From Chthonomonas calidirosea (GTDB lineage: Bacteria; Armatimonadota; Fimbriimonadia; Fimbriimonadales; Fimbriimonadaceae): 64,000 bases of DNA. The first letter of the stretch is position 1, and every line of letters starts with the position of its first letter. This document shows, piece by piece, positions 1 through 64,000 of the stretch. The DNA lies in NCBI GenBank assembly GCA_945882415.1, contig CAMCWC010000002.1, positions 248,001 through 312,000 on the forward strand. The letters are read 5' to 3'. A model generated the notes under the pieces. That model did no database searches, was not told the DNA's origin, and saw only the letters and a program-made list of their open reading frames with translations. The position numbers and the translations under genes were made by a program.

Positions 1-8
1 GCGCAGCC

Positions 9-275
9 GTGTCAATGCTGGTCTCGGAGGATGAGATTCGGAATGCGGCTACTAGATTGTCAAAACTAGAGGAAGAGAAAGCCGGGCACTTTCACTGGCT
101 ACTCGACAATGGCAGCCTTGACATCATGTTTGCGATGGCGAAGAAGGACGAGCTCCACGCGACGGTTCGGCTCCGATCCGAGCCTGACTTCCTGGACCAA
201 GTTACGATTCTCTTTGTCTTGTCTCAGGCAGAGCTTCCTCGCCTTCAAATTGAGCTGCTGAATCTAGCGAAATAG
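9..275 (+). CDS. Hypothetical protein, possibly cut at its 5' end
   Basis: Small soluble protein of unknown function with mixed charged and hydrophobic stretches; no motif recognised. The frame is open to the window edge, so the GTG taken here or the ATG two codons later may be internal and the true start may lie outside. Its last 12 bases overlap the end of the convergent mlaE gene. I see no signal peptide or membrane segment. Confidence 0.5.
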   Translation: MSMLVSEDEIRNAATRLSKLEEEKAGHFHWLLDNGSLDIMFAMAKKDELHATVRLRSEPDFLDQVTILFVLSQAELPRLQIELLNLAK

Positions 276-1034
276 GAGCTGGGCGAGCAGGAAGTTGCTG
301 ATATAAATCAGCACCATGGAAATCACGACGGTGTTGGTAGTCGCCTTCCCGACGCCGACCGCGCCGTTATCGGTGCGTAGGCCCTGTTGACAGGCCACCA
401 ACGCAACGATCAGGCCAAAGAAGGGGCCTTTTATCATTCCCTTGAGGAAGTCTTCTGGCTTGAGGAATTGCTGGAGCGACTGGAGGAAGGTCGCAATGGG
501 CACGCCTTCACTGTACGCAATGAGCAGACCGCCGACAATGCCCGACCACATGCAGACCAGCGCAAGCATCGGGAGCATGATGACTCCCGCAAGGATGCGA
601 GGCACGACCAAGTAGTTGCTTGGATTTACGCTGAGCATTTTGAGCGCGTCGATTTGCTCTGTGACTTTCATGGTTCCAAGCTGGGCGGCCATGGCGCTGC
701 CACAGCGCGCGGCGACCATGATGCCTGCAAGCACGGGTCCAACTTCGCGCGTAACGGTCAGACCGACGGTTCCACCAATAAAGGGCGTGGCCCCGTACTG
801 GGTCAGGAACTTACTGAGATAGAGAGAAAGGACGGCGCCGGAGAAGAAGCCGGTCATCGAAACGATGGGCACGGATGAGAGCCCAACGAATGACATTTGG
901 TCGAGCGTTTCTTTTGCTTCGAACGGACGGCGGAACAGGCCGCGAATCGCATCGCCGAGAATAAGCGTCGTTTCCCCAACAAATTCTAAGAACGCTTGCG
1001 CCGCGGGCCAGACCAATAATCCACGGCGATCCAC
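264..1034 (-). CDS. mlaE: MlaE/YrbE-type lipid ABC transporter permease
   Basis: Inner-membrane permease of the MlaE (DUF140) family, which with an MlaF-type ATPase moves phospholipids between the inner and outer membranes. The family signature, REVGP followed by AGIMVAARCGSA and MKVTEQIDALKML, spans residues 96-133, and several hydrophobic segments follow. At 256 residues it has the normal family length. The GTG start is supported by a TAAGAT hexamer six bases upstream. No mlaF or mlaD partner is next to it: downstream lies an opposite-strand gene and upstream a divergent small gene, so its partners must be encoded elsewhere. Family assignment is secure; the lipid role is inherited from the family. 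Confidence 0.92.
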   Translation of the reverse strand: MDRRGLLVWPAAQAFLEFVGETTLILGDAIRGLFRRPFEAKETLDQMSFVGLSSVPIVSMTGFFSGAVLSLYLSKFLTQYGATPFIGGTVGLTVTREVGPVLAGIMVAARCGSAMAAQLGTMKVTEQIDALKMLSVNPSNYLVVPRILAGVIMLPMLALVCMWSGIVGGLLIAYSEGVPIATFLQSLQQFLKPEDFLKGMIKGPFFGLIVALVACQQGLRTDNGAVGVGKATTNTVVISMVLIYISNFLLAQLLFR

Positions 1035-1040
1035 AAATTG

Positions 1041-1046
1041 ATCTTA
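1041..1046 (-). promoter_or_regulatory. -10-like hexamer of mlaE (leaderless type)
   Basis: Read on the minus strand this is TAAGAT, six bases before the GTG start of mlaE. A TTGAGT hexamer (1065-1070) sits 18 bases further upstream as a possible -35. No ribosome binding site fits between the hexamer and the start, so a leaderless transcript is implied. Confidence 0.45.
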
Positions 1047-1103
1047 GCAGGTTCAGAATTTTTCACTCAATTCCGGGACTACTGCCCTAGGTACCCTCGG
1101 TTT

Positions 1104-1271
1104 ATGCTACGCAGTGTTCATGGCGCGAGTAGAAGTGGCCCGGTCATCCAGGTTCTTTTGCTTTTGGTGCTCGTGGGAACACTTGCTTTGTTTTGGATTT
1201 GGCCCCGACAGCGGCCGGCTCAACCTGTGGAGATTACAAGTTTTCCGCAAACGTCGCGCGATGCATCGTAG
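1104..1271 (+). CDS. Small single-span membrane protein
   Basis: A 55-residue protein with a basic N-terminus, one strongly hydrophobic segment (about residues 13-30) and a short polar tail; function unknown. The frame is open further upstream (a start at 1038 is possible), but the ATG at 1104 is preferred because TACCCT lies six bases before it, the same spacing seen before other genes in this window. It is divergent from mlaE and lies upstream of the histidine kinase gene. Its reality rests only on the membrane segment and the promoter pattern. Confidence 0.4.
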   Translation: MLRSVHGASRSGPVIQVLLLLVLVGTLALFWIWPRQRPAQPVEITSFPQTSRDAS

Positions 1272-1363
1272 GCTAGGATACACTTCTCTTTTTTGGGGAC
1301 TTTGGCAGATTTACGAGAAAATCCCAAATAAATCCCGATCACTTAGATACCAAAGGACTAATC

Positions 1364-3511
1364 TTGAGCTACGCTTGGAGCAATTACGCGGTACTTCCCA
1401 TCCTCAGCGGAGTCATTCTGCTGATCGTTGGGATCGCTGCAGCAAGCTACCGTAGCCAGCGTACGTCCGGGCCTGTCTTCTTTCTCGCCAGCTCGGCAAT
1501 GGTTTGGTGTTTCGGCTACGCGCTGGAACTTTGTTCGGGCAATAGTACGACCGCCAAGTTTTGGGCGAATTTTCAGTACCTTGGACTGGTTTTCCTTGGG
1601 CCCGCGATCTTACTTCTCGGCATCTACTACAGCAACGCGTTCGAAACGCCGCCCAAGTGGCTGAAGTATGTGCCGTACATCCAAGCTGCGATCTCTCTCC
1701 CGATCATCTTTGCTGATACCCGCAACCAGTGGTTCCGCCGGAATCTGAGCTTCAACAGCCTCAACGGATTCGGGAACTTGGAGTACGACAAAGGACCTTG
1801 GTATCTGATCAACCTAGGTTTAACGTACATCCAGATCATCGTTGGCGTTTTGCTGATTGCTCAGTTAGCCCTGAGCAAGAACAACCTGTACCGAAAACAG
1901 ACCCGTATCATGCTCTTCGGCGTTTTGGCGCCAGTGCTTGGAAGTGCGGCCTACGTTTGCGGATTGTCTCCGGTGGAAGGGTACGACCCAACTCCAGCCC
2001 TAATGGGGATTGCGGGAGTTGCACTGGCCGGAAGCGTCTTCCGCTGGTCGCTTTTTGATCTCGCTCCGATTGCTCGAGACTTGGTGGTTGAGCAGCTTCC
2101 GATGCCGGTTTTGGTCACCGCGGAGAACGATCGGATTATCGACGTGAACGAAGCGGCCCGAAGGATGTTTGGTCTCAAAAGCCCTCGCATGCTTGGCCAG
2201 ACGGCACTCACCACGATCAACCGCTGCGGCAAGTGGCAGGATCCTTGGTTCCTGACCGACGACCGCACGTACCAGCTTCTTCGCTATCCGGTTACGGATG
2301 CCATGGGGGACAACGTTGGCGCGGTCTATCAGTTCAACGACATGACCGAAGTTCTAGCCTACGAGCGCGAGCTGTCCTCGGCAAAGGAATACGCCGAAAA
2401 CGCCAGCGCGGCAAAGTCCCGCTTCATTGCCAACGTCAGCCACGAAATTCGAACCCCGCTCAACGGCGTTATCGGTATCGCCGAGCTGATGCAGGCTACC
2501 GAGATGAGCCGGGAGCAGCGAGGCTATGTTCAGGCCATTCAGGGCTGTAGCCGTACGCTTCTGCACGTTGTAAACGACATTCTGGACCTCAGCAAACTGG
2601 AAGCCGGAAAGTTCGAGCTGGAACGAAAGGATACGGACCTGCGCCAGCTTGTGAAAGACGTGGTTAAAGGGCACGAGGCGACCGCCACAAGCCGTGGAAT
2701 TGACTTCGTGTACGAAATGGCGAACGACGTTCCACACTTCGTCAGCACAGACCCGAGCAAGCTTCGCCAAACCCTCAACAACCTTGTCAGCAACGCAGTC
2801 AAGTTCACCGAATCCGGCCGAATTGCGGTCATGGTTCGCAAAGTCGGATCGCGCGTTGAGTTCATTGTCGAAGACACAGGCATCGGTATTCCAATTGACA
2901 AGCAAGGCCGTGTCTTCGATCCTTTCCAACAGGCAGACGCCAGTGACTCACGCGTTTATGGAGGCACGGGGCTTGGTTTGGCCATCGTCAAGCAAACGGT
3001 CGAACTGTTCAACGGCACCTTGTCGCTAGAAAGCGAGCCGGGGGTTGGAACGAAGATCACGATTTTGCTGCCGCTGGATGAGATTGAAGGCAAAGTCGAA
3101 CAGGTGCCGGAGACGCCAGACATTCACGATACGCGGGTGCTGTTGGTGGAAGACAATAACATCAACGCCCTCGTGGTTCAGCGCTTGCTGGAGCGCACGG
3201 GCTGCATCGTTGTCCACGCAGAAGATGGCTTCCGCGCGCTCGATTTGTTGCAAGAACATAACGGAGAATTCGACATTGTCTTGCTCGACTTGCAGATGCC
3301 TGGTCTCGACGGTTATGAGACCTATCGCCGCATCGCGCAAAAGTGGAAGATCCCGGTGGTTGCACTCACGGCGAACGCGAACCAGGACGACCGATTGCGA
3401 TGTATCCGGCTCGGCATGGTGGAATTCCTTACCAAGCCAGTTGCAGCGCACGACCTGTACAAGATTATCAAGCAGTTCCGTGCGCCCGCGAAAGCACGCA
3501 CTCCGGTGTAG
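1364..3511 (+). CDS. Membrane hybrid sensor histidine kinase with receiver domain
   Basis: Inner-membrane signalling kinase of 715 residues. Residues 8-230 form a seven-helix sensor region like the HisKA_7TM type, followed by a PAS-like domain (about 240-330), a HisKA domain with phospho-accepting H360 in NVSHEIRTPLN, and an ATPase domain with the N box (NNLVSNAVKF), DTGIGIP and GGTGLGLAI. A C-terminal receiver domain has acidic E596/D597, phospho-acceptor D642, T669 and K691, so internal His-to-Asp transfer is expected. The start is TTG, fixed by an AAAGGA ribosome binding site (1353-1358) at good spacing. No partner regulator or phosphotransfer protein is adjacent, and the signal is unknown. 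Confidence 0.93.
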   Translation: MSYAWSNYAVLPILSGVILLIVGIAAASYRSQRTSGPVFFLASSAMVWCFGYALELCSGNSTTAKFWANFQYLGLVFLGPAILLLGIYYSNAFETPPKWLKYVPYIQAAISLPIIFADTRNQWFRRNLSFNSLNGFGNLEYDKGPWYLINLGLTYIQIIVGVLLIAQLALSKNNLYRKQTRIMLFGVLAPVLGSAAYVCGLSPVEGYDPTPALMGIAGVALAGSVFRWSLFDLAPIARDLVVEQLPMPVLVTAENDRIIDVNEAARRMFGLKSPRMLGQTALTTINRCGKWQDPWFLTDDRTYQLLRYPVTDAMGDNVGAVYQFNDMTEVLAYERELSSAKEYAENASAAKSRFIANVSHEIRTPLNGVIGIAELMQATEMSREQRGYVQAIQGCSRTLLHVVNDILDLSKLEAGKFELERKDTDLRQLVKDVVKGHEATATSRGIDFVYEMANDVPHFVSTDPSKLRQTLNNLVSNAVKFTESGRIAVMVRKVGSRVEFIVEDTGIGIPIDKQGRVFDPFQQADASDSRVYGGTGLGLAIVKQTVELFNGTLSLESEPGVGTKITILLPLDEIEGKVEQVPETPDIHDTRVLLVEDNNINALVVQRLLERTGCIVVHAEDGFRALDLLQEHNGEFDIVLLDLQMPGLDGYETYRRIAQKWKIPVVALTANANQDDRLRCIRLGMVEFLTKPVAAHDLYKIIKQFRAPAKARTPV

Positions 3512-3571
3512 TTTCTAAGTCCTACTTGCGGAACCTGTACCCCTAGGTAAATGTCATACTGAATTGTAATT

Positions 3572-3929
3572 GGGGGCGAACGGCTTCGACAGGGCCGGTT
3601 TGACTTTCTGTTGCGAGCCGTGGATTCTCGTGGGCCACGTAAAAAACGAGAAAAAAAGTAGCTGCGAACAACAACTACGCATTCGCGGCCTAATTTAGGC
3701 CCGACGTCCGCCTCTCTCGAGCCCGTAGGGAGAGTTCCGGGTGTAAAAAAATCGGGATCGACTGGTGAGCTTCCGTCTGTAGCAAGCTAGTCTAAAATAA
3801 CCAGACTGGATGATTGCTCAGGCGGCCTCGGCAGAGAGTGACATCGAGATAAAGTACAGAGGAGACGCTCGTGGTTAATGGGAGGGCCGACGGTTTTGGA
3901 AGGGAGTTCAATTCTCCCCGCCTCCACCA
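3572..3929 (+). ncRNA. ssrA: tmRNA (one-piece, trans-translation)
   Basis: Rescues stalled ribosomes by acting as an alanyl-tRNA and then as a short mRNA. The 5' end GGGGGCG (3572-3578) pairs with CGCCTCC (3919-3925), followed by ACCA; the third pair is G-U, the identity element for alanyl-tRNA synthetase. The T arm is GGGAG-TTCAATT-CTCCC (3902-3918). The tag frame is GCG AAC AAC AAC TAC GCA TTC GCG GCC TAA (3664-3693), giving ANNNYAFAA, with a possible extra Ala if the resume codon is GCT at 3661. CCA is genome-encoded. The ends are set by the acceptor stem; the mature 5' end would be made by RNase P. Confidence 0.96.
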
Positions 3930-3978
3930 ATTTCTGTCTGGCATGGTTCTGCCTAGTCATCCGGCGACCTGAATTTTT

Positions 3979-4000
3979 CCTGAACAAGAGTTTGTTCAGG
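3979..4000. repeat. Perfect inverted repeat downstream of ssrA
   Basis: CCTGAACAA and TTGTTCAGG form a 9-bp stem with a four-base loop, 50 bases after the tmRNA. There is no T tract after it on the plus strand; a run of five T lies before it. It may end the ssrA transcript or act in processing. Confidence 0.45.
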
Positions 4001-4053
4001 CTATGCCACGCACGTATTCGTAAATCGGCGCGTCTAAACTAGACCGAGCAACG

Positions 4054-6975
4054 GTGCTTGCGATGAATACCCACGTTACACATTGTTTGTCGTTTGCGAC
4101 GATTGGCCTAGCCAGCCTGCTCATCGGCCGTCCACCGCAAGAGCCTCGGGAAATCATTCGCTTCGACCGGCCGTTCCTCTTCTCGTACCTTTCCTGGGAA
4201 AACAAGGTGAAGGTTGAAGGCGGACGGGCGGTGCTCCGAGCAACTCCTCGCGGCGGAGCGGGGACGAACATCCAGCCGCCGATTGATCTAAGTGCCGAGA
4301 CTGACCTTGTGCCCACGTTGCAGGTGAACGTTGGGACGAACAACAAGGCAAACCGAATCAAACTGATGTTGGTTGATGATGCGGAGCGTTCGGGAGCGTG
4401 GACTTTTGCACTCCCGAAATCTGGAACCGCATGGATTACGCCCATAAGTGGCGGCCCGCTCGGCGAGCCAGAAGAGCTTGGAAAGGACGCGGCAGGAAAG
4501 TCCAAGGGCACGCCAAACCTAAAGAGCCTCATCCAGTTTCAGCTACTCGGTGACTGGTCATCGGACGATGCCCTTGAGGTGGACGTGCTGAAGATCGGTG
4601 TAAGAGTGCCTGACGCCGTAGCGACAGCAGCGAGAGAGAAAGCTCGACAAGCGCAAGCTGAAGCTGCCCGACAAGCGGAAGCGGCACGGGCAGAGTTACG
4701 CACCAAATACGGAACGGTCTCAGCTCAATCACCTCGATTTTTGTCGTACTCCTTCCTTGGGCAACAGCTTGTTTGCTTGGAGCTTGAATCCGGAAAGGTC
4801 TCCGGTGCGGGTTTAGCAAAATACGTTCCTCAGGCGGGTGACGAAGTTCAAAAAGATGGGCCGAAGGTGTTCTTGGTTCGGGGCGGAAATCGGATCGGCT
4901 ACCTCATTGGCCCCAAGCGCGATTGGCTTGCGAACATCGAGAAGTTTGAAGGCGACCCGCTGATTGAGGAATACGCCGCCGACCGCAATCAGTACACGCT
5001 TGAAGGAAGCGGCGTCACGATTCGGCCGGTCGAGGTTTATCGCAAGTCTCGCCCCGTGAACGCGGCCATGCCGAGCTATGAGATGGTGCTTCGGCATCGG
5101 GTGTATCTGAAGCTGCCTTCCGCGCTTTCGCAAGGTGCCGAATACACCCTCAATTGGGGCAAGGTTAACGTCCAAGGCGGGCCGCAGAAGATCCGTTACG
5201 CGCCAGATAAAACGCAGAGCCAGGCCGTTCACGTAAACCAAATCGGATTCCGCCCGAGCGATCCGGTGAAGCGGGCTTTCTTGTCGGAGTGGCTCGGAAC
5301 CGGCGGGGTTCACAGCTTTGGTGACGCACCGAAATTCCGCGTTGTCGAAGCGGTAACGGGCGCAACCGTCGCAACCGGCACAGCCAAGTTCACTAAGAAA
5401 GCCACCGAGAAGGAGCTCATCCAGAACAAGCAGGTGAACTACAGCCTGACCGATGTTTATCGGATGGACTTCCCGCAGATCACCAAGCCGGGAACCTACA
5501 AGGTTGTGGTTGAAGGCGTGGGAACAAGCGATCCGTTTCCAATTGCCGAGAACGTTTGGCAAAAGGCATTTCGCACCCAAATGCGGGGGCTGTATCACAA
5601 CCGTTCGGGGATGGAGCTCGGCCCTCCCTACACCACCTACCGAAAGCCGCGCGACATGCACCCCGCCGATGGGCAACTTGTTTACCAATCCACTCACTCC
5701 GTCCTAGATGGGAACGAAGCGTTCGAAAAGTTGGAGAAGACCAGCACCGGCAAGCTTGTTCCCGAGGCTTGGGGTGGCTATCACGATGCGGGCGACTGGA
5801 ACCCGAGGCGCGTAACACACCTGAAGGTGACGATGGCCCAGATGGAGCTTTTCGAGCTCTTCCCGGCGTTTGGCGCTGCGGAAAGTCTGAACATTCCAAA
5901 GCCAACGAAAGCTCCGGACATCCTGAACGAAGCGCTGTGGGAGCTTGACTGCTTCCGGCGGTTGCAGCTTCCGCATGGCGGAGTTCGGTTTGGCATTGAG
6001 ACGAACGGGGATCCCATCGAAGGGGAAGTTTCTTGGCTTCAATCCATGCCGGCCTACGTGTATGCGGCCGATCCCTATAGCAGTTGGGTTTACGCGGCGG
6101 CAGCAATCCGGTTCTCGGATCTGGTCAAGCCTTATGACCCGGCGCTGTCCAAGACTTACCGGGAGAGCGCTCTCAAGGCTATGACCTGGGCGGAGGCGAA
6201 CTTGGCACCGGTGCGAAGCAAGATCGCCTGGGAGATGTGGGACGCGCGCAACCTCGCCGCGTTGCTTGTGTACCGTTCGACCAAAAACGACAAGTGGCAC
6301 AAGGTGTTTCTTGAGAACTCTGTCCTGACGAAGCCGGAGCCAAAACTGTTTGCGTATGGCACGGCGGTACAGACGGATTCAGCGTTTGTCTACGCACGGC
6401 TGCCACAGGGTCTCGGTCAGGCAGAACTCAAACTGCGCGCGAAATTGGCCTTGGAAGCGGAAGCCCAAACGGCGCTGAAGTATGCAGAAAGCAACGGATG
6501 GAACCTAACCACCAACGACGTCGGTAAGCCCGCGTTTTTGGGTTTCTACAGTTCGCCTAACGCGATTGAGGTGGCACGGGCCCACTTTCTCACTGGCAAA
6601 CCGGAGTATCTGGCGGGGACGGTTCAGGCTTGTCTCTTTTCGGGTGGCGCGAATCCGAACAACCTCACTTACACATCCGGCCTTGGCGTTCGAAGCGCGA
6701 GACCGTTTAAGATTGACTACCGAATTCCGGGCCAAGCAATTCCAGAAGGGATCACGATCTATGGGAACTGTGACTACGTTGGCTGGCCGGATAACGGGTT
6801 CTTTACCTGGCCGATTCAGTGGCATGTGAGCCGGGTTGGAGTGCCGAGCCCGTACAACTGGCCGATCCATGAGGCACTCTTCGAGACGTACTTGTATCCG
6901 GCGACCGAGGAATACACGGTGGATGCCTGGACGCCGAACGTGTTTGTTTGGGGGTACTTGGCGGCGCGGAAGTAG
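4054..6975 (+). CDS. Glycoside hydrolase family 9 (endoglucanase-type), secreted
   Basis: Predicted secreted beta-glucan hydrolase of 973 residues. A short signal peptide (hydrophobic to about residue 25) is followed by a beta-rich region (30-185) resembling a carbohydrate-binding sandwich, an Ala/Arg/Glu-rich helical linker (about 190-220), a further beta-rich part, a CelD_N immunoglobulin-like domain starting near HVNQIGFRP (about 392) and the GH9 helical barrel. The GH9 catalytic aspartates are in DAGDW (578-582), and E953 in TEEYTVDAW near the C-terminus is the probable proton donor. The start is GTG; an ATG three codons later is equally possible because no good ribosome binding site is seen. 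The gene stands alone between ssrA and a convergent small gene. Substrate preference (cellulose, xyloglucan or mixed glucan) cannot be told. Confidence 0.88.
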   Translation: MLAMNTHVTHCLSFATIGLASLLIGRPPQEPREIIRFDRPFLFSYLSWENKVKVEGGRAVLRATPRGGAGTNIQPPIDLSAETDLVPTLQVNVGTNNKANRIKLMLVDDAERSGAWTFALPKSGTAWITPISGGPLGEPEELGKDAAGKSKGTPNLKSLIQFQLLGDWSSDDALEVDVLKIGVRVPDAVATAAREKARQAQAEAARQAEAARAELRTKYGTVSAQSPRFLSYSFLGQQLVCLELESGKVSGAGLAKYVPQAGDEVQKDGPKVFLVRGGNRIGYLIGPKRDWLANIEKFEGDPLIEEYAADRNQYTLEGSGVTIRPVEVYRKSRPVNAAMPSYEMVLRHRVYLKLPSALSQGAEYTLNWGKVNVQGGPQKIRYAPDKTQSQAVHVNQIGFRPSDPVKRAFLSEWLGTGGVHSFGDAPKFRVVEAVTGATVATGTAKFTKKATEKELIQNKQVNYSLTDVYRMDFPQITKPGTYKVVVEGVGTSDPFPIAENVWQKAFRTQMRGLYHNRSGMELGPPYTTYRKPRDMHPADGQLVYQSTHSVLDGNEAFEKLEKTSTGKLVPEAWGGYHDAGDWNPRRVTHLKVTMAQMELFELFPAFGAAESLNIPKPTKAPDILNEALWELDCFRRLQLPHGGVRFGIETNGDPIEGEVSWLQSMPAYVYAADPYSSWVYAAAAIRFSDLVKPYDPALSKTYRESALKAMTWAEANLAPVRSKIAWEMWDARNLAALLVYRSTKNDKWHKVFLENSVLTKPEPKLFAYGTAVQTDSAFVYARLPQGLGQAELKLRAKLALEAEAQTALKYAESNGWNLTTNDVGKPAFLGFYSSPNAIEVARAHFLTGKPEYLAGTVQACLFSGGANPNNLTYTSGLGVRSARPFKIDYRIPGQAIPEGITIYGNCDYVGWPDNGFFTWPIQWHVSRVGVPSPYNWPIHEALFETYLYPATEEYTVDAWTPNVFVWGYLAARK

Positions 6976-6978
6976 GGC

Positions 6979-7200
6979 TCAGCCGCCGATGCGCGGGTTG
7001 CCCATCATTTTCATGATCAGTACGACATCGATGAGAACGATGGGGACAATGAACCAGATCTGGTACTCGGCAAGGAAGATGAAACCGAGAATGCAGGCGA
7101 CGAAGGCTAGGGTGTACCAACCGGCTTCTTGCCAGTAAAGTTCGCCATCCACGAGTCCCCAGATCACGAGGATCCAAAACAGGATGAACGCTAGCCCCAT
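6979..7200 (-). CDS. Small integral membrane protein, three predicted helices
   Basis: A 73-residue protein that is almost entirely hydrophobic, with three likely membrane segments (about residues 2-17, 26-43 and 46-64) and a short basic-polar tail. Function unknown. It is convergent with the GH9 gene, the two stops being three bases apart, and divergent from the next small membrane gene. Low-complexity hydrophobic composition prevents any family assignment by eye. Confidence 0.6.
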   Translation of the reverse strand: MGLAFILFWILVIWGLVDGELYWQEAGWYTLAFVACILGFIFLAEYQIWFIVPIVLIDVVLIMKMMGNPRIGG

Positions 7201-7283
7201 GGAGCTAATGTTGATCTACTTTTGGTGTTCTTTTACTTCGAATTAGGACCGACATAGGACCTATCCAGCATTGGCATTGGGCC

Positions 7284-7289
7284 TAAGAT
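7284..7289 (+). promoter_or_regulatory. -10-like hexamer, leaderless type
   Basis: TAAGAT lies eight bases before the ATG at 7298, and no ribosome binding site lies between. It supports that start over the TTG 27 bases upstream. Confidence 0.4.
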
Positions 7290-7297
7290 TATGTGTC

Positions 7298-7528
7298 ATG
7301 CGGAAGTTCTGGATTTGGTTGCGGATAACGTTCGCGGGTTTGATTGCGATCTATTGCGCGGTCGATTTGGTTCATTCCCTGTGGATCGTGGCGACGTACC
7401 CGCAGGCGATTTGTGTACCACTCGGCGGATTGTGGTTTGCCTATTGCCTGTTCCGATTTCCGGACAAACCGGTGGAAGTCCCGACCTTTGCCGTGCGGGT
7501 TTCCGATGAACAACCCGTGAAGGTTTGA
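7298..7528 (+). CDS. Small membrane protein
   Basis: A 76-residue protein with two predicted membrane helices (about 6-28 and 33-51) and a polar C-terminal tail with the pattern FPDKPVEVP. Unknown function. The ATG at 7298 is preferred to an upstream in-frame TTG because TAAGAT sits eight bases before it. It lies 43 bases before the peroxiredoxin-like gene on the same strand and could share its transcript. Confidence 0.55.
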   Translation: MRKFWIWLRITFAGLIAIYCAVDLVHSLWIVATYPQAICVPLGGLWFAYCLFRFPDKPVEVPTFAVRVSDEQPVKV

Positions 7529-7571
7529 CTTTTCGCGGAACTCATTGAAGCGACGGAGGCTTCTGAGATTC

Positions 7572-8150
7572 ATGCGCCCGATGCACTTTGTTCTCTCCCT
7601 TCCCGTTCTTGCTGCCGTGGTTGTTGCCTGCAATCGCGCGGACGGGATCAGCGATGCTGGACTGCCGCGTAGCCCGGAGGAAGTGAAGCCGATTGGCAAG
7701 GGTGGGCAAGCGCCTTCGGCGGTACTAAAGGGTTCGGACGGGAAGGCAACGAGCTTGAAGGAAGTGATCTCCGGAAAGCCGACGGTAGTCATTTTCTATC
7801 GAGGCGGCTGGTGCCCATACTGCAATATCCATCTCAAAGAACTGATTCTGGTTGAGGGTGAATTGAGGAAGATCGGCTATCAACTGATCGCGCTTTCACC
7901 CGAGAATCCCGGGGACGTGAAGGGAACGATCGATCAGAACGAACTGACTTACAAACTGTACTCGGACGTCAATGCTGAGAACAGCAAGGCCTTCGGACTC
8001 GCTTTCTCGAACAACGGGCAGGTGCTTCCCGTGCCGGCGGTTTACTTGCTCGACAAGGCCGGGAAGATCGTTTACGCACACTCGAATCCGAACTATACGG
8101 ACCGACTGAGCGGTGGCAGCATTTTGAAGGAAGCGAAAGCGAACCTCTAG
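7572..8150 (+). CDS. Peroxiredoxin-like (AhpC/TSA) lipoprotein
   Basis: Envelope-anchored thioredoxin-fold protein of 192 residues. A lipobox-like end to the signal (VVVAC, Cys at about 20) predicts lipidation, and FYRGGWCPYC carries the redox pair C81/C84 at the start of the fold, as in the peroxiredoxin-like AhpC-TSA subgroup. Later strands (LIALSPENP, VPAVYLLDKAGKIVY) match the thioredoxin-type core, so a peroxide- or disulfide-reducing role outside the cytoplasm is likely. The ATG is preceded by GGAGG at slightly long spacing; an in-frame TTG lies nine codons upstream. The stop codon overlaps the stop of the convergent gene in the shared tetramer CTAG (8147-8150). Confidence 0.85.
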   Translation: MRPMHFVLSLPVLAAVVVACNRADGISDAGLPRSPEEVKPIGKGGQAPSAVLKGSDGKATSLKEVISGKPTVVIFYRGGWCPYCNIHLKELILVEGELRKIGYQLIALSPENPGDVKGTIDQNELTYKLYSDVNAENSKAFGLAFSNNGQVLPVPAVYLLDKAGKIVYAHSNPNYTDRLSGGSILKEAKANL

Positions 8151-8860
8151 GCGATCGCGGTCTTGAGATCGCTTTCGCGGCGGATGATGCATTCAAGTCG
8201 GTCGATGACCATGGAGGATTGCTTGTTCCTTAACCTGTCGTACTCGATGGCGCGTTGGGTACTTACGAGGGACATGCCAAATGTTACGAGTGGCACGCAT
8301 AGTGAATTCGGATGCAGCTGAAATATGCACACATAGAACGCCGCGACATAGAATAAGAGGAGAACAATCGTTGATCGGACGTTGAACTTGTTTTGTGGGC
8401 TGGGTTCGGCGAGGTGGATTTGCACGAAGCCGTTGGCTGAGCGCAAAGTACAGGTTGTCATGGACCCATCCATAGAACTTGCCCACTCGGTCTGTTCCTT
8501 GGTAAACCAGAACTTGCCGTGACAATCATGTTGCCGGTTGAGATACTCGATGACTTGAACGCGAGCCTCGTTGTTTAGCTCCCCGGGCACGGTGCGAATC
8601 CATTGCTGCCGTCGACGATTGCCGGGCACTGGTTGAGGCTTGTCGTCAGATGTAAGCCTTGGAGGAGCCGCGATGCGGTCAGCCCCAACTTCGGAAATGG
8701 CCTCGGTGACGTATTCCGCTGGGACGCCGAGTTCGGCCGCCATGTCGATCAGATTTTCTTCGTGGAGCGAGGTCTGCTTTCGAGACTCGGCAGCAGCAAA
8801 TTTTTCCGCGGCCAGCCGCAGAATCTCCTCCGCCTCGTTGTCAGAAAACTGTCGCTCCAT
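8147..8860 (-). CDS. Membrane protein of unknown function with N-terminal helical module
   Basis: A 237-residue protein. The first 65 residues form a charged helical module (DNEAEEILRLAAEKF, then AAELGVPAEYVTEAIS) of the kind often placed ahead of membrane domains in poorly studied bacterial proteins. A polar middle is followed by two hydrophobic helices (about 163-205) and a short basic tail. No catalytic motif is seen. It is convergent with the peroxiredoxin-like gene with stops overlapping by four bases. Confidence 0.6.
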   Translation of the reverse strand: MERQFSDNEAEEILRLAAEKFAAAESRKQTSLHEENLIDMAAELGVPAEYVTEAISEVGADRIAAPPRLTSDDKPQPVPGNRRRQQWIRTVPGELNNEARVQVIEYLNRQHDCHGKFWFTKEQTEWASSMDGSMTTCTLRSANGFVQIHLAEPSPQNKFNVRSTIVLLLFYVAAFYVCIFQLHPNSLCVPLVTFGMSLVSTQRAIEYDRLRNKQSSMVIDRLECIIRRESDLKTAIA

Positions 8861-8936
8861 CCGATCTCTAATCGATAGAACGGGTCTGGAAAGCTAAGCG
8901 TTCCAGACGTCAATCAAAAAGGCATTAAGAGACACC

Positions 8937-9446
8937 CTATCGGAGAACTTCAGCTCGCCATTCGGCAAGGTTTAGCAATCGGCCGGGACCGGGTTCGGTG
9001 GCTGAGAGGAAGGTCGTGAGGTTGTATTCACCCGGCGAGATCGCTGGCCATGGCGGTTGACGGCTCGGGTCTTGCATGTTCCGCCGGTCAGATCGGAAGT
9101 CGCGCACATACTCGCTGGCATCCACGACCCGGAACCGGAGCAATTCGTCATCCACCGGAAAGTTCTCCTGGGTCCATTTGATGGCGCAGCCCGGGAAATC
9201 GCCCGTGTAGCTGTCGTCATAAATGACGTCGCCATCCGGAGTTCGGTCTAGCAGCACCACGTGGTAGTCCCAAATCACCGCTTCGGCCGAGGGGTACTGC
9301 GGAACTTGAGCGTGCATTTGGCAGCGCCGGTTTTCGCTCACCACGAAGACCGCCCATCGCTCGTTTTGCGACGGCAAGTTCGCCAGCATCCAAACGTTTT
9401 CTTCGCAGTAGTTCGGAACCGGAACAAACGGAATCGGCTCGGTCAT
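8937..9446 (-). CDS. Protein N-terminal glutamine amidohydrolase (NTAQ1 family)
   Basis: Predicted cytosolic enzyme that deamidates an N-terminal Gln of proteins to Glu; in eukaryotes this feeds the Arg/N-degron pathway. The 169-residue protein has the family hallmarks in order: NYCEENVW with nucleophile C14, WDYHVVLL with H62 and VIYDDS with D77, matching the Cys-His-Asp triad of human NTAQ1, then FRVVDASEYVRDFRSDR-type and PGEYNLTTFL segments as in the animal enzyme. The ATG overlaps the stop of the upstream HD-domain gene (ATGA, 9443-9446), so the two are translationally coupled. An upstream extension of the frame lacks similarity and is rejected. Family is clear; the biological target here is unknown. 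Confidence 0.9.
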   Translation of the reverse strand: MTEPIPFVPVPNYCEENVWMLANLPSQNERWAVFVVSENRRCQMHAQVPQYPSAEAVIWDYHVVLLDRTPDGDVIYDDSYTGDFPGCAIKWTQENFPVDDELLRFRVVDASEYVRDFRSDRRNMQDPSRQPPWPAISPGEYNLTTFLSATEPGPGRLLNLAEWRAEVLR

Positions 9447-9988
9447 TCTGTTACCGACGCTTCGAGCAAGGAGCGATAACTCTCGACGCTTGGCACCTGC
9501 AACCCGACTACTTTGGCTTGGTCGTCCCACCGCCGCGCTTGCACTGCCTCCCGAAAGTGGGGTTCTGCTTCAAACTCGGCGACTTCGTGCGCGGTCATTG
9601 GGCCACCTTGGAGTTCGAGGCTCCGCTGCGAGACCGGAGACAAGCCCGCGAGATACTGGGGTTCGACGGCGCAAAGGTAGCGCTTCGCGGGAACGTGAAG
9701 CCGTACACAGTCCACGACTAAGGGCGGAAACTTACCCGCGAGAAACTCGGCCCCTTCATCTTCATGCTTTGCATCCACGCCATGGTCGGCGATGTCCTCT
9801 CCTTGGCTGTGTAAAAGATGCCCGATGTCGTGCAGCAGGGCGCCGAGGATCATGGCGTTGCTGGCTCCGGCTTCTCGTGCAAGGTGGGCCGCCTGCAAGG
9901 CATGTTCGGTCTCGGTGACTTGTTCACCAAAGTACAGTCCGTTGCCGCGTTCTTCAAAGAGTTGGATGATCTCGTCGACGATCGTCAT
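9443..9988 (-). CDS. HD-domain diiron oxygenase-like protein (PhnZ-like)
   Basis: A 181-residue cytosolic HD-domain protein that resembles PhnZ, the mixed-valence diiron oxygenase that cleaves organophosphonates, along its whole length: LYFGE, EHALQAA, LLHDIGH, HVPAKRYL, LQGGPM and a C-terminal RRWDDQAK. Predicted iron ligands are H29, H53, D54, H75 and H98 plus an Asp near 154, and the substrate-channel pair Y19/E22 that distinguishes HD oxygenases from ordinary HD phosphatases is kept. No PhnY-type 2-oxoglutarate dioxygenase is nearby; instead it is coupled to an NTAQ1-type gene. Oxygenase chemistry is inferred from conserved residues; the substrate is unknown. Confidence 0.85.
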   Translation of the reverse strand: MTIVDEIIQLFEERGNGLYFGEQVTETEHALQAAHLAREAGASNAMILGALLHDIGHLLHSQGEDIADHGVDAKHEDEGAEFLAGKFPPLVVDCVRLHVPAKRYLCAVEPQYLAGLSPVSQRSLELQGGPMTAHEVAEFEAEPHFREAVQARRWDDQAKVVGLQVPSVESYRSLLEASVTE

Positions 9989-10062
9989 TTAAGTGTGGTG
10001 TTCGTACCGGATGACTGTTACCGGAAGGTTAAGGGCACGAAATTCCTTTAGAAATCAGGACC

Positions 10063-11655
10063 TTACCGGAAGAGATTGGGAAATGCATAGACCGCGTACG
10101 CGCCGAGACGGGCTCCTTCGGGGGTCGGATGCAAACCGTCACGGGTCAGGACGCGAGTGAGCCGGAAGGTGTCGCCGGAAACGACCGGCTTCCCGAACAT
10201 CGCGCGAAGAACGACTTCTAGGCTCGATGTGCCTGGGTAGCTCGTGATGGTCATTTGGGACGCGCCGGTGTTTCCGCCGGTCAATCCGGTCACGGAAAAG
10301 CCATCGAAATAGCCGGGCTTATCGTCGCCGGTCACGCATTTTGAGATGAGCAAGTTCGAGTTACCGATCCCTTGCGACACGGTTTGCGCAACTTGCGTGC
10401 CATCGCGCCAAACGCCTCTCGTATCCGACACGTACTTCGCCGGATCGAGCACCGCAAAGAATCCAGCCGGAACGGTGCTGCGCAGAGAATCATTGTAGGT
10501 GAGCCAGTTGGCCACCGGGAAGTCGTTATTCTTTGTTTTCTGACCGGCCGCGGTCGCCCATTGGTCGGTGCTTGTTGTGTACGGATGCAGAGTGGATAAA
10601 TACATCCGCTTTATTCCGTTCTTAACCAGGATAGCGGCGAGGGCTTGGTTTCGAGAAATGATTTCACTGGCCGGACATCGCCCACTTCCGGTCGAGGCGA
10701 AACTGGCAGCGTCGTTGATTCCGTGGGTGATGAGGCCGTAGTCGGCGCCAGAGTCCCGAAGTAGGGCGAGGCGGCGGGTCATCGTTTGTTCCGTATTGAT
10801 CTCGCTTCGGTCACCCGACACCCCGAAGCTTACGACGGGAATTTTTAGCCGGGCGAAGCCCCGACCTACCCAGCCTGGGTTATAGAATCCATCGCGGTTA
10901 TAGTGCGAGCCGCTGTCATTTCCAGCATTCAAAACCGAATCTCCAAAGGCGGCAATGCTGTGAGCGTTCGGATCCGTAGTTCGCGTTTGAATCAACGCTG
11001 GCATGGCGCAAACGCGTGGCCCGAGGAATTTGCCGTTGTCGTACTTGAACGCATTGGCCGAGAAGGTCGGGACATCAACCGCCGGCGTGGAAGCTCCGGC
11101 AGCCGTCTTGAAACTGGTGTAGTCGTAAGCAGCGAGCGTGCTACAGAACAATTGCTGTTCCCGGTCTATCAGGGTGTAGCGTAAACGAGCTTTGATCACC
11201 GTTCCGGCCGTAACGGGAATGTTGATCCAGTCGGTAAACATGTGGGTGCCAGGCTGCATTAGTCCGACCGTTTGCCCCCCAAAGGTGGCCTTTTGCCATG
11301 TACCACCGACGAGAACGGCGAACTCCGTTTTCACCGGGCCTTCTACAACACGCGACTCCTGAAAGCCCGGATACTTATCGGTGTTGGCGTACTTGTGCCC
11401 ATCTGGGTAAGGGTTCCAAGTAATGTCGCCTTTGCCCCACCCAGTAACCGCGATGCGCAGTCCCTGACCACTAACAATCGGGTGAATGTTGAACTCGGTT
11501 AGAATCGAATCTACGGTTTCGCTAGCGCCGCTTGCCTGTGCCGCGCCGGCATTTGTGTACGATACGCACGAAATCGGCCTCGGTGACGTTTGCGCGAAGG
11601 AGCTCGAAATGAGCGCACTCATTACCACAACGGACAACGAACTCCAGTATTTCAT
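10063..11655 (-). CDS. Secreted SGNH/GDSL hydrolase
   Basis: Secreted esterase-like protein of 530 residues with a signal peptide ending near SSFA (21). The SGNH blocks appear in the second half: block I AAFGDSVLNAG with the nucleophilic Ser, GVSG for the Gly block, HGIND for the Asn block and a C-terminal DGLHPT with the catalytic Asp and His. About 230 residues of beta-rich sequence precede block I, so a separate N-terminal domain is likely. Substrate could be an acetylated polysaccharide or lipid; nothing in the context decides. It stands alone, with TACGTT seven bases before the ATG. Confidence 0.85.
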   Translation of the reverse strand: MKYWSSLSVVVMSALISSSFAQTSPRPISCVSYTNAGAAQASGASETVDSILTEFNIHPIVSGQGLRIAVTGWGKGDITWNPYPDGHKYANTDKYPGFQESRVVEGPVKTEFAVLVGGTWQKATFGGQTVGLMQPGTHMFTDWINIPVTAGTVIKARLRYTLIDREQQLFCSTLAAYDYTSFKTAAGASTPAVDVPTFSANAFKYDNGKFLGPRVCAMPALIQTRTTDPNAHSIAAFGDSVLNAGNDSGSHYNRDGFYNPGWVGRGFARLKIPVVSFGVSGDRSEINTEQTMTRRLALLRDSGADYGLITHGINDAASFASTGSGRCPASEIISRNQALAAILVKNGIKRMYLSTLHPYTTSTDQWATAAGQKTKNNDFPVANWLTYNDSLRSTVPAGFFAVLDPAKYVSDTRGVWRDGTQVAQTVSQGIGNSNLLISKCVTGDDKPGYFDGFSVTGLTGGNTGASQMTITSYPGTSSLEVVLRAMFGKPVVSGDTFRLTRVLTRDGLHPTPEGARLGAYAVYAFPNLFR

Positions 11656-11662
11656 GGCCTAC

Positions 11663-11668
11663 AACGTA
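11663..11668 (-). promoter_or_regulatory. -10-like hexamer of the SGNH hydrolase gene
   Basis: On the minus strand this reads TACGTT, seven bases before the ATG, with no ribosome binding site between. It follows the leaderless pattern seen elsewhere in the window. Confidence 0.35.
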
Positions 11669-11862
11669 TCTTGGCCCATTGTAGAAAGTTTCCACCCTAA
11701 CGTCAAGCGTTCCTCCTCACCCGTTTCGCGCACAGATTGCGCCGGTCAGCCACTTACCATATGCCTTTCGAGCCTTGTTTGTTTGGCTTCGGAAGGTTCC
11801 GATTCACGCAAAAATCACTCGAATTCGTTCAAGATGGCTTACAGGAGCACCACAGAACGCGA

Positions 11863-12825
11863 ATGAATTTGTTTACTCACAGCGGCAATCCAATCCCACA
11901 ACTTGGGCTAGGGACATTTGGTTCAGACAACTACACGGCAGATCAAATCTCGGCGGCAGTGATCGGCGCCGCTGAGGTGGGATACCGCCACTTCGACTGC
12001 GCGTCGATTTATGCCAACGAACCAGAAGTTGGAAACGCGCTTCAGTCGGTGATCCAAAGCGGTGTGTCGCGTGAAGACCTTTGGGTTACGAGCAAGGTCT
12101 GGAACAACATGCACAGCGCCGTTGAGGCGTCTTGCGAGCAGTCGCTGCGAGATCTTAAGCTCGACTATCTCGACTTGTTCTTGGTTCACTGGCCGTTCCC
12201 GAACCATCATGCTCAGGGTGTCGATGTCAATTCTCGCGATCCTCACGCCGTGCCCTACGACCACAACGCGTACATGGCGACTTGGGCGCAGATGGAGCGG
12301 CTGGTCGAACGCGGGTTGGTGCGGAACATTGGAACGTCGAACATGACGGTCCATAAGCTTTCCGCTCTATTGCGTGATGCGGCAATCCGTCCGGTCGCAT
12401 CGCAACTTGAGTTGCATCCACACTTTCAGCAGAAAGGGAATTTCCAGTTCCTGTTGGAGAACGACATTCAGCCAATCGGATATTCACCAATCGGTTCGCC
12501 GAGCCGGCCGGAGCGGGATCGAACGCCTACGGACACGGTGGATGTTGAAGACCCGGTCATCGTTGCGGCCGCGGAGCGACTTGGAGTTCATCCCGCGGTC
12601 GTTTGCGTGCTCTGGCAGGTTCAGTTGGGTTCGATTCCGATTCCGTTTTCGGTAAAGCGGCCGCAGTATGAGGGGATGCTGAAGGCAGTTCAGGAGCTCT
12701 CTTTGACCGAGGCGGAGATGCTAGAGATCGGCAAGATTGACCGTAATTGTCGGCTGATCAAAGGCCACGTCTTCCTTTGGGAAGGGGCGAAAGACTGGAT
12801 CGACCTATGGGACGACGAGCCCTAA
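11863..12825 (+). CDS. Aldo/keto reductase
   Basis: NAD(P)H-dependent carbonyl reductase of 320 residues, the usual length for the superfamily. It starts with LGLGTFG, and the catalytic tetrad is D45, Y50, K78 and H109 in GYRHFDCASIYANE, TSKVW and LVHWPF. The cofactor end carries PIPFSVKRPQ in place of the usual IPKS element. The ATG at 11863 starts right at the beta-hairpin that opens the barrel; the frame continues upstream without family similarity. The stop overlaps that of the convergent DUF2087 gene by four bases. Substrate is not predictable. Confidence 0.9.
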   Translation: MNLFTHSGNPIPQLGLGTFGSDNYTADQISAAVIGAAEVGYRHFDCASIYANEPEVGNALQSVIQSGVSREDLWVTSKVWNNMHSAVEASCEQSLRDLKLDYLDLFLVHWPFPNHHAQGVDVNSRDPHAVPYDHNAYMATWAQMERLVERGLVRNIGTSNMTVHKLSALLRDAAIRPVASQLELHPHFQQKGNFQFLLENDIQPIGYSPIGSPSRPERDRTPTDTVDVEDPVIVAAAERLGVHPAVVCVLWQVQLGSIPIPFSVKRPQYEGMLKAVQELSLTEAEMLEIGKIDRNCRLIKGHVFLWEGAKDWIDLWDDEP

Positions 12826-13124
12826 ACGGCCCGTCGGTACTGCGAGCCGTCGAGTTCGCGATCGAGTAATCCAAGGTCGAACATCTCGCGGCGGAGCAGA
12901 GCGTGGTCGTCGAACGCGTGCCAGTTTTTCAGCACGATGTTTACTTCGACTTCGCGATAGGTTCGGTTCGGCAGAAATTTCGTGGCCAGGTAGCGGAGGA
13001 GTTGCAACTGCACTTTTCGCTGCTTCCGGCTTGGCCACGCCAAGACCACGCCGTTTTTGTCGAGCCATTGCGAGGGGATGGCTTCCTTTTCACCGTCCAG
13101 GTTCGTGAATTCAAACAACGGCAT
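12822..13124 (-). CDS. DUF2087-type small protein
   Basis: A 100-residue protein with the pattern of DUF2087: a KEAIPSQW-like opening, QLQLLRYLATKF, then REVEVNIVLKNWHAFDDHALLRREMFDLGLLDR, which resembles the C-terminal DNA-binding-like module found in some ArsR-type regulators. Role unknown; a small regulator is a guess. The ATG at 13124 is used; a GTG four codons upstream is possible. Convergent with the aldo/keto reductase gene. Confidence 0.75.
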   Translation of the reverse strand: MPLFEFTNLDGEKEAIPSQWLDKNGVVLAWPSRKQRKVQLQLLRYLATKFLPNRTYREVEVNIVLKNWHAFDDHALLRREMFDLGLLDRELDGSQYRRAV

Positions 13125-13238
13125 CAAAAATACCACCGACCCCTAAGAAGGTCTGATTTCGAAGTGAATTCGATTCCGTTGAGCATCCCTTGTGTGATTG
13201 GACGACTCTTGACCGCGATGTGCACCGGTCAGTCTTGA

Positions 13239-13844
13239 TTAAGTTGTCGGGTTTTCGTATCGCCAACCGCGCACGATAGCATCGACCAGCGCTTCCGGTT
13301 CGATGAAAACCTCAGACGAGTAGAGCGTACTTGCGCCATCGTTGGAGATGGTCGCCATGCCGTGCAGGCCCGACCAGAGCGCAGTGGCCATCGTGGTCCA
13401 ATGGCGCAGGCCAAACCCAGGTGGATGCAGGTCGCGCGCAACCGCTACGAGTTGCTCAAAGGCGATCATTGCCGTGCCTTCGGGTTCCAAGCGCTGTAGC
13501 ACGGGACTAAACATCAGTCGAAAAACAGCCGGATGTGCGCGGGCGAACTCGACATAGAGGCGAGCCATCCGGCGAAGTCGCTCATTCGGTTCAGAAACTG
13601 CCACGTCACGGAACTGTTGGGTTAGGGTCTGAAATCCCTCGGCGGCGATTGCGGCGAGCAACGAATCCTTTGATTCGAAGTGTCGATAAGGTGCTCGGGG
13701 AGAAACCTTTGCACGGCGAGCGATCTCGCGAAGCGAGAGGTGATCCGGACCGACTTCGATCAGGTGATGGCGCGCTTCCGTGAGAAGCGTCTGGCGCAGG
13801 TCGTCCTTGTGATAGCTCGTCTTTGTTCGTTCCAACTTGGCCAT
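13239..13844 (-). CDS. TetR-family transcriptional regulator
   Basis: A 201-residue repressor. The N-terminal helix-turn-helix reads LSLREIARRAKVSPRAPYRHF (about residues 37-57), and the C-terminal half matches the WHG-type ligand domain (TetR_C_33): LRRMARLYVEFARAHPAVFRLMF and a WSGLHGMA segment. It is transcribed divergently from an epimerase-like gene, and the 48-bp gap holds two copies of a dyad operator that overlie the -10 elements of both genes, so repression of itself and its neighbour is expected. The start at ATG 13844 is set by the domain boundary. The inducer is unknown. Confidence 0.92.
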   Translation of the reverse strand: MAKLERTKTSYHKDDLRQTLLTEARHHLIEVGPDHLSLREIARRAKVSPRAPYRHFESKDSLLAAIAAEGFQTLTQQFRDVAVSEPNERLRRMARLYVEFARAHPAVFRLMFSPVLQRLEPEGTAMIAFEQLVAVARDLHPPGFGLRHWTTMATALWSGLHGMATISNDGASTLYSSEVFIEPEALVDAIVRGWRYENPTT

Positions 13845-13854
13845 ATTACCCGGA

Positions 13855-13894
13855 ATGTATTCAGTGCATACATTTGGGTATACACTGCATACAT
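13855..13894. promoter_or_regulatory. Double operator between tetR-type gene and epimerase gene
   Basis: Two 18-base boxes face each other: ATGTATTCAGTGCATACA at 13855-13872 and, on the opposite strand, ATGTATGCAGTGTATACC at 13877-13894. They agree at 15 of 18 positions, and each is itself a near-palindrome (GTAT...ATAC). The left box overlies a TACATT -10 candidate of the regulator gene (13859-13854, minus strand). The right box overlies TACACT (13881-13886), six bases before the epimerase ATG, and reaches into that start codon. This geometry is what a self-regulating TetR repressor would need. Confidence 0.75.
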
Positions 13895-14804
13895 GAGTAA
13901 CGTTCATGTCGTCTTTGGGTTCGGACCGGTCGGTCGCACGTTGGCAACGCGCTTGGTGGCCGCTGGAAAAGAGGTGCGGATTGTTTCGCGGAAGCCAGTA
14001 ACTCTTATGGGCGCGACGCACGTTTCCTCCGATGCCTCGATAACCGCAAACGCGGTTGCCGCCTCGAAGGGAGCAGATGTTATCTATAACTGCATCAATG
14101 CAGACATCACCCGCTGGACCGAGTTGTTGCCGCCGGTCTACGATGCGCTGCTCAGTGCCGCAGTCACGCACAAGGCGAAATACGTGGTGATGGACAACTT
14201 GTACATGTACGGGCCCGTGCAGAGCTCGATGAACGAGGACTTGCCGTATCGTCCCAACGGGCCGAAGTCTGCCCTGCGCGGCAAGCTCGCGGAGGAAATT
14301 CTGCAGGCGCACAAAGCGGGGCACGTGCAGGCGGTGTTGTTGCGGGCTTCGGACTTCTTTGGACCTTTCGTGGAGAACGCTATGATGAGCCGCTCGACTT
14401 TGTTGGCGATGAAAGCCGGAAAGCGATTCCCTACGCTTGGAAACCCGAGCGCGCGGCACACCTTCTCCTACATGCCAGATGTCGCGGCAGCACTTCAGAT
14501 TTGCGCAGAAAATCCAGCGGCACTCGGTCAGGTTTGGCACGCCCCTTCGTTACCAGCGATTTCTGTGCAGGAGTTTCTCCAAGCATTTGGCGACGAGTTG
14601 GGAGTTAAGCCGAAACCGATGAATGCGAACCGGTTCATGCTCAATGTTCTCGGACTGTTTAATCCGGTGGTGGCCTCTCTGAAGGAGACCCTTTATCAAT
14701 GGGAATCTGACTACGTGATGGACTCCACGCGATTTCAGACCACATTTGGGCTGCAGCCGACACCAATGAAAGTAGCGGTGCAAGAAAGTATCCGGTCTTT
14801 GTAG
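13893..14804 (+). CDS. NAD-dependent epimerase/SDR-type protein
   Basis: A 303-residue Rossmann-fold protein of the extended SDR/NmrA type. GFGPVG (9-14) is the dinucleotide loop; DVIYNCIN, then VMDNLYMYGPV, which holds the position of the extended-SDR active-site Tyr, and the PFVENAMM to FSYMPDVAAAL region resemble sugar-epimerase-like proteins. The Tyr-x3-Lys motif is not intact, so catalysis is uncertain. The ATG lies at the edge of a TetR operator and six bases after TACACT, giving a leaderless-type start. Substrate unknown; regulation by the divergent TetR is strongly suggested. Confidence 0.85.
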   Translation: MSNVHVVFGFGPVGRTLATRLVAAGKEVRIVSRKPVTLMGATHVSSDASITANAVAASKGADVIYNCINADITRWTELLPPVYDALLSAAVTHKAKYVVMDNLYMYGPVQSSMNEDLPYRPNGPKSALRGKLAEEILQAHKAGHVQAVLLRASDFFGPFVENAMMSRSTLLAMKAGKRFPTLGNPSARHTFSYMPDVAAALQICAENPAALGQVWHAPSLPAISVQEFLQAFGDELGVKPKPMNANRFMLNVLGLFNPVVASLKETLYQWESDYVMDSTRFQTTFGLQPTPMKVAVQESIRSL

Positions 14805-14853
14805 TTCCGGCTGGCATGTTGACTTAGAAAGCGGGCAAACTCGGGGTGCGGCC

Positions 14854-16842
14854 ATGAAGCAACACCCACCGATCAATTCGCACTTTCCTACCCTGTGGTT
14901 CGGCGGGGACTACAACCCAGAGCAGTGGTCGAAAGAGACCTGGCTGGAAGACGTCGAGTTGATGAAGCAAGCCGGTGTGAATGCTGCGACGGTTGGAGTG
15001 TTCTCGTGGGTGTCGCTCGAGCCTGAAGAAGGGGTTTACACCTTCGAATGGCTCGATGAAGTGTTCGATTTGTTGCACGCAAACGGAATTCATGTCGTGC
15101 TTGCGACTCCCAGCGCCGCGCCGCCAGCTTGGCTCAGCAAGAAATATCCGGAGACCCTTCGTACGGATGCTAACCGGCAGCGACGGCACCATGGCAACCG
15201 CGTCAACTTCAACTGGTCGAGCAAGATTTATCGAGAGAAAGCCGCCAGCATGGCCGAGATGCTCGCTAATCGGTACGGAAATCACCCGGCCCTCGCGCTG
15301 TGGCACGTGTCCAACGAGTACGGAGGCGAGGATTACAGCGAAGAGTCTCGACTGGCTTTCATCGACTGGCTCGGCACGAAGTACGGCACCTTGGATCGAC
15401 TAAACGCGGCATACTGGACCGCCTTCTGGGGTCACACCTACACCGACTGGGACCAGATTGACCTTCCGGGGTACCCAATTGCGGATACCAGCATTCATGG
15501 TTTGACCCTGGACTGGAAGCGGTTCTGCTCATACCAAATGCTCAGCTTTTTCCGAGAGGAGAGCGCGCCGCTGAGACGGATTACGCCGAACGTTCCGATC
15601 ACCACCAACATGATGGGCACCTACGAGGCGCTAGATCCTTGGAAGTGGAAAGACGACCTGGACCTGTTTACTTGGGACTCGTACCCTGGGTTCCAATCGC
15701 ACCCAGTCGGCACTTGGGAACTGATCAAAGTGGCGTTCGTTCACGACATGTACCGCAGCATCAAGCAAAAGCCGTTCTTGCTCATCGAAAGCACGCCGAG
15801 CTCGAGCAACTGGTACAGCAGCATGCGGCTGAAGCGGCCGAATATGCACAAGCTTGAGGCGATGCAAGCGATCGCGCACGGAAGCGAAGGGTCGATGTAC
15901 TTCCAATGGCGACAATCTCGCGGATCGCAGGAGAAATGGCACGGCGCGTTCGTGGGGCATGCGGGCGGAACGGGAACCCGAGTCTTCACCGAGGCCTGTG
16001 AAGTTGGGGCTCAGGTCAAGGAGCTCGCGGATGTCGTCGGTTGGACTTCCGAACCGGAAGTCGCAATTGTTTACGACTGGGAAAACGCCTGGGCGCTCAA
16101 GGATTCCTGCGGCCCCGTTGTCGGCGAAAAGGACTATCACCGAACCTGCGTGGAGCACTATCGCGGGTTCTGGGAGCAGAGCATTCCGTGCGATGTCATC
16201 GACAGCGACCAGCCATTTGACCGGTACCGGGTGGTCGTGGCGCCCATGCTTTACATGCTGAAGCCCGGAGTTGCCGAGAAGATTGAGGCGTTCGTCGCGG
16301 GCGGCGGCGTGTTTGTGACCACGTACCTTTCGGGCATGGTGGACGAGAACGACTTGGTCTTCGACCGGCAGAAATCTTGGCCGTTGGAGAAAGTGCTTGG
16401 AATCGTGCCAGAAGAGATCGATGCGCTATTCCCGGAGGAGCGAGTGCATCTTGCGCTCGATTCCGGCGAAGGCTCAGAGTCTTACGAAGGCGAGCGGTTC
16501 TGCGAGCTGTTCTGGGTTACGGATGCCGGAGTGCGCGGCTACTATACGAGCGAGTTCTATTCCGGAAAGCCCGCCCTGACCCAGAAATTTTTTGGCGCGG
16601 GGGAGGCTTGGTACATCGGAGCCCGAACGCGGGATTCGTTCTTAGAAGAGCTTTACGCGGGGTTTGCTTACCGGCTGGGCTTGCGCAAGGACCTCACGTC
16701 ATCGACATCTCGCGGCGTCATGGCGGTTCAGCGTGGCAACAAGCTGTTCGTATTGAACTGCACCGAAGAAGTCGAGTTCGTTGCGGTCGGTGAGCAAGGG
16801 ATCGAAATCCCGGCCTTCGGCTCGATCGTGCTACCGGCGTGA
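14854..16842 (+). CDS. Beta-galactosidase, glycoside hydrolase family 42
   Basis: Predicted cytoplasmic galactosidase of 662 residues with no signal peptide. The GH42 barrel opens with FGGDYNPEQW and carries the acid/base E155 in WHVSNEYG and the nucleophile E312 in LLIESTPSSSNW. A trimerisation, flavodoxin-like domain (about 390-590) and a small C-terminal beta domain follow, as is normal for the family. GH42 enzymes often act on galacto-oligosaccharides released from galactan by GH53; a GH53 gene and sugar transporter lie 45 kb away in this same window. The gene is monocistronic, followed by a strong hairpin. Confidence 0.95.
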   Translation: MKQHPPINSHFPTLWFGGDYNPEQWSKETWLEDVELMKQAGVNAATVGVFSWVSLEPEEGVYTFEWLDEVFDLLHANGIHVVLATPSAAPPAWLSKKYPETLRTDANRQRRHHGNRVNFNWSSKIYREKAASMAEMLANRYGNHPALALWHVSNEYGGEDYSEESRLAFIDWLGTKYGTLDRLNAAYWTAFWGHTYTDWDQIDLPGYPIADTSIHGLTLDWKRFCSYQMLSFFREESAPLRRITPNVPITTNMMGTYEALDPWKWKDDLDLFTWDSYPGFQSHPVGTWELIKVAFVHDMYRSIKQKPFLLIESTPSSSNWYSSMRLKRPNMHKLEAMQAIAHGSEGSMYFQWRQSRGSQEKWHGAFVGHAGGTGTRVFTEACEVGAQVKELADVVGWTSEPEVAIVYDWENAWALKDSCGPVVGEKDYHRTCVEHYRGFWEQSIPCDVIDSDQPFDRYRVVVAPMLYMLKPGVAEKIEAFVAGGGVFVTTYLSGMVDENDLVFDRQKSWPLEKVLGIVPEEIDALFPEERVHLALDSGEGSESYEGERFCELFWVTDAGVRGYYTSEFYSGKPALTQKFFGAGEAWYIGARTRDSFLEELYAGFAYRLGLRKDLTSSTSRGVMAVQRGNKLFVLNCTEEVEFVAVGEQGIEIPAFGSIVLPA

Positions 16843-16847
16843 GGCGT

Positions 16848-16873
16848 CCCTCGCCGGGGATTCCCGGCGAGGG
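16848..16873. terminator. Strong hairpin between convergent genes
   Basis: CCCTCGCCGGG and CCCGGCGAGGG form an 11-bp perfect stem with the loop GATT. It lies between the stops of the GH42 gene and the MhqO-like gene and can serve both strands. T tracts are absent, so it is a terminator by position and stability only. Confidence 0.7.
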
Positions 16874-16882
16874 GGCTTTGGC

Positions 16883-17866
16883 TTAGACGAGCTTCTTGAG
16901 TGCCGCTTCGATTTGGTCTCGCGACGGCTCCAAAAATGGAGCCAAGGCAAGGTGTTGGCCGAGAGTTTCAAGCGGTTCGTCGGTCGCGAAGCCGGGTTCG
17001 TCGGTTGCCAGTTCGAGCACGAGTCCTTCGACACTGCGGAAGTAGATCGACCGGAACCAGTGGCGGTCGACCGGGCCGCTGTGGCCGATGCGGTTCTCGG
17101 TGAGCCAAGTCAGAAACTGATCGTAGGTTGCGTAATCGGTGATGCGGAAAGCGACGTGATGGATGCCCCCATGCCCGAGGTAGCCGCGAGACCGGGCGCG
17201 GTCGTGAATCACATGCACTTGGCGGCCGGGCTGGCCATCGCCGGCCACCAGCACGGTCGTTTCTCGCCCTTCTCGTGAATAGGTCCCCGAGATGCGGAAG
17301 CCGAGGGTGTTTTGGAGCATCGCAAGCGTCTTCTCTGGCTCGCTGAGCGCGAACGCGACGGCGAAAACACCACGGATTTGGTGCGGAGCAGGCACGGGAC
17401 TCTCCGGCCAATCGGAACCGCCGCGAGGCGAGTTGCCGTCGGCGACGATCTCCAGCTGAACGCCATCGGGGTCTTGGAAAGCGATGGCGGCGTAGCCGTT
17501 CCGGTCGAGGCCATCTCTCACGTTTAGCCCTAGTCCCCGCAATCGCTCAGCCCACCAGGCGACGGATGCTTCATCGACCACGCGGAGCATCAGGATGTCG
17601 ATGGTATCGCTGCCGGGTCGGTTTGGCGCGGTGGTCGGCCAGTCGAAGAAGGTGACCTCGGTCCCTGGCGAACCTTCGTAGTCGCCGTAGAAGAGGTGGT
17701 AATCGCTCGGCGAGTCTTGGTTGACCGACTTCTTGACGAGACGCATGCCGAGGGTCTTGGTCCAGAAGTCGTAGTTGCGCTGAATGTCCTTCGAAACCAG
17801 CGTTACGTGGTGGATTCCGGTCACGGCGATGGGGGGTGCTTTCGTTTCGGTGCTCATAACTCTCAC
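16883..17866 (-). CDS. Ring-cleaving dioxygenase, MhqO-like (VOC fold)
   Basis: A 327-residue protein with two vicinal-oxygen-chelate modules, similar to MhqO/MhqA-type hydroquinone dioxygenases. Module 1 has GIHHVTLVSKDIQRNYDFW and GVQLEIVAD; module 2 has GGIHHVAFRI and a GLVLELATDEPGF element typical of the family, giving His/His/Glu metal ligands. Likely role: opening quinone or hydroquinone rings as detoxification. GTG at 17866 (with AAAAAGG upstream) or ATG at 17857 may be the start. Upstream lies a TATAAT box inside a long dyad. No MarR-type regulator gene is adjacent. Confidence 0.88.
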   Translation of the reverse strand: MRVMSTETKAPPIAVTGIHHVTLVSKDIQRNYDFWTKTLGMRLVKKSVNQDSPSDYHLFYGDYEGSPGTEVTFFDWPTTAPNRPGSDTIDILMLRVVDEASVAWWAERLRGLGLNVRDGLDRNGYAAIAFQDPDGVQLEIVADGNSPRGGSDWPESPVPAPHQIRGVFAVAFALSEPEKTLAMLQNTLGFRISGTYSREGRETTVLVAGDGQPGRQVHVIHDRARSRGYLGHGGIHHVAFRITDYATYDQFLTWLTENRIGHSGPVDRHWFRSIYFRSVEGLVLELATDEPGFATDEPLETLGQHLALAPFLEPSRDQIEAALKKLV

Positions 17867-17876
17867 GCAGCCTTTT

Positions 17877-17909
17877 TAGTTGCTATGACAATTATACGCA
17901 TTTCAACTA
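17877..17909. promoter_or_regulatory. Promoter box and dyad upstream of the MhqO-like gene
   Basis: TAGTTG (17877-17882) and CAACTA (17904-17909) are inverted repeats framing an inner partial dyad ATGAC...GCAT, and the minus-strand box TATAAT (17896-17891) lies at the centre. The form suits a MarR-type repressor site over the -10 element. The outer arm coincides with the stop codon of the upstream gene. Confidence 0.4.
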
Positions 17910-19022
17910 CTTTTGGTTCCCGGGAATCACTGCGGTCGCTCCGAAGCCTTCGGCGAGGTATCCAATCTGCTTTAGCTTCAGGTCAACGAGATAGATTCGA
18001 CCGTCCTTCTCGGCGATGCACCAGCCATCCGGGAGCTGAATCAGATTGCCCCATCGCCATTGAAAGAACGGCGACTCGAGTCCAAATGAAAAGCTTTCGC
18101 CGGTTTGTTGATCGGTGATCTCGAAATCGTATCCTGGCCACAAAAATGAAGACACCTTAAAGCTAGGCAGTTTTGAGTGCTCCAGAGACCTTGAAGGGCC
18201 CATTGCGTACAACCCAGGCGCTTGCAAGCCGTTGACCTCCCTAGTGCGCTCCAATGTCGCTTTGGGATCGAAGCCTTTCATGAGGACGGGAGAATCTGAT
18301 GGAGTCGTCGAAAGAAACTTGAGGTACCGCATACCAGTCGGCGAAGTTACAACTGCCAATGCTTGAGGTGAATTAAGCTTTTCTGAGGGCTTTAGACGCG
18401 GCCATTTCGGGTCCCGATAGTCATCAATCTCCAACTTTCCCTTTGATGGATCGAACGGCTCCATTTTGAACCGGGTCACGGTCGTACCATCCGGCCTGAC
18501 GTACCAAAGATCGAACGTCGGCATCGGTCGAGTCATCTTCATCCAGATCGTCCGAGACCTTAAGTTAAGTGCACCGCCGTAGCGTCCGGTGGCGCCGGCG
18601 ATCATGATGAGGCAGATGTAGCTGGCAAGGTTGATCCAAACGCTCGCGCGCCAGGGGTGTACCTTGAGACCAATTCGGCGAGACAGGATAGAAAGCACGC
18701 CGGCTTCTATGATTGCCGAGAGTAGGAATGTGTAAATCCAGGCAACCACGAGGGTCGGTAACGCGGCCCGAATGGGATCAATCAAAGAGAGCCGCTGCCA
18801 AAGGCCGGTGAGCCAAGGAAGACAAACGAAGCCAATGCCCGCGGTCAGGAAATTCGCGCCGAGCATGATGCCAAAGGAGGCTTCCGGTCGGCAGCCAAAC
18901 TTGCGATCAAGGATGGTTGACTCAACCCAGGCAATGATGACGTTGCCGATGGTGAGCACGAATACGCTGCTCCAAATGAATGGCGTGCCGGCGTTTGCGA
19001 GGAGGACCGGGACTAGCTCCAA
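17907..19022 (-). CDS. Unknown membrane protein with large extracytoplasmic C-terminal part
   Basis: A 371-residue protein that I do not recognise. Four or five membrane helices occupy roughly residues 5-160, then a soluble region of about 200 residues, rich in Pro, Ser and aromatic residues, ends in a propeller-like stretch (DGWCIAEKDGRIYLVDLKLKQIGYLAEGF region). Its ATG directly follows the stop of a lipoprotein gene, so the two form an operon. Its stop lies inside the dyad that precedes the MhqO-like gene. No catalytic motif is visible. Confidence 0.6.
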   Translation of the reverse strand: MELVPVLLANAGTPFIWSSVFVLTIGNVIIAWVESTILDRKFGCRPEASFGIMLGANFLTAGIGFVCLPWLTGLWQRLSLIDPIRAALPTLVVAWIYTFLLSAIIEAGVLSILSRRIGLKVHPWRASVWINLASYICLIMIAGATGRYGGALNLRSRTIWMKMTRPMPTFDLWYVRPDGTTVTRFKMEPFDPSKGKLEIDDYRDPKWPRLKPSEKLNSPQALAVVTSPTGMRYLKFLSTTPSDSPVLMKGFDPKATLERTREVNGLQAPGLYAMGPSRSLEHSKLPSFKVSSFLWPGYDFEITDQQTGESFSFGLESPFFQWRWGNLIQLPDGWCIAEKDGRIYLVDLKLKQIGYLAEGFGATAVIPGNQK

Positions 19023-19337
19023 TTACGGATCCTGTTCAATAAGTACGACGGAATCCCAGGGAATAAAAATGGGCTTGCCGAGCGAACCGGACCGACCCCG
19101 GTTCTCCACCATCACCCCAAAGTCGGTGACCTTTATCAGCGGACCGTAGACCTGGATCGTTGTAAGCGAATCATCCCTGCTGCCACTTGGAAGAACCGTG
19201 CTGGAACCTTGAATATCCCGTCGGATCAGCACAGTAACTCGCTGCCCAATCAAAGAATCGGCCCCAGTTTTTGATGACCCCTGGCAACCGAGCAAAACTA
19301 CGCTCAAAAGCAAAAGCATCACGACCTTGGCCCTCAT
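19023..19337 (-). CDS. Small lipoprotein
   Basis: A 104-residue protein with a clear lipobox (VVLLGC, Cys18) after a hydrophobic signal, then a small beta-rich domain. Unknown function. It is directly followed, without a gap, by the gene for an unknown membrane protein and probably works with it. The ATG is six bases after TAGAAT on the minus strand, and that box overlaps the -10-like box of the divergent Atl/MGMT-like gene. Confidence 0.65.
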   Translation of the reverse strand: MRAKVVMLLLLSVVLLGCQGSSKTGADSLIGQRVTVLIRRDIQGSSTVLPSGSRDDSLTTIQVYGPLIKVTDFGVMVENRGRSGSLGKPIFIPWDSVVLIEQDP

Positions 19338-19343
19338 GCGCCC

Positions 19344-19353
19344 ATTCTATACT
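19344..19353. promoter_or_regulatory. Overlapping divergent -10-like boxes
   Basis: Minus strand TAGAAT (19349-19344) is six bases before the lipoprotein ATG; plus strand TATACT (19348-19353) is ten bases before the ATG at 19364. The two overlap by two bases in a 26-bp gap, so RNA polymerase cannot occupy both at once. Confidence 0.5.
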
Positions 19354-19363
19354 GACTTCTGCC

Positions 19364-19762
19364 ATGGCGCGGAAAACATTGCAAGAAAAATTCGATGCGC
19401 GAAAAGACGCTGAAATCGTGATCTTGGAGAAGCCGATGTCTGGCATGCCGGCCGGCAGCAAACTTCTGATCTCCACCCCCGCCGAGATTGATGCTTGGGT
19501 TCGAGCGGTGCCAGTCGGGGAAACCCGGTCCGTGGCACAACTGAGAGAGGAACTCGCAAAGAAGCATGGGGCCGATGGCACGTGCGCGCTGACGACCGGG
19601 ATTTTCCTTGGAGTGGTTGCGGAACGCGCTTTAGAGCAGCTGGCAGCGGGCGCGTCGGATATCGCTCCGTTCTGGCGGGTCGTTGAACCACAATCGCCTC
19701 TCGCGAAAAAGCTACCGAACGGCCCCGAGTTCATTCAATCTCGTCGATCAGCTGAGTCCTAG
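19364..19762 (+). CDS. Atl/MGMT-like DNA-binding protein, no alkyltransfer motif
   Basis: A 132-residue protein matching the MGMT-family small proteins related to alkyltransferase-like Atl1: a central VPVGETRSVAQLREELAKKHG helix-turn-helix region followed by CALTTGIFLGVVAERALE and FWRVVEP. The PCHR active-site motif of true alkyltransferases is absent (CALTTG in its place), so alkyl removal is not expected; recognising damaged DNA is possible by analogy with Atl proteins, but untested for this subgroup. Divergent from a lipoprotein gene with a very short gap. Confidence 0.72.
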   Translation: MARKTLQEKFDARKDAEIVILEKPMSGMPAGSKLLISTPAEIDAWVRAVPVGETRSVAQLREELAKKHGADGTCALTTGIFLGVVAERALEQLAAGASDIAPFWRVVEPQSPLAKKLPNGPEFIQSRRSAES

Positions 19763-19818
19763 TAGTCCCAGCAGGCCGAGATTGAGCCTGGCTATCGGCT
19801 AATCTATGGCCAACTCGT

Positions 19819-22800
19819 ATGACCCCGTTCACCGTTCTGCTTGCCCTGAGTTCCCCTCAGTCTTTTAATCCTGGTCCGAATCCGATGATCCTGCGCGATC
19901 CGGCGGTGAACGCGACGACGATCGTTTTCCAGTTCGCGGGTGACCTTTGGAAGGTTCCGCGCGCCGGTGGCGCGGCAGTCCGCCTCACGAGCGCACCGGG
20001 GACAGAAAGCATGCCGAAGTTCTCCCCCGACGGAACGACGATTGCGTTCTCTGGTCAATACGACGGCAACACCGACGTGTTCACGGTTCCTGTTGACGGC
20101 GGAACCCCGAAGCGACTCACCGCCCACCCGGCAGCAGATGAAGTGAACGGCTGGACACCCGACGGAAAGAGCGTTCTGTTCGTTTCCAGCATGGCTTCGG
20201 AGAACGCTTACACTCGGTTGTTCAAGGTGAGCTCGGGCGGCGGCGTTCCGGCGCAACTACCGTTTCCGGCGGTCGACGAAGGCTCGCTGAGCCCAGATGG
20301 CGCGCAACTCGCATACATCCCAAATCCGAAATGGCAAGCCGCGTGGAAGCGGTATCGCGGCGGACAGGCCGGGCCAGTTTGGATCGGCAACCTCTCCGAC
20401 TCGAAGATTAAGACGATTCCTTGGAAGGGCACCGGCGACGAGAATCCGATGTGGGTCGGCGATTCGATCTACTACCTCTCGGACCCGAAAGGCGAGATGA
20501 CCCTGCACCGCTACGACACCAAGAGCGGAAAGACCAACGAGGAGATTGCGCCGAACGGATCCGACATTAAGAATGCCTCGGCTGGTCCGGGAGTGATCGC
20601 TTACGAAGAGTTCGGTTCAATCTGGCTATACGACGTAGCTAAGAAGTCGGCTACGCGAGTACCGATCACGATTGATGCAGACTTCCCCGAGATTCGATCT
20701 AAGTACGTGGACCTTGGCGATAGAATCCAGGGCGTTGACATCTCTCCGACCGGACAGCGAATCGTCGCAGATTCCCGAGGATTCATCTTCACTTCTCCGG
20801 CGAGCAAGGGCGATGCAAAGGTTCTGCATTCCGAGCCCGGCATTCAGCGCCGAAATCCGGCATGGTCGCCAGACGGCCGAACGATTGCCTACTTTACGGA
20901 CCAGAACGACAAGGAAGAACTGGCCCTCTATGACACGACGACGGGCAAAGATCGCATTCTCAGTATCGGCGCCGGTCAGGGCAGCTTCGGAAACATCGCC
21001 TGGTCCCCAGACAGCAAAAAGCTGATCTATAGCGATTTCTCGCTAGGACTCTGGGTTCTTGACATTGCCAGCGGAATCAGCACCCGCATCGACTCCCTTT
21101 TACGTCGCGGACGCGTTGGATTCGAGTATTCGTGGTCGCCCGATAGCAAGTGGATTGCTTACACCCGAGACATTGAGAGCACGTTCGGTGCGCTGTTCTT
21201 CTATAGCCTTGAATCGGGCAAGATGACGCAAGTAACAGACGGGCTTGCCGACGTTTCGAGCCCCGTGTTTGACCGCAGTGGCAAGTACGTGTACTTCTTG
21301 GCATCGACAGATGTTGGACTCGGCGGTGACAATCAGGACATCGCTTCCTATGCTTCGGCGAACGTCACGCAAAACGTATATTGCCTGGTTCTCAAGAAAG
21401 GTGTGCCGAACCCATTGGCGCCGGAGAGCGACGAAGAGAAAGTCGCACCAACCGAGGCACCGAAGACACCAGAATCAAAGCCGGCTGAGAGCAAGCCTGC
21501 GACCTCGCTCATCGATCTCGAAGGTCTTGAGTCGCGAATCATTACGCTTCCACATCCGAAGCAGCCATACGGTGGATTAGCCGCCGGAACGCCGGGCTCC
21601 GTGCTCGCGATTGCGTTGCCCGTCCGCCCAAGCGCGATTGATGCTCCGCGAGGAACGAGCAGCCTCATTCGGTTCGCTTTCGCCGATCGTCGCCCGACGG
21701 TGATTGTCACCGGAATTGGTGGGATCAACGTTACTCCCGACGGCAGCAAGGCGCTTATTCAGGGCCAGGGTGGATTGAGCATCATTCCGACCAGCGCTCC
21801 CGCAGCCCCAGGACAAGGCGCAATTTCGATCAGTGCTCAGGTCAAGATTGATCCTGCGACAGAATGGCGCCGGATGTTCTTCTCCGCTATTCGGCAACAG
21901 AAGATTCGCTTCTACGACCCGAAGGTTCACGGAGTCGATCTCGATGCGCTCGGCAAGCGGTACGAGCCGTTTCTTGCGAACCTGAAGTCGCGATCTGACC
22001 TTAACTATCTCTTCACCGAGATATTCGGCGAGATCAGCGTTGGGCACATGTTCATCGGCGGCGGCGACATTCCGGGTACGCGTGGGATTCCGGGCGGATT
22101 GCTTGGCGCGGATTACACCTTCGACAAGGGCCGTTACAAGCTGGCGCGCATCTTTGATGGCGAGCGCTGGAATCCGAACCTGTATGCCCCGCTGGCTCAG
22201 CCAGGCGTGGATGCCAAAGTTGGCGAGTATGTGCTCGCAATTGACGGCGAAGAGCTGACGGAAGTCATGGACTTGTACGTTGCGCTGGAAGGCAAAGCGG
22301 GCAAGCAGGTGAAGCTCAAGCTAGGACCAAATGCAGACGGTACGGACTCGCGAGAAGTGATTGTCCTCCCGATTGCCAACGAGGGCCAGCTTCGAAACCG
22401 AGCGTGGACGGAAGGCAACCGCAAGCGCGTGGAAGCCGCTACCGGGGGCAAAGTCGGGTACGTACACGTGCCAGATACGAATGTAGGCGGCTGGCGAGAG
22501 TTCGTGCGCTACTACTACTCGCAGACCGGAAAGGACGCGATGATCATCGACGAACGGCACAACGGCGGCGGCGCGATTGCCGACTTCTTGGTTCGAGAGA
22601 TGCTCAAGCCGATCGTCTCGGGTTCGAGAACGCGCTACGGAAAGGACTACAACATTCCGGTGATGGGCGTGTTCGGACCGAAGGTGATGATTGCCAACGA
22701 AATGGCAGGATCAGGCGGAGACATCTTCCCGCACCTCTTCCGGTTCCATAAGGTCGGACCGATCATCGGCAAGAAAACCTGGGGCGCAATGATTAGCAAC

Positions 22801-23070
22801 TACGGGTTCAACCTGGTGGATGGCGGACGCATAAGCTCGCCGGACGACGCGATGTACAACCCAGATGGAACTTGGATGATTGAGAACCGCGGAACTCCGC
22901 CAGATATGGAGGTGGAACTTGATCCATTCCTTTGGCGACAAGGCAAGGATGCCCAGCTTGAAGTGGCTATCGCCGAGATTCAAAAGCTGATGGCCAAGAA
23001 TCCAGTCAAGCCGCTGAAGCGACCGGACTACCCAAGCATTCCACCGTTCAAATCGACCGGCGGAAGATAA
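19819..23070 (+). CDS. Tricorn protease homologue (S41 family)
   Basis: A 1083-residue peptidase with the full Tricorn architecture: a TolB-like six-bladed propeller (about 30-310, repeats such as FSPDGTTIAFSG), a second propeller (about 310-660), a helical bundle with RMFFSAIRQQKIRF (about 690-770), a PDZ domain (about 775-870) and the S41 catalytic core with DERHNGGG and nucleophile S965 in EMAGSGGD. Tricorn processes peptides from larger proteases. The N-terminus is short and hydrophobic, so location inside or outside the cytoplasm is uncertain. The gene is single and convergent with the VanZ gene, three bases apart. Confidence 0.94.
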   Translation: MTPFTVLLALSSPQSFNPGPNPMILRDPAVNATTIVFQFAGDLWKVPRAGGAAVRLTSAPGTESMPKFSPDGTTIAFSGQYDGNTDVFTVPVDGGTPKRLTAHPAADEVNGWTPDGKSVLFVSSMASENAYTRLFKVSSGGGVPAQLPFPAVDEGSLSPDGAQLAYIPNPKWQAAWKRYRGGQAGPVWIGNLSDSKIKTIPWKGTGDENPMWVGDSIYYLSDPKGEMTLHRYDTKSGKTNEEIAPNGSDIKNASAGPGVIAYEEFGSIWLYDVAKKSATRVPITIDADFPEIRSKYVDLGDRIQGVDISPTGQRIVADSRGFIFTSPASKGDAKVLHSEPGIQRRNPAWSPDGRTIAYFTDQNDKEELALYDTTTGKDRILSIGAGQGSFGNIAWSPDSKKLIYSDFSLGLWVLDIASGISTRIDSLLRRGRVGFEYSWSPDSKWIAYTRDIESTFGALFFYSLESGKMTQVTDGLADVSSPVFDRSGKYVYFLASTDVGLGGDNQDIASYASANVTQNVYCLVLKKGVPNPLAPESDEEKVAPTEAPKTPESKPAESKPATSLIDLEGLESRIITLPHPKQPYGGLAAGTPGSVLAIALPVRPSAIDAPRGTSSLIRFAFADRRPTVIVTGIGGINVTPDGSKALIQGQGGLSIIPTSAPAAPGQGAISISAQVKIDPATEWRRMFFSAIRQQKIRFYDPKVHGVDLDALGKRYEPFLANLKSRSDLNYLFTEIFGEISVGHMFIGGGDIPGTRGIPGGLLGADYTFDKGRYKLARIFDGERWNPNLYAPLAQPGVDAKVGEYVLAIDGEELTEVMDLYVALEGKAGKQVKLKLGPNADGTDSREVIVLPIANEGQLRNRAWTEGNRKRVEAATGGKVGYVHVPDTNVGGWREFVRYYYSQTGKDAMIIDERHNGGGAIADFLVREMLKPIVSGSRTRYGKDYNIPVMGVFGPKVMIANEMAGSGGDIFPHLFRFHKVGPIIGKKTWGAMISNYGFNLVDGGRISSPDDAMYNPDGTWMIENRGTPPDMEVELDPFLWRQGKDAQLEVAIAEIQKLMAKNPVKPLKRPDYPSIPPFKSTGGR

Positions 23071-23073
23071 CCG

Positions 23074-23589
23074 TTAAAGCCCCGTTTGGCTGGCTCGACC
23101 GAGGTTGAGTTGGCCAAACGGGAACATCGCGAACACGTAGATGAGGCCAACGACGCCTAGGGCGATGAGCACTTTTTGGAGTCGAGTTAGCTTCGAGCCA
23201 TTCTCTGAGAGATACGCCGCGACGAGGATTCCGACGAGGTCGAGGCAGACGTCGCTGAGGCGACCGCCGCGACCCGGAATGTAGGTTTGGTGAATCTCGT
23301 CGGAGACCGCGATCAGAGCCGCTATCGCGATCGGCGGCCAGATCGATTTCTTAAACGCCAGACGCAACAGCAGGAAGAGGGCCGCGAACTCGGCGACGTG
23401 CCAGCCCTTGACGACGAACCACCAGATTTGCAGCCAAAACTGCTTGAAGCCCTCGGCCGGGACTCGCCCACCAGAAATCCAAGCCACGGCCTGACTCAAC
23501 TCCGCTACCGTAACCAGCCCGTTCGAGGTCAAGAAGATGAGCCCGAACCAGACGGCAACGACAATCCACGGAGACTTCAGTCGGGCCAT
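23074..23589 (-). CDS. VanZ-family membrane protein
   Basis: A 171-residue membrane protein with the VanZ pattern: KGWHVAEFAALFLLLRL, then VSDEIHQTYIPGRGGRLSDVCLDLVG, with four or five helices. VanZ-like proteins are linked to low-level teicoplanin resistance and surface polymers, but the activity is not established. The ATG follows the stop of the secreted alpha/beta-hydrolase gene by six bases, with CAAGG as a weak ribosome binding site, so they are one transcript. Confidence 0.88.
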   Translation of the reverse strand: MARLKSPWIVVAVWFGLIFLTSNGLVTVAELSQAVAWISGGRVPAEGFKQFWLQIWWFVVKGWHVAEFAALFLLLRLAFKKSIWPPIAIAALIAVSDEIHQTYIPGRGGRLSDVCLDLVGILVAAYLSENGSKLTRLQKVLIALGVVGLIYVFAMFPFGQLNLGRASQTGL

Positions 23590-23595
23590 CGCGGG

Positions 23596-25839
23596 TTACC
23601 TTGCGGCGGCCGGGGAGCCGTAGAAGCCAGCGCGCAGGAAGCCCTCGGCGTCAATCAGCGTCCAGTCCGGATAACTCACGCCCGAGGTGAAGATCGGCAG
23701 TCGGTCCGTTCGGCGCATTGCCTTAAGGTCCGTACCGCCGATTCCGACCGCGCCATCCCAATGAATGAGCGTTGAAACCCCAGGTCCAAAGCGGAAGTTC
23801 TGGAACTCACCGTAGTTTCCGCGAACCACCACGGCTTTCGACAGCTTCGACTTCCAGACGGCGTTGGTATCGGCGTTGCCGTAAACCATCAAGCTGCGGC
23901 CGGAGGTGTTTTGCTTGTCCGTGAGAATATCGACCGCCCCATTGCCGCGGACGTACCACGTTTCGGCATCAAATCTCGCTTTATTCGCCGCCCACTCCCG
24001 CTCTTCCGCGGATCCTTTTGTGCCGACGACGAGGGCGAAGCGGTCGGTGAGCATCTCTTTGAGCGGCCCAACGGGGGACTTAACGGTGCCTTCGCGCCAC
24101 TTGCCTTCCGCGTTGACGAGGGTTGCCAAGTGCTTCTTGCCGACCATTTTCGGGCTAATCAACACGGCCTGTCCATCAAGGACCACGGACCCAAGTTCGT
24201 CATCCGTTTCGAAAGTGAGCGACAGCACGTTGGTTGTCTTGCCGATAACGGTGTTGCCTTCTTTCGTAAGCACGATTCGGCTCGGCTGAAGCGGTTCGAT
24301 TTGGGTGTTGATACTTGCCCACCAAGCACGACCGGAGATGCGCGGATTTGGCGTGGTGAAGTCGATCTTGTTTGGTGCGACGGTGAGCTGTCGTCGGCGC
24401 ATCATGTCGAAGAGCGGTGGATAATCCACGCTTTCTCCACCGAACCAGTGGGAGCCACCGGGTTTTTCGCCGTATCCAAGATCGGGGTGTCCCATCTTTT
24501 CTAGCTCAGCTTTCATGGTTCGGGCCTGGGCAACGGGAACGGTCTCGTCGGCATCGCCGTGCCAAATATAAACCGCTTGGGCTGAGGTGTTGGTGAGGCG
24601 GGCCAAAGTGTCGTAGTTCGTCATGCTGCGGCGAACCAGGCTCTGCACCGGATTTGGATCGCGAGGGGTCCAGCCGCCCGCGTAGGTCCAGAACGAGACC
24701 CAACTCGCGCACGGCGCGATGCTGGCGAAGGTGTCGGGATATAGCGTGCCTAGCGCCCAGGTGCCGTGTCCGCCCATCGAGTGGCCAGTTAGGTGGACTT
24801 TGAGTGGATCGTGCAAGATGGATTTCTTGGCTTCGGCAAGGACCTCAAGCGCATCGAGGCGGCCCCAGTCTTCCCAGTCGAAGCCAAACGGTCGTCGGTT
24901 GGTGGGGCAGACGATGGTGATATCGTCCTTTGATCCGTAGGCATCGGCTTGACCGATGGCTTCGACCGATGCGCCGTGGACGCTGATCACGAGGAGGTTC
25001 GACTTCGATGGCTTCTGGGCGGGGTTAACGGCGTAATACTGCACGCTGCCGTCGATTTGGCTGATGAAGGTGCGCTTGTGGGTCTGCTTCTCCGTTCGCA
25101 ATCGGATCGGGACGGTGGTCTCGTCGAGAACTTTGCTTCCTTGGGTCAGCTTGACGGCGCAAGCGGCCGTCTCACCGGCGATCGTGCGCGGCATGGTTAG
25201 GGTGACCGGCACTTTGCGGATGGTTTCGGCGGGGATCGTTGGGATTGCCTTGCCGTTGATCTTCAGGCCCGTTAAAGGCAGTTTGGTGGAGTTTCGCACC
25301 ACGATTCCCGCGAGGATTGGACCCTTGTCGGTTGGAAGTTGGTCCGGCAACGTCGCGTCTCGGATGTCGAGCTCAACCGGTCTCACGACGGGCTTCACCT
25401 CAAACTTTAGGCGCCCTCGCCCGACTTGGAACAGCAGTTCGTTTTTGCCCTTCTTCACCGCAATGGGCAGCGTGAGCCAGCCCCACGAGTACGGGTCGCC
25501 CGCACGGGGTGCGCCGTTCACATACACCATGCTGTGCCCGGAAGCTTCAAGAAGGACGGTTCCATCGGCAGATGCTTCGAACGGAACGTACACGTAGCCG
25601 CCGGAGAGTGGTCTGCCGGAATAGACGCCGTCCTTCGGCTCGATCGCCGTCCAATCGGTCCCGAGGATCGGCGAAACCCAGGTGCCATCAACGATGGATT
25701 CCAGCACCGGATCGGTCGGGAGCGGAGTGCGCCCTCCGGACGCAAACGGTCCACGGGCGAGCGCTGGTTTGAGTTCGATTTCTTGAGCCGAAACGACGCC
25801 ACAAACCAGGACGAGAGCGAACACGGAAAGCCTACGCAC
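23596..25839 (-). CDS. Secreted alpha/beta-hydrolase (prolyl-oligopeptidase-like)
   Basis: A secreted protein of 747 residues. The signal peptide is residues 1-18 if the GTG at 25839 is used; a TTG 19 codons upstream gives an unusually long leader. A beta-sandwich N-terminal part with DWTAIEPKDGVYSGRP and a CBM-like SGHSMVYVNG region is followed by the hydrolase fold: nucleophile Ser in LTGHSMGGHGTW, Asp in WHGDADETVPV and His in KPGGSHWFGG. The C-terminal 250 residues are beta-rich with unknown role. Peptidase or esterase activity is inferred. TATCTT is six bases before the GTG. Confidence 0.85.
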   Translation of the reverse strand: MRRLSVFALVLVCGVVSAQEIELKPALARGPFASGGRTPLPTDPVLESIVDGTWVSPILGTDWTAIEPKDGVYSGRPLSGGYVYVPFEASADGTVLLEASGHSMVYVNGAPRAGDPYSWGWLTLPIAVKKGKNELLFQVGRGRLKFEVKPVVRPVELDIRDATLPDQLPTDKGPILAGIVVRNSTKLPLTGLKINGKAIPTIPAETIRKVPVTLTMPRTIAGETAACAVKLTQGSKVLDETTVPIRLRTEKQTHKRTFISQIDGSVQYYAVNPAQKPSKSNLLVISVHGASVEAIGQADAYGSKDDITIVCPTNRRPFGFDWEDWGRLDALEVLAEAKKSILHDPLKVHLTGHSMGGHGTWALGTLYPDTFASIAPCASWVSFWTYAGGWTPRDPNPVQSLVRRSMTNYDTLARLTNTSAQAVYIWHGDADETVPVAQARTMKAELEKMGHPDLGYGEKPGGSHWFGGESVDYPPLFDMMRRRQLTVAPNKIDFTTPNPRISGRAWWASINTQIEPLQPSRIVLTKEGNTVIGKTTNVLSLTFETDDELGSVVLDGQAVLISPKMVGKKHLATLVNAEGKWREGTVKSPVGPLKEMLTDRFALVVGTKGSAEEREWAANKARFDAETWYVRGNGAVDILTDKQNTSGRSLMVYGNADTNAVWKSKLSKAVVVRGNYGEFQNFRFGPGVSTLIHWDGAVGIGGTDLKAMRRTDRLPIFTSGVSYPDWTLIDAEGFLRAGFYGSPAAAR

Positions 25840-25845
25840 GGAATC

Positions 25846-25851
25846 AAGATA
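25846..25851 (-). promoter_or_regulatory. -10-like hexamer of the secreted hydrolase gene
   Basis: TATCTT on the minus strand, six bases before the GTG at 25839; this is the main reason for choosing that start over the TTG at 25896. Confidence 0.4.
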
Positions 25852-25889
25852 GCAGAGCGATCCGATCTTTTGGGGACGAAAATGTGAAC

Positions 25890-25918
25890 TTGACAAAGTC
25901 CGGGCGCTGGCCCAAACT
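25890..25918 (+). promoter_or_regulatory. Promoter of the Gfo/Idh/MocA-SDR operon
   Basis: A consensus -35 TTGACA (25890-25895) and a -10-like CAAACT (25913-25918) are 17 bases apart. The GTG start follows the -10 by six bases, so transcription should begin at or next to the start codon. Confidence 0.55.
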
Positions 25919-25924
25919 CATGCG

Positions 25925-27040
25925 GTGACGAAACTAGGGGTTGGCGTAATTGGCGCCGGAAGTATTGGAATTCGTGCGGCGCTCGCGCATCTCTCTCTTG
26001 AAGACGTTCAACATCGGGTCCACCTTGCGGCGGTCTGCGATGCGGTACCCGGCCGAGCTCAAGCCGCGGCAGAGCGGTTTGGTGTCGCAGCAGGCTACGA
26101 CTCGCTGGAAGAGCTACTCGCTGATCCTAATGTCGATTTGGTGACCATCGGAACGCCGATCGGACTTCACTTTGACCAAGGTCTCGCCGCGATCCGGGCA
26201 GGCAAGCACGTCCACTTCAACAAGACGATGTCGATTACGGCAGATGAAGCGACGACATTGATCGACGAAGCGGCGGCGCACGGAGTGAAGATTAATGCCA
26301 GCCCGGGGAACATGGTTCGGCCCGTAAACCGCGCGATCCGGGACTTGGTTCGTTCTGGCGAGATCGGAAAAGTCGCCTGGGCAGCCGTGGGAGCTGGTTT
26401 CGGGAACTACCACGAGAACGAGGACGTGCGGTCGGGCAACGACCTCTTGAGCAACGTGAACCCATCTTGGTATTGGAAAAAGCCGGGCGGCGGGCCGATG
26501 TACGACATGACGGTATACGGCCTCCACACGCTAACGGGCATCCTCGGATCGGCGAAGCGTGTGACCGCGATGTCGGGCATTTCGGTGCCTACACGAGAGT
26601 TCAAGGGCGAGCCATTCCAGACGGAAATGGACGATAACACGTTCCTTCTTGTGGACTTTGGCGATTCCGTTTATGCCTTTGTGTACGGTGCGGCGCATGG
26701 CCTCATTGAAGCGGAATGGGGACAGCCGAACATCTACGGCAGCCGTGGGACGTTGCTGGGGACGAAGCTGAACGGTAATCCGGTAGCGCACGTCGGCTCG
26801 GATGACCCTCGACCGCACTCTGCCCAGGGCCGCCATGCCGTGGGTGAACACTTAAACCTAGAAGAGATTCACGTTTACGAGGACATCATGCAACTGATCG
26901 ACCTCGTCCAGACCGGAACGCCGCTTTACGGCACCGCCGAGCATGCCCGCCACGTGATCGAGATCTTTGAGGCGGGCTATCGCGCGGCCGAGACGGGCCA
27001 AACCCAGACGCTCACCACGACCTTTGAGGACGTAGCCTGA
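25925..27040 (+). CDS. Gfo/Idh/MocA family oxidoreductase
   Basis: Cytosolic NAD(P)-dependent dehydrogenase of 371 residues, probably acting on a sugar or inositol derivative. The N-terminal Rossmann domain has GVIGAGSIG (7-15) and VDLVTIGTPIGLHF; the usual EKP motif is replaced by FNKTMS, keeping the Lys. The C-terminal alpha/beta domain has PSWYWKKPGGGPMYDMTVYGLH, where family members place catalytic Asp and His. The start is GTG. The stop overlaps the next ATG (TGATG), so it is coupled to an SDR gene, which suggests one two-step oxidation/reduction pathway. Confidence 0.9.
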   Translation: MTKLGVGVIGAGSIGIRAALAHLSLEDVQHRVHLAAVCDAVPGRAQAAAERFGVAAGYDSLEELLADPNVDLVTIGTPIGLHFDQGLAAIRAGKHVHFNKTMSITADEATTLIDEAAAHGVKINASPGNMVRPVNRAIRDLVRSGEIGKVAWAAVGAGFGNYHENEDVRSGNDLLSNVNPSWYWKKPGGGPMYDMTVYGLHTLTGILGSAKRVTAMSGISVPTREFKGEPFQTEMDDNTFLLVDFGDSVYAFVYGAAHGLIEAEWGQPNIYGSRGTLLGTKLNGNPVAHVGSDDPRPHSAQGRHAVGEHLNLEEIHVYEDIMQLIDLVQTGTPLYGTAEHARHVIEIFEAGYRAAETGQTQTLTTTFEDVA

Positions 27041-27792
27041 TGTTGCTGGAAGGCAAGGTTGTTCTCGTGACCGGCGCTTCGAAAGGGATCGGCGCAGCAA
27101 CCGCGCGAGTGCTGGCAAGGCACGGGGCCAAGGTGGCGGTGAGCTATGCCAGCGGAAAGGAGCGCGCGGAAGCGGTCGTGGCTGAAATCGTGGCAGCAGG
27201 CGGAGTTGCAATGGCGGTCGGCGGGGATGTTCGGGACGCCGATTCCGTCTTGGGCCTGGTCGAGGAGGTTGTTGGCCGGTTTGGGCGGATTGATGGACTT
27301 GTGAACAACGCCATCGGCGGCGATCAGCACGGAACCTTTGCCAACGCGACCTGGGACGGCTACCAAAACATGATTGACTTCGGAGCGAAGGCGGTCGTGA
27401 ATACGATCAAAGCCGTCCAACCGCACTTTCGGGCCCAAGGCGGAGGTTCGGTGGTGAACATCGTGACGGAGCTTTGGAACATGGGCTCCGGCGACTGGTC
27501 GATGTACCTGGCCGGAAAAGGAGCGATGGTTGGAATATCGCGCTCGCTTGCGGCGGAGCTTGGGCCAGAGAACATCCGGGTGAACATGGTCGCTCCAGGC
27601 TGGATGGCGACGGAGACGGTGGACACTTCAAGCGATGGATCCAAGGGCTTTGCCGCTTCGTTGCCACTTCGGAGACACGGCTCCGCCGATGAGATCGGAA
27701 ACGCTTGCGTGTTCTTTCTGAGCGATCTATCGACTTACTGCACCGGGACGTATCTTCCGGTCTGCGGTGGTCGGATTACGCAGTTGAGTTAA
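27040..27792 (+). CDS. SDR-family oxidoreductase (FabG-like)
   Basis: Classical short-chain dehydrogenase of 250 residues. TGASKGIG (11-18) binds the cofactor, NNAIGG follows the NNAG position, and Y156/K160 in YLAGK are the catalytic pair. T143 takes the place of the usual Ser. The C-terminal VAPGWMATE and STYCTGTYLPVCGG agree with the family. Start overlaps the stop of the Gfo/Idh/MocA gene by one base. A polyol or keto-sugar substrate is likely from the partner, not a fatty acyl group. A hairpin follows. Confidence 0.9.
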   Translation: MLLEGKVVLVTGASKGIGAATARVLARHGAKVAVSYASGKERAEAVVAEIVAAGGVAMAVGGDVRDADSVLGLVEEVVGRFGRIDGLVNNAIGGDQHGTFANATWDGYQNMIDFGAKAVVNTIKAVQPHFRAQGGGSVVNIVTELWNMGSGDWSMYLAGKGAMVGISRSLAAELGPENIRVNMVAPGWMATETVDTSSDGSKGFAASLPLRRHGSADEIGNACVFFLSDLSTYCTGTYLPVCGGRITQLS

Positions 27793-27798
27793 GTGGCA

Positions 27799-27827
27799 GG
27801 CCCGGCTGCACTAGAAGGAGCCGGGCC
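27799..27827. terminator. Hairpin between convergent genes
   Basis: GGCCCGGCT and AGCCGGGCC form a perfect 9-bp stem with an 11-base loop between the SDR and ferritin-like stops. No T tract on either side. Confidence 0.6.
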
Positions 27828-27838
27828 AATCCAGACGG

Positions 27839-28735
27839 TTACTTGATGTTGCCGTTCATGCCGGCCGGATAGAATCCGCCGCTGGTGGTGCCGCCGAGGT
27901 AGACGATCTTCAGCACTTCGGCCGTTGTTCGCGAGTACGGGATGGCGTTGCTGTCGGTTGGGACGAGGTTGGCGTTTCCGGAGACCACGATGCCTTGGTC
28001 CTTTTCGGATCCGGCGGCGGAGTCTCGGAGATCCGAGATTCGCTGAGCGTTTGTGATCGCCGCGCCACCGATGCTGAAGAGCACGGTTCGGACGATTCCC
28101 GCGTGGTACGCCTCGACGCCGAGAATTCCTGCAGCAGCTTCGAGGAAACCCTTATCGGAGATGAGTGGCGACGCGCCTTTGTAAGCGGTAACACCGACGT
28201 CCTCGAAGATGAAGGCTCCGAGCAGGAAGCTAACTTCATCGGCAAACGGGTTGAAGCTGGGTCCAATTCCGGCCGCAGCTGCGGCCGCATCGAAAGCGGT
28301 CGAAAGGTTGATGGCCGGTCGGGACACGGCGTTTGAACCTAGCGCGGAGCGGAGGAACCGCACGTGAGCGAGTTCGTCAGCGGCGATTTCTTGGGCGTAC
28401 TGTCGGAACGCGGGAGTGGCGAACGGGACAGCGCTTCCACCGGAGACTGCGCCTGGGGTACCGCCAATGTCGGCCACCGGGAGTCCGCTACCGTTCACCG
28501 CGCGCAGATAGTATTCCGCTTCGAGGTATTCGAGGTTTAGTGCAAAGTTCAGAACATCGGCGTCGAGTCCGGCGCCGCTGCCATTGTTGTCGTCGTTTCC
28601 GCCGCAACCGGCGAGGAGGGAGGCTCCGGCAAAGGCCATGCTACCGGCGAACACGGTCTTGATGAGAGATCGACGTTCGAACCTCTTCTCCATCAGTTCT
28701 TCTTTCGCCAATTGAATCTCGTTTGTGATGCTCAT
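27839..28735 (-). CDS. Ferritin-like domain lipoprotein (Tat-type signal)
   Basis: Exported protein of about 298 residues with a ferritin-like four-helix bundle (Ferritin_2 type, as in plant desiccation-related PCC13-62). The leader carries RRSLIK, a hydrophobic stretch and LLAGC, so a twin-arginine-exported lipoprotein is predicted. Helices hold LNLEYLEAEYYL, EIAADELAHVRFL and EAYHAGIVRT, with carboxylate and His positions suited to metal binding. The ATG at 28735 is used; an ATG at 28693 with GAAAGAAG before it is an equal alternative and would place the twin Arg nearer the start. No enzymatic role is proven for the family. Confidence 0.82.
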   Translation of the reverse strand: MSITNEIQLAKEELMEKRFERRSLIKTVFAGSMAFAGASLLAGCGGNDDNNGSGAGLDADVLNFALNLEYLEAEYYLRAVNGSGLPVADIGGTPGAVSGGSAVPFATPAFRQYAQEIAADELAHVRFLRSALGSNAVSRPAINLSTAFDAAAAAAGIGPSFNPFADEVSFLLGAFIFEDVGVTAYKGASPLISDKGFLEAAAGILGVEAYHAGIVRTVLFSIGGAAITNAQRISDLRDSAAGSEKDQGIVVSGNANLVPTDSNAIPYSRTTAEVLKIVYLGGTTSGGFYPAGMNGNIK

Positions 28736-28781
28736 GTTTGTATCCGGCAGCAACGTCACCATCGAGTTGCTACGGGTTCAC

Positions 28782-28795
28782 TATACTCTCGTATA
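28782..28795. repeat. Short palindrome upstream of the ferritin-like gene
   Basis: TATAC-TCTC-GTATA, 46 bases before the ATG and overlapping a minus-strand TATAGT (28785-28780) that could be a -10 box. A regulator site is possible. Confidence 0.3.
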
Positions 28796-28883
28796 TTGCT
28801 ATTCAGATAACAAATTTTACGAAATCATCAAACGACAAAGCAAATTACGGATAGTAGATTAACCAACCTTCGGAAACAAGAAC

Positions 28884-28916
28884 GGCCCAGGCGCTTCTCT
28901 CCGAAGCACCTGGGCC
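28884..28916 (-). terminator. Terminator of the PEP-CTERM gene
   Basis: GGCCCAGGCGCTTC and GAAGCACCTGGGCC pair over 14 positions with one C-A mismatch and a five-base loop. On the minus strand it is followed by the T-rich GTTCTTGTTT, and it lies 20 bases after the stop of the PEP-CTERM gene. Confidence 0.8.
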
Positions 28917-28936
28917 ATTCCTAAGTATCCGTTGGT

Positions 28937-29605
28937 TCAGCTCTTTCGGCGTCGGCGGAGAACGGCGACGAGTCCGCCGCCCAGCATCAGCATGGTCGCT
29001 GGCTCTGGAACCGGGGCCTGGGTCACGCTAACGTTGTCGAGGCCCCAGCTTTCGTCGTGGATGCCCTGAAGGTTTGCACCCGAGAAGGTTAGGGTGAGCG
29101 TGGTGCCGGTGCTGAGGAAGGTGAAGCCTGCGTTCTTTGGTCCACCGAATTTGTAAACCGAGTTCCCGTAGAAGTTGAAGCCCAGGGTGTCGATTTCGTC
29201 AGCATCCGTCCCGGCGGCAAAGCTGCCCGAGCCGCTTGCCGAGTACGACTGGTTGTAACCCGACTGTTCGACGTTGCTGAAGGTCTCGTCAAGGAGCGTG
29301 TTACCGTTGGCACCGAACTTGAACCGGTCTGGACCGACGCCCGAGTTGCTACCGTCCCAAGAGTCGATGACGAAGAGGTCGAAGTTGACGGTGGTCAGCG
29401 AACCTGCAGTCAGACCGTTCAGGGTTAGGGTGATGGTGTTGTTATCGAACCGGCCCAGGAACTTTCGGTTAGCATCAGCCGGGGTCGCGGTGACAAGAGA
29501 CGAGGACCACTCTGACCCAACCATGCCTTGAAAATCTTCGAAGTAAGTAAAAGCATGTGCCGAAAGTGGCAACGCAAGAATGCCAAAAGCAATAAATTTC
29601 TTCAT
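28937..29605 (-). CDS. PEP-CTERM sorting-domain protein
   Basis: Exported protein of 222 residues with a signal peptide (MKKFIAFGILALPLSAHA) and a C-terminal VPEPATMLMLGGGLVAVLRRRRKS-type tail made of PEP motif, hydrophobic helix and Arg cluster. The middle is a beta-sandwich (NTITLTLNGLTAGSLTTVNF, DDESWGLDNVSV-like end) similar to lectin-like or choice-of-anchor domains. It should be processed by an exosortase at the surface; no exosortase gene is in the window. TAGACT lies six bases before the ATG. Confidence 0.9.
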   Translation of the reverse strand: MKKFIAFGILALPLSAHAFTYFEDFQGMVGSEWSSSLVTATPADANRKFLGRFDNNTITLTLNGLTAGSLTTVNFDLFVIDSWDGSNSGVGPDRFKFGANGNTLLDETFSNVEQSGYNQSYSASGSGSFAAGTDADEIDTLGFNFYGNSVYKFGGPKNAGFTFLSTGTTLTLTFSGANLQGIHDESWGLDNVSVTQAPVPEPATMLMLGGGLVAVLRRRRKS

Positions 29606-29611
29606 GAATTC

Positions 29612-29617
29612 AGTCTA
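29612..29617 (-). promoter_or_regulatory. -10-like hexamer of the PEP-CTERM gene
   Basis: TAGACT on the minus strand, six bases before the ATG at 29605 and no ribosome binding site between. Confidence 0.45.
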
Positions 29618-29621
29618 TCGA

Positions 29622-29657
29622 GTCACGCAAAAGCGGTAGGCACCGCTTTTGCGTGAC
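29622..29657. terminator. Long perfect hairpin after the SBP-OmpA operon
   Basis: GTCACGCAAAAGCGGT and its exact complement form a 16-bp stem with loop AGGC, 28 bases after the last gene of the minus-strand operon and just upstream of the PEP-CTERM promoter box. No T tract follows, so either a stable terminator or an RNA-end protecting element. Confidence 0.65.
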
Positions 29658-29685
29658 GGAAGAAATACTTGGCTCGTTTGCTCAA

Positions 29686-30381
29686 CTACGAAGGAGCATT
29701 TGCGCTAGCGCCGGTATCGAGGGTGAAGAATTCGAGCACCTCATCCAGGCGGTTGGACTCCGCGTCGCACTGGCCCACCGCGGCCGAGAGTAGGCTCTTC
29801 GTTCGCTCAATCTCTTCTCGGTGAACCGCAATCTGGGTTTCTAGCTCCAGGATTTTCATTTCCAGACTGCCGACGTAGGTGCTGGATTGGTGGGTGAGGA
29901 GATCTTCGTAGGCGGAAAGGGCGGCAACCTTTCGCCCGGCATCGGCCAAAACTCCCGCGGTATCGACGCCCATGGCCTTGCCCATAGCGGCAATGGTGGC
30001 GTTGACGGTTGCTCGCCGAACGTCGATCGGGAGCGAGACTGGGAGCGAGTGAATGACATCCAGGGCTTGCTCCGCCGAAAATGCCACCGGGGTCAGACCG
30101 GCGCGCTTGTAGACGAGCTGATAGTCGACTTTGCCATCTGGCGCAGTGGGCGATGGAGCGGGCTCTTCGGCAATTTTAATCTGATCCAAGTTGGGTCCGG
30201 GGGTTTCTTGAATGATTTGCTCGACCGATTTTGTCGCCACGGGCGCGGGGCGAGGTGCGGCAGGCAGGTCCTCCAAATCGGTCTTGAATTTAAGTGGCTC
30301 GGCGGTCAGATCCGCGACGGGCTCTGGCGGCAGTTCGACGACTAACGAAGCCGCTTTTCTAAGGATGTTTTTAATGCTCAT
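29686..30381 (-). CDS. Unknown coiled-coil protein, last gene of the SBP-OmpA operon
   Basis: A 231-residue cytosolic protein that I cannot name. A Pro/Ala-rich, acidic first half leads to a conserved-looking core, VDYQLVYKRAGLTPVAF followed by helices with LPIDVRRATVNATIAAMGKAMGVD, and then a coiled coil (about 165-215) ending in NRLDEVLEFFTLD. There is no membrane segment or catalytic motif. It starts 10 bases after the preceding gene of the operon. It may act as an adaptor to the membrane coiled-coil protein or ABC ATPase; this is inference from position. Confidence 0.6.
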   Translation of the reverse strand: MSIKNILRKAASLVVELPPEPVADLTAEPLKFKTDLEDLPAAPRPAPVATKSVEQIIQETPGPNLDQIKIAEEPAPSPTAPDGKVDYQLVYKRAGLTPVAFSAEQALDVIHSLPVSLPIDVRRATVNATIAAMGKAMGVDTAGVLADAGRKVAALSAYEDLLTHQSSTYVGSLEMKILELETQIAVHREEIERTKSLLSAAVGQCDAESNRLDEVLEFFTLDTGASANAPS

Positions 30382-30391
30382 ATCCGTCTCT

Positions 30392-31357
30392 CTAACTCAA
30401 ATTTGCCACAACTTCGGTCATCGGCGTAATCTCGTCAATCGCTTCGGTGAGCGAGGTTGCCTGAATGATTACGTCGTCAATGTCGCTTAGAACCTGCTCA
30501 GGCGATCGCGCGCGGATTTCGTCGTTGATCAGCCCAAACGTGTCGGCCATGAGTCGCATTTGTAGGCCAAGGTTCGACATGATCTGGCTGACCCGGGTGA
30601 TGAACTCCTTTCGTCGGTTCAAGATTTGCTGCCGCTTCGACATCAGGTTTTGGTTGGCGACGACCGTCTCTGACTGAATCGATTCATCCAGGGTTCGAAG
30701 CTCGTATTCGTAATAGCTTGAAATCGTGAATGCGACTTCTTCCACCCACTCAGGGGAGGGATTGAGGGCCGCGCTATCGGGGGTCTCGTCGTCGTTTCGC
30801 TCCCCTTTTCTCGTTTTTGGAGGAGCAGAACCCATCATCATCGGCGGGGTCACCGACCTTCGGTCGGCGGCCGGAATCTTTTCGTAAACCTCGGCATAGA
30901 CCGACATAAGGTAGCTCGCGAACTGGGCTTCCTTTTGCGCGAACTGCAAGTACTTCTCCATGAGGAAGTCAAGTTTGCGCATGGCTTCGCGGAACCAGCC
31001 TTCCTCGCCGCGCGATTGACCTTCTATCTGGCTACGCACTTGCTCTAAGCGCGAGAATTCCTGCCGAATTTCCTTTCTAACGATCGGGAAAGTTTGGGCC
31101 TTGAGGGCCTCGCGGCGCTCCACGACTTCGCCATCAAACCGAGATTGAAGGCGCTTTTCGTACCAGGATGTATCGGGCACAAACAGCAAGTAAACAGCTT
31201 CGGCAACGAGCCCAACCAGGAGGGGAATGGGGTTGAGGGTTGCGGCAGAGGCGGCGACAAAGCCTGCAAGTGCAACCAGGTTTGGCCCCTCTTTAAAGGC
31301 CTCGCCGAGTCGGTATTTCAGGCTCTTGTAAATCGGTAACGAAGGGTCAAATTTCAC
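30392..31357 (-). CDS. Unknown membrane-attached coiled-coil protein
   Basis: A 321-residue protein, unrecognised. After a short polar start, a hydrophobic hairpin (about 28-62, LVALAGFVAASAATLNPIPL and following) anchors it to the inner membrane, and the rest is helical and charged with long heptad stretches: an arm before about 165, a low-complexity linker (170-200) and a second arm to the end. It sits between the ABC ATPase gene and another coiled-coil gene in the same operon, 41 bases after the ATPase stop. A scaffold or signalling link between transporter and cytoplasm is a guess. Confidence 0.6.
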   Translation of the reverse strand: MKFDPSLPIYKSLKYRLGEAFKEGPNLVALAGFVAASAATLNPIPLLVGLVAEAVYLLFVPDTSWYEKRLQSRFDGEVVERREALKAQTFPIVRKEIRQEFSRLEQVRSQIEGQSRGEEGWFREAMRKLDFLMEKYLQFAQKEAQFASYLMSVYAEVYEKIPAADRRSVTPPMMMGSAPPKTRKGERNDDETPDSAALNPSPEWVEEVAFTISSYYEYELRTLDESIQSETVVANQNLMSKRQQILNRRKEFITRVSQIMSNLGLQMRLMADTFGLINDEIRARSPEQVLSDIDDVIIQATSLTEAIDEITPMTEVVANLS

Positions 31358-31398
31358 GACGGTTAGCTTCGAATTACATTATGGCCCGGGAACCTGAT

Positions 31399-32235
31399 CT
31401 ACAAATGTTCGAATAGATCTTTCACCTCATTGACCGTGGCATGAAATTCTGGGGTCCGAGAAATGTTCTCGTGCCAGGCCAAGCCGCGGGCGATGAGATC
31501 GATGGATTTTTGAATCTTTGCGCCGGGAATGAACGCGCCAGCCTCGTCCCGGTCTCGTCCGAGAAGGATGAGCGTGTCGCAGACTTCGATGGCGGAAGCG
31601 ATGTCGTGGGTGACGATGATGAACGTTTTGTGCTCGTCCGTCTGAGCGACTTCTTTGATGAACTTGCACATCCTGCCTAACGCCAGCGGGTCGAGGCCAC
31701 TGAAGGGCTCGTCCATCAGCATGAGTTCGTTGCTGCACATGAACTGCTGAGCGATGGCGGCGCGTTGGCGCTGACCGCCCGAAAGTTGCACCGGGTACTT
31801 ATCGCCGTGATCGGCTAAGCCGAAGTTTTCGAGCAGTTGCTTCGCCCTGCCTTCCGCTTCGGCAGCCGACATTCCGGCTTGCTTTCCGGCGACCACGAGG
31901 TTGCCGAGGATTTTGCGGTGGGTGAGGAGCGGGTAGTTCTGCGCGACAACGCCGACGGTTCCCGGCTTGACCGGCTCGCCGGGCTCACCGACCAAAACCG
32001 TTCCGGAGTCAGGTGGGTTCAGGCCGGCGAGGATTCGGAAGAGTTGCGTCTTGCCCATGCCGCTGGGGCCGAGCAGCCCTACAACCTGGCCCTGCTCAAT
32101 TCCCGGACGAACAATGTTTCGAACCTCAAAGTGGACGTCGCGAAGGATCTTCTTACCCCCAAGGGTCAGATGGATACCCTCGACCAAAAGGAGCCGCTCC
32201 TTAATGTCGTAGGCGATCGCAGGTCGGGACATCAT
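31399..32235 (-). CDS. ABC transporter ATP-binding protein (NitT/TauT type)
   Basis: ATPase of 278 residues with complete motifs: Walker A GPSGMGKTQ, Q-loop VVAQNYPLL, signature LSGGQRQRAAIAQQ, Walker B LMLMDEPFSGLDP and switch His in IVTHD. It resembles nitrate/taurine-type import ATPases but has an extra C-terminal part (about 235-278). Its ATG immediately follows the permease stop. It would power the import or sensing machine whose receptor is the SBP-OmpA protein. Confidence 0.92.
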   Translation of the reverse strand: MMSRPAIAYDIKERLLLVEGIHLTLGGKKILRDVHFEVRNIVRPGIEQGQVVGLLGPSGMGKTQLFRILAGLNPPDSGTVLVGEPGEPVKPGTVGVVAQNYPLLTHRKILGNLVVAGKQAGMSAAEAEGRAKQLLENFGLADHGDKYPVQLSGGQRQRAAIAQQFMCSNELMLMDEPFSGLDPLALGRMCKFIKEVAQTDEHKTFIIVTHDIASAIEVCDTLILLGRDRDEAGAFIPGAKIQKSIDLIARGLAWHENISRTPEFHATVNEVKDLFEHL

Positions 32236-33072
32236 TTACTTGCGCTCCAAGGTCAGCACTGCATATGGGCAGACCGCACGACGGACGAAACCGATGATCA
32301 CGTCTTGGAAAAGACCAACGATGAGAATGATGATTTGAATCCCAAAGACCTCACTCATCTTAAAGAACTTCTGCTGATTAAGAAGGAGCGCGCCGATACC
32401 GCCTTCGCCGCGATAAATCCCTTCAACTAACGTGAGCATCATCCAGCCGATCGCGGCGTTTTGACGCAATACTTCAAAGGCTTTGTCCGCCGTTCCAAGA
32501 ACGACGACCTCCCAAACGACGCGCCATTCGCTCATGCGAAGCGTTCGCGCGTAGTCAAAGTCCGCTTTCGGGATCTCGGAAACCACCGCCGCCATAGAGG
32601 TGACGAAGAAGACGGTCATCGCAAACACGAGGAGCGAGAGCTTGAGGGCATGGCCGCCACCGACGATGAGGGTGAAGACCAACGTGAACCCCGCCATGCT
32701 CAGGAACCGCCCTTTGCCAAGCGCATTCACAAGAGGCCGGAAGAACGGCAACACGGTGAGATAGGCCAGACCAATCGAAATGACGGCGGAGATCGCCACC
32801 GCTTCGAGGTTAAGGGATACGCTCGTGATCAGCTCTTGCCCGAGCCCTTGCTTAAACCACAGCTCCCGAATCGAGTTCAGGACTTCAAGTGGCTTCGGCA
32901 GGACGGCGAAGGCGGAGAAGGTCCAGAGCAGCAGGAAGATCGCCACCTGAACGGCGATGATGATGTTCATCGCCGTTCGGCTGAGAATTTTATTCGGCGA
33001 GAATGCTTGAAGCAATCCCGCCGCTTGTTTGGTGACCTTCGGCGTTTCCGCGAGCCCGGTCGGTGCGTTCAT
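32236..33072 (-). CDS. ABC transporter permease (BPD_transp_1, NitT/TauT type)
   Basis: Inner-membrane permease of 278 residues with about six helices. The EAA-like loop is around DFDYARTLRMSEWRVVWEVVVLG, and the pattern GEGGIGALLLNQQKFF appears in the last third. A long cytoplasmic N-terminus precedes the first helix (about 36). Start overlaps the stop of the SBP-OmpA gene in ATGA (33069-33072). Only one permease gene is present, so a homodimer is expected. Confidence 0.9.
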   Translation of the reverse strand: MNAPTGLAETPKVTKQAAGLLQAFSPNKILSRTAMNIIIAVQVAIFLLLWTFSAFAVLPKPLEVLNSIRELWFKQGLGQELITSVSLNLEAVAISAVISIGLAYLTVLPFFRPLVNALGKGRFLSMAGFTLVFTLIVGGGHALKLSLLVFAMTVFFVTSMAAVVSEIPKADFDYARTLRMSEWRVVWEVVVLGTADKAFEVLRQNAAIGWMMLTLVEGIYRGEGGIGALLLNQQKFFKMSEVFGIQIIILIVGLFQDVIIGFVRRAVCPYAVLTLERK

Positions 33073-34901
33073 CGGAGGGCTTGAACCTTGATCTCTACGC
33101 GGCGGTTCTTGGCTCGGCCTTCATTGGTCGTGTTTGGCACGATCGGCTGAGTAGAGCCGTGGGCGCGAACCGGGACGCGTCCGGTCGGGAAGAGTCTTGG
33201 GGCTCGCTTATTCAGCCATCGCTGAACCGCAAACGCACGCGCTTCGGATAGCGCCATGTTCGAAGCCGGGTTTCCGACGTTGTCGGTGTGTCCGTGGACT
33301 TCAATGCTGGTCGTCGTACTAACCGCAAGCTCTTGAACGAGCTTTTCCAGAACCGGCTTAGCCGAAGGCTTGAGCACGGCTCGTCCGGTTTCGAATTCGA
33401 TGTTCCAAGCCCGCGAGCTGATTTGCCGCTTGCTGGTCACGGCGCCAGGCTTTGGCGTGGTGACGGCCATTTCGCTGCTTCTCAGGGTCTGCTCGCTGAA
33501 GTTCTGCTCCTGAGCGACGGCCTTGATGTACCGGGTGTCCAAGATGTCCGACGCAGCCGGGTAGCTCGGCATGAGTTCTGGATACTGGGCTTTCACTATT
33601 TCGCCGAACGTGGTGTAAACGCTAGAGAAGATGTTTGCCGATCCGCTGACCAGTCCAAAGAGCAGCATGTTGTCCGCGATGTTGTTGACCGACGATCCGC
33701 CAAGCTCGACCATCATGCCGGTCTTGTCCTTCTCGTAGGTTCCTTTGTAGTAGCGCTCCCAGTAGCTGGCGTCCTGCTCGCCGTAGTTCACGGCGCTGAT
33801 TTCGGCAGCCTTTCGAAGGGCAGCGGAGCTACTTCGGACGGCTTCTCCGCCGACCAAAGCGCCATCGAGCATCTTTACAACAAGATCCTCGTTCTCTTTC
33901 ATCCACTTGTCAATACTGATGACCACGCAGGGCATCTGCGCGTTGTATTCCTTGGTGGAGACGATGGAGACGAGGCCACCTTTCTTGTCGGCAACGTTAA
34001 CGTCGCCGGGGGTCCAGGTTACAACCGCGTCGACCTTGATCGTCTTGGTCTCGCCCGTTCGCTTTCCGTTTCGAACGACGGGTCGCTTTTCGGTGTAGCC
34101 AGAGATGTACTTTTCGCCGGCATCCAGGTAATCGTTCGCGGCCACCCAGTTCAGAGCATCAGGGTCATAAGTCTTTTCGTCCGGGTTGTTCTTGAGGCCG
34201 TTGTCACCAAGCCACTTCATGGCGATGTTCCAGTCGCCGTCTCGCAGGTAGCCGGAAACTACGCCGCCTTTACTGGCAGCGGGGTTGGACGACCAACTCT
34301 TAGGGCCCATGAACTTATCTTCTCCACGCGAGAAGCCGATGGCGCCGACGACTTTCGCCTTGTACTCGGGTCCGAGTTTGCCAAGAGTGTCGTTGAGGCC
34401 AGCGAGGAAGGCGGCACCGCCGTCACCCATGATGGTGACGAAGTGGGTTCCGCGCTCGGGCTGCTTGTTCCCCCGGCTAAGTTCCGTTGCGAAGTCGACA
34501 AGCGCTTCTTGCATCTTCGAAACGTCGTCTTGGCGAGTGAAGTCGATCGCCACGCCGCGCTCGGCCATGAGCGATCCGGTGGTCGTCGCCTTGCCACCGT
34601 TAGCAAAGAAGATGCCCATGTGCGCGTTCCAGGCCCAGTGCATGAAGCGGATGCGGGGTGCGTCGCTGGTGAACTTGTTGGTTCCGGGCAGGGCCAGATT
34701 CTTCACCGAGACCGGAGTTGGCTGGTTGTTGATCTGGGGCAGGTCGGCCTTAATGGGGACCACGGATTCTCGAACGGGAGCCGATGGCACGAGATCGCCA
34801 AGACCTCCGCCGGTGTAGACCTTGTAGGCACCAGCGGCAACTCCAACGACCAAGATTAGAGCAATTACTTTGCCCAAGGGTTTTACTTTAACTTCACTCA
34901 T
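33069..34901 (-). CDS. Substrate-binding protein fused to OmpA peptidoglycan-binding domain
   Basis: A 610-residue protein anchored by one N-terminal membrane helix (about 10-28). Residues 80-440 form a periplasmic binding-protein fold of the PstS/NitT class (RIRFMHWAWNAHMGIFFANGG; WTPGDVNVADKKGGL; VVISIDKWMKENEDLVVKML). Residues 495-610 are an OmpA_C domain with IEFETGRAVLKPSAKP, HGHTDNVG and GRAKNRRVEI, including the Asp and Arg that bind diaminopimelate. The receptor is thus tied both to the inner membrane and to the cell wall. Ligand unknown. The ATG at 34901 is chosen because the upstream frame has no similarity; it heads a five-gene operon. Confidence 0.88.
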   Translation of the reverse strand: MSEVKVKPLGKVIALILVVGVAAGAYKVYTGGGLGDLVPSAPVRESVVPIKADLPQINNQPTPVSVKNLALPGTNKFTSDAPRIRFMHWAWNAHMGIFFANGGKATTTGSLMAERGVAIDFTRQDDVSKMQEALVDFATELSRGNKQPERGTHFVTIMGDGGAAFLAGLNDTLGKLGPEYKAKVVGAIGFSRGEDKFMGPKSWSSNPAASKGGVVSGYLRDGDWNIAMKWLGDNGLKNNPDEKTYDPDALNWVAANDYLDAGEKYISGYTEKRPVVRNGKRTGETKTIKVDAVVTWTPGDVNVADKKGGLVSIVSTKEYNAQMPCVVISIDKWMKENEDLVVKMLDGALVGGEAVRSSSAALRKAAEISAVNYGEQDASYWERYYKGTYEKDKTGMMVELGGSSVNNIADNMLLFGLVSGSANIFSSVYTTFGEIVKAQYPELMPSYPAASDILDTRYIKAVAQEQNFSEQTLRSSEMAVTTPKPGAVTSKRQISSRAWNIEFETGRAVLKPSAKPVLEKLVQELAVSTTTSIEVHGHTDNVGNPASNMALSEARAFAVQRWLNKRAPRLFPTGRVPVRAHGSTQPIVPNTTNEGRAKNRRVEIKVQALR

Positions 34902-35122
34902 TGTAACTGCGGCCCCCACCTGGGTGTCCGCCCAATATACCAACATACGAGTGACCGACCATCGGGGATTCAGTTGAGATAAACGGCGTATGAACTGCCG
35001 CAAATGAAGGCGAATACATACATTGCATGGTAGATAGCTTTTGGATATTTATCTTTTGCGTTATTTGTGGCAAAAAATGCAACCCGTGATGCTTTTGGCG
35101 CGTGATATCAACAGGACCTCTT

Positions 35123-35773
35123 TTGACTTCAAACAATCAGCGCACCCTTGCCCAAATCTTCCGTCACCCCATGACGCACAACCTCACTTGGCGAGATGCC
35201 ATTTCCCTCTTCGAGCACCTTGGTCAAGTGGAGCAAGAGCACAACGGCAACCTGAAAGTCACGATCAATTCTCAACTGACGGTTTTTCACGGCGTTTCCG
35301 CTTCGGATGTCGCAAGCCCAGACCAGGTGAACCAGATGCGACACCTGTTACGGGAGCACGAGAGCCACGACGAGCGGCAGAACGGCCGGCTGCTTTTGGT
35401 GCTGAACTTCCACGAGGGCCGGATCTTTAACCTTGCCGTGGAGACCGCGGAACCAATCGTCGTGCAGCCCCTCGATCCAGACGGCACCAAGGCCCACGTG
35501 CACTCCAACAAGCACGAGGACTCCGGACGAAACGTCCAGCCGAACCACGACGCGTTCTTTGAAGCGGTCTCCGTTCCCCTAGAAGGCGCGAAAGAAGTGA
35601 TTGTCTTTGGCTCAGGAGAAGGCGCAAGCGGCGCGATGCTGCAGTTCTTGCCTTGGCTAGAGCAAGCCCACCCGGCTACTCACAAAGTCGTTTCACGGTC
35701 TGAAACGGTGGATCAAAGCCACATGAGCAACGGCGAGTTGCGGGCGAAAGCGCTCGCTCAGCCCAACGCCTGA
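35123..35773 (+). CDS. Conserved-type protein with HicA-like start and eRF1-like end
   Basis: A 216-residue cytosolic protein. Residues 8-70 (IFRHPMTHNLTWRDAISLFEHLG, GNLKVTINSQLTVFH) look like the small HicA-like double-stranded-RNA-binding fold found in actinobacterial and proteobacterial conserved proteins; the rest (RLLLVLNFHEGRIFNL, HDAFFEAVSVPLEGAKEVIVFGSGEGASGAMLQFLP) has the layout of bacterial eRF1-like domains. Role unknown, perhaps ribosome- or RNA-linked. TTG at 35123 is taken as the start, with AGGA seven bases before; a GTG lies at 35102. Divergent from the SBP-OmpA operon across a 221-bp AT-rich gap. Confidence 0.65.
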   Translation: MTSNNQRTLAQIFRHPMTHNLTWRDAISLFEHLGQVEQEHNGNLKVTINSQLTVFHGVSASDVASPDQVNQMRHLLREHESHDERQNGRLLLVLNFHEGRIFNLAVETAEPIVVQPLDPDGTKAHVHSNKHEDSGRNVQPNHDAFFEAVSVPLEGAKEVIVFGSGEGASGAMLQFLPWLEQAHPATHKVVSRSETVDQSHMSNGELRAKALAQPNA

Positions 35774-35790
35774 GAAGTGTTCCGCGCGGA

Positions 35791-35824
35791 GTCAGGAGTG
35801 AGGTTTTTTGCCTTATCTCCTGAC
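35791..35824. repeat. Imperfect inverted repeat, possible terminator
   Basis: GTCAGGAG (35791-35798) and CTCCTGAC (35817-35824) pair over eight bases; six T lie in the loop rather than after the stem. It is 18 bases after the stop of the preceding gene, so it may end that transcript. Confidence 0.4.
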
Positions 35825-35833
35825 CCCGAACAC

Positions 35834-35839
35834 TATAAT
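35834..35839 (+). promoter_or_regulatory. -10 box of the propeller-protein operon
   Basis: TATAAT, 32 bases before the first propeller gene ATG. TTGCCT at 35808-35813 is a possible but badly spaced -35. Unlike many genes here, this transcript would have a leader, with GAAGG as ribosome binding site. Confidence 0.45.
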
Positions 35840-35871
35840 GGCAACGGGGCCGGAACCCGAAGGTAAGCAAA

Positions 35872-37977
35872 ATGAAACTTGATATTCGAATCGTTGGAAC
35901 CTTTGCGGTGGCTCTTGGCCTGGCGGTCGCGGCTGATGCGCAACTGGACTTCTACGATACGAACGTCGTCTTCACGGGGAACCATGAGCGGCCGCTTTCG
36001 GGGTACGGAAGCGGTGCGTACATCTCACCGGATGGCAAGTTTGTCGGGTTCATGTCCTCGCGACATGGCCTGCGGTACGGCGATCTCCCACTAACCAATG
36101 ATGTTTTTGTGCGCTCATTAACCGGCGGTCAGATTTACGGGATTAGCAAGTTCGCGGGCAAATACTTCCCGGTCCGAATTAATGAGCAGGCACCGGACGT
36201 ACGGGTAATGCCCTCCAATGTGGCCGTGGTCACCTTCTTTTTGGCGGAGTATCCGGTCGCCGGATTGAGCCCCGACCGATACCAGATTTATGCCCATAAC
36301 CGGGAAACCGGGGAGACAAGCTGGGCATCGGTTCCTCCAGCCGGGACCGCAATCTTCGGTTTTTGCAACCCGATCGCCATAGACAACCTCGGCACTCGCC
36401 TGATCTTCACCGCAAGCGAATCGCAGGGTCGGTACGGTATCTATGTTCGCGACTTCACAACCCGAACAACCGTAAGGGTGCACGAGACCGAACGACATGA
36501 AGTTCCGGTATTAGGAGCCAGCGCCAACGGGCTGAACATTCTTTATCGCGACAACTCGGGACTGTCGCTATTCCAAAACGGAGCGACGAAGTCGATTTTG
36601 CCCGCCAGTGGATCGGTGCACAAACCGCACTGGGTGAGCGATGACGGCAAGACCGCCATTTTGGAATCGACCGCCGCCCTCGATCCTCTCGATACCGGTG
36701 GCAACGACCTTTATGTGCTGAACCTTGAAACCAAAATCGGCGTACGGTTGCCGCGCCCGGACACGGAAGTCAGCTTTTGGGCGATTCATGTGAGCAGAAA
36801 CGGGCGCTTCATTGCCGCGGCACCCTACCCAAGTTCCTTCGTGAAGGTTCTGGACCGGACAACGAACAAGTGGACCGACTTTACGCCCTACAACCTTGGC
36901 CAAGAGCATCCCACGTCGATTGCCGTTGATGATTCGGGGAACAACGTGGTAGCCAGCACGTACCCAGGCAACCTGATTTGGCTGAGGCGATCCTCGCGGG
37001 TGCTCCGGAATCTGGACGACATCGGCCAGCCGAACCTGCCGGACGACCTGAATCAGTTTGCGGTCACGCCAGACGAACGGTTTGCGTTTGTGCAAAGCCG
37101 TGACATTTTCCGCGATGGAGTTTTCCGATCAGTTCGGCGCGACTTGACTACGGGCGCGGATGTAGTGGTGCCAAACACGCTGGTGCCCATCGCGGTGAGC
37201 AACAACGGCCGATACGTGCTTGGTCGGGCGGGTTCCCTTGGTGCTCAGCACGTAGACCTGAAACGAGGAGCGATTACACAAATCCGGGGAACTGCAGTTG
37301 GGATGGATGGATCCGGAAACTTGGTGGTGTTCCAAGCAAACGACCAAGTGTGGGTTCGGAATATCTCGCGCGGCGAAGAGTATCTGCTTAGCTACACCAC
37401 AGCGGGCTTGGGAGGAAACGGGCCATCTGGCTCGGCAGTAGTTTCCAACAATGGACGTTACGTCTACTTCACATCGAGTGCCCGGGACTTGGCGGCAGGA
37501 CAACAATTACCGCCGTTTCCGGAAGATTACGTTGACAAGTGTCTGTACCGATGGGATCCGCAAACGAGGCAGACCGAACTTGTATTGGTGCCCCGCTGGA
37601 ATGGAATATGGTTCTGGGGCGTTGAAGGACCACAAGTATCGGCAGACGGGCGATACGTTGCATTTTCTTTTGTTTATTCCGGTCCCGACACGCTCTTCTT
37701 CCCAACCATTTTGGATACCCAGTCCTATCGTTGGAAGCAAGTATTTGGCGGCAGAGACACCCGAATCGTGTCTATTTCACCTGACGGTCAACATGCGCTG
37801 GTAGGAGACGAATATTACAATCCGCTGAAAATCTTCCGTTTTGGTGACGGCAAGATTTCGGAGTTGTTAAACGACTTAACGGATTGGCCTTTGACAGCCG
37901 GTCAAATGACCAACAACCGAAGGGTCTGGCTCGCGCGCTTTGGCGCGATTATTCGGGGCCGTTACGAGTTTCGTTAG
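35872..37977 (+). CDS. Secreted TolB/WD40-like beta-propeller protein, paralogue 1
   Basis: Exported protein of 701 residues with a signal peptide ending at ADAQ. It is built of repeated propeller strands such as ISPDGKFVGFMSS, WVSDDGKTAILES and VSADGRYVAFSF, giving two propellers. No catalytic domain or sorting tail is visible. It is the first of three tandem relatives; paralogue 2 is similar over the whole length, including the start QLDFYDTNVVFTG and the end NRRVWxxxxGAIxRGRYEFR. Role unknown; surface binding or sensing is possible. Confidence 0.82.
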   Translation: MKLDIRIVGTFAVALGLAVAADAQLDFYDTNVVFTGNHERPLSGYGSGAYISPDGKFVGFMSSRHGLRYGDLPLTNDVFVRSLTGGQIYGISKFAGKYFPVRINEQAPDVRVMPSNVAVVTFFLAEYPVAGLSPDRYQIYAHNRETGETSWASVPPAGTAIFGFCNPIAIDNLGTRLIFTASESQGRYGIYVRDFTTRTTVRVHETERHEVPVLGASANGLNILYRDNSGLSLFQNGATKSILPASGSVHKPHWVSDDGKTAILESTAALDPLDTGGNDLYVLNLETKIGVRLPRPDTEVSFWAIHVSRNGRFIAAAPYPSSFVKVLDRTTNKWTDFTPYNLGQEHPTSIAVDDSGNNVVASTYPGNLIWLRRSSRVLRNLDDIGQPNLPDDLNQFAVTPDERFAFVQSRDIFRDGVFRSVRRDLTTGADVVVPNTLVPIAVSNNGRYVLGRAGSLGAQHVDLKRGAITQIRGTAVGMDGSGNLVVFQANDQVWVRNISRGEEYLLSYTTAGLGGNGPSGSAVVSNNGRYVYFTSSARDLAAGQQLPPFPEDYVDKCLYRWDPQTRQTELVLVPRWNGIWFWGVEGPQVSADGRYVAFSFVYSGPDTLFFPTILDTQSYRWKQVFGGRDTRIVSISPDGQHALVGDEYYNPLKIFRFGDGKISELLNDLTDWPLTAGQMTNNRRVWLARFGAIIRGRYEFR

Positions 37978-38003
37978 TTTGGAGTTTGGTGGGTGATAGC
38001 AAT

Positions 38004-40106
38004 ATGAAATTTGTCTGTTGGAAACTAGGGGTGCTTCTCGGGGCGCTGGGCGTTTTTGCCGTTGCTGATGCGCAGCTGGACTTCTACGATACGAACGTCG
38101 TCTTCACCGGTTCGCTTTCGCGGCCATTGGTGGGGCAAGGGAGTGGGGCGTTTATTTCACCGGATGGCAAGTTTGCCGGATTCACGACGACTCGGCATGG
38201 CTTGAAATTTGGAGATATTCCGCAGACGACGGATGTTTTTCTTCGGTCGTTGGGCGGTGGTCAAACCTACGGTTTGAACAAGTTTGCGGGCAAGTACTTC
38301 TCGGTTGAATCGGAGTACCAGCACCTCGCGGTCATGCCCTCGAATCAGGGGCTGGTGAACTTCTTTGTCGTCGAAAACCCGGTGGCGGGACTTAGCACGG
38401 CTCGCACGCAGATTTACGTTCACAACCGGGAGACTGGGGAAACTTCGGTTGCTTCGGTTCCGCCAGCCGGCACCGCGAGTCTCGGTTATTGCGATCCCGT
38501 TGCCATTGACAACCTGGGAACGAGACTGATTTTTACCGGGGCCAAGCCCCAGGATCAGTACGGCATTTACGTTCGTGACTTTGCGACCGGGGCAACCACC
38601 CTTGTTCACGAACCGATTCGCGGCCATCGACCGGTGCTTGGGGTTAGCGCCAACGGGCTCAACATTCTGTATCGAGACGGATCGGGGCTTTCGCTCTTTA
38701 AGAATGGGGTCAAGACACCGATCTTCTCGGCGAGTGCGTCGGTTTACACCCCTCATTGGGTGAGCGACGACGGCAAGACCGCCATTTTGGAATCGACGGC
38801 GGCGCTTGATCCGCTAGACGTGGGCGGGAATGATTTGTACGTTCTCAACCTTGAGACGAAAGTTGGAGTGCGACTGCCACGCCCCACCAACACGGAAGTC
38901 AGCCTGCGGGCCGTGCACGTGAGCCGGAATGGGAGATTCATTGCGGTGGCTCCGTACAGCACCGTGAAGACCCTAGTCTTTGACCGCACGACCAACAAAT
39001 GGACGGACTTCACGCCGTACAACATCGGTCAAGAGTTTCCAGAATCCATCGCCATTGATAACTCGGGGAACAACGTGGTGATGAGCACGTACTACCAAAA
39101 CCCGATGTGGCTTAGCCGATCTACGCGGGTGGCACGGTACTTGGACGATGTTGGTCAGCCGAACCTGCCCGCTGACTTGCAGAATTTCGCAGTGACCCCA
39201 GACGAGCGGTTCGCCTTCGTGCGGAGCCGGGACATTTTCCGCGATGGCGTTTACCGGTCGGTGCGACGAGACATGACCACGGGTGGGGATGTGGTGGTGC
39301 CGAACAACCCGATGCCGATTGCCGTGAGCAATAACGGGCGGTACGTTCTCGGTCGGCCGGATTCCCTCGCAGTTCATCAACACGTGGACCTGAAGCGAGG
39401 GGTGATCACGAATCTGGTCGGCAATCCGGTCGGCATGGATGGAACCGGAAACCTGGTGGTGTTCCTCGCGAACAACCAAGTTTGGGTACGCAACATCTCG
39501 CGCGGCGAAGAGTATCTCCTTAGCTACACCGCAACAGGCTTAGGCGGAAATCGTCCTTCGGGCTCGGCGGTGATCTCGAACGACGGACGCTACGTGTACT
39601 TCACTTCAAGCGCCCGAGACTTGGCGGCGGGTCGGGAGTTACCTTACGAGCCCGAATTCGACGAGGTTGACAAGTCTCTGTACCGCTGGGACTCGCAAAC
39701 GCGCACAACCCAGCTTGTTCTGGTGCCTCGCGGAGAGGATTTGACCTTTGATGGGGTCGAGGGTCCGCAGGTTTCGGCAGATGGCCGGTTCGTTGCGTTT
39801 ACTTATCTGGTGTCTAGTGCGGACAACTTCTACTTCCCGATGATTTTGGACACGCAAACCGGCTCGTGGCAGAAGGTCCCCGGCGGGACGACACGAATTC
39901 TTTCGATCTCACCCGATGGGCAATATGCGTTGATTACCGACGAATTTCGGCTCCGAGTGCTGCGACTGGGTGACGGAAGAGAAGGAATCTTGCTTACGGA
40001 TGAGTACTACGGAACCACGTTTTCCCAAGGACAAATGACGAACAATCGCCGTGTTTGGTTTTCGTTCGCCGGAGCAATTGTGAGAGGTCGTTATGAATTT
40101 CGTTAA
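38004..40106 (+). CDS. Secreted TolB/WD40-like beta-propeller protein, paralogue 2
   Basis: A 700-residue exported protein, a close copy of the gene before it, with the same layout and long identical stretches (YVLNLETK, GKTAILESTAALDPLD). The ATG at 38004 begins the signal peptide and lies 26 bases after the stop of paralogue 1; an open frame continues upstream into that gene and is rejected. Its last 14 bases overlap the start of the third gene. A tandem duplication is clear; function is unknown. Confidence 0.82.
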   Translation: MKFVCWKLGVLLGALGVFAVADAQLDFYDTNVVFTGSLSRPLVGQGSGAFISPDGKFAGFTTTRHGLKFGDIPQTTDVFLRSLGGGQTYGLNKFAGKYFSVESEYQHLAVMPSNQGLVNFFVVENPVAGLSTARTQIYVHNRETGETSVASVPPAGTASLGYCDPVAIDNLGTRLIFTGAKPQDQYGIYVRDFATGATTLVHEPIRGHRPVLGVSANGLNILYRDGSGLSLFKNGVKTPIFSASASVYTPHWVSDDGKTAILESTAALDPLDVGGNDLYVLNLETKVGVRLPRPTNTEVSLRAVHVSRNGRFIAVAPYSTVKTLVFDRTTNKWTDFTPYNIGQEFPESIAIDNSGNNVVMSTYYQNPMWLSRSTRVARYLDDVGQPNLPADLQNFAVTPDERFAFVRSRDIFRDGVYRSVRRDMTTGGDVVVPNNPMPIAVSNNGRYVLGRPDSLAVHQHVDLKRGVITNLVGNPVGMDGTGNLVVFLANNQVWVRNISRGEEYLLSYTATGLGGNRPSGSAVISNDGRYVYFTSSARDLAAGRELPYEPEFDEVDKSLYRWDSQTRTTQLVLVPRGEDLTFDGVEGPQVSADGRFVAFTYLVSSADNFYFPMILDTQTGSWQKVPGGTTRILSISPDGQYALITDEFRLRVLRLGDGREGILLTDEYYGTTFSQGQMTNNRRVWFSFAGAIVRGRYEFR

Positions 40107-42510
40107 GAGCCTGCTAGGTTTGATCGCGTTGTTGCCAGCGGTAGTAGCCGCGCAGAGTTCGTTGCCGGTGCTGATTTCGAAGCGGTTGCCTTCGGCGGGC
40201 TTGGGCGAGAGCCTAAGCGCGCGGTTTGCGACCAACCGAGGGGCTGCGGTGCTTTTCTCGGGCGGTGGCACAAACGCTTCCCTCGACAATGGCAACGTTC
40301 TGAAGCAGGACCTGTACGTCTGGGACCGGATCGCGGGGACGACGGAGCGACTTGGCCTGAAAGAGGCGAGCGGGACGGAGCGTGGGTTCGGCGGAGTGCG
40401 CGCGGTTTCTGATGACTTGCGGTTCATCATTGTCGGTTCGGATGCCGAATTTTGGTCAAGAGATCGGCTTTCCACCGGTTGGAAGCGCGAGTCCAGTCGG
40501 ACCACTTTCCTCAATGGCAAAGACTTCCCCGGAGTGATTTCGCGAGATGGTCGCGTGGCGCAAACTGAGCGCGTCACGCTTGCGAATGGCTACACGATCA
40601 ACCGGCTGCGCATCGGCACCGTGCCCGGAAGCTCGAACGTCGTCCGAATTCCGCTCGGGATCAACGGGGTTCAGCTATCGATTAGATTCGCCCAAATTTC
40701 GAGCGATGGACTCTCGGTTGCCGGGCTTGCGATCGTGCCCGGAAACGAGCAAGTCCGCGCGACCGGATACGTTTTCTGGTACCCGCTGAATCAGCAAGGG
40801 GTCGGAAGACTGATTCCGGTCGAAGCGATGCCGGAGTATCAATCCACCCAGTGCCTTTCTCGAAATGGTCGGTACTTCGCGTTCTACGGCGCATTCGGAA
40901 CGCAATCTCCTTGGCTGCATATCTATGACTTTGTCGAGAACCGCTGGCAGCGCCTTTTCCGCGAGAACCCTTGGGCTTATGACGTTAAAGGGATTCACGC
41001 GATTTCGGACTCCGCGAACCTCGCGACGATGACGTTTTCGCTGAACAGTCAACCGGCCAGAACGTGTACCCAAGAGTTGGCGACCGGTAAAAACTACGGC
41101 AGCACTTACCTTTATGCCGCATGGCCAGATATTCAATCGAGCCCAGCGATCATGAGCCCGGACGGAGAGTACTTGGCCTACCCCGACTACTTGCCACCAC
41201 GCACTGCGCAAGGGTTCATCCTGAATCACCGGCGATCCAACAAGTGGTGGCGTTACGAGAAAGAGTTTGGCGAAGGCGGAATTCCGGGCTACAACCCGAT
41301 CGCAAAGCTGGGTCAATACATTTACGCAACGCCCGAAATGTCGGAGGACGCGACGAGGTTTGCTTGGATATCGAATGCGGATGCAATTGCTCAGGGCGAC
41401 ACCAATCCGCTGAGCGGAAGCGGCGGGTACGACATCTTCTTTAGCGATACCAAAACCGGACGACGAGTCTGCGTCACTGCGGGAGTTACTCCCAATGCAG
41501 AGCTACCACAAATGCGGATGGACTACGCCGGTCGAAAGATTGTCTACAGCACCAACGGATTCTCGCAATTGGCCCGGACCGATGTTTACGTATACGACAC
41601 AGCGACCAATACGCGAAGCATTGTCGCGCTCGATGCGCGTGAGCCCGCGATCTCGGGCGATGGGAAGGTCGTGACTTACGTGCGAGAAACAAACCTTGCC
41701 CGGAAGGTTTATCGGCAGGACCTTGCCCTGGGCATCGAGACATTCGTAGCCGATGGTTGGCGTCCGGAGATGGATGGCACCGGGCTACACATTGCCTTCC
41801 TTGCCCCGCTCGACTCCAATTCCGGTTCTCCTGCCGTGGGTCATTTCCGAGATGGAACCAATGGCCGAGTTTCGAGAATCTTCAGCAGCTCTGCCGGTAA
41901 CTTCAACCGAAGCCTGTTCATCAGTCGAGACGGCACTAAGTTCCTCACTCGCTTCGGCGACTACTACGACCGTCGCGCTCAGCGACGCTTTACTCGGACC
42001 AGCACCTCCTTCGGCTATGCCGACCCGGATCTCAATTACGCCGTTGGTTACGATTACAGCACACGCGAAACGAGCGCGTTCAAAGTCGCCACCGGTCGCC
42101 AGTTCCCGCTCACGGATGCCAAGCGGAATCCCTCGGAGGGATTCAGCGAGCAACCGATCAAGTTGCCGTACATTCAGTACACGACCGACTTTGGGGACTT
42201 CCTGCCGCCGAACATCTATCGAGTGTCTCTCTTCACGACCACCAAACCTTCCGTAGAGTTCTTTGATGTGCCGTTCAAACTCGGCAACACTTCCACAAGG
42301 TTCCGCTGGCGCGGCTACGATGAAGTTTCGTTGCCGGAACGGCTTCTGTACCGATCTCGGTTGAACGGCGGAGCGTGGACCTCTTACACCTACGCCAAGG
42401 AACTCACCATCGGCCCGCCACCATCGGGTCCGTTTTCGGTGGAAGTGCAATCGAAGGATGAAGCTGGGAATGAGTCGGTGCTGGCGAGACTGACTTACGG
42501 CTTCGGCTAG
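40093..42510 (+). CDS. Secreted beta-propeller protein with C-terminal beta domain, paralogue 3
   Basis: An 805-residue exported protein with a signal peptide ending near VVAAQ. The propeller repeats are more distant from the two upstream copies (ISRDGRVAQTE, MSPDGEYLAYPDY, ISGDGKVVTYVRE), and the last 110 residues form an extra sandwich (RFRWRGYDEVSLPERLLYRSR and VEVQSKDEAGNES) like the Y_Y_Y domain of sensor proteins. GAGAGGT before the ATG serves as ribosome binding site inside the end of the previous gene. Same operon; unknown role. Confidence 0.8.
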   Translation: MNFVKSLLGLIALLPAVVAAQSSLPVLISKRLPSAGLGESLSARFATNRGAAVLFSGGGTNASLDNGNVLKQDLYVWDRIAGTTERLGLKEASGTERGFGGVRAVSDDLRFIIVGSDAEFWSRDRLSTGWKRESSRTTFLNGKDFPGVISRDGRVAQTERVTLANGYTINRLRIGTVPGSSNVVRIPLGINGVQLSIRFAQISSDGLSVAGLAIVPGNEQVRATGYVFWYPLNQQGVGRLIPVEAMPEYQSTQCLSRNGRYFAFYGAFGTQSPWLHIYDFVENRWQRLFRENPWAYDVKGIHAISDSANLATMTFSLNSQPARTCTQELATGKNYGSTYLYAAWPDIQSSPAIMSPDGEYLAYPDYLPPRTAQGFILNHRRSNKWWRYEKEFGEGGIPGYNPIAKLGQYIYATPEMSEDATRFAWISNADAIAQGDTNPLSGSGGYDIFFSDTKTGRRVCVTAGVTPNAELPQMRMDYAGRKIVYSTNGFSQLARTDVYVYDTATNTRSIVALDAREPAISGDGKVVTYVRETNLARKVYRQDLALGIETFVADGWRPEMDGTGLHIAFLAPLDSNSGSPAVGHFRDGTNGRVSRIFSSSAGNFNRSLFISRDGTKFLTRFGDYYDRRAQRRFTRTSTSFGYADPDLNYAVGYDYSTRETSAFKVATGRQFPLTDAKRNPSEGFSEQPIKLPYIQYTTDFGDFLPPNIYRVSLFTTTKPSVEFFDVPFKLGNTSTRFRWRGYDEVSLPERLLYRSRLNGGAWTSYTYAKELTIGPPPSGPFSVEVQSKDEAGNESVLARLTYGFG

Positions 42511-42518
42511 GAGAATCA

Positions 42519-42533
42519 CGGGGCCCAGCCCCG
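42519..42533. terminator. GC hairpin after the propeller operon
   Basis: CGGGGC-CCA-GCCCCG directly after the last propeller gene, framed by GAGAAT (42511-42516) and ATTCTC (42550-42555). No T tract; a weak terminator call. Confidence 0.35.
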
Positions 42534-42583
42534 GTTGGCCCCGCAGAACAATTCTCGTACAATGCCGATGTAAGGGCAGAGCA

Positions 42584-45529
42584 ATGGGCAGACAGGAATT
42601 GGTGGTTCGATGGGCGGGGGTGGCTTTCGCATCAGGAAGCGTCCTCTGGGCGTCAACGCTATCGGTTTCAGCGCAAGCGCCGTCCGAAGAGCCGAAAGTT
42701 TCGGCGGATCAAGCCGCATTCTTTGAAGCCAAGATTCGGCCCGTGCTGGCTGAGAACTGCCTCAGTTGCCATGGCGCAAAGGTTCAGATTTCCGGCTTGC
42801 GTCTGGATACCCGAGCGGGATTTTTGCGGGGGACGAGTTCGGGAAAGAAGCTGATTGGAATGCCCGCCGATCAGAACCCATTGCTCGAGGTGCTGCGGTA
42901 CGGCGGAAAGATCAAGATGCCGCCGACTGGCAAGCTAAAGCCAGCCCAGATTGCCGACTTCGAAGCATGGATCGCGATGGGTGCGCCCTGGCCCAACTCA
43001 AGTGCGACAAAGGAAGCTTCGACCGGTGAGTTGTGGTCGCTCGTGCCGGTGAAGAAACCGGCCCTGCCGGCGGTGAAGGCGAAGACTTGGGTGCGGAACC
43101 CGATTGATGCTTTTGTGCTCGCCAGGCTCGAATCCAAAAAGCTCACTCCCGCCACCGAGACTGATCGACGAAGCCTACTGCGCCGTCTGAACTATGACCT
43201 GATCGGCTTGCCTCCGACCGCTCAAGAGGTCGCGGAGTTTCAGGCGGACAAGTCCGCGGACGCTTACGAAAAGGTGGTCGACCGACTTCTGGCCTCTCCG
43301 CACTACGGCGAGCGATGGGCGCGGCACTGGCTCGACGTGGCGCGGTACGCCGACACCAAAGGCTACACCTTCGAAGAAGATCGCAACTATCCGAACGCGT
43401 ACACCTACCGCAACTGGGTGATCAATGCGCTGAACCGGGACCTGCCGTATGACCAATTTGTGATCCAACAGATCGCGGCAGACCGGATTCCGGCCGTGGC
43501 CGAAGGCGATGATAAAACTCCGCTTGCGGCAATGGGATTCTTGACGCTGGGACGTCGATTCCTCAACTCGGTGCCGGACATCATCGACGACCGGATTGAC
43601 GTGACCACGCGTGGATTCCAGGCATTTACCGTGAGTTGCGCTCGATGCCACGACCACAAGTTCGACCCGATTCCGACGCAGGATTATTACTCGCTGTACG
43701 GAATTTTCGATTCTTCGCGGGAGGAAACGATGCCGATTTCTCCGAAGCCGATCCGCGCCCCGTGGAGCCAGCATCAGGCCGCGGTTTCCGATCTCGAGAC
43801 CAAGATCCGAACCACCGTGATGGGCCAGATGGCTCGGTTGCGAAAAATTGCCGCCGATCCGGCCCAGGCGAAATCACTCTCGGCCGAAATCAAAGGCATC
43901 CTGCAAGGCATTCGCCCGGAAGTCACCCCGGCTGGGGACAACTTGAACAAGCTGTTTACGGTCTTTGAACCAGCCGCCTTGGAGTCCATCAAGTCGATGG
44001 CCCCGAGGCTCGATAAGCTCCGCGCTTCGGCACCGCAAACGCCGGAGTTCGCGATGGCAATGGTCGACAATAACCCGCATGACGGAGTTGTTTTCAAACG
44101 CGGAAACCCCGGTAATCAGGGCGAAAAAGCCCCGCGCCGATTCCTTGCGGCGCTGCAGAAACCGGGAGAAGAGCGGACGGAATGGAAGGGAACGAGTGGG
44201 CGCTTGGAATTAGCGAAATCGATCGCCTCTCCCTCAAACCCGCTCACCGCACGCGTCTTTGTGAACCGCGTTTGGCACCACCATTTCGGAGCAGGAATTG
44301 TCCGAACGCCGTCCGATTTCGGCCGCCAAGGGGAAAAACCAACCCATCCGGAACTGCTTGATTATCTCGCCGCCACGTTCGTCGAGAACGGCTGGTCGAT
44401 CAAAAAACTTCACCGGATGATCGTGACTTCGGCGACCTATCGCCAGAAATCGGAAGTCCCCAAGGCGACCTTAAACGCCGACCCAGATAACCGCTGGCTC
44501 GCGCGATTTAGCCGACGGCGGCTCGATCTCGAGCAGACTCGCGATTCACTTTTCCTTGCTTCGGGTGAGCTGGATTTGAAGCAAGTTGGCGGCAAATCCG
44601 TGGACCTTTGGGCGAAGCCGTTTGCTCGCCGACGGGCGGTGTATGGCTTCATTGAGCGCCAAAACCTGCCGGGCGTTTTCCGGACTTTTGACTTCGCCAG
44701 CCCAGATAGCACGAATGCTCGGAGATTCCAAACGACCGTCCCCCAGCAAGCACTCTTCCTAATGAATTCGCCGCTGACGGTGGAGCAGGCAAAGGTTTTA
44801 ACCGCTCGCCCCGAGATTGCCCAGGCGAAGAGCCCGACGGAGCAGGTGAAGCAACTTTACCGACGGCTCCTTAGCCGGTCGCCCGAACCCGAAGAGCTAG
44901 AAGCCGGTCTTCAATTTTTGGCGTCCGGACCGGCAATTGTCGCGCAGCCGCAGCCAGTGTGGCAATACGGCTACGGTCGAATCGACGCGACCACCCAGCG
45001 CGTTCAAGACTATCGACCGCTACAGGCGTTCCGGGAAAACCGCTACCAGGCGAGCGAGAAGCTCCCGGACCCGGCCCTTGGGTACCTCTTGCTCAACGAA
45101 GTCGGGGGGCATCCCGGTAACGACGACAATCACGGCATCATCCGCCGATGGATTGCGCCAGAAACCATGACGGTCTCAATTACGGGCGACCTGAACCACC
45201 CGGACAAGAACGGAAATGGCGTCCAAGCCAGAATCGTGAGCAGTCGATTGGGCCTGCTGGGCGACTGGATAGCCTTCAACAAAATCGTCAAGACAGAGGT
45301 ACCTCTCGTGATGGTTCAGAAAGGCGACTTCATCGACTTTGTCGTGACGCCGAACGGTTCGACCTCGAACGACGGATTCGGCTGGGCGCCGACGCTGAAG
45401 AAAACCGGAAGCGGCCAGCTATGGAGCGCAAACGCAGGCTTCGTGGCCCCGCCGGAGGCACCGATCAGCCGATTGGCTCTTTTCGCCCAAGCACTCATGC
45501 TGACGAACGAGTTTATGTTTGTGGACTAG
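42584..45529 (+). CDS. PSCyt1/DUF1549/DUF1553 secreted protein
   Basis: A 981-residue exported protein of the planctomycete cytochrome type. After the signal peptide, a PSCyt1 domain carries the haem motif CLSCH (C60, C63, H64); DUF1549 spans roughly 170-380 (DAFVLARLESKKL, HYGERWARHWLDVARYADTKGY) and DUF1553 roughly 540-770 (NPLTARVFVNRVWHHHFG, PSDFGRQGEKPTHPELLDYLA). About 150 extra C-terminal residues follow with a beta-rich end. Function of these proteins is not settled; haem-linked breakdown of complex matter is one idea. The usual DUF1501 partner is not next to it but one gene away. Confidence 0.92.
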   Translation: MGRQELVVRWAGVAFASGSVLWASTLSVSAQAPSEEPKVSADQAAFFEAKIRPVLAENCLSCHGAKVQISGLRLDTRAGFLRGTSSGKKLIGMPADQNPLLEVLRYGGKIKMPPTGKLKPAQIADFEAWIAMGAPWPNSSATKEASTGELWSLVPVKKPALPAVKAKTWVRNPIDAFVLARLESKKLTPATETDRRSLLRRLNYDLIGLPPTAQEVAEFQADKSADAYEKVVDRLLASPHYGERWARHWLDVARYADTKGYTFEEDRNYPNAYTYRNWVINALNRDLPYDQFVIQQIAADRIPAVAEGDDKTPLAAMGFLTLGRRFLNSVPDIIDDRIDVTTRGFQAFTVSCARCHDHKFDPIPTQDYYSLYGIFDSSREETMPISPKPIRAPWSQHQAAVSDLETKIRTTVMGQMARLRKIAADPAQAKSLSAEIKGILQGIRPEVTPAGDNLNKLFTVFEPAALESIKSMAPRLDKLRASAPQTPEFAMAMVDNNPHDGVVFKRGNPGNQGEKAPRRFLAALQKPGEERTEWKGTSGRLELAKSIASPSNPLTARVFVNRVWHHHFGAGIVRTPSDFGRQGEKPTHPELLDYLAATFVENGWSIKKLHRMIVTSATYRQKSEVPKATLNADPDNRWLARFSRRRLDLEQTRDSLFLASGELDLKQVGGKSVDLWAKPFARRRAVYGFIERQNLPGVFRTFDFASPDSTNARRFQTTVPQQALFLMNSPLTVEQAKVLTARPEIAQAKSPTEQVKQLYRRLLSRSPEPEELEAGLQFLASGPAIVAQPQPVWQYGYGRIDATTQRVQDYRPLQAFRENRYQASEKLPDPALGYLLLNEVGGHPGNDDNHGIIRRWIAPETMTVSITGDLNHPDKNGNGVQARIVSSRLGLLGDWIAFNKIVKTEVPLVMVQKGDFIDFVVTPNGSTSNDGFGWAPTLKKTGSGQLWSANAGFVAPPEAPISRLALFAQALMLTNEFMFVD

Positions 45530-45534
45530 TTCGG

Positions 45535-47292
45535 TTACTGCTTCTTCCGTGTGTCGTCACTGTAAATGCCAACCGACGCGGCGAGCTCTTTCGATGTGCC
45601 GAGATCAAGACGCTGAATATCTACAGGCGTGGAGGATATCGATTGATAGTTGTTCGGCGGCTGTAGCGTCTCTGGCATGTAGGCCGTGGTCCAACGGGAA
45701 TCGGCGGCGCTACGCAGCCACAAAGACATGGTGGATGGAAATGGTGGCGCGGTCGGTAGGAGAGCGTACAGAACCTCTTCGCTGACAATTCCCTGCCAAG
45801 CAGATTCAGTCAGCGCTTCGCGATACCGTGCCTGTGCTCTTGCATTAAGCGACCGCTGCGGCAAGATTTGACCAGCGTAAAGACGCTTGCGCTCGGCTTC
45901 TGAAAGTGTCCCGATGAGTCGAAAGCCTACGATTCCGGTGCGCAACGGAGCCATCAGAAAATTGACGTTGTAATCTCTAGAGTCCGCAAACGAAGCCGCC
46001 TGCTCGTCGGTTAGCCCGCCCGCAAATTTTGCGTAGCTATCGGTTGAGAGCATTCCACTTGGCTTCACCTCGGCGTTGGCAGCCAGCACCAGATCCTCGG
46101 CCGGCTCAATTGGCAGATAGGTCCATCGCGTCCGCTTGCGCCCCATGAGCCAGCCATCACTCGCTCGAACATGGTAGCCACGGGTTACGAAGGCTACTGG
46201 TTCCAACTCACGGCTCTTCAGCCACTCCGCCACGGTCGCTCCATTTGTCCAGCCCCAATGGGTCTCGGGAATGCGGAATGCCTCCGCGACAACGGGCAGC
46301 TTTGTTCGTCGATGGAGCTCCTGAAGCTGGTCTGCCATCGTGAGGGTTCGATTTTTCGGCGGGTCGCTGGGTAGCGGTCCGGGTTCCGTCAACTCGGTTT
46401 GAAGGATCTCAGGAGACTGAGTGCCCTCCCAAGCCGCATCCCTTTCATTCTTTGCGCCCACGCGAGGGGTTCTGGCCCAGTCTTGTCCCATCGAGCTGCC
46501 GCTGGACTCACCACCCGATTTTTCTAGCGTTTGTCGCTTAAATTCGATCCTGTCGTCCTTGAACCGCAGCATTAAGACGCCCCTTGTTCGGGGTGGATCT
46601 TTGGGATCGTAGGATTGCGTAACAAGGTCGGGAGGCAATGCGGGCAGACCAGGCACCGGCGGGCTGAGAGCAAACACGGTTTGCCCGGTGAAGAACCGAT
46701 CAGCTTGTTGTTGACCCAATTGAGCAAGCACGGCTCCGGCAGCCTTTTCGACGGAAGCAGATCGATTGTCCTTGGCAATTGTCTTCTTGATCAGATCAAG
46801 TACCCGTTGATTTGAGTCCGAATCCGGCCGCTTTGTCTTTGCCGCGGCGTCACGCTGTGCCATCTCTGCCTCGAGCGCACTGGGGCTCAATCGCGAGATT
46901 CTGGCGAGCTCAGCGCAATACTCGCGCAGTCCTTGCTGCTGCGCCTTCGCTTCGGCGAGGCGGATTCGTTCGTCGGCAGCGGCAATTTCGGCTGGCTCGA
47001 CCAGTCGGTACCTCTCGCCCACCGGTTCCCACTTCAAGAGGAGCGCATCGGCAGCACGGTCCATGACCTCATTGAGCGGGCGATCGATGCAAAACACCGC
47101 CATCTTCCGTTCTTGTAGCTTCGCCTGAACCAGGATCTCGACGCCTGTTTTGTCCTTGATCAATGTTGCGAACTGCTTTACCGGGAGATATTTATGATTC
47201 AACGTGACCAGCGGGCTAAGGCGCGTGTCGGTGCTCACGGTTGGAACGGACTGCACCGTAAGCACGATCGAGAGCAAAGCAATGGGCGACAT
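45535..47292 (-). CDS. Secreted protein with STN-like N-terminal domain
   Basis: A 585-residue exported protein that I cannot assign. After a signal peptide, residues 25-105 (NHKYLPVKQFATLIKDKTG, RPLNEVMDRAADALLLKW) resemble the secretin/TonB short N-terminal domain. A long Ala/Gln/Arg helical part, a second STN-like stretch (about 310-375, MADQLQELHRRTKLPVVAE) and a mixed C-terminal part follow. It is on the opposite strand between two genes that normally adjoin. No catalytic motif is visible. Confidence 0.65.
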   Translation of the reverse strand: MSPIALLSIVLTVQSVPTVSTDTRLSPLVTLNHKYLPVKQFATLIKDKTGVEILVQAKLQERKMAVFCIDRPLNEVMDRAADALLLKWEPVGERYRLVEPAEIAAADERIRLAEAKAQQQGLREYCAELARISRLSPSALEAEMAQRDAAAKTKRPDSDSNQRVLDLIKKTIAKDNRSASVEKAAGAVLAQLGQQQADRFFTGQTVFALSPPVPGLPALPPDLVTQSYDPKDPPRTRGVLMLRFKDDRIEFKRQTLEKSGGESSGSSMGQDWARTPRVGAKNERDAAWEGTQSPEILQTELTEPGPLPSDPPKNRTLTMADQLQELHRRTKLPVVAEAFRIPETHWGWTNGATVAEWLKSRELEPVAFVTRGYHVRASDGWLMGRKRTRWTYLPIEPAEDLVLAANAEVKPSGMLSTDSYAKFAGGLTDEQAASFADSRDYNVNFLMAPLRTGIVGFRLIGTLSEAERKRLYAGQILPQRSLNARAQARYREALTESAWQGIVSEEVLYALLPTAPPFPSTMSLWLRSAADSRWTTAYMPETLQPPNNYQSISSTPVDIQRLDLGTSKELAASVGIYSDDTRKKQ

Positions 47293-47409
47293 GGTCAGTG
47301 TTCTGATGTTCCGGGGCCGGTGGCGTTATGCCCGCCAAGTGGGTTTGTACCTGGGTCATGCAAAGCAATCAATCGCGAACTGTCGTAAGATGGAACGCGC
47401 GAGGAGCCA

Positions 47410-48863
<1,454 letters not shown>

Positions 48864-48867
<4 letters not shown>

Positions 48868-49751
48868 CCAATCTTTCTCATAAGGTTTTCCCAACCTGGC
48901 TGAAGCCCTTTATAAGAACGAATTTCCGGGGTCATCCCATAGAGGGTTGTGCGCAAGGCATCCATTATCGCCGCGTCTTTGTGAATATCTGCCGCCGGGA
49001 CGAAGCCCACCCGAATGAAGAACAAAGCCGCGTTTGCTTCGGGCAAGCCGATCATGACCTGTCGTTCGTACCGTAGCCAGAACTCGTCGCCGGTGAATAT
49101 TGGTGACTTAGCGTGCACCGGATGGTGATTCAGTTCCGTGTCATCGGTCAGGGTCCAAACAAATCGTACAAACGGTCCTTTGTGGATCATGCCTTGCACA
49201 AGGCCCGCCGAAGCCGGGTTGATTTTCTCAAATCCGGGCACCGGCGCGTGAACCTGGACAAACGAGTTTCCTATCTTAGATTCGGGCGCCCAGTGGCTCG
49301 GCGAACAAACATGGATGTATGCCGTCCAATCCCGCACGCCGTCCCAGGCTACGATCGCCACGTCTTCTTGCACGTTGCGCATGAGGAGATCGAGGTTCGC
49401 TTTGGGGTCTTGATCGAGCCAAATAACTGGTTCGAAAAGCGAAGACCTGAGCCCAGCGTCCACGAGGCTGAACCACTGCGGGTGCTCCAGAACCAACCGA
49501 TTTGCCATGGCCCGGAGCGCAGTAGTGGCTACCTCATCACTCAGGTCAGACTCCATCACGCATCGCTCCGGAGCATCGGCCAATGAGCAGGCTTTGCTGG
49601 CAACAAACCTGGGGTACTCAGAATCGATCTGGAAGGCGTGACCATCGGCCGCGCCGTTGCCAAAGTCCGTTCCGAGCAGCTTTAGGTTCGGGTTGACGTC
49701 ATACGATCCCCGAAGGAAGGGGAAATAGACCGCTGGCGCCGGGAATTGCAT
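48864..49751 (-). CDS. DUF3445 haem-dependent oxidative N-demethylase-like protein
   Basis: A 295-residue protein with the DUF3445 (HODM alpha-subunit-like) hallmarks: DWTAYIHVCSPSHWAPESKIG, VHAPVPGFEKINPA, RFVWTLTDDTELNHHP and an RYERQVMIGLPEANAALFFIR-type segment. The family binds haem through a conserved His and demethylates amines in dimethylamine pathways. The flavin- and iron-sulfur-containing partner subunits are not nearby. TAGAAT lies six bases before the ATG, which supports this start. The substrate is unknown. Confidence 0.88.
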
Positions 49752-49757
49752 GCGAAG

Positions 49758-49763
49758 ATTCTA
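49758..49763 (-). promoter_or_regulatory. -10-like hexamer of the DUF3445 gene
   Basis: TAGAAT on the minus strand, six bases before the ATG at 49751; leaderless pattern. Confidence 0.45.
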
Positions 49764-49807
49764 ACCCCTTGCACCAAACCGCTGATCCCAAGTAACGTGC
49801 CAGAAAG

Positions 49808-50779
49808 ATGGAATACATAAACCTCGGGAAAACGGGTCTTAAAGTCTCTCGAATCTGCCTTGGCTGCATGACTTACGGCGAGCCACTTCGCGGAGCTCAC
49901 CCGTGGTCGTTGCCCGAGGACATCAGCCGCCCCTTCTTCGCCAAGGCACTCGAGGCTGGCATCAACTTCTTCGACACGGCCAACGTGTACTCCGATGGCA
50001 CGAGCGAAGAGTTTCTGGGCCGGGCAATGAAAGACCTTGCTCGTCGTGATGAAGTCGTGATTGCCACGAAAGTCCACGGACGAATGCGCGCAGATGCGAA
50101 CGGCGGCGGACTCAGTCGCAAGGCGATTTTCACCGAAATCGATGCGAGCCTTTCGCGACTCGGGATGGATTATGTGGACCTGTACCAAATCCATCGTTGG
50201 GACAACAACACGCCAATCGAGGAAACTCTCGAAGCCCTCCACGATGTCGTGAAATCCGGCAAAGCCCGTTACATTGGGGCAAGCAGCATGTACGCGTGGC
50301 AGTTCTCCAAGGCGCTCTACTTGGCAGAGCAGCACGGCTGGACGCGGTTTGTCAGCATGCAAAACCACTACAACCTGCTCTATCGAGAAGAGGAGCGAGA
50401 GATGCTCGGACTCTGCGCAGATCAAGGTATCGGTGTGATTCCGTGGAGTCCACTGGCACGAGGACGGCTCACGCGGGACTGGAATGAGGCCACCGAACGT
50501 AGCGAGACAGATGCCTTCGGAAAGACTCTTTACGTGCCACAAGACCAAGAGATTGTTGAAGCGGTTTCGCGCATCGCAGCGGCGCGGGGCATCTCGCGGG
50601 CACAAGTGAGCTTGGCTTGGATGCTCAGCAAGCCGACCATTTCCTCTCCGATCATCGGTGCCTCCAAGATCGGTCACTTAGAGGATGCGGTGGCTGCCGT
50701 TGACCTGAAGCTCGACGCTTCGGAGATTCAGGAACTTGAGGCACCTTACGTTCCGCACCGAATTGCGGGCTTCTCGTAG
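49808..50779 (+). CDS. Aldo/keto reductase (general-stress/YdhF-like branch)
   Basis: A 323-residue carbonyl reductase beginning MEYINLGKTGLKVS, as in the long-subunit AKR branch. Catalytic tetrad D56, Y61, K88 and H129 (NFFDTANVYS, VVIATKVHG, YQIHRWD); the cofactor loop is SSPIIGASKIGHLEDAVAA. It opens a two-gene unit with trmO, 14 bases downstream. AGAAAG precedes the ATG. Substrate unknown. Confidence 0.92.
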   Translation: MEYINLGKTGLKVSRICLGCMTYGEPLRGAHPWSLPEDISRPFFAKALEAGINFFDTANVYSDGTSEEFLGRAMKDLARRDEVVIATKVHGRMRADANGGGLSRKAIFTEIDASLSRLGMDYVDLYQIHRWDNNTPIEETLEALHDVVKSGKARYIGASSMYAWQFSKALYLAEQHGWTRFVSMQNHYNLLYREEEREMLGLCADQGIGVIPWSPLARGRLTRDWNEATERSETDAFGKTLYVPQDQEIVEAVSRIAAARGISRAQVSLAWMLSKPTISSPIIGASKIGHLEDAVAAVDLKLDASEIQELEAPYVPHRIAGFS

Positions 50780-50793
50780 ATCGGGTCCTTACG

Positions 50794-51612
50794 ATGGATG
50801 AAAGAGAGCTGGCGGTCCGCCCGATTGCGTACGTGCGGACCAACCGGCGATTCAAGTTTGATGCCCCAAGCCAACCTGAGCTTGCATCGGAGGAACGCAA
50901 TCACATTGAGTTTCTTCCGGATGATCGCTTGCGCGCCGGACTTCAAGATCTAGAAGGCTTTGACCGAATCTGGTTGATCTCCTGGTTTGATCGAAACACC
51001 ACCTGGCGGCCACGGGTTTTGCCGCCGCGTGGACCCGCAAAGCGGCGTGGCGTATTCTCAACACGAAGTCCGCACCGTCCAAATCCGATTGGCTTAACCG
51101 CCGTCACGTTGTTCGGAATTCAGGGAGGAGTTCTGGAAGTTGGTCCCCTGGATCTAACCGACGGAACGCCGATTCTCGATGTGAAGCCATACCTTCGCAC
51201 CGTCGATGCCCATCCCGAAAGCAGTCTTGGCTGGCTAGAGTCGGTGCAAGCGCTCGAGAGCGAACGCGCCCCGTACGAGCTCGAGCTCACCGTTCAGGCG
51301 GAGACCGAGCTTCGGTGGTTGTTGACGCATTGGCATGTTGACTTCACGGCCCGGGCGTTTTCTATCCTGGCAAGGGACCCTAGCCCACACCGGACTCGCC
51401 GCATTCTCCAGCTAGAAGAAAACCGGTATCGCATCGCATGCGGAGCTTGGCGGATGTACTTCCATCTGAGCGAGAGCCGCGTCATCGTGGAAGAAATAGA
51501 AAAGGGGTATTCAGACGAAACGCTGAATACCCCGGGGAATGAAGAAGCAATCGACCGTGAAGCGCAAATTGCCTTCCATGCTTGGAAGCATGGAGGAAAC
51601 GCTCCGGCGTAG
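50794..51612 (+). CDS. trmO: tRNA (t6A37) N6-methyltransferase, TrmO/TsaA family
   Basis: SAM-dependent enzyme of 272 residues that adds a methyl group to t6A37 of threonine tRNA. The TsaA beta-barrel has the signature RSPHRPNPIGL with KRRGVFST before it, plus GFDRIWLISWFD and LDLTDGTPILDVKPYL. A C-terminal extension (about 165-272) includes the usual small TrmO_C-like region. An 11-bp hairpin lies inside the coding sequence (51504-51533), and the stop codon itself is in the loop of a terminator hairpin. Confidence 0.92.
   Translation: MDERELAVRPIAYVRTNRRFKFDAPSQPELASEERNHIEFLPDDRLRAGLQDLEGFDRIWLISWFDRNTTWRPRVLPPRGPAKRRGVFSTRSPHRPNPIGLTAVTLFGIQGGVLEVGPLDLTDGTPILDVKPYLRTVDAHPESSLGWLESVQALESERAPYELELTVQAETELRWLLTHWHVDFTARAFSILARDPSPHRTRRILQLEENRYRIACGAWRMYFHLSESRVIVEEIEKGYSDETLNTPGNEEAIDREAQIAFHAWKHGGNAPA
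51504..51533. repeat. Perfect inverted repeat inside trmO
   Basis: GGGGTATTCAG and CTGAATACCCC pair perfectly around an eight-base loop, 80 bases before the stop. It is in coding sequence and may pause or attenuate transcription. Confidence 0.5.
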
Positions 51613-51625
51613 TATCGCCGGAGCG
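51600..51625. terminator. Hairpin containing the trmO stop codon
   Basis: CGCTCCGGCG-TAGTAT-CGCCGGAGCG: a perfect 10-bp stem whose loop starts with the trmO TAG stop. It lies between convergent genes and has no T tract. Confidence 0.6.
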
Positions 51626-51637
51626 GCATCTGCTGTC

Positions 51638-52333
51638 TCAATCAATTTCGAGCTTTAACTGCATCGTCGTCTTGGCATTGACTTCTGGCTTGTACGGGAA
51701 GAATCCCGTGAGATAAGCATTTGCCTGAGCCTTTATTTCGGGTGCCATAAACGGGATGGTTCGCTTCCATGTTCTAAGCCCTTTACCGCTCTTCACCAAT
51801 ATCCAGCCGCCTTCAAAGCGAGTAGGGTACTCGCGGTACACCTTGCCTGAGTTCATGCTGATCGAGAGGGGCCAGGCGCCGGATGGATAGTTCACGTTGT
51901 ACGTTGCGGCGGAGCTATCATTGATTCCATGCCCAATTCGGGAATCAAACTCCAGATACCCAGAGTTAGGAGTACCGCTACCACCAGTCGTCGAGATTGA
52001 TCCGAATACCGATCCTTCCACAACTCGGCTGAGCAAGACGAGTCCGGGCTGCCCTTCGCCTTCGACCGTCTCGCTAAAGAAGACGTCAAACTCGTACGAC
52101 ATGCATCCAACCGCATGGGACAACTGGCTTCGATTTGAACCTGGAACCAAGGTAAACGTGGCCTTCGACGTGGCAACGGCTTGCGCAGTATTGGTGCCCA
52201 AAGTGTTGCTCCAAGTTGAATCGCCGGAAATCGTATAGTCGGTCTTCGATAACCGAGGACTTCCGAAGAAGAATCGTCCCGCGCAGGCAAAGCTCGTAAG
52301 TCCGATAAGCGCAATCGAGATGGCGACTCTCAT
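51638..52333 (-). CDS. Secreted protein of unknown function
   Basis: A 231-residue exported protein (signal peptide ending near CAG, residue 19) rich in Ser, Thr and Gly with beta-type alternation; no motif recognised. It is coupled to the gene upstream by an ATGA overlap (52330-52333), and the two likely act together. A position like 'SVFGSISTTGGSGTPNSG' is low complexity. It follows a separate transcript from the metal-handling operon upstream. Confidence 0.55.
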   Translation of the reverse strand: MRVAISIALIGLTSFACAGRFFFGSPRLSKTDYTISGDSTWSNTLGTNTAQAVATSKATFTLVPGSNRSQLSHAVGCMSYEFDVFFSETVEGEGQPGLVLLSRVVEGSVFGSISTTGGSGTPNSGYLEFDSRIGHGINDSSAATYNVNYPSGAWPLSISMNSGKVYREYPTRFEGGWILVKSGKGLRTWKRTIPFMAPEIKAQANAYLTGFFPYKPEVNAKTTMQLKLEID

Positions 52334-52935
52334 GGTTTCACCTCTTCGACTTTGCCGATGATGACATCGTACGAGAGCTTCGTTGGTGCGACTTCATTGT
52401 TACGAGTTACCGCAAGCTTAGGGAACTGGAAGTTGCCATAAGCGACATACTCGCCATTCACCTTCTGCATACTAAGGTTTTGGTGAACCTTCGGAAGCAC
52501 CATCGTCATTCCGCTAAAGAACGTGTCGCTACTATCCTGTCGATAGATGCTGGCGATTCCTTGGAAGGCTTCCGCTACGCCGTTTTCGACTGCGGCACCG
52601 TTGATGTACGGAGATAGCTTGACGCGAATCAGGGTCGGTGCCTGTGAGTCTGGCGTTGGTGGAGTCCAAGTAATCTTGTACTTCATCGACGCGCGATACT
52701 CGACCTTCTCATTGGTCGGGTGTTGAATCAGTTCGATTCGGCCGTTGATTCGAGTCATTTCCTTCGAAACGAGGTCGGTGCCAACCGCGGAGCCCATCTC
52801 GTTTTCGAAAGCTAATACCTTAGCTTCGAACGGCGAAATGAACATCGCGGAATCGGACACGCGGGTCGGAAGTTGCAGGGCTGCTACTCCAGAAACCGAT
52901 AGGACGAGAATTGCTGTGACAGAAAAGTGTCTCAT
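52330..52935 (-). CDS. Secreted protein of unknown function
   Basis: A 201-residue exported protein with a signal peptide ending near VAALQ, followed by a beta-rich domain (KVEYRASMKYKITWTPPTP, KVHQNLSMQKVNGEYVAYG). No family recognised. ATG at 52935 is chosen over the TTG one codon before, with TAGACT eight bases upstream on the minus strand. Its stop overlaps the next ATG, giving a two-gene unit. Confidence 0.55.
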   Translation of the reverse strand: MRHFSVTAILVLSVSGVAALQLPTRVSDSAMFISPFEAKVLAFENEMGSAVGTDLVSKEMTRINGRIELIQHPTNEKVEYRASMKYKITWTPPTPDSQAPTLIRVKLSPYINGAAVENGVAEAFQGIASIYRQDSSDTFFSGMTMVLPKVHQNLSMQKVNGEYVAYGNFQFPKLAVTRNNEVAPTKLSYDVIIGKVEEVKP

Positions 52936-52943
52936 CAAAACTA

Positions 52944-52949
52944 AGTCTA
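52944..52949 (-). promoter_or_regulatory. -10-like hexamer of the two-gene secreted unit
   Basis: TAGACT on the minus strand, eight bases before the ATG at 52935; no ribosome binding site between them. It separates this pair from the upstream operon. Confidence 0.4.
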
Positions 52950-53026
52950 CAAGGTCTTTTGCAGCCCGCCTTGAATTGCCGAAGCGAAACGGTCAATTGC
53001 TTCGTCTTAGGCAAAATGCCCGGAAA

Positions 53027-53770
53027 CTAGAAACTCTTCGACAATCCGACGGTGAAGGTCAGCGAGTTTCGGCTCTCACTAACAGCGGATCCGAAGCGCA
53101 TTCGCAGGCTGTAGTCCAGAACGGTTGTGACGTCAATCTGCCGGCGAATCCCGATTCCCGCCCAACTGTTCTGCCAAGAATCCATTCGGCTCTGCTCGAT
53201 CCCGAGTTCTGCCAGGAAAGTTGTGTCGAAGTGGTTGGGGTACCCGAGCGGCAACGAATAGCCTAGGATCGCGCCAAAAGCAACCTTACCGGTCGCCGCA
53301 ACTCCAAGGTTCAAGTGAAACTTATCGTAAGTCCTCGCTTGCTTTGACAGGATCAAACGGGCTCGGACATCCGCGTTGCGGGCGGAACCGGTAGTTGGAG
53401 CTTCCATCTCAACGCGGTAGCCAATGGCAGGAGCGTTCCCAATCTCACGGGATAACCCTTCGAAATAGCTCAACTCCAAATTGTTGCCTCGGAGCCTAGC
53501 AGAACCAGAATCGTAGACAGGGTCCCATCCAATCGAGAGGTCCCGATTCTTGGCGAATCCGTACTGAATTTCGGTTCGAAGCCCATACTGCGGCCGACGG
53601 TTCAGGAATGCGAATGCGCTCAAGCCTGTTTGGAGTTCGTAGGATCGATACGCGATGGAGTAGGCGTCCTCGAACGTGAGCGGACGCTCTTTATCCAGAT
53701 TGTTGTGGTCGCTTTGGGCCAGAGCCAGGGATGCCATCCCCAAAATTCCAAGTGCGACAATGGCTTTCAC
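53027..53770 (-). CDS. Outer-membrane beta-barrel protein
   Basis: A 247-residue protein with a signal peptide (ending ALAQ) and alternating strands throughout, such as YGLRTEIQYGFAKNRDLSIGW, LNLGVAATGKVAFGAILGYSL and a final strand LTFTVGLSKSF with a C-terminal Phe, the mark of BAM-inserted barrels. About ten to twelve strands can be counted. It is the last gene of the metal-handling operon, overlapping the gene before by ATGA. It could be the outer-membrane pore of the system; specificity unknown. Confidence 0.75.
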   Translation of the reverse strand: MKAIVALGILGMASLALAQSDHNNLDKERPLTFEDAYSIAYRSYELQTGLSAFAFLNRRPQYGLRTEIQYGFAKNRDLSIGWDPVYDSGSARLRGNNLELSYFEGLSREIGNAPAIGYRVEMEAPTTGSARNADVRARLILSKQARTYDKFHLNLGVAATGKVAFGAILGYSLPLGYPNHFDTTFLAELGIEQSRMDSWQNSWAGIGIRRQIDVTTVLDYSLRMRFGSAVSESRNSLTFTVGLSKSF

Positions 53771-55248
53771 TTGTTTCCTCCCCGTTTGTAAGGATTGGGG
53801 CGATCTATCCTTCGGTAGGTATCTGGTTTCCCTTGATTCAACTTACTCCACGCCGAGAGATTGAGTCCTGGCATCCCCGCGTACTCTGGATTAGCCACTA
53901 AGTATTGTTTCAACGCAGAGTCGTTCGTAAACGCTCTCGACCATCCCGAGCAGTCTGGGTGCTCACCAAACTTTTCGAGGAATACCACGTTGGGTAGGTT
54001 CGGCTTCCAATTACCTTCTTCGTCTGAAACCAGGATAAGAAGCTTCTTAGGGTCCTCGGTTGCGGCACGGATGATCGCCCTGCCGGGAGTTTCGCTGGCC
54101 ATGTCTCGGGCACACATGAGGCACCGGACCGACATCGTCCAGCCATCGGCCGTGACCGTGGCTCCCCAAGGCTCTTCCTCTGGCATCGGCACGGAGCAGT
54201 GACCGCACTCGGACATGTTCATCCAGCCCATGCCGCTCATGTACATCTCATCCTCGTCGCTGCCAACCATCATGCCCATTCCCGGCATGCTTGGCGGATG
54301 CCGATGATCGTGGAGAGAATTCGGTCGTAACGTGTCCTCGGATTCTCCTCGGTGCGTGGAATCCAGAACTCGATAGATCGCAATCTGAATCTGTTGTTCA
54401 CGCTGAAGATCGGTGAGCCCAGGCTGAGACAAGATGTCGTTCACGTTGTCATGGAGCATGTGCAGGTTGTCAAACGCGTTCGCCAACTGGGGGAACCGTT
54501 TTGCGAACCGCGGGCTCAGCTCAGCCGTCATGGGCATGAAGTCGCGCGTTTCGTCGTAGAGCTCCACCTCGCGATATCGCTCACCAATGACTTCGTATTG
54601 CGCCGCCTGATCGGCGGTCGGAACACGATAAAGCATGTCGTAGTTCACGGTTTGTAACCAGTGGTAACCCCAAAACAGACCGTTGACCTTGGGGTACTTC
54701 TGCCGAAAGCCCTTCGAATACGGAAAGCTATCTAGGTATTCCATGTTCATGGGCAATCCCGTGAGGGCATAAGGCTCGGATTGATAGAAACTCCACAACT
54801 CCTCCAGCTCTTGTTCCTTTCGAGAATCAGACCAACCTGGATAAGCCAGTACATCGATCGTCTGAAAGTGCAGCGTGTGCGCCCAATCAAAGACCTTTTC
54901 CAGATAGCCATACTTCCGCACAAAGGTCGGCGAAAGCGCCATCTCGTCAACCGGCAAGCGCGGCGGATTCTTCAGGATCCGATTTATCCGTTCGAACGTG
55001 GTTGTCTCAAGCTCGGCTTCCCGTCCGCTGGCGAGTGCCTCGTATGCCATTGAATGCCCAACGCCCGTGGCGTACATGTCTCGCGCGAACTTTGGAATTC
55101 GGTTGATCGACCAGTTGTATGGGGCAGACTTGTAATACAGCTCGTCCATCCCCTTTGCCCGAATCCAGCTTGGCAAATCGGGCGGAACGGGAGGCAGCCG
55201 GTCCTGACCGAAACCAGCCGATAGTACTAGGCCCAGTAGCGCGATCAT
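53767..55248 (-). CDS. Secreted His/Met-rich protein with NosL-like C-terminal domain
   Basis: A 493-residue exported protein. The N-terminal 290 residues are helical with many His (GVGHSMAYEA, FDWAHTLHFQTID, FDNLHMLHDNVND). A metal-binding-type stretch with HDHRHPPSMPGMGMM and MYMSGMGWMNMSECGHC follows (about 312-358), then a domain with CLMCARDM and GEHPDCSGWSRAF that matches the smaller NosL-like protein encoded just upstream. Met/His/Cys content suggests copper binding; this is inference. Coupled at both ends by four-base overlaps. Confidence 0.72.
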   Translation of the reverse strand: MIALLGLVLSAGFGQDRLPPVPPDLPSWIRAKGMDELYYKSAPYNWSINRIPKFARDMYATGVGHSMAYEALASGREAELETTTFERINRILKNPPRLPVDEMALSPTFVRKYGYLEKVFDWAHTLHFQTIDVLAYPGWSDSRKEQELEELWSFYQSEPYALTGLPMNMEYLDSFPYSKGFRQKYPKVNGLFWGYHWLQTVNYDMLYRVPTADQAAQYEVIGERYREVELYDETRDFMPMTAELSPRFAKRFPQLANAFDNLHMLHDNVNDILSQPGLTDLQREQQIQIAIYRVLDSTHRGESEDTLRPNSLHDHRHPPSMPGMGMMVGSDEDEMYMSGMGWMNMSECGHCSVPMPEEEPWGATVTADGWTMSVRCLMCARDMASETPGRAIIRAATEDPKKLLILVSDEEGNWKPNLPNVVFLEKFGEHPDCSGWSRAFTNDSALKQYLVANPEYAGMPGLNLSAWSKLNQGKPDTYRRIDRPNPYKRGGNK

Positions 55249-55709
55249 TTTGCGGGCTTCACCACGAAATCAATGAATTCCAACAGCGTAAACGCCTTGG
55301 TTTCCTTAAGATCGTTCTTCTTGACGTACGCCTCGTAAGCAGCCGAACTCGAGAAAGCCCGCGAAAGCGCAGCGCAGTCAACGTGCTTCTTGAACGAGTT
55401 CAGGAAGACAGCGCCTTCGGGAGCGGTCCACTTGCCATCCGTTCGCTTCAAGATGACGGGCTCGCCAACCTTCTCGCTTGGGGCGTACACCACTAGGTCG
55501 CCCTTGTAGCGCTTCTGGTCCTTGAAGACGCAGAAAATGCATCGGTACTCGATCTTCTTGTTCCCAAAGCGGAGCACGACCTCGTTGTCTTGCTCCGGTG
55601 TGTTCTGAACAAGCTTCAGCTTGCAGTACGGGCAGTCGCCCTCATGCGCCGATGTAATCGACGCGGTAAAGAAGCAAAGAGCGACGACGAATAGGTTATG
55701 AAATTTCAT
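55245..55709 (-). CDS. Small secreted NosL-like CxxC protein
   Basis: A 154-residue exported protein. After the signal (ending near SITSA) come DCPYCKLKL and YRCIFC, two CxxC pairs, followed by a beta-rich part and KKHVDCAALSRAFSS. The order resembles NosL, a copper chaperone for nitrous oxide reductase, and the C-terminal domain of the next gene. ATG at 55709 overlaps the stop of the upstream gene (ATGA); the frame upstream of it has no signal peptide and is rejected. Copper transfer is inferred. Confidence 0.72.
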   Translation of the reverse strand: MKFHNLFVVALCFFTASITSAHEGDCPYCKLKLVQNTPEQDNEVVLRFGNKKIEYRCIFCVFKDQKRYKGDLVVYAPSEKVGEPVILKRTDGKWTAPEGAVFLNSFKKHVDCAALSRAFSSSAAYEAYVKKNDLKETKAFTLLEFIDFVVKPAK

Positions 55710-56863
55710 TCTTGCACCTTCAACGCAAAGTTCAACGTTCGAATCGAGCCGCGCCAACTGAATTGACTATAAACCTTGTAGGTCCCGGGCTTGGGGAAAC
55801 GGGCAGAAAATCGCACGATTCCTTTCCGAACCAGCGCTTCGCTCGCGGCATCCTCTTGTGGATGACTGTGCACGACGGTTTTCCCATCGGTGTGGAAGAT
55901 CATCATATGCCCGGCCGCACCGAGCCATGGCTGCGTGTCACCAGCTGGCATTCCGGTCTTCGCGTCAAACAGCTTCACCTGCAGCGTCGCCGATCGCGCA
56001 GTAACGATTCCCCCGGTTGGGCTCAGAATTCCCTTGAGGCCCTGATCCACGCTTCGCGAGCTCAGCGAAATGCGCGTATTCCAGGTCGGCTTTGTCCCAT
56101 TAACCGAGATGCTCGAAGCCAGAATGCGCGAACCTTGACCTTGGGGAGCAACATCGCCGAATACGAGGTAGTCGGTTCCGGCCGGGAAGGTCATCGAGTA
56201 TTTCCAGGTTCCGTCTGGAGCCATGACCGGGTGCTCATGCCGGAACCAGTTCAAGTCTCGACTTGCGATAAGCAAGTGGAACTTCTGGGTGTGAGCTTCG
56301 TCAAAGGATTTCTCGACTTGGCCGGTCTTCGTGTTGATGACCTGCATCTGGAGCTCGGTCGTATTACCCATCACACGCGGTGACTTTGGCGGCAGAACAC
56401 GGAGCTTGAACGGCGGAACAACCTTACTGCCCGCTGGGCGCTCGTCTTTCACCTCAACGGTAAATGTCGCAGATTTCGGCGATTCTGAGCCCGGAATTTT
56501 CAGCGATAAGTCGATCTGATAGACGCCACCATGAGGGAAAAATAGTTCGAGGCCGTAGTCTCCCGGAACGCCTTCGCGGTGAACCTTTGGCCTCATTTCT
56601 GGCATTCCCTGCATGCTGGGCATCGTTACGCGGGCCGTCGCTGAGATTCCACCGACGCCCTTGAACCCGTTCTCGATCGGGTCTTTCTGGCGAGTGTCGG
56701 TGACCCGAAATTCGAGGTCGAGTGGCTCACCCGCGTAAACACCACCTTCCGGTAGGCGGAGCTTTACTTGGTAGTCGTCAATGCGCACTTGCGAGATGGC
56801 AAGCGACTTGGTTGTCTGATGGTGCTGCGCTGGCAGCAAGGGTATGAACGCGAAAATTGGCAT
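55706..56863 (-). CDS. YtkA/FixH-like secreted protein
   Basis: A 385-residue protein with two or three immunoglobulin-like domains. The pattern HTQKFHLLIASRDLNWFRHEHP (in two halves around residues 190-215) and AAGHMMIFHTDGKTVVHSHP resemble YtkA/FixH-type domains that accompany copper proteins; several Met (MPSMQGMPEM) and His could bind metal. The leader is short, so export is likely but not certain. ATG at 56863 or a TTG three codons earlier may start it. Second gene of the operon. Confidence 0.7.
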   Translation of the reverse strand: MPIFAFIPLLPAQHHQTTKSLAISQVRIDDYQVKLRLPEGGVYAGEPLDLEFRVTDTRQKDPIENGFKGVGGISATARVTMPSMQGMPEMRPKVHREGVPGDYGLELFFPHGGVYQIDLSLKIPGSESPKSATFTVEVKDERPAGSKVVPPFKLRVLPPKSPRVMGNTTELQMQVINTKTGQVEKSFDEAHTQKFHLLIASRDLNWFRHEHPVMAPDGTWKYSMTFPAGTDYLVFGDVAPQGQGSRILASSISVNGTKPTWNTRISLSSRSVDQGLKGILSPTGGIVTARSATLQVKLFDAKTGMPAGDTQPWLGAAGHMMIFHTDGKTVVHSHPQEDAASEALVRKGIVRFSARFPKPGTYKVYSQFSWRGSIRTLNFALKVQE

Positions 56864-56928
56864 TTGGTGCAATCGAATTGGGTCGGCGGCAAGCTACGAA
56901 TTCGCCTGTCACCGAAGCGCAGGCGCAT

Positions 56929-57360
56929 TTATCCCAAGACGATTGGCGGAGCACGGCCCAGCCAGCAGCCTGCATGGCCCGCCTGATCCAAGGCGAAACA
57001 AGGCTTCGCAAGCGGACTTTCTGTTCTCTCTATTGCCTGCTCAAGGGGCGCCGGCAATTCGACGCTGGCAGCCAGCAGAAAACTCAGGTCATTGCTGGCG
57101 GTTCGGACAATGAGGGTGAGATCAAGTTCCTGATCTGGCTCGTCCGAGCCTAACGAACACTTGCAAGAATCGGAAACGACGGGTTCTGCAGCCACGCGGT
57201 GGCACTTCGGAGTGGTCGCCTCGGAGGGCTGCGATGGGCGGCAGCACTTCATCGCACAAGCCTTCTTGGCGGTCGTCGGCACAACGGCCGACACCGGAAG
57301 ACTTGGGAAGAAGAGGCTGAACAGCATGACTAACGCGAGCCATGCGTTCCGAGTGCGCAT
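56929..57360 (-). CDS. Cys-rich secreted protein, first gene of the metal-handling operon
   Basis: A 143-residue exported protein with a signal peptide ending near VSAV. A short Cys cluster follows (KKACAMKCCRP, PKCHRV, SDSCKCS, about 33-72) and then a helical part with two further Cys. The cluster would suit soft-metal binding. It is 65 bases ahead of the YtkA-like gene and divergent from an AraC-type regulator, so it is the first gene of the operon. No named family recognised. Confidence 0.6.
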   Translation of the reverse strand: MRTRNAWLALVMLFSLFFPSLPVSAVVPTTAKKACAMKCCRPSQPSEATTPKCHRVAAEPVVSDSCKCSLGSDEPDQELDLTLIVRTASNDLSFLLAASVELPAPLEQAIERTESPLAKPCFALDQAGHAGCWLGRAPPIVLG

Positions 57361-57412
57361 ATCCTATTAAACTCCATCCTCTGCCACTAGGTTCCGAAGG
57401 CTGAATAGCCGC

Positions 57413-57418
57413 TAGAAT
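57413..57418 (+). promoter_or_regulatory. -10-like hexamer of the AraC-type regulator gene
   Basis: TAGAAT, nine bases before the ATG at 57428. Just before it lies the palindrome GGCT-GAAT-AGCC (57399-57410) in the gap shared with the metal operon. Confidence 0.4.
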
Positions 57419-57427
57419 CTGAACGGC

Positions 57428-58549
57428 ATGAGCACCGCGAGTACCGTTCTGCTATTGGGCCTGATTCAGGGCGCGATCGTGGTCGGGACTCTATTGTTTG
57501 CCAAGCGGGACCGCGCGGCTCACCGTTTTTTGGCGGCGCTCATTTCCCTTGTCTCGCTCAAGCTGGTGCCGTACGTGCTCGGGTTCTCCGGCTTTTACCA
57601 AAAGCACCCTTGGCTCAGCTATGCACCCTTTGAGCTCGAGTCAGGCTTTGGGCCGCTCCTGTACTTTTATGTGCTGATGCGCACGGGAGCCGGCTTACCG
57701 AAAAGGTGGCAGTGGCACTTGCTCCCGCTGGCGATCGAAGCAATCTACTACACGGTCATGTTCTTGCAGCCACTGGCATTCAAGGACGCTTGGCACGGGC
57801 GAGTTCAGGTCTACGTAGACTCGTTTGACACCTATTTTGCCTTCGGCTCCCTCTGCGTCTATCTATGGTTGGCCTTGCGCCGAACCCGGGAGTACGAGTC
57901 GTTTACGCAGGAAAACCTGACTCAGGCTGCGCCCGTGACGGTCCGATTCCTTGGAATCACCCTAACCACGTTTGCCGTTTTTCTCGCCGTAGATGTCATT
58001 TTCCAGGTGCTTTCCGAGTTCCGTCCGAACTCGACTTATTTCGACAGCTACCCGCTATATCTGTGCAACGCTGCGGTTGTTTACGTCATCGGCAACGGGG
58101 CCCTACGGCTATCTGACCCCGTGCCGCAAATTTCGATTCCCACCCCGAGCGACGCGGCTCCCGCTCCGAAAGACTGGGGGAAGGTTGCCGACCAGATTGA
58201 GGCAAGGTGCCAACAGAGGTTTCTGTGGCGAGATCCGCAACTCACTCTCGCGATCTTTGCGGAAGCCGTCGAGTTGTCACCGAGTTACGTTTCAAAGGCG
58301 TTGAACAACGCTCGCAACGAGAGTTTCAACGCTTTTGTCAATCGACTTCGGGTCCAAGAAATGATCGAGCTTTTGAGCAATCCCGCCGAGAGCCGAGACC
58401 TGATCGAACTGGCTTTCGAGTGTGGATTCAACTCGAAGGCCAGCTTCAACCGCTGCTTCAAGCAAGTTACCGGCCAAACGCCGACCGCGTTCCGCCAGCA
58501 GATTCTGTCTGCTTCAGCACCCAATCCATCACCGAATCGCGACCCGTAG
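57428..58549 (+). CDS. Membrane-bound AraC-family transcriptional regulator
   Basis: A 373-residue regulator with six or seven hydrophobic helices in the first 225 residues and an AraC-type double helix-turn-helix at the end (about 255-360): LTLAIFAEAVELSPSYVSKALN and IELAFECGFNSKASFNRCFKQVTGQTP. This layout is known from membrane-anchored AraC proteins that sense envelope signals. It is divergent from the metal-handling operon, which it may control. Its last 83 bases overlap the 3' end of the convergent S41 peptidase gene. Confidence 0.9.
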   Translation: MSTASTVLLLGLIQGAIVVGTLLFAKRDRAAHRFLAALISLVSLKLVPYVLGFSGFYQKHPWLSYAPFELESGFGPLLYFYVLMRTGAGLPKRWQWHLLPLAIEAIYYTVMFLQPLAFKDAWHGRVQVYVDSFDTYFAFGSLCVYLWLALRRTREYESFTQENLTQAAPVTVRFLGITLTTFAVFLAVDVIFQVLSEFRPNSTYFDSYPLYLCNAAVVYVIGNGALRLSDPVPQISIPTPSDAAPAPKDWGKVADQIEARCQQRFLWRDPQLTLAIFAEAVELSPSYVSKALNNARNESFNAFVNRLRVQEMIELLSNPAESRDLIELAFECGFNSKASFNRCFKQVTGQTPTAFRQQILSASAPNPSPNRDP

Positions 58550-59966
58550 CAATGTCCGCACGAGTGTCTCGGATAACAACGTCAGGGACCAATCCTTCGT
58601 CTGGCTGATTGGAAGTTGGGACGTAGGCGATGATTGGGATATCAATCTCGATGCGCGAATTCGGCAGCGTGGTAAAGAAGATGGCACCGCCGTTGATTCC
58701 CCTTCGGTTGCCGCCCGTCGGCTGGCCGACCAAGGTTCCGACTTTGAAGTTTCGCACCTGCTGTGCAAACTGGAAAGTCGCCGAACTGTTCTCGGCGTCG
58801 ACGAGCACAAACACCTTGCCACTAAATCGTGGGGTCGCCGGAAAGATCGTAGCGCTAAGCGTTTCAGATCGAATCTGATACGCACTCGTGTTCAACATTT
58901 TCACTGGCTGAAGTGGCTTGCTGACACGCGACCAGTCGTAATAGGAAGGATCCCAAGTATTTAGGTGTGCAGCCAAGTCTTTCGGGATTTGCTGATACTT
59001 AACAAAGGTTTGGTTCGCTGGAACGCTCTGACGGTCCGAAACCAGATACCGCATGATCTCGTCGCCACACTCGTTACCACCTGCGTTTCCACGCACATCC
59101 AAAATCAAGGTCGAAGCTCCTTTGGCTTGAAGTTCCACGAACTTTAAACGAAGATATTCCTGCCAATTCCACTTGCTGTTGTAGAGCGCCCATGTTGGCA
59201 TCTTCAGAACCGCGGTGTCAGGACGCGCCCAGCTAAACTGCCACAACTCTTCGTTGTTATTCACTTTCGGCGTTTGCTCAGCACGGATTTTGCGACGTGC
59301 CTCTTGGTCAATGGCATCCACACTCACCGATTGTTTGCTTCCATCCAACTGAGTGATCTGTAACTTAAACTTATCCGACGGACGGTACGCGAGCGAGTAG
59401 TAGATGTCAAAAGCTTCCCACGCTTTGGGTCCCTGAAGCTGCAACTCTGCAATTCGTTTTGCGTCGTTTCGACCATCCGCCTTCACATATTGCAGAAGCG
59501 TCTTTAGAACGACCTCGCTCGGAACATCGTTGATCTTTGTGATCATCGTGCCCGGACGAAGGTCTGGGGTTTTTGAGTCGTTTCGAGTCACGATCATCTT
59601 GCCGCCAATCCAGCGAAACGCGATCGGAAGCTTGTCCTTTGTCATGAAAAGATTCGCCTGCGTCTCATCCGGCTGGTTCCAGAAACTAGGGAAGGTGTGC
59701 CCGCACCGAATGTTTGCGGTGAACTTTGATAGAGCAAGAAAGACCTCAGCCTGCGTCGCACCTTTCGAAAATTTCCGCTCAAGTCCGGTGAACTCAGCCT
59801 CAATTTGGGCGGGCGATTGGTACCGGTACAGGCCCGGATGAACCGTCATTAGGGCTTGCCGAAGGACCTGTAAATCGGCCCGCAGCGCGGCAGGATCGAT
59901 CATTGGACCCGAAGGAAGGGCGACCATTTGAGAAGCGAGGAGAAGCGAAGTGACCATCTGCTTCAT
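58467..59966 (-). CDS. Secreted S41-family peptidase
   Basis: A 499-residue exported peptidase. The signal peptide begins at ATG 59966, fixed by the ribosome binding site AAAGGAG four bases before. A helical cap (VLRQALMTVHPGLYRYQ) and a small PDZ-like region (LRPGTMITKINDVPSEVVL) precede the S41 core, LILDVRGNAGGNE and VDAENSSATFQFAQQV, with the catalytic Ser in the latter. It lies downstream of sugar transporter genes but beyond an inverted repeat. The C-terminus overlaps the AraC gene by 83 bases. Confidence 0.88.
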   Translation of the reverse strand: MKQMVTSLLLASQMVALPSGPMIDPAALRADLQVLRQALMTVHPGLYRYQSPAQIEAEFTGLERKFSKGATQAEVFLALSKFTANIRCGHTFPSFWNQPDETQANLFMTKDKLPIAFRWIGGKMIVTRNDSKTPDLRPGTMITKINDVPSEVVLKTLLQYVKADGRNDAKRIAELQLQGPKAWEAFDIYYSLAYRPSDKFKLQITQLDGSKQSVSVDAIDQEARRKIRAEQTPKVNNNEELWQFSWARPDTAVLKMPTWALYNSKWNWQEYLRLKFVELQAKGASTLILDVRGNAGGNECGDEIMRYLVSDRQSVPANQTFVKYQQIPKDLAAHLNTWDPSYYDWSRVSKPLQPVKMLNTSAYQIRSETLSATIFPATPRFSGKVFVLVDAENSSATFQFAQQVRNFKVGTLVGQPTGGNRRGINGGAIFFTTLPNSRIEIDIPIIAYVPTSNQPDEGLVPDVVIRDTRADIATGRDSVMDWVLKQTESAGGTRSAFGR

Positions 59967-59991
59967 GTTCTCCTTTCCCGTGAAACCGGCC

Positions 59992-60037
59992 GGTCTCAAA
60001 ACCCTCCTCAGGTTCAAAAGTGCGGGATTTTGAGACC
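59992..60037. repeat. Inverted repeat between transporter and peptidase genes
   Basis: GGTCTCAAAA (59992-60001) and TTTTGAGACC (60028-60037) are exact complements, 26 bases apart. The site may end or process the ABC transporter mRNA before the peptidase gene, or bind a regulator. Confidence 0.5.
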
Positions 60038-60051
60038 TTCCAACCCGGACC

Positions 60052-60903
60052 TCACTTGAATCCGCTTGTCGCGATGCCTTGAATGAACAGCTTCTGGGCA
60101 AAGAAGAACACGATCAGGATCGGCAGAATCACGAGCAAGGTCGCGGCCATAAGGAGGTTCCATGGGGTGCCGCCGTGCTGGGTCTGATAGGCCGAGAGAC
60201 CAAGCGCCAGGGTGAAGGTGTTTTGGTCGACCAAGTAAATCAACGGCCCGAGGAAGTCGTTCCAAGACCCCATGAACGTGAACAACGCCACGACCATGAG
60301 CGCAGGCTTCGCGAGCGGGACGATCACGTCGGTGAAGATTCGGAACTCGCTGCATCCGTCCAGCTTCGCCGCTTCGCTCAACTCCATCGGAATCGTACGG
60401 AAGAACTGTCGCAACAGGAAGATCGAGAACGCACTCGCAAAGAATGCCGGTACCCACAACGGCTTGAACGATCCCACCCAGCCGAGGTAGCGGAACAACG
60501 TAAAGGTGGGAACCATAAGCACCGGGAACGGGATCATCATGGTCGCCACGGTGAGGCCGAAGAACGCATCCCGACCGGCCCAGCGCAAACGAGAGAAGGA
60601 ATAAGCAACGAGCGCGTTCGACGTCACCGATCCAACAATGCACAAGATCGTCACTACGACGGTGTTCCGCATATAGACGAGGAACGGGATGTAGCCTAGC
60701 TGCTTACTGTTATAGTTGATCGCATCTGGGTAGTTGCTCCACATCACCTGAGTCGGAATCCACTTCGGTGGAGTCGTCAGGGTCTCGCTTATCGGTTTCA
60801 ACGACGTCGAGAGCATCCAGAGCAAGGGAAGAGCGAAGACCACCGATAGCAAAATGAGGGCCACGTGGGTGAGGGCGGTTTGAATCTGCTTACGTTTTCC
60901 CAT
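60052..60903 (-). CDS. Carbohydrate ABC transporter permease (MalG-like)
   Basis: A 283-residue inner-membrane permease with six helices and the EAA loop ELSEAAKLDGCSEFRIFTDV...LAKP. It is the second permease of a CUT1-type sugar importer and ends in the KLFIQGIATSGFK tail typical of MalG-like proteins. ATG is three bases after the stop of the MalF-like gene. The ATPase subunit is not encoded here; CUT1 systems often share a distant MsmX-type ATPase. Confidence 0.94.
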   Translation of the reverse strand: MGKRKQIQTALTHVALILLSVVFALPLLWMLSTSLKPISETLTTPPKWIPTQVMWSNYPDAINYNSKQLGYIPFLVYMRNTVVVTILCIVGSVTSNALVAYSFSRLRWAGRDAFFGLTVATMMIPFPVLMVPTFTLFRYLGWVGSFKPLWVPAFFASAFSIFLLRQFFRTIPMELSEAAKLDGCSEFRIFTDVIVPLAKPALMVVALFTFMGSWNDFLGPLIYLVDQNTFTLALGLSAYQTQHGGTPWNLLMAATLLVILPILIVFFFAQKLFIQGIATSGFK

Positions 60904-60906
60904 GAC

Positions 60907-61779
60907 TTACTCCGTTTCGTAGTGGACATGCCGATCTGACATTTTGAGGGCAAGCAGCGTTAGAACCAACGTGATGATGAACATCACCCAACCAACCGCG
61001 CTTGCATATCCCATTCGCTGATATTGGAAGGCGTTGTCGAACAAGTAGCTTGCAATGAAGTAGGTGGATCGAGCCGGGGCACCACCTGGGAACATCACGT
61101 AAGGCACCGCGAACACCTGTAACGCGCCGATGATCCCCATGACAACGTTGAACAAAATTACGGGCGAGAGCATCGGCAGCGTGACGTTCCAGATCTTCTT
61201 GCCGAGCTTTGCGCCATCCAAATCTGCCGCCTCATACAAAGAGACTGGCACGTTCTGGAGTCCGGCAAGGTAAATGACCATCGCCTGTCCACAGCCCCAC
61301 ATGGAAATCAGCATGAGCGTCGACTTTGACCATGCCGGGTCGCCGAGCCAGTTTGGCGGTTCTAGATTCGCGGCCCGAATCCCTTCATTGAGCAGCCCAT
61401 AGTCCCCGTTAAATATCCACAAGAACAGCGTGCCGAGCGCGACCATCGGCACCAACGAGGGCAGAAAGAAGATGGTCCGGTAATAGGACATGCCCTTCAC
61501 CTTTGTATTCAGCAGCATGGCCAACCCAATCGCGACCACGGTGCTCAGCGGAACCGCGCCGACGGCATAGATCAGAGTGTTGATCAACGCTTTGTGAAAC
61601 ACCGTGTCCGAGGCCAGCTCGGCATAGTTGTCGGCTCCCACGTAAGAAGGCTCCCGCAGAATCGAGAAGTTTGTGAACGAATAGTAGAGCGACGCCAAGA
61701 CGGGATAGGCCAGAAAAATGATAAAGCCCAGAATCCACGGCAAGGCGAAGAGCAACCCAATGCGTAAGTCCTTCTTCAC
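60907..61779 (-). CDS. Carbohydrate ABC transporter permease (MalF-like)
   Basis: A 290-residue permease with six helices, opening with LLFALPWILGFIIFLAYPVLA-like sequence and with the EAA loop EAADLDGAKLGKKIWNVTLPML. Works with the MalG-like partner. Start overlaps the stop of the binding-protein gene by four bases (ATGA, 61776-61779). Galacto-oligosaccharide import is inferred from the adjacent GH53 gene. Confidence 0.94.
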   Translation of the reverse strand: MKKDLRIGLLFALPWILGFIIFLAYPVLASLYYSFTNFSILREPSYVGADNYAELASDTVFHKALINTLIYAVGAVPLSTVVAIGLAMLLNTKVKGMSYYRTIFFLPSLVPMVALGTLFLWIFNGDYGLLNEGIRAANLEPPNWLGDPAWSKSTLMLISMWGCGQAMVIYLAGLQNVPVSLYEAADLDGAKLGKKIWNVTLPMLSPVILFNVVMGIIGALQVFAVPYVMFPGGAPARSTYFIASYLFDNAFQYQRMGYASAVGWVMFIITLVLTLLALKMSDRHVHYETE

Positions 61780-63095
61780 TGGGCAAGCACCTGCTTACGG
61801 TAGGTCGACCAAATGATTTCTGCCCGCTGTTGCGCGTCGGCAAGCGCTCGCTCTGGGGTCTTTTGCTCGGAGTTCACTTCTTGGAATGCCACGTTCATTT
61901 CGTTGCTGATCTGCGGGAAAACGCCAACCTTCGGAATGTTGAAGGCACCAGGTGACCTTGCCAGTTGATCGAAGAGCCGAATGTACTTGTTGGGATGGGT
62001 GTCGAAGAACTTCTCACTTACCTTGGCGAGCGGCGAATTCTTTCCGTGGGCCGAGCACAGCCCCTCCATCACATCCTGCTTTTGCACAAAGCTAAGGAAC
62101 TCAAACGCCTCTTTCACGTGCTTGGCTCCCCTCGGAATACAAAGCACATCCTGCGAAAGGTTTGAACGCCCTTTCAGGTCGGGCCGATCGGCTGGGTACG
62201 GCATCGGGACCGCAAACCATTCCAGACCAGGCTTGTAGACGTTGATGTAGTTGGCTTTCCACACCCCGTTCTGTTCGGCAGCGACCTTGCCACTCATGAA
62301 CGGATCTTGTGGGGAGGCGAAGTTGCCGAAGCCACCTTGGAAGCTTTGGACTTCCTTCGAACCAAATTTCTTCGTGTATTTGGCAATCCAGCGGAAAGCT
62401 CGCAGGTTCTCGGGAGTATCGATCGTCACCTTGTCGCCCGTAATCAGCTGTCCGCCGAAGTAGTAACCCCATGCCCAGTTCCACCAGCCGGGATTGCTCG
62501 GTAGGAAGCCGGCCAGTTTCAAACTGCCATTTGGGCCCTGGACCGAAATCTTTTCCACCAAGGCATCCAGCGCTTCGAAGGTCTTCGGGAACGTTTCCGG
62601 CGTTGCAACTTCAGGCGGAAGGAGGTCGGGGCGGGCGTGCAATGCAATTGCGGCTGGCGTGCTGGGCAGAGCCCAAACCTTGTCTTTGTAAACATAGCCG
62701 TCCCAGTACGCCGGGATGTAATAGTTCTCGTCGAGACCCTTATCGTTTGCCAGTTCGGTCAGATCGGTGAGCGCGTTTGCATCCGCAAACTGGACCACCT
62801 GATCTCCCCAGATTCCGGCGACGTCCGGCGGGTTCCCACCTGCAATCGCAAGGCGGGTCTTGCTATCGATCCCGGAGATGCTGAGGTACTTCACAAAAAT
62901 CCGGTCTTGACTCTCGTTGAAGGCGTTCACCACCTTTCGCATTTCCTCACCTTCCGAACCCGTCCACTTTTCCCAGTAGATAACGGTAACCCGGTCGGTA
63001 CGGTCTTGGCGTGAAATTACGCGCTCGCCCGTAACAACGGCACCAACGACCAATGTGGCGGCTAAGCCAAAGATTCCAACGGAGGTCCAGTTCAT
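61776..63095 (-). CDS. Extracellular sugar-binding protein of an ABC transporter
   Basis: A 439-residue solute-binding protein of the SBP_bac_1 type with an N-terminal hydrophobic segment (about 5-24) acting as signal or anchor, then VIYWEKWTGSEGEEMRKVV, ISGIDSKTRLAIAGGNPPDV and the C-terminal FEFLSFVQK region typical of the family. It follows the GH53 gene by six bases and precedes the permeases, forming one operon. No lipobox Cys is seen. Ligand probably a galacto-oligosaccharide (inference). Confidence 0.92.
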   Translation of the reverse strand: MNWTSVGIFGLAATLVVGAVVTGERVISRQDRTDRVTVIYWEKWTGSEGEEMRKVVNAFNESQDRIFVKYLSISGIDSKTRLAIAGGNPPDVAGIWGDQVVQFADANALTDLTELANDKGLDENYYIPAYWDGYVYKDKVWALPSTPAAIALHARPDLLPPEVATPETFPKTFEALDALVEKISVQGPNGSLKLAGFLPSNPGWWNWAWGYYFGGQLITGDKVTIDTPENLRAFRWIAKYTKKFGSKEVQSFQGGFGNFASPQDPFMSGKVAAEQNGVWKANYINVYKPGLEWFAVPMPYPADRPDLKGRSNLSQDVLCIPRGAKHVKEAFEFLSFVQKQDVMEGLCSAHGKNSPLAKVSEKFFDTHPNKYIRLFDQLARSPGAFNIPKVGVFPQISNEMNVAFQEVNSEQKTPERALADAQQRAEIIWSTYRKQVLAQ

Positions 63096-63101
63096 CGCCG
63101 T

Positions 63102-64000
63102 TTACTGTTCTCCCAGCACGTCAACCGAAGGCAAGGCGTGCCCCTGTTCGTCAAACGTTGCCAAGTTTGCGTAAGGAGAATGCTCCTTTGGCGTCGGAAT
63201 CCAAGTTGGCGCCCAATACAAAAGGCCCTTGCCGCGACCTTCTGGCATCTTTTTGATGATCTCCTTTACTTTTGCGAGGAACTTGGCTTGCCCCTCGGGA
63301 GTTTGTGGATAGCCCGATTCGGTTTTGTCACCGTTATACACGTGCGGTCCCGGCTTCTTATCTGTTCCCCACGGGTACGCAACTTCGACCACATAGATGT
63401 CCTTCTTGTATCGTCGCGAAAGGTCGATTAGATTGCTTTCGAACGCAGCTAGGGTGCCGTGCCACCAGGGATAAAACGAGAGACCAATGGTGTCAAACGG
63501 AACCTTCTCGGCCGTGATGTGATCGAGCCACCACACGGCCGTCTTGTTGTCTCCACCTCGATCCAAGTGCAGCATGGTGATGACCTTGTCTTCCCCTGCC
63601 GTGTCCTTAACTGCCCGAATACCAGAGTTAAGCAACTTCGCCAACCGCTTCCACTGCTCGGGATTGTTGGAGTCGGCCTTACCATCGGGCCAGAGCATTC
63701 CTCCTACGATCTCATTCCCAACCTGAACCATGTAGGGAGGGGTTCCTTGCTGATTCATCGCCGACAGCACGTCTTTCGTGTAGTCGTAAACCGCCTTCTC
63801 AAGCTGCTCGAAACTGAAATCCTTCCAATCTGCCGGCTTGGTCTGCTTGCCCGGATCAGCCCACCAGTCGGAGTAGTGAAAGTCCAAGCTGATTTTGAGT
63901 CCCTGTGCGTGGGCTCTTTTGGCGAGCTTGAGGGTCTGGTCTTTGTCGCACCAGCCCGCGGTCGGTTTGTTCCAGATTCGAAACCGGACAAAGTTCCAGC
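63102..64000 (-). CDS. Glycoside hydrolase family 53 endo-beta-1,4-galactanase (5' end outside window)
   Basis: C-terminal 298 residues of a GH53 enzyme that cuts beta-1,4-galactan. The frame is open to the window edge, where FVRFRIWNKPTAGWCD is read, so the gene starts beyond it. Family landmarks follow: LDFHYSDWWADPGKQTKP, acid/base Glu in VQVGNEIVGGMLWP and nucleophile Glu in IYVVEVAYPW. The first gene in view of an operon with a sugar importer, it would release oligosaccharides for import and for cleavage by a GH42 enzyme such as the one at 14.9 kb. Confidence 0.93.
   Translation of the reverse strand, partial: WNFVRFRIWNKPTAGWCDKDQTLKLAKRAHAQGLKISLDFHYSDWWADPGKQTKPADWKDFSFEQLEKAVYDYTKDVLSAMNQQGTPPYMVQVGNEIVGGMLWPDGKADSNNPEQWKRLAKLLNSGIRAVKDTAGEDKVITMLHLDRGGDNKTAVWWLDHITAEKVPFDTIGLSFYPWWHGTLAAFESNLIDLSRRYKKDIYVVEVAYPWGTDKKPGPHVYNGDKTESGYPQTPEGQAKFLAKVKEIIKKMPEGRGKGLLYWAPTWIPTPKEHSPYANLATFDEQGHALPSVDVLGEQ

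What the first reader, a model, noticed from the sequence alone, without database searches (positions are those of the whole stretch)
29686..34901. Five-gene ABC cassette with a cell-wall-tethered receptor and two unknown coiled-coil proteins
The receptor is fused to an OmpA peptidoglycan-binding domain and also has an inner-membrane helix, so it spans from membrane to wall. It is coupled to a NitT-like permease and ATPase, then to a membrane hairpin coiled-coil protein and a soluble coiled-coil protein with no known role. A normal importer needs a mobile receptor; this one is fixed, which suggests a wall- or envelope-sensing machine or localised uptake rather than plain nutrient import.
Basis: partly seen in the sequence, partly recalled or inferred. 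Interest (0 to 1): 0.8.

Follow-up and report, generated by a model that had tools for sequence, protein, structure and literature searches.

The report
Wall-tethered importer cassette shared with megaphages
A five-gene bacterial operon builds an ABC importer whose receptor is pinned between inner membrane and cell wall, and the same five-gene arrangement is carried, in almost fixed order, by dozens of giant bacteriophages, which points to an unstudied envelope machine used by both cells and huge viruses.

Summary
In detail: a tight minus-strand operon (34901-29686) encodes a receptor (inner-membrane helix, NitT/TauT-type binding domain, OmpA peptidoglycan-binding domain), a NitT-type permease, an ATPase and two helical proteins without Pfam matches. 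The peptidoglycan-contact Asp and Arg are invariant in 54/54 receptor relatives.

The main result is unexpected. Close relatives are rare and patchy in cellular genomes (Armatimonadota, Bacteroidota) but common in huge phages: 73 of 83 viral loci hold all five genes on one strand, almost always in the order g5-g4-g1-g2-g3. They include Lak megaphage and 735-kb and 462-kb phages; 23 of 38 records tested carry a terminase. In phages and Bacteroidota gene 4 is PspA-like with a membrane hairpin; the window's gene 4 is an unrelated membrane coiled-coil protein in the same place.

Best explanation: an importer with a wall-anchored receptor, held in a membrane patch organised by the coiled-coil pair. 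Architecture and association are shown; transport, ligand and scaffolding are inferred. TelA is not part of it. A 2024 PspA survey mentions the bacterial operon type in passing; I found no description of the phage version in the library searched.

The parts
33069..34901 (-). g1: receptor, N-terminal transmembrane helix (aa 8-31), NitT/TauT-type substrate-binding domain (aa 78-470), OmpA-like peptidoglycan-binding domain (aa 494-608)
   Evidence: PF00691 69.3 bits; AF2 pLDDT 89.7; TauA 6ssy Z 28.0 rmsd 2.9 over 290 aa, TagL 5m38 Z 17.2 rmsd 1.4 over 113 aa; D540 and R555 invariant in 54/54
32236..33072 (-). g2: NitT-like ABC permease
   Evidence: PF00528 27.2 bits, cut-off 26.4; overlaps g1 by 4 bp; dN/dS 0.02
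31399..32235 (-). g3: ABC ATPase with Walker A, signature and Walker B motifs
   Evidence: PF00005 90.3 bits; motifs kept in 88-90 of 90 relatives
30392..31357 (-). g4: helical coiled-coil protein with predicted N-terminal membrane hairpin (Armatimonadota type, not detectably PspA)
   Evidence: no Pfam match; AF2 all-helical, pLDDT 72; in 23 of 151 phylum genomes including all 15 with the permease
29686..30381 (-). g5: soluble protein with conserved N-terminal motif, proline-rich linker, small helical domain and C-terminal coiled coil; homologous to the phage g5
   Evidence: hhalign of bacterial against phage g5 alignment 96.5 %, E 7.6e-10 over 127 columns
29622..29657 (.). perfect 16-bp inverted repeat with 4-nt loop just downstream of g5; possible transcript end, no T run

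Best explanation
The locus encodes a type I (NitT/TauT-like) ABC importer whose binding protein is fixed twice, by an N-terminal inner-membrane helix and by a C-terminal OmpA domain that grips peptidoglycan. The receptor is thus held in the narrow space above its permease (g2) and delivers a small ligand to it; g3 powers uptake. The two helical proteins act at the cytoplasmic face of the membrane: g4 (here an Armatimonadota-type membrane coiled coil, elsewhere a PspA/IM30-like protein with a membrane hairpin) and g5 form a scaffold or remodelling layer that clusters, anchors or regulates the transporter. The cassette moves between bacteria and huge phages; a phage would use it to supply or stabilise the infected cell. 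Shown: gene content and order, fold of g1, conserved catalytic and peptidoglycan-contact residues, constrained cleft, co-occurrence, presence in huge phages. Inferred: import direction, ligand, scaffold role, benefit to the phage.
For: Fold and order. ATPase motifs kept in 88-90 of 90 relatives. In the binding domain 31 of 49 positions conserved in at least 90% of relatives lie at the C-terminal ends of beta strands, where such receptors hold ligand (149 of 393 positions lie there in all, p 1e-4), so a cleft is under constraint in phages and bacteria alike. Peptidoglycan-contact Asp/Arg invariant 54/54. All five genes in 73/83 viral loci, 8 of 10 exceptions cut by contig ends; 11/14 Armatimonadota loci. 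Phage g4 is PspA-like (PF04012 in 6 of 36 members, best 9.9e-6). g5 is homologous across phages and bacteria. An outer-membrane beta-barrel-like gene sits between g1 and g2 in about a dozen phage loci, as expected of a transport route through the envelope. Bacterial copies lie on chromosomes: in Flavobacterium next to ATP synthase genes.
Against: No ligand or transport is shown. The window's g4 is not detectably related to PspA (hhalign 3.5 %), so the scaffold role rests on position. The g5/PspA-like pair also occurs without ABC genes in Bacteroidota, so it has a life of its own. Lak and the 735-kb phage have a clearly different binding-domain subtype (21-23 % identity), so the ligand may differ or matter little.
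Confidence: 0.55

Rival explanations
1. Envelope sensor: the wall-anchored binding domain reports ligand or wall distance to the ABC unit, and ATP hydrolysis signals to g4/g5 (in the manner of FtsEX or BceAB) rather than importing.
For: Double anchoring in membrane and wall; OmpA domain most like T6SS TagL and MotB-type anchors; coiled-coil partners.
Against: A constrained ligand cleft and a complete NitT-type importer set; no kinase, regulator or wall hydrolase conserved beside it.
Confidence: 0.2
2. Membrane repair or remodelling machine: the PspA-like/g5 layer is the core, and the ABC unit only localises or fuels it, or moves a lipid or wall precursor.
For: Phage g4 is PspA-like; a true PspA and an AAA+ ATPase lie beside the cassette in L042 and L044; PMC11237479 proposes a link between remodelling and transport for such operons; g5/PspA-like pairs exist alone.
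Against: In the window and most Armatimonadota no PspA is in the operon; the receptor fold is that of small-solute importers.
Confidence: 0.17
3. Ordinary nutrient importer with an incidental OmpA fusion; g4 and g5 are unrelated neighbours.
For: NitT-type folds and motifs.
Against: Five-gene set kept from Armatimonadota to Bacteroidota and dozens of huge phages; g4 in all 15 phylum genomes with the permease.
Confidence: 0.05

Closest known systems
PspA/Snf7-AAA+ operons with ABC ATPase, permease and a PBPB-OmpA protein (mSystems 2024, PMC11237479, example OGG56892.1)
   Same: Same ABC trio with a binding-protein/OmpA fusion beside PspA-like genes; L042 and L044 also carry PspA and AAA+.
   Different: Mentioned in passing for bacteria; the window has no PspA or AAA+ in the operon and a different g4; g5 and huge phages do not appear in the passages read.
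NitT/TauT-type ABC importers (TauABC, SsuABC, CmpABCD, NrtABCD)
   Same: Fold of the binding domain (TauA Z 28.0), permease family, ATPase motifs.
   Different: Receptor fused to an inner-membrane helix and an OmpA domain; extra helical partner genes.
Receptor-fused type I importers GlnPQ and OpuA (PMC8025302, PMC11065425)
   Same: Receptor is fixed rather than free.
   Different: There the receptor is joined to the transporter and not bound to the wall.
MotB/PomB, TagL/TssL and ZorB wall anchors
   Same: Inner-membrane helix plus OmpA-type peptidoglycan grip.
   Different: No MotA/ExbB-type partner; a solute-binding domain lies between helix and grip.

Membership tests
NitT/TauT-type I ABC importer | binding protein with the TauA/SsuA/NrtA type fold | tested here: met
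   TauA 6ssy_B Z 28.0, rmsd 2.9, 290 of 297 residues; NMT1 Pfam match in 6 of 54 relatives
NitT/TauT-type I ABC importer | BPD_transp_1 permease | tested here: met
   27.2 bits against cut-off 26.4
NitT/TauT-type I ABC importer | active ATPase motifs | tested here: met
   Walker A 89/90, signature 90/90, Walker B 88/90
NitT/TauT-type I ABC importer | uptake of a solute | not testable with these tools
   needs binding and transport assays
OmpA-like peptidoglycan-binding domain | fold and diaminopimelate-contact Asp and Arg | tested here: met
   TagL 5m38 Z 17.2; alignment through the TDN and LS..R motifs; D540 and R555 54/54
PspA/IM30 (window g4) | match to PF04012 or profile similarity to the PspA-like g4 of phages | tested here: not met
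   no PF04012 in 13 members; hhalign 3.5 %
PspA/IM30 (phage and Bacteroidota g4) | match to PF04012 | tested here: inconclusive
   6 of 36 members match, best E 9.9e-6, the rest do not; hhalign to PspA 64.6 %, E 6e-5
PspA-AAA+ operons of PMC11237479 | PspA/Snf7 and AAA+ genes in the same operon | tested here: not met
   window operon has neither; the genome's only PspA is on another contig; met in relatives L042 and L044
TelA anion-resistance clusters | TelA (PF05816) gene near by | tested here: not met
   no match in the window genome; of 36 genomes and records only Lak-B5 passes the cut-off, far from its cassette
Zorya/MotAB-type motors | MotA/ExbB-type channel partner | tested here: not met
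   none of the five proteins matches such a family; ZorB similarity is the OmpA domain only

The most novel reading that the evidence does not exclude
Huge phages of several clades carry a complete, wall-anchored ABC transport machine with its own PspA-like membrane scaffold as a conserved part of their way of life (long infections of large cells that need envelope upkeep or import), and bacteria such as Armatimonadota exchanged it with them repeatedly.
Probability: 0.4. Interest if true: 0.88.

Novelty: new variant of a known kind. Interest (0 to 1): 0.72.

Why it matters
Phages carry scattered transport genes, but a five-gene, order-conserved, receptor-to-scaffold ABC machine kept by Lak megaphages, a 735-kb phage and dozens of other large viral contigs is not described in the papers I could search. 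It gives a concrete, testable candidate for how huge phages manage the envelope of the infected cell, and a family of wall-tethered receptors in which to test whether fixing the receptor changes transport. The bacterial copies, on chromosomes of culturable Flavobacterium and Hymenobacter, make it accessible to genetics.

Tried and rejected
TelA partnership: rejected. PspA identity of the window's g4: no sequence support; a fold search of its model gave nothing with E under 0.09, mostly designed bundles and transporters, so its fold remains open. Prophage origin of the window locus: GC is flat across the region, neighbours look cellular and synteny is kept in the nearest genome. Defence system: PADLOC matches are the OmpA and generic ATPase domains only. 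The plasmid search found only OmpA-domain matches. The BFVD structure library listed no full-length relative. PHROGs hold the Lak-type receptor (phrog_25518) and permease (phrog_6743) as unknown function. The tail-sheath profile hit too few records to help (4 of 38). My automatic choice of genetic code 15 for some GC-rich loci was wrong; the count was redone from stop to stop without it, code 15 kept for Lak only. L132 (478 kb, the only viral contig with the Armatimonadota-type g4) gave no terminase with three profiles, so its viral status is open. The tree shows at least 5-6 changes between viral and bacterial labels, but its root is not known, so the direction of transfer is undecided.

Full report
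Observation. g1 (610 aa) has one transmembrane helix, a binding domain and an OmpA domain; g2 is a NitT-like permease; g3 an ABC ATPase; g4 and g5 have no significant Pfam or NCBIfam match. The genome has only one OmpA-family domain, the one in g1. dN/dS against the nearest same-genus genome is 0.05, 0.02, 0.03 and 0.02 for g1 to g4; dS is saturated for g5.

Receptor anatomy. An AlphaFold model from 54 relatives has mean pLDDT 89.7. The binding domain matches TauA (6ssy, Z 28.0, rmsd 2.9, 290 residues), CmpA, NrtA, SsuA and thiamin-precursor receptors; the C-terminal domain matches the peptidoglycan-binding domain of TagL (Z 17.2) and OmpA structures solved with diaminopimelate. The Asp and Arg of the TDN and LS..R motifs, known from work on Acinetobacter OmpA (own knowledge) as the diaminopimelate contacts, are invariant in all 54. 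In the binding domain, positions conserved in at least 90 % of relatives concentrate at the C-terminal ends of strands (31 of 49, against 149 of 393 positions in all, p 1e-4), which is where such receptors bind ligand. This is indirect: it shows that a cleft is under constraint, not what it binds.

Bacterial distribution. In a sample of 151 genomes of the window's phylum (Armatimonadota, judging by named relative L053 in the same clade), a close permease occurs in 15; all 15 have g4, and 13 have a strong g5. Eight more genomes have a g4 relative without the permease, several of them incomplete. Gene order varies: g1-g2-g3-g4-g5 or g4-g5-g1-g2-g3. Within the window's genus 4 of 6 sampled genomes have the cassette. 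In Flavobacterium pectinovorum the cassette follows the ATP synthase genes, so it is chromosomal. A more distant subtype with the same genes occurs in Saprospirales and in MAG contigs labelled Spirochaetia and Nanoarchaeota. In G019 (L042), G045 (L044) and G004, Armatimonadota of one family, a PspA gene stands beside g4-g5, and in the first two also an AAA+ ATPase.

Huge phages. GenBank phages with the cassette include LR756500 (462 kb), LR756501/LR756503 (735 kb) and Lak megaphages. Counting from stop to stop with profile HMMs, 73 of 83 viral loci have all five genes on one strand within 8 kb of g1; eight of the ten exceptions lie near a contig end. Where complete, the order is g5-g4-g1-g2-g3, save L132. 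A terminase large subunit was found in 23 of 38 records by three profiles; the others may be fragments or have divergent terminases. Neighbours include phage-type genes: homing endonucleases, DNA ligase, NAMPT, dUTPase, clamp loader (read from sequence). About a dozen loci have a small beta-barrel-like outer-membrane protein gene between g1 and g2 (judged by signal peptide and C-terminal pattern only).

Gene 4 is replaced. The phage and Bacteroidota g4 has a membrane hairpin followed by a PspA-like coiled coil: PF04012 matches in 6 of 36 members, best 9.9e-6, and profile comparison with a PspA gives 64.6 %. The window's g4 shows no similarity to it (3.5 %), and its moderate-confidence helical model has no useful PDB match. 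g5, in contrast, is homologous on both sides (96.5 %, E 7.6e-10, over a region that includes the part before the coiled coil). So the place of g4 is filled by two different membrane coiled-coil proteins, which argues that a membrane coiled coil in that place is what matters. In Bacteroidota, g5 and the PspA-like gene also occur without ABC genes (8 of 13 inspected loci).

Phylogeny. A tree of 113 receptors puts the Armatimonadota sequences, with viral contig L132, in one clade among viral sequences; starred branches force at least 5 to 6 changes between viral and bacterial labels. Repeated exchange is supported; direction is not.

Function. The simplest reading that uses all parts is an importer with a doubly anchored receptor and a submembrane scaffold. 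Shown: gene set, fold of g1, catalytic and anchor residues, constrained cleft, co-occurrence. Inferred: uptake, ligand, scaffold, benefit for phages. Sensor and remodelling readings remain open. Tethering by itself is no argument against import, since GlnPQ and OpuA work with receptors fixed to the transporter (PMC8025302, PMC11065425).

Prior work. [quoted passage not shown] A term search of the main texts of the Lak (PMC6784885) and huge-phage (PMC7162821) papers finds no mention of such a cassette; a 2025 preprint on Jug phages notes a pspA-like gene beside terD (PMC12363816). Supplements and subscription journals were not searchable, so a prior mention elsewhere is possible.

Verdict. Observation confirmed; interpretation partly supported; a new variant of a known but unstudied operon type, with an unexpected and strong huge-phage distribution.

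Noticed in passing
whole genome G000: Only one OmpA-family domain (PF00691) in the whole 99 % complete genome, the one in g1; so no Pal by this test.
   Followed up: partly
L041:8479-9792, L042:10795-11988, L044:3847-5040: A second membrane-anchored solute-binding-like protein without OmpA domain, with an N-terminal membrane segment like that of g1, stands beside the cassette in three Armatimonadota loci.
   Followed up: no
L257-L263: Pairs of g5 and PspA-like membrane gene without ABC genes in Bacteroidota, in recurring neighbourhoods.
   Followed up: partly
L178-L185, L187, L210 between g1 and g2: Small outer-membrane beta-barrel-like protein gene inside the phage cassette; in L178, L179 and L181 an ATP-dependent DNA ligase gene as well.
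   Followed up: no
L193:12347-12796 and relatives in 20 loci: A small multi-pass membrane protein, sometimes in several copies, follows g3 in many phage loci.
   Followed up: no
MK250024.1 about 270-276 kb; IMG/VR record of L143: Terminase large subunit lies within several kb of the cassette in Lak-B5 and in L143, but far away in other phages.
   Followed up: no
window 35872-40106: Two consecutive plus-strand paralogous genes of about 700 aa with repeated propeller-like sequence, just upstream of the cassette on the other strand.
   Followed up: no
window 27839-29605: Ferritin-like (PF13668) and PEP-CTERM genes downstream of the cassette.
   Followed up: no
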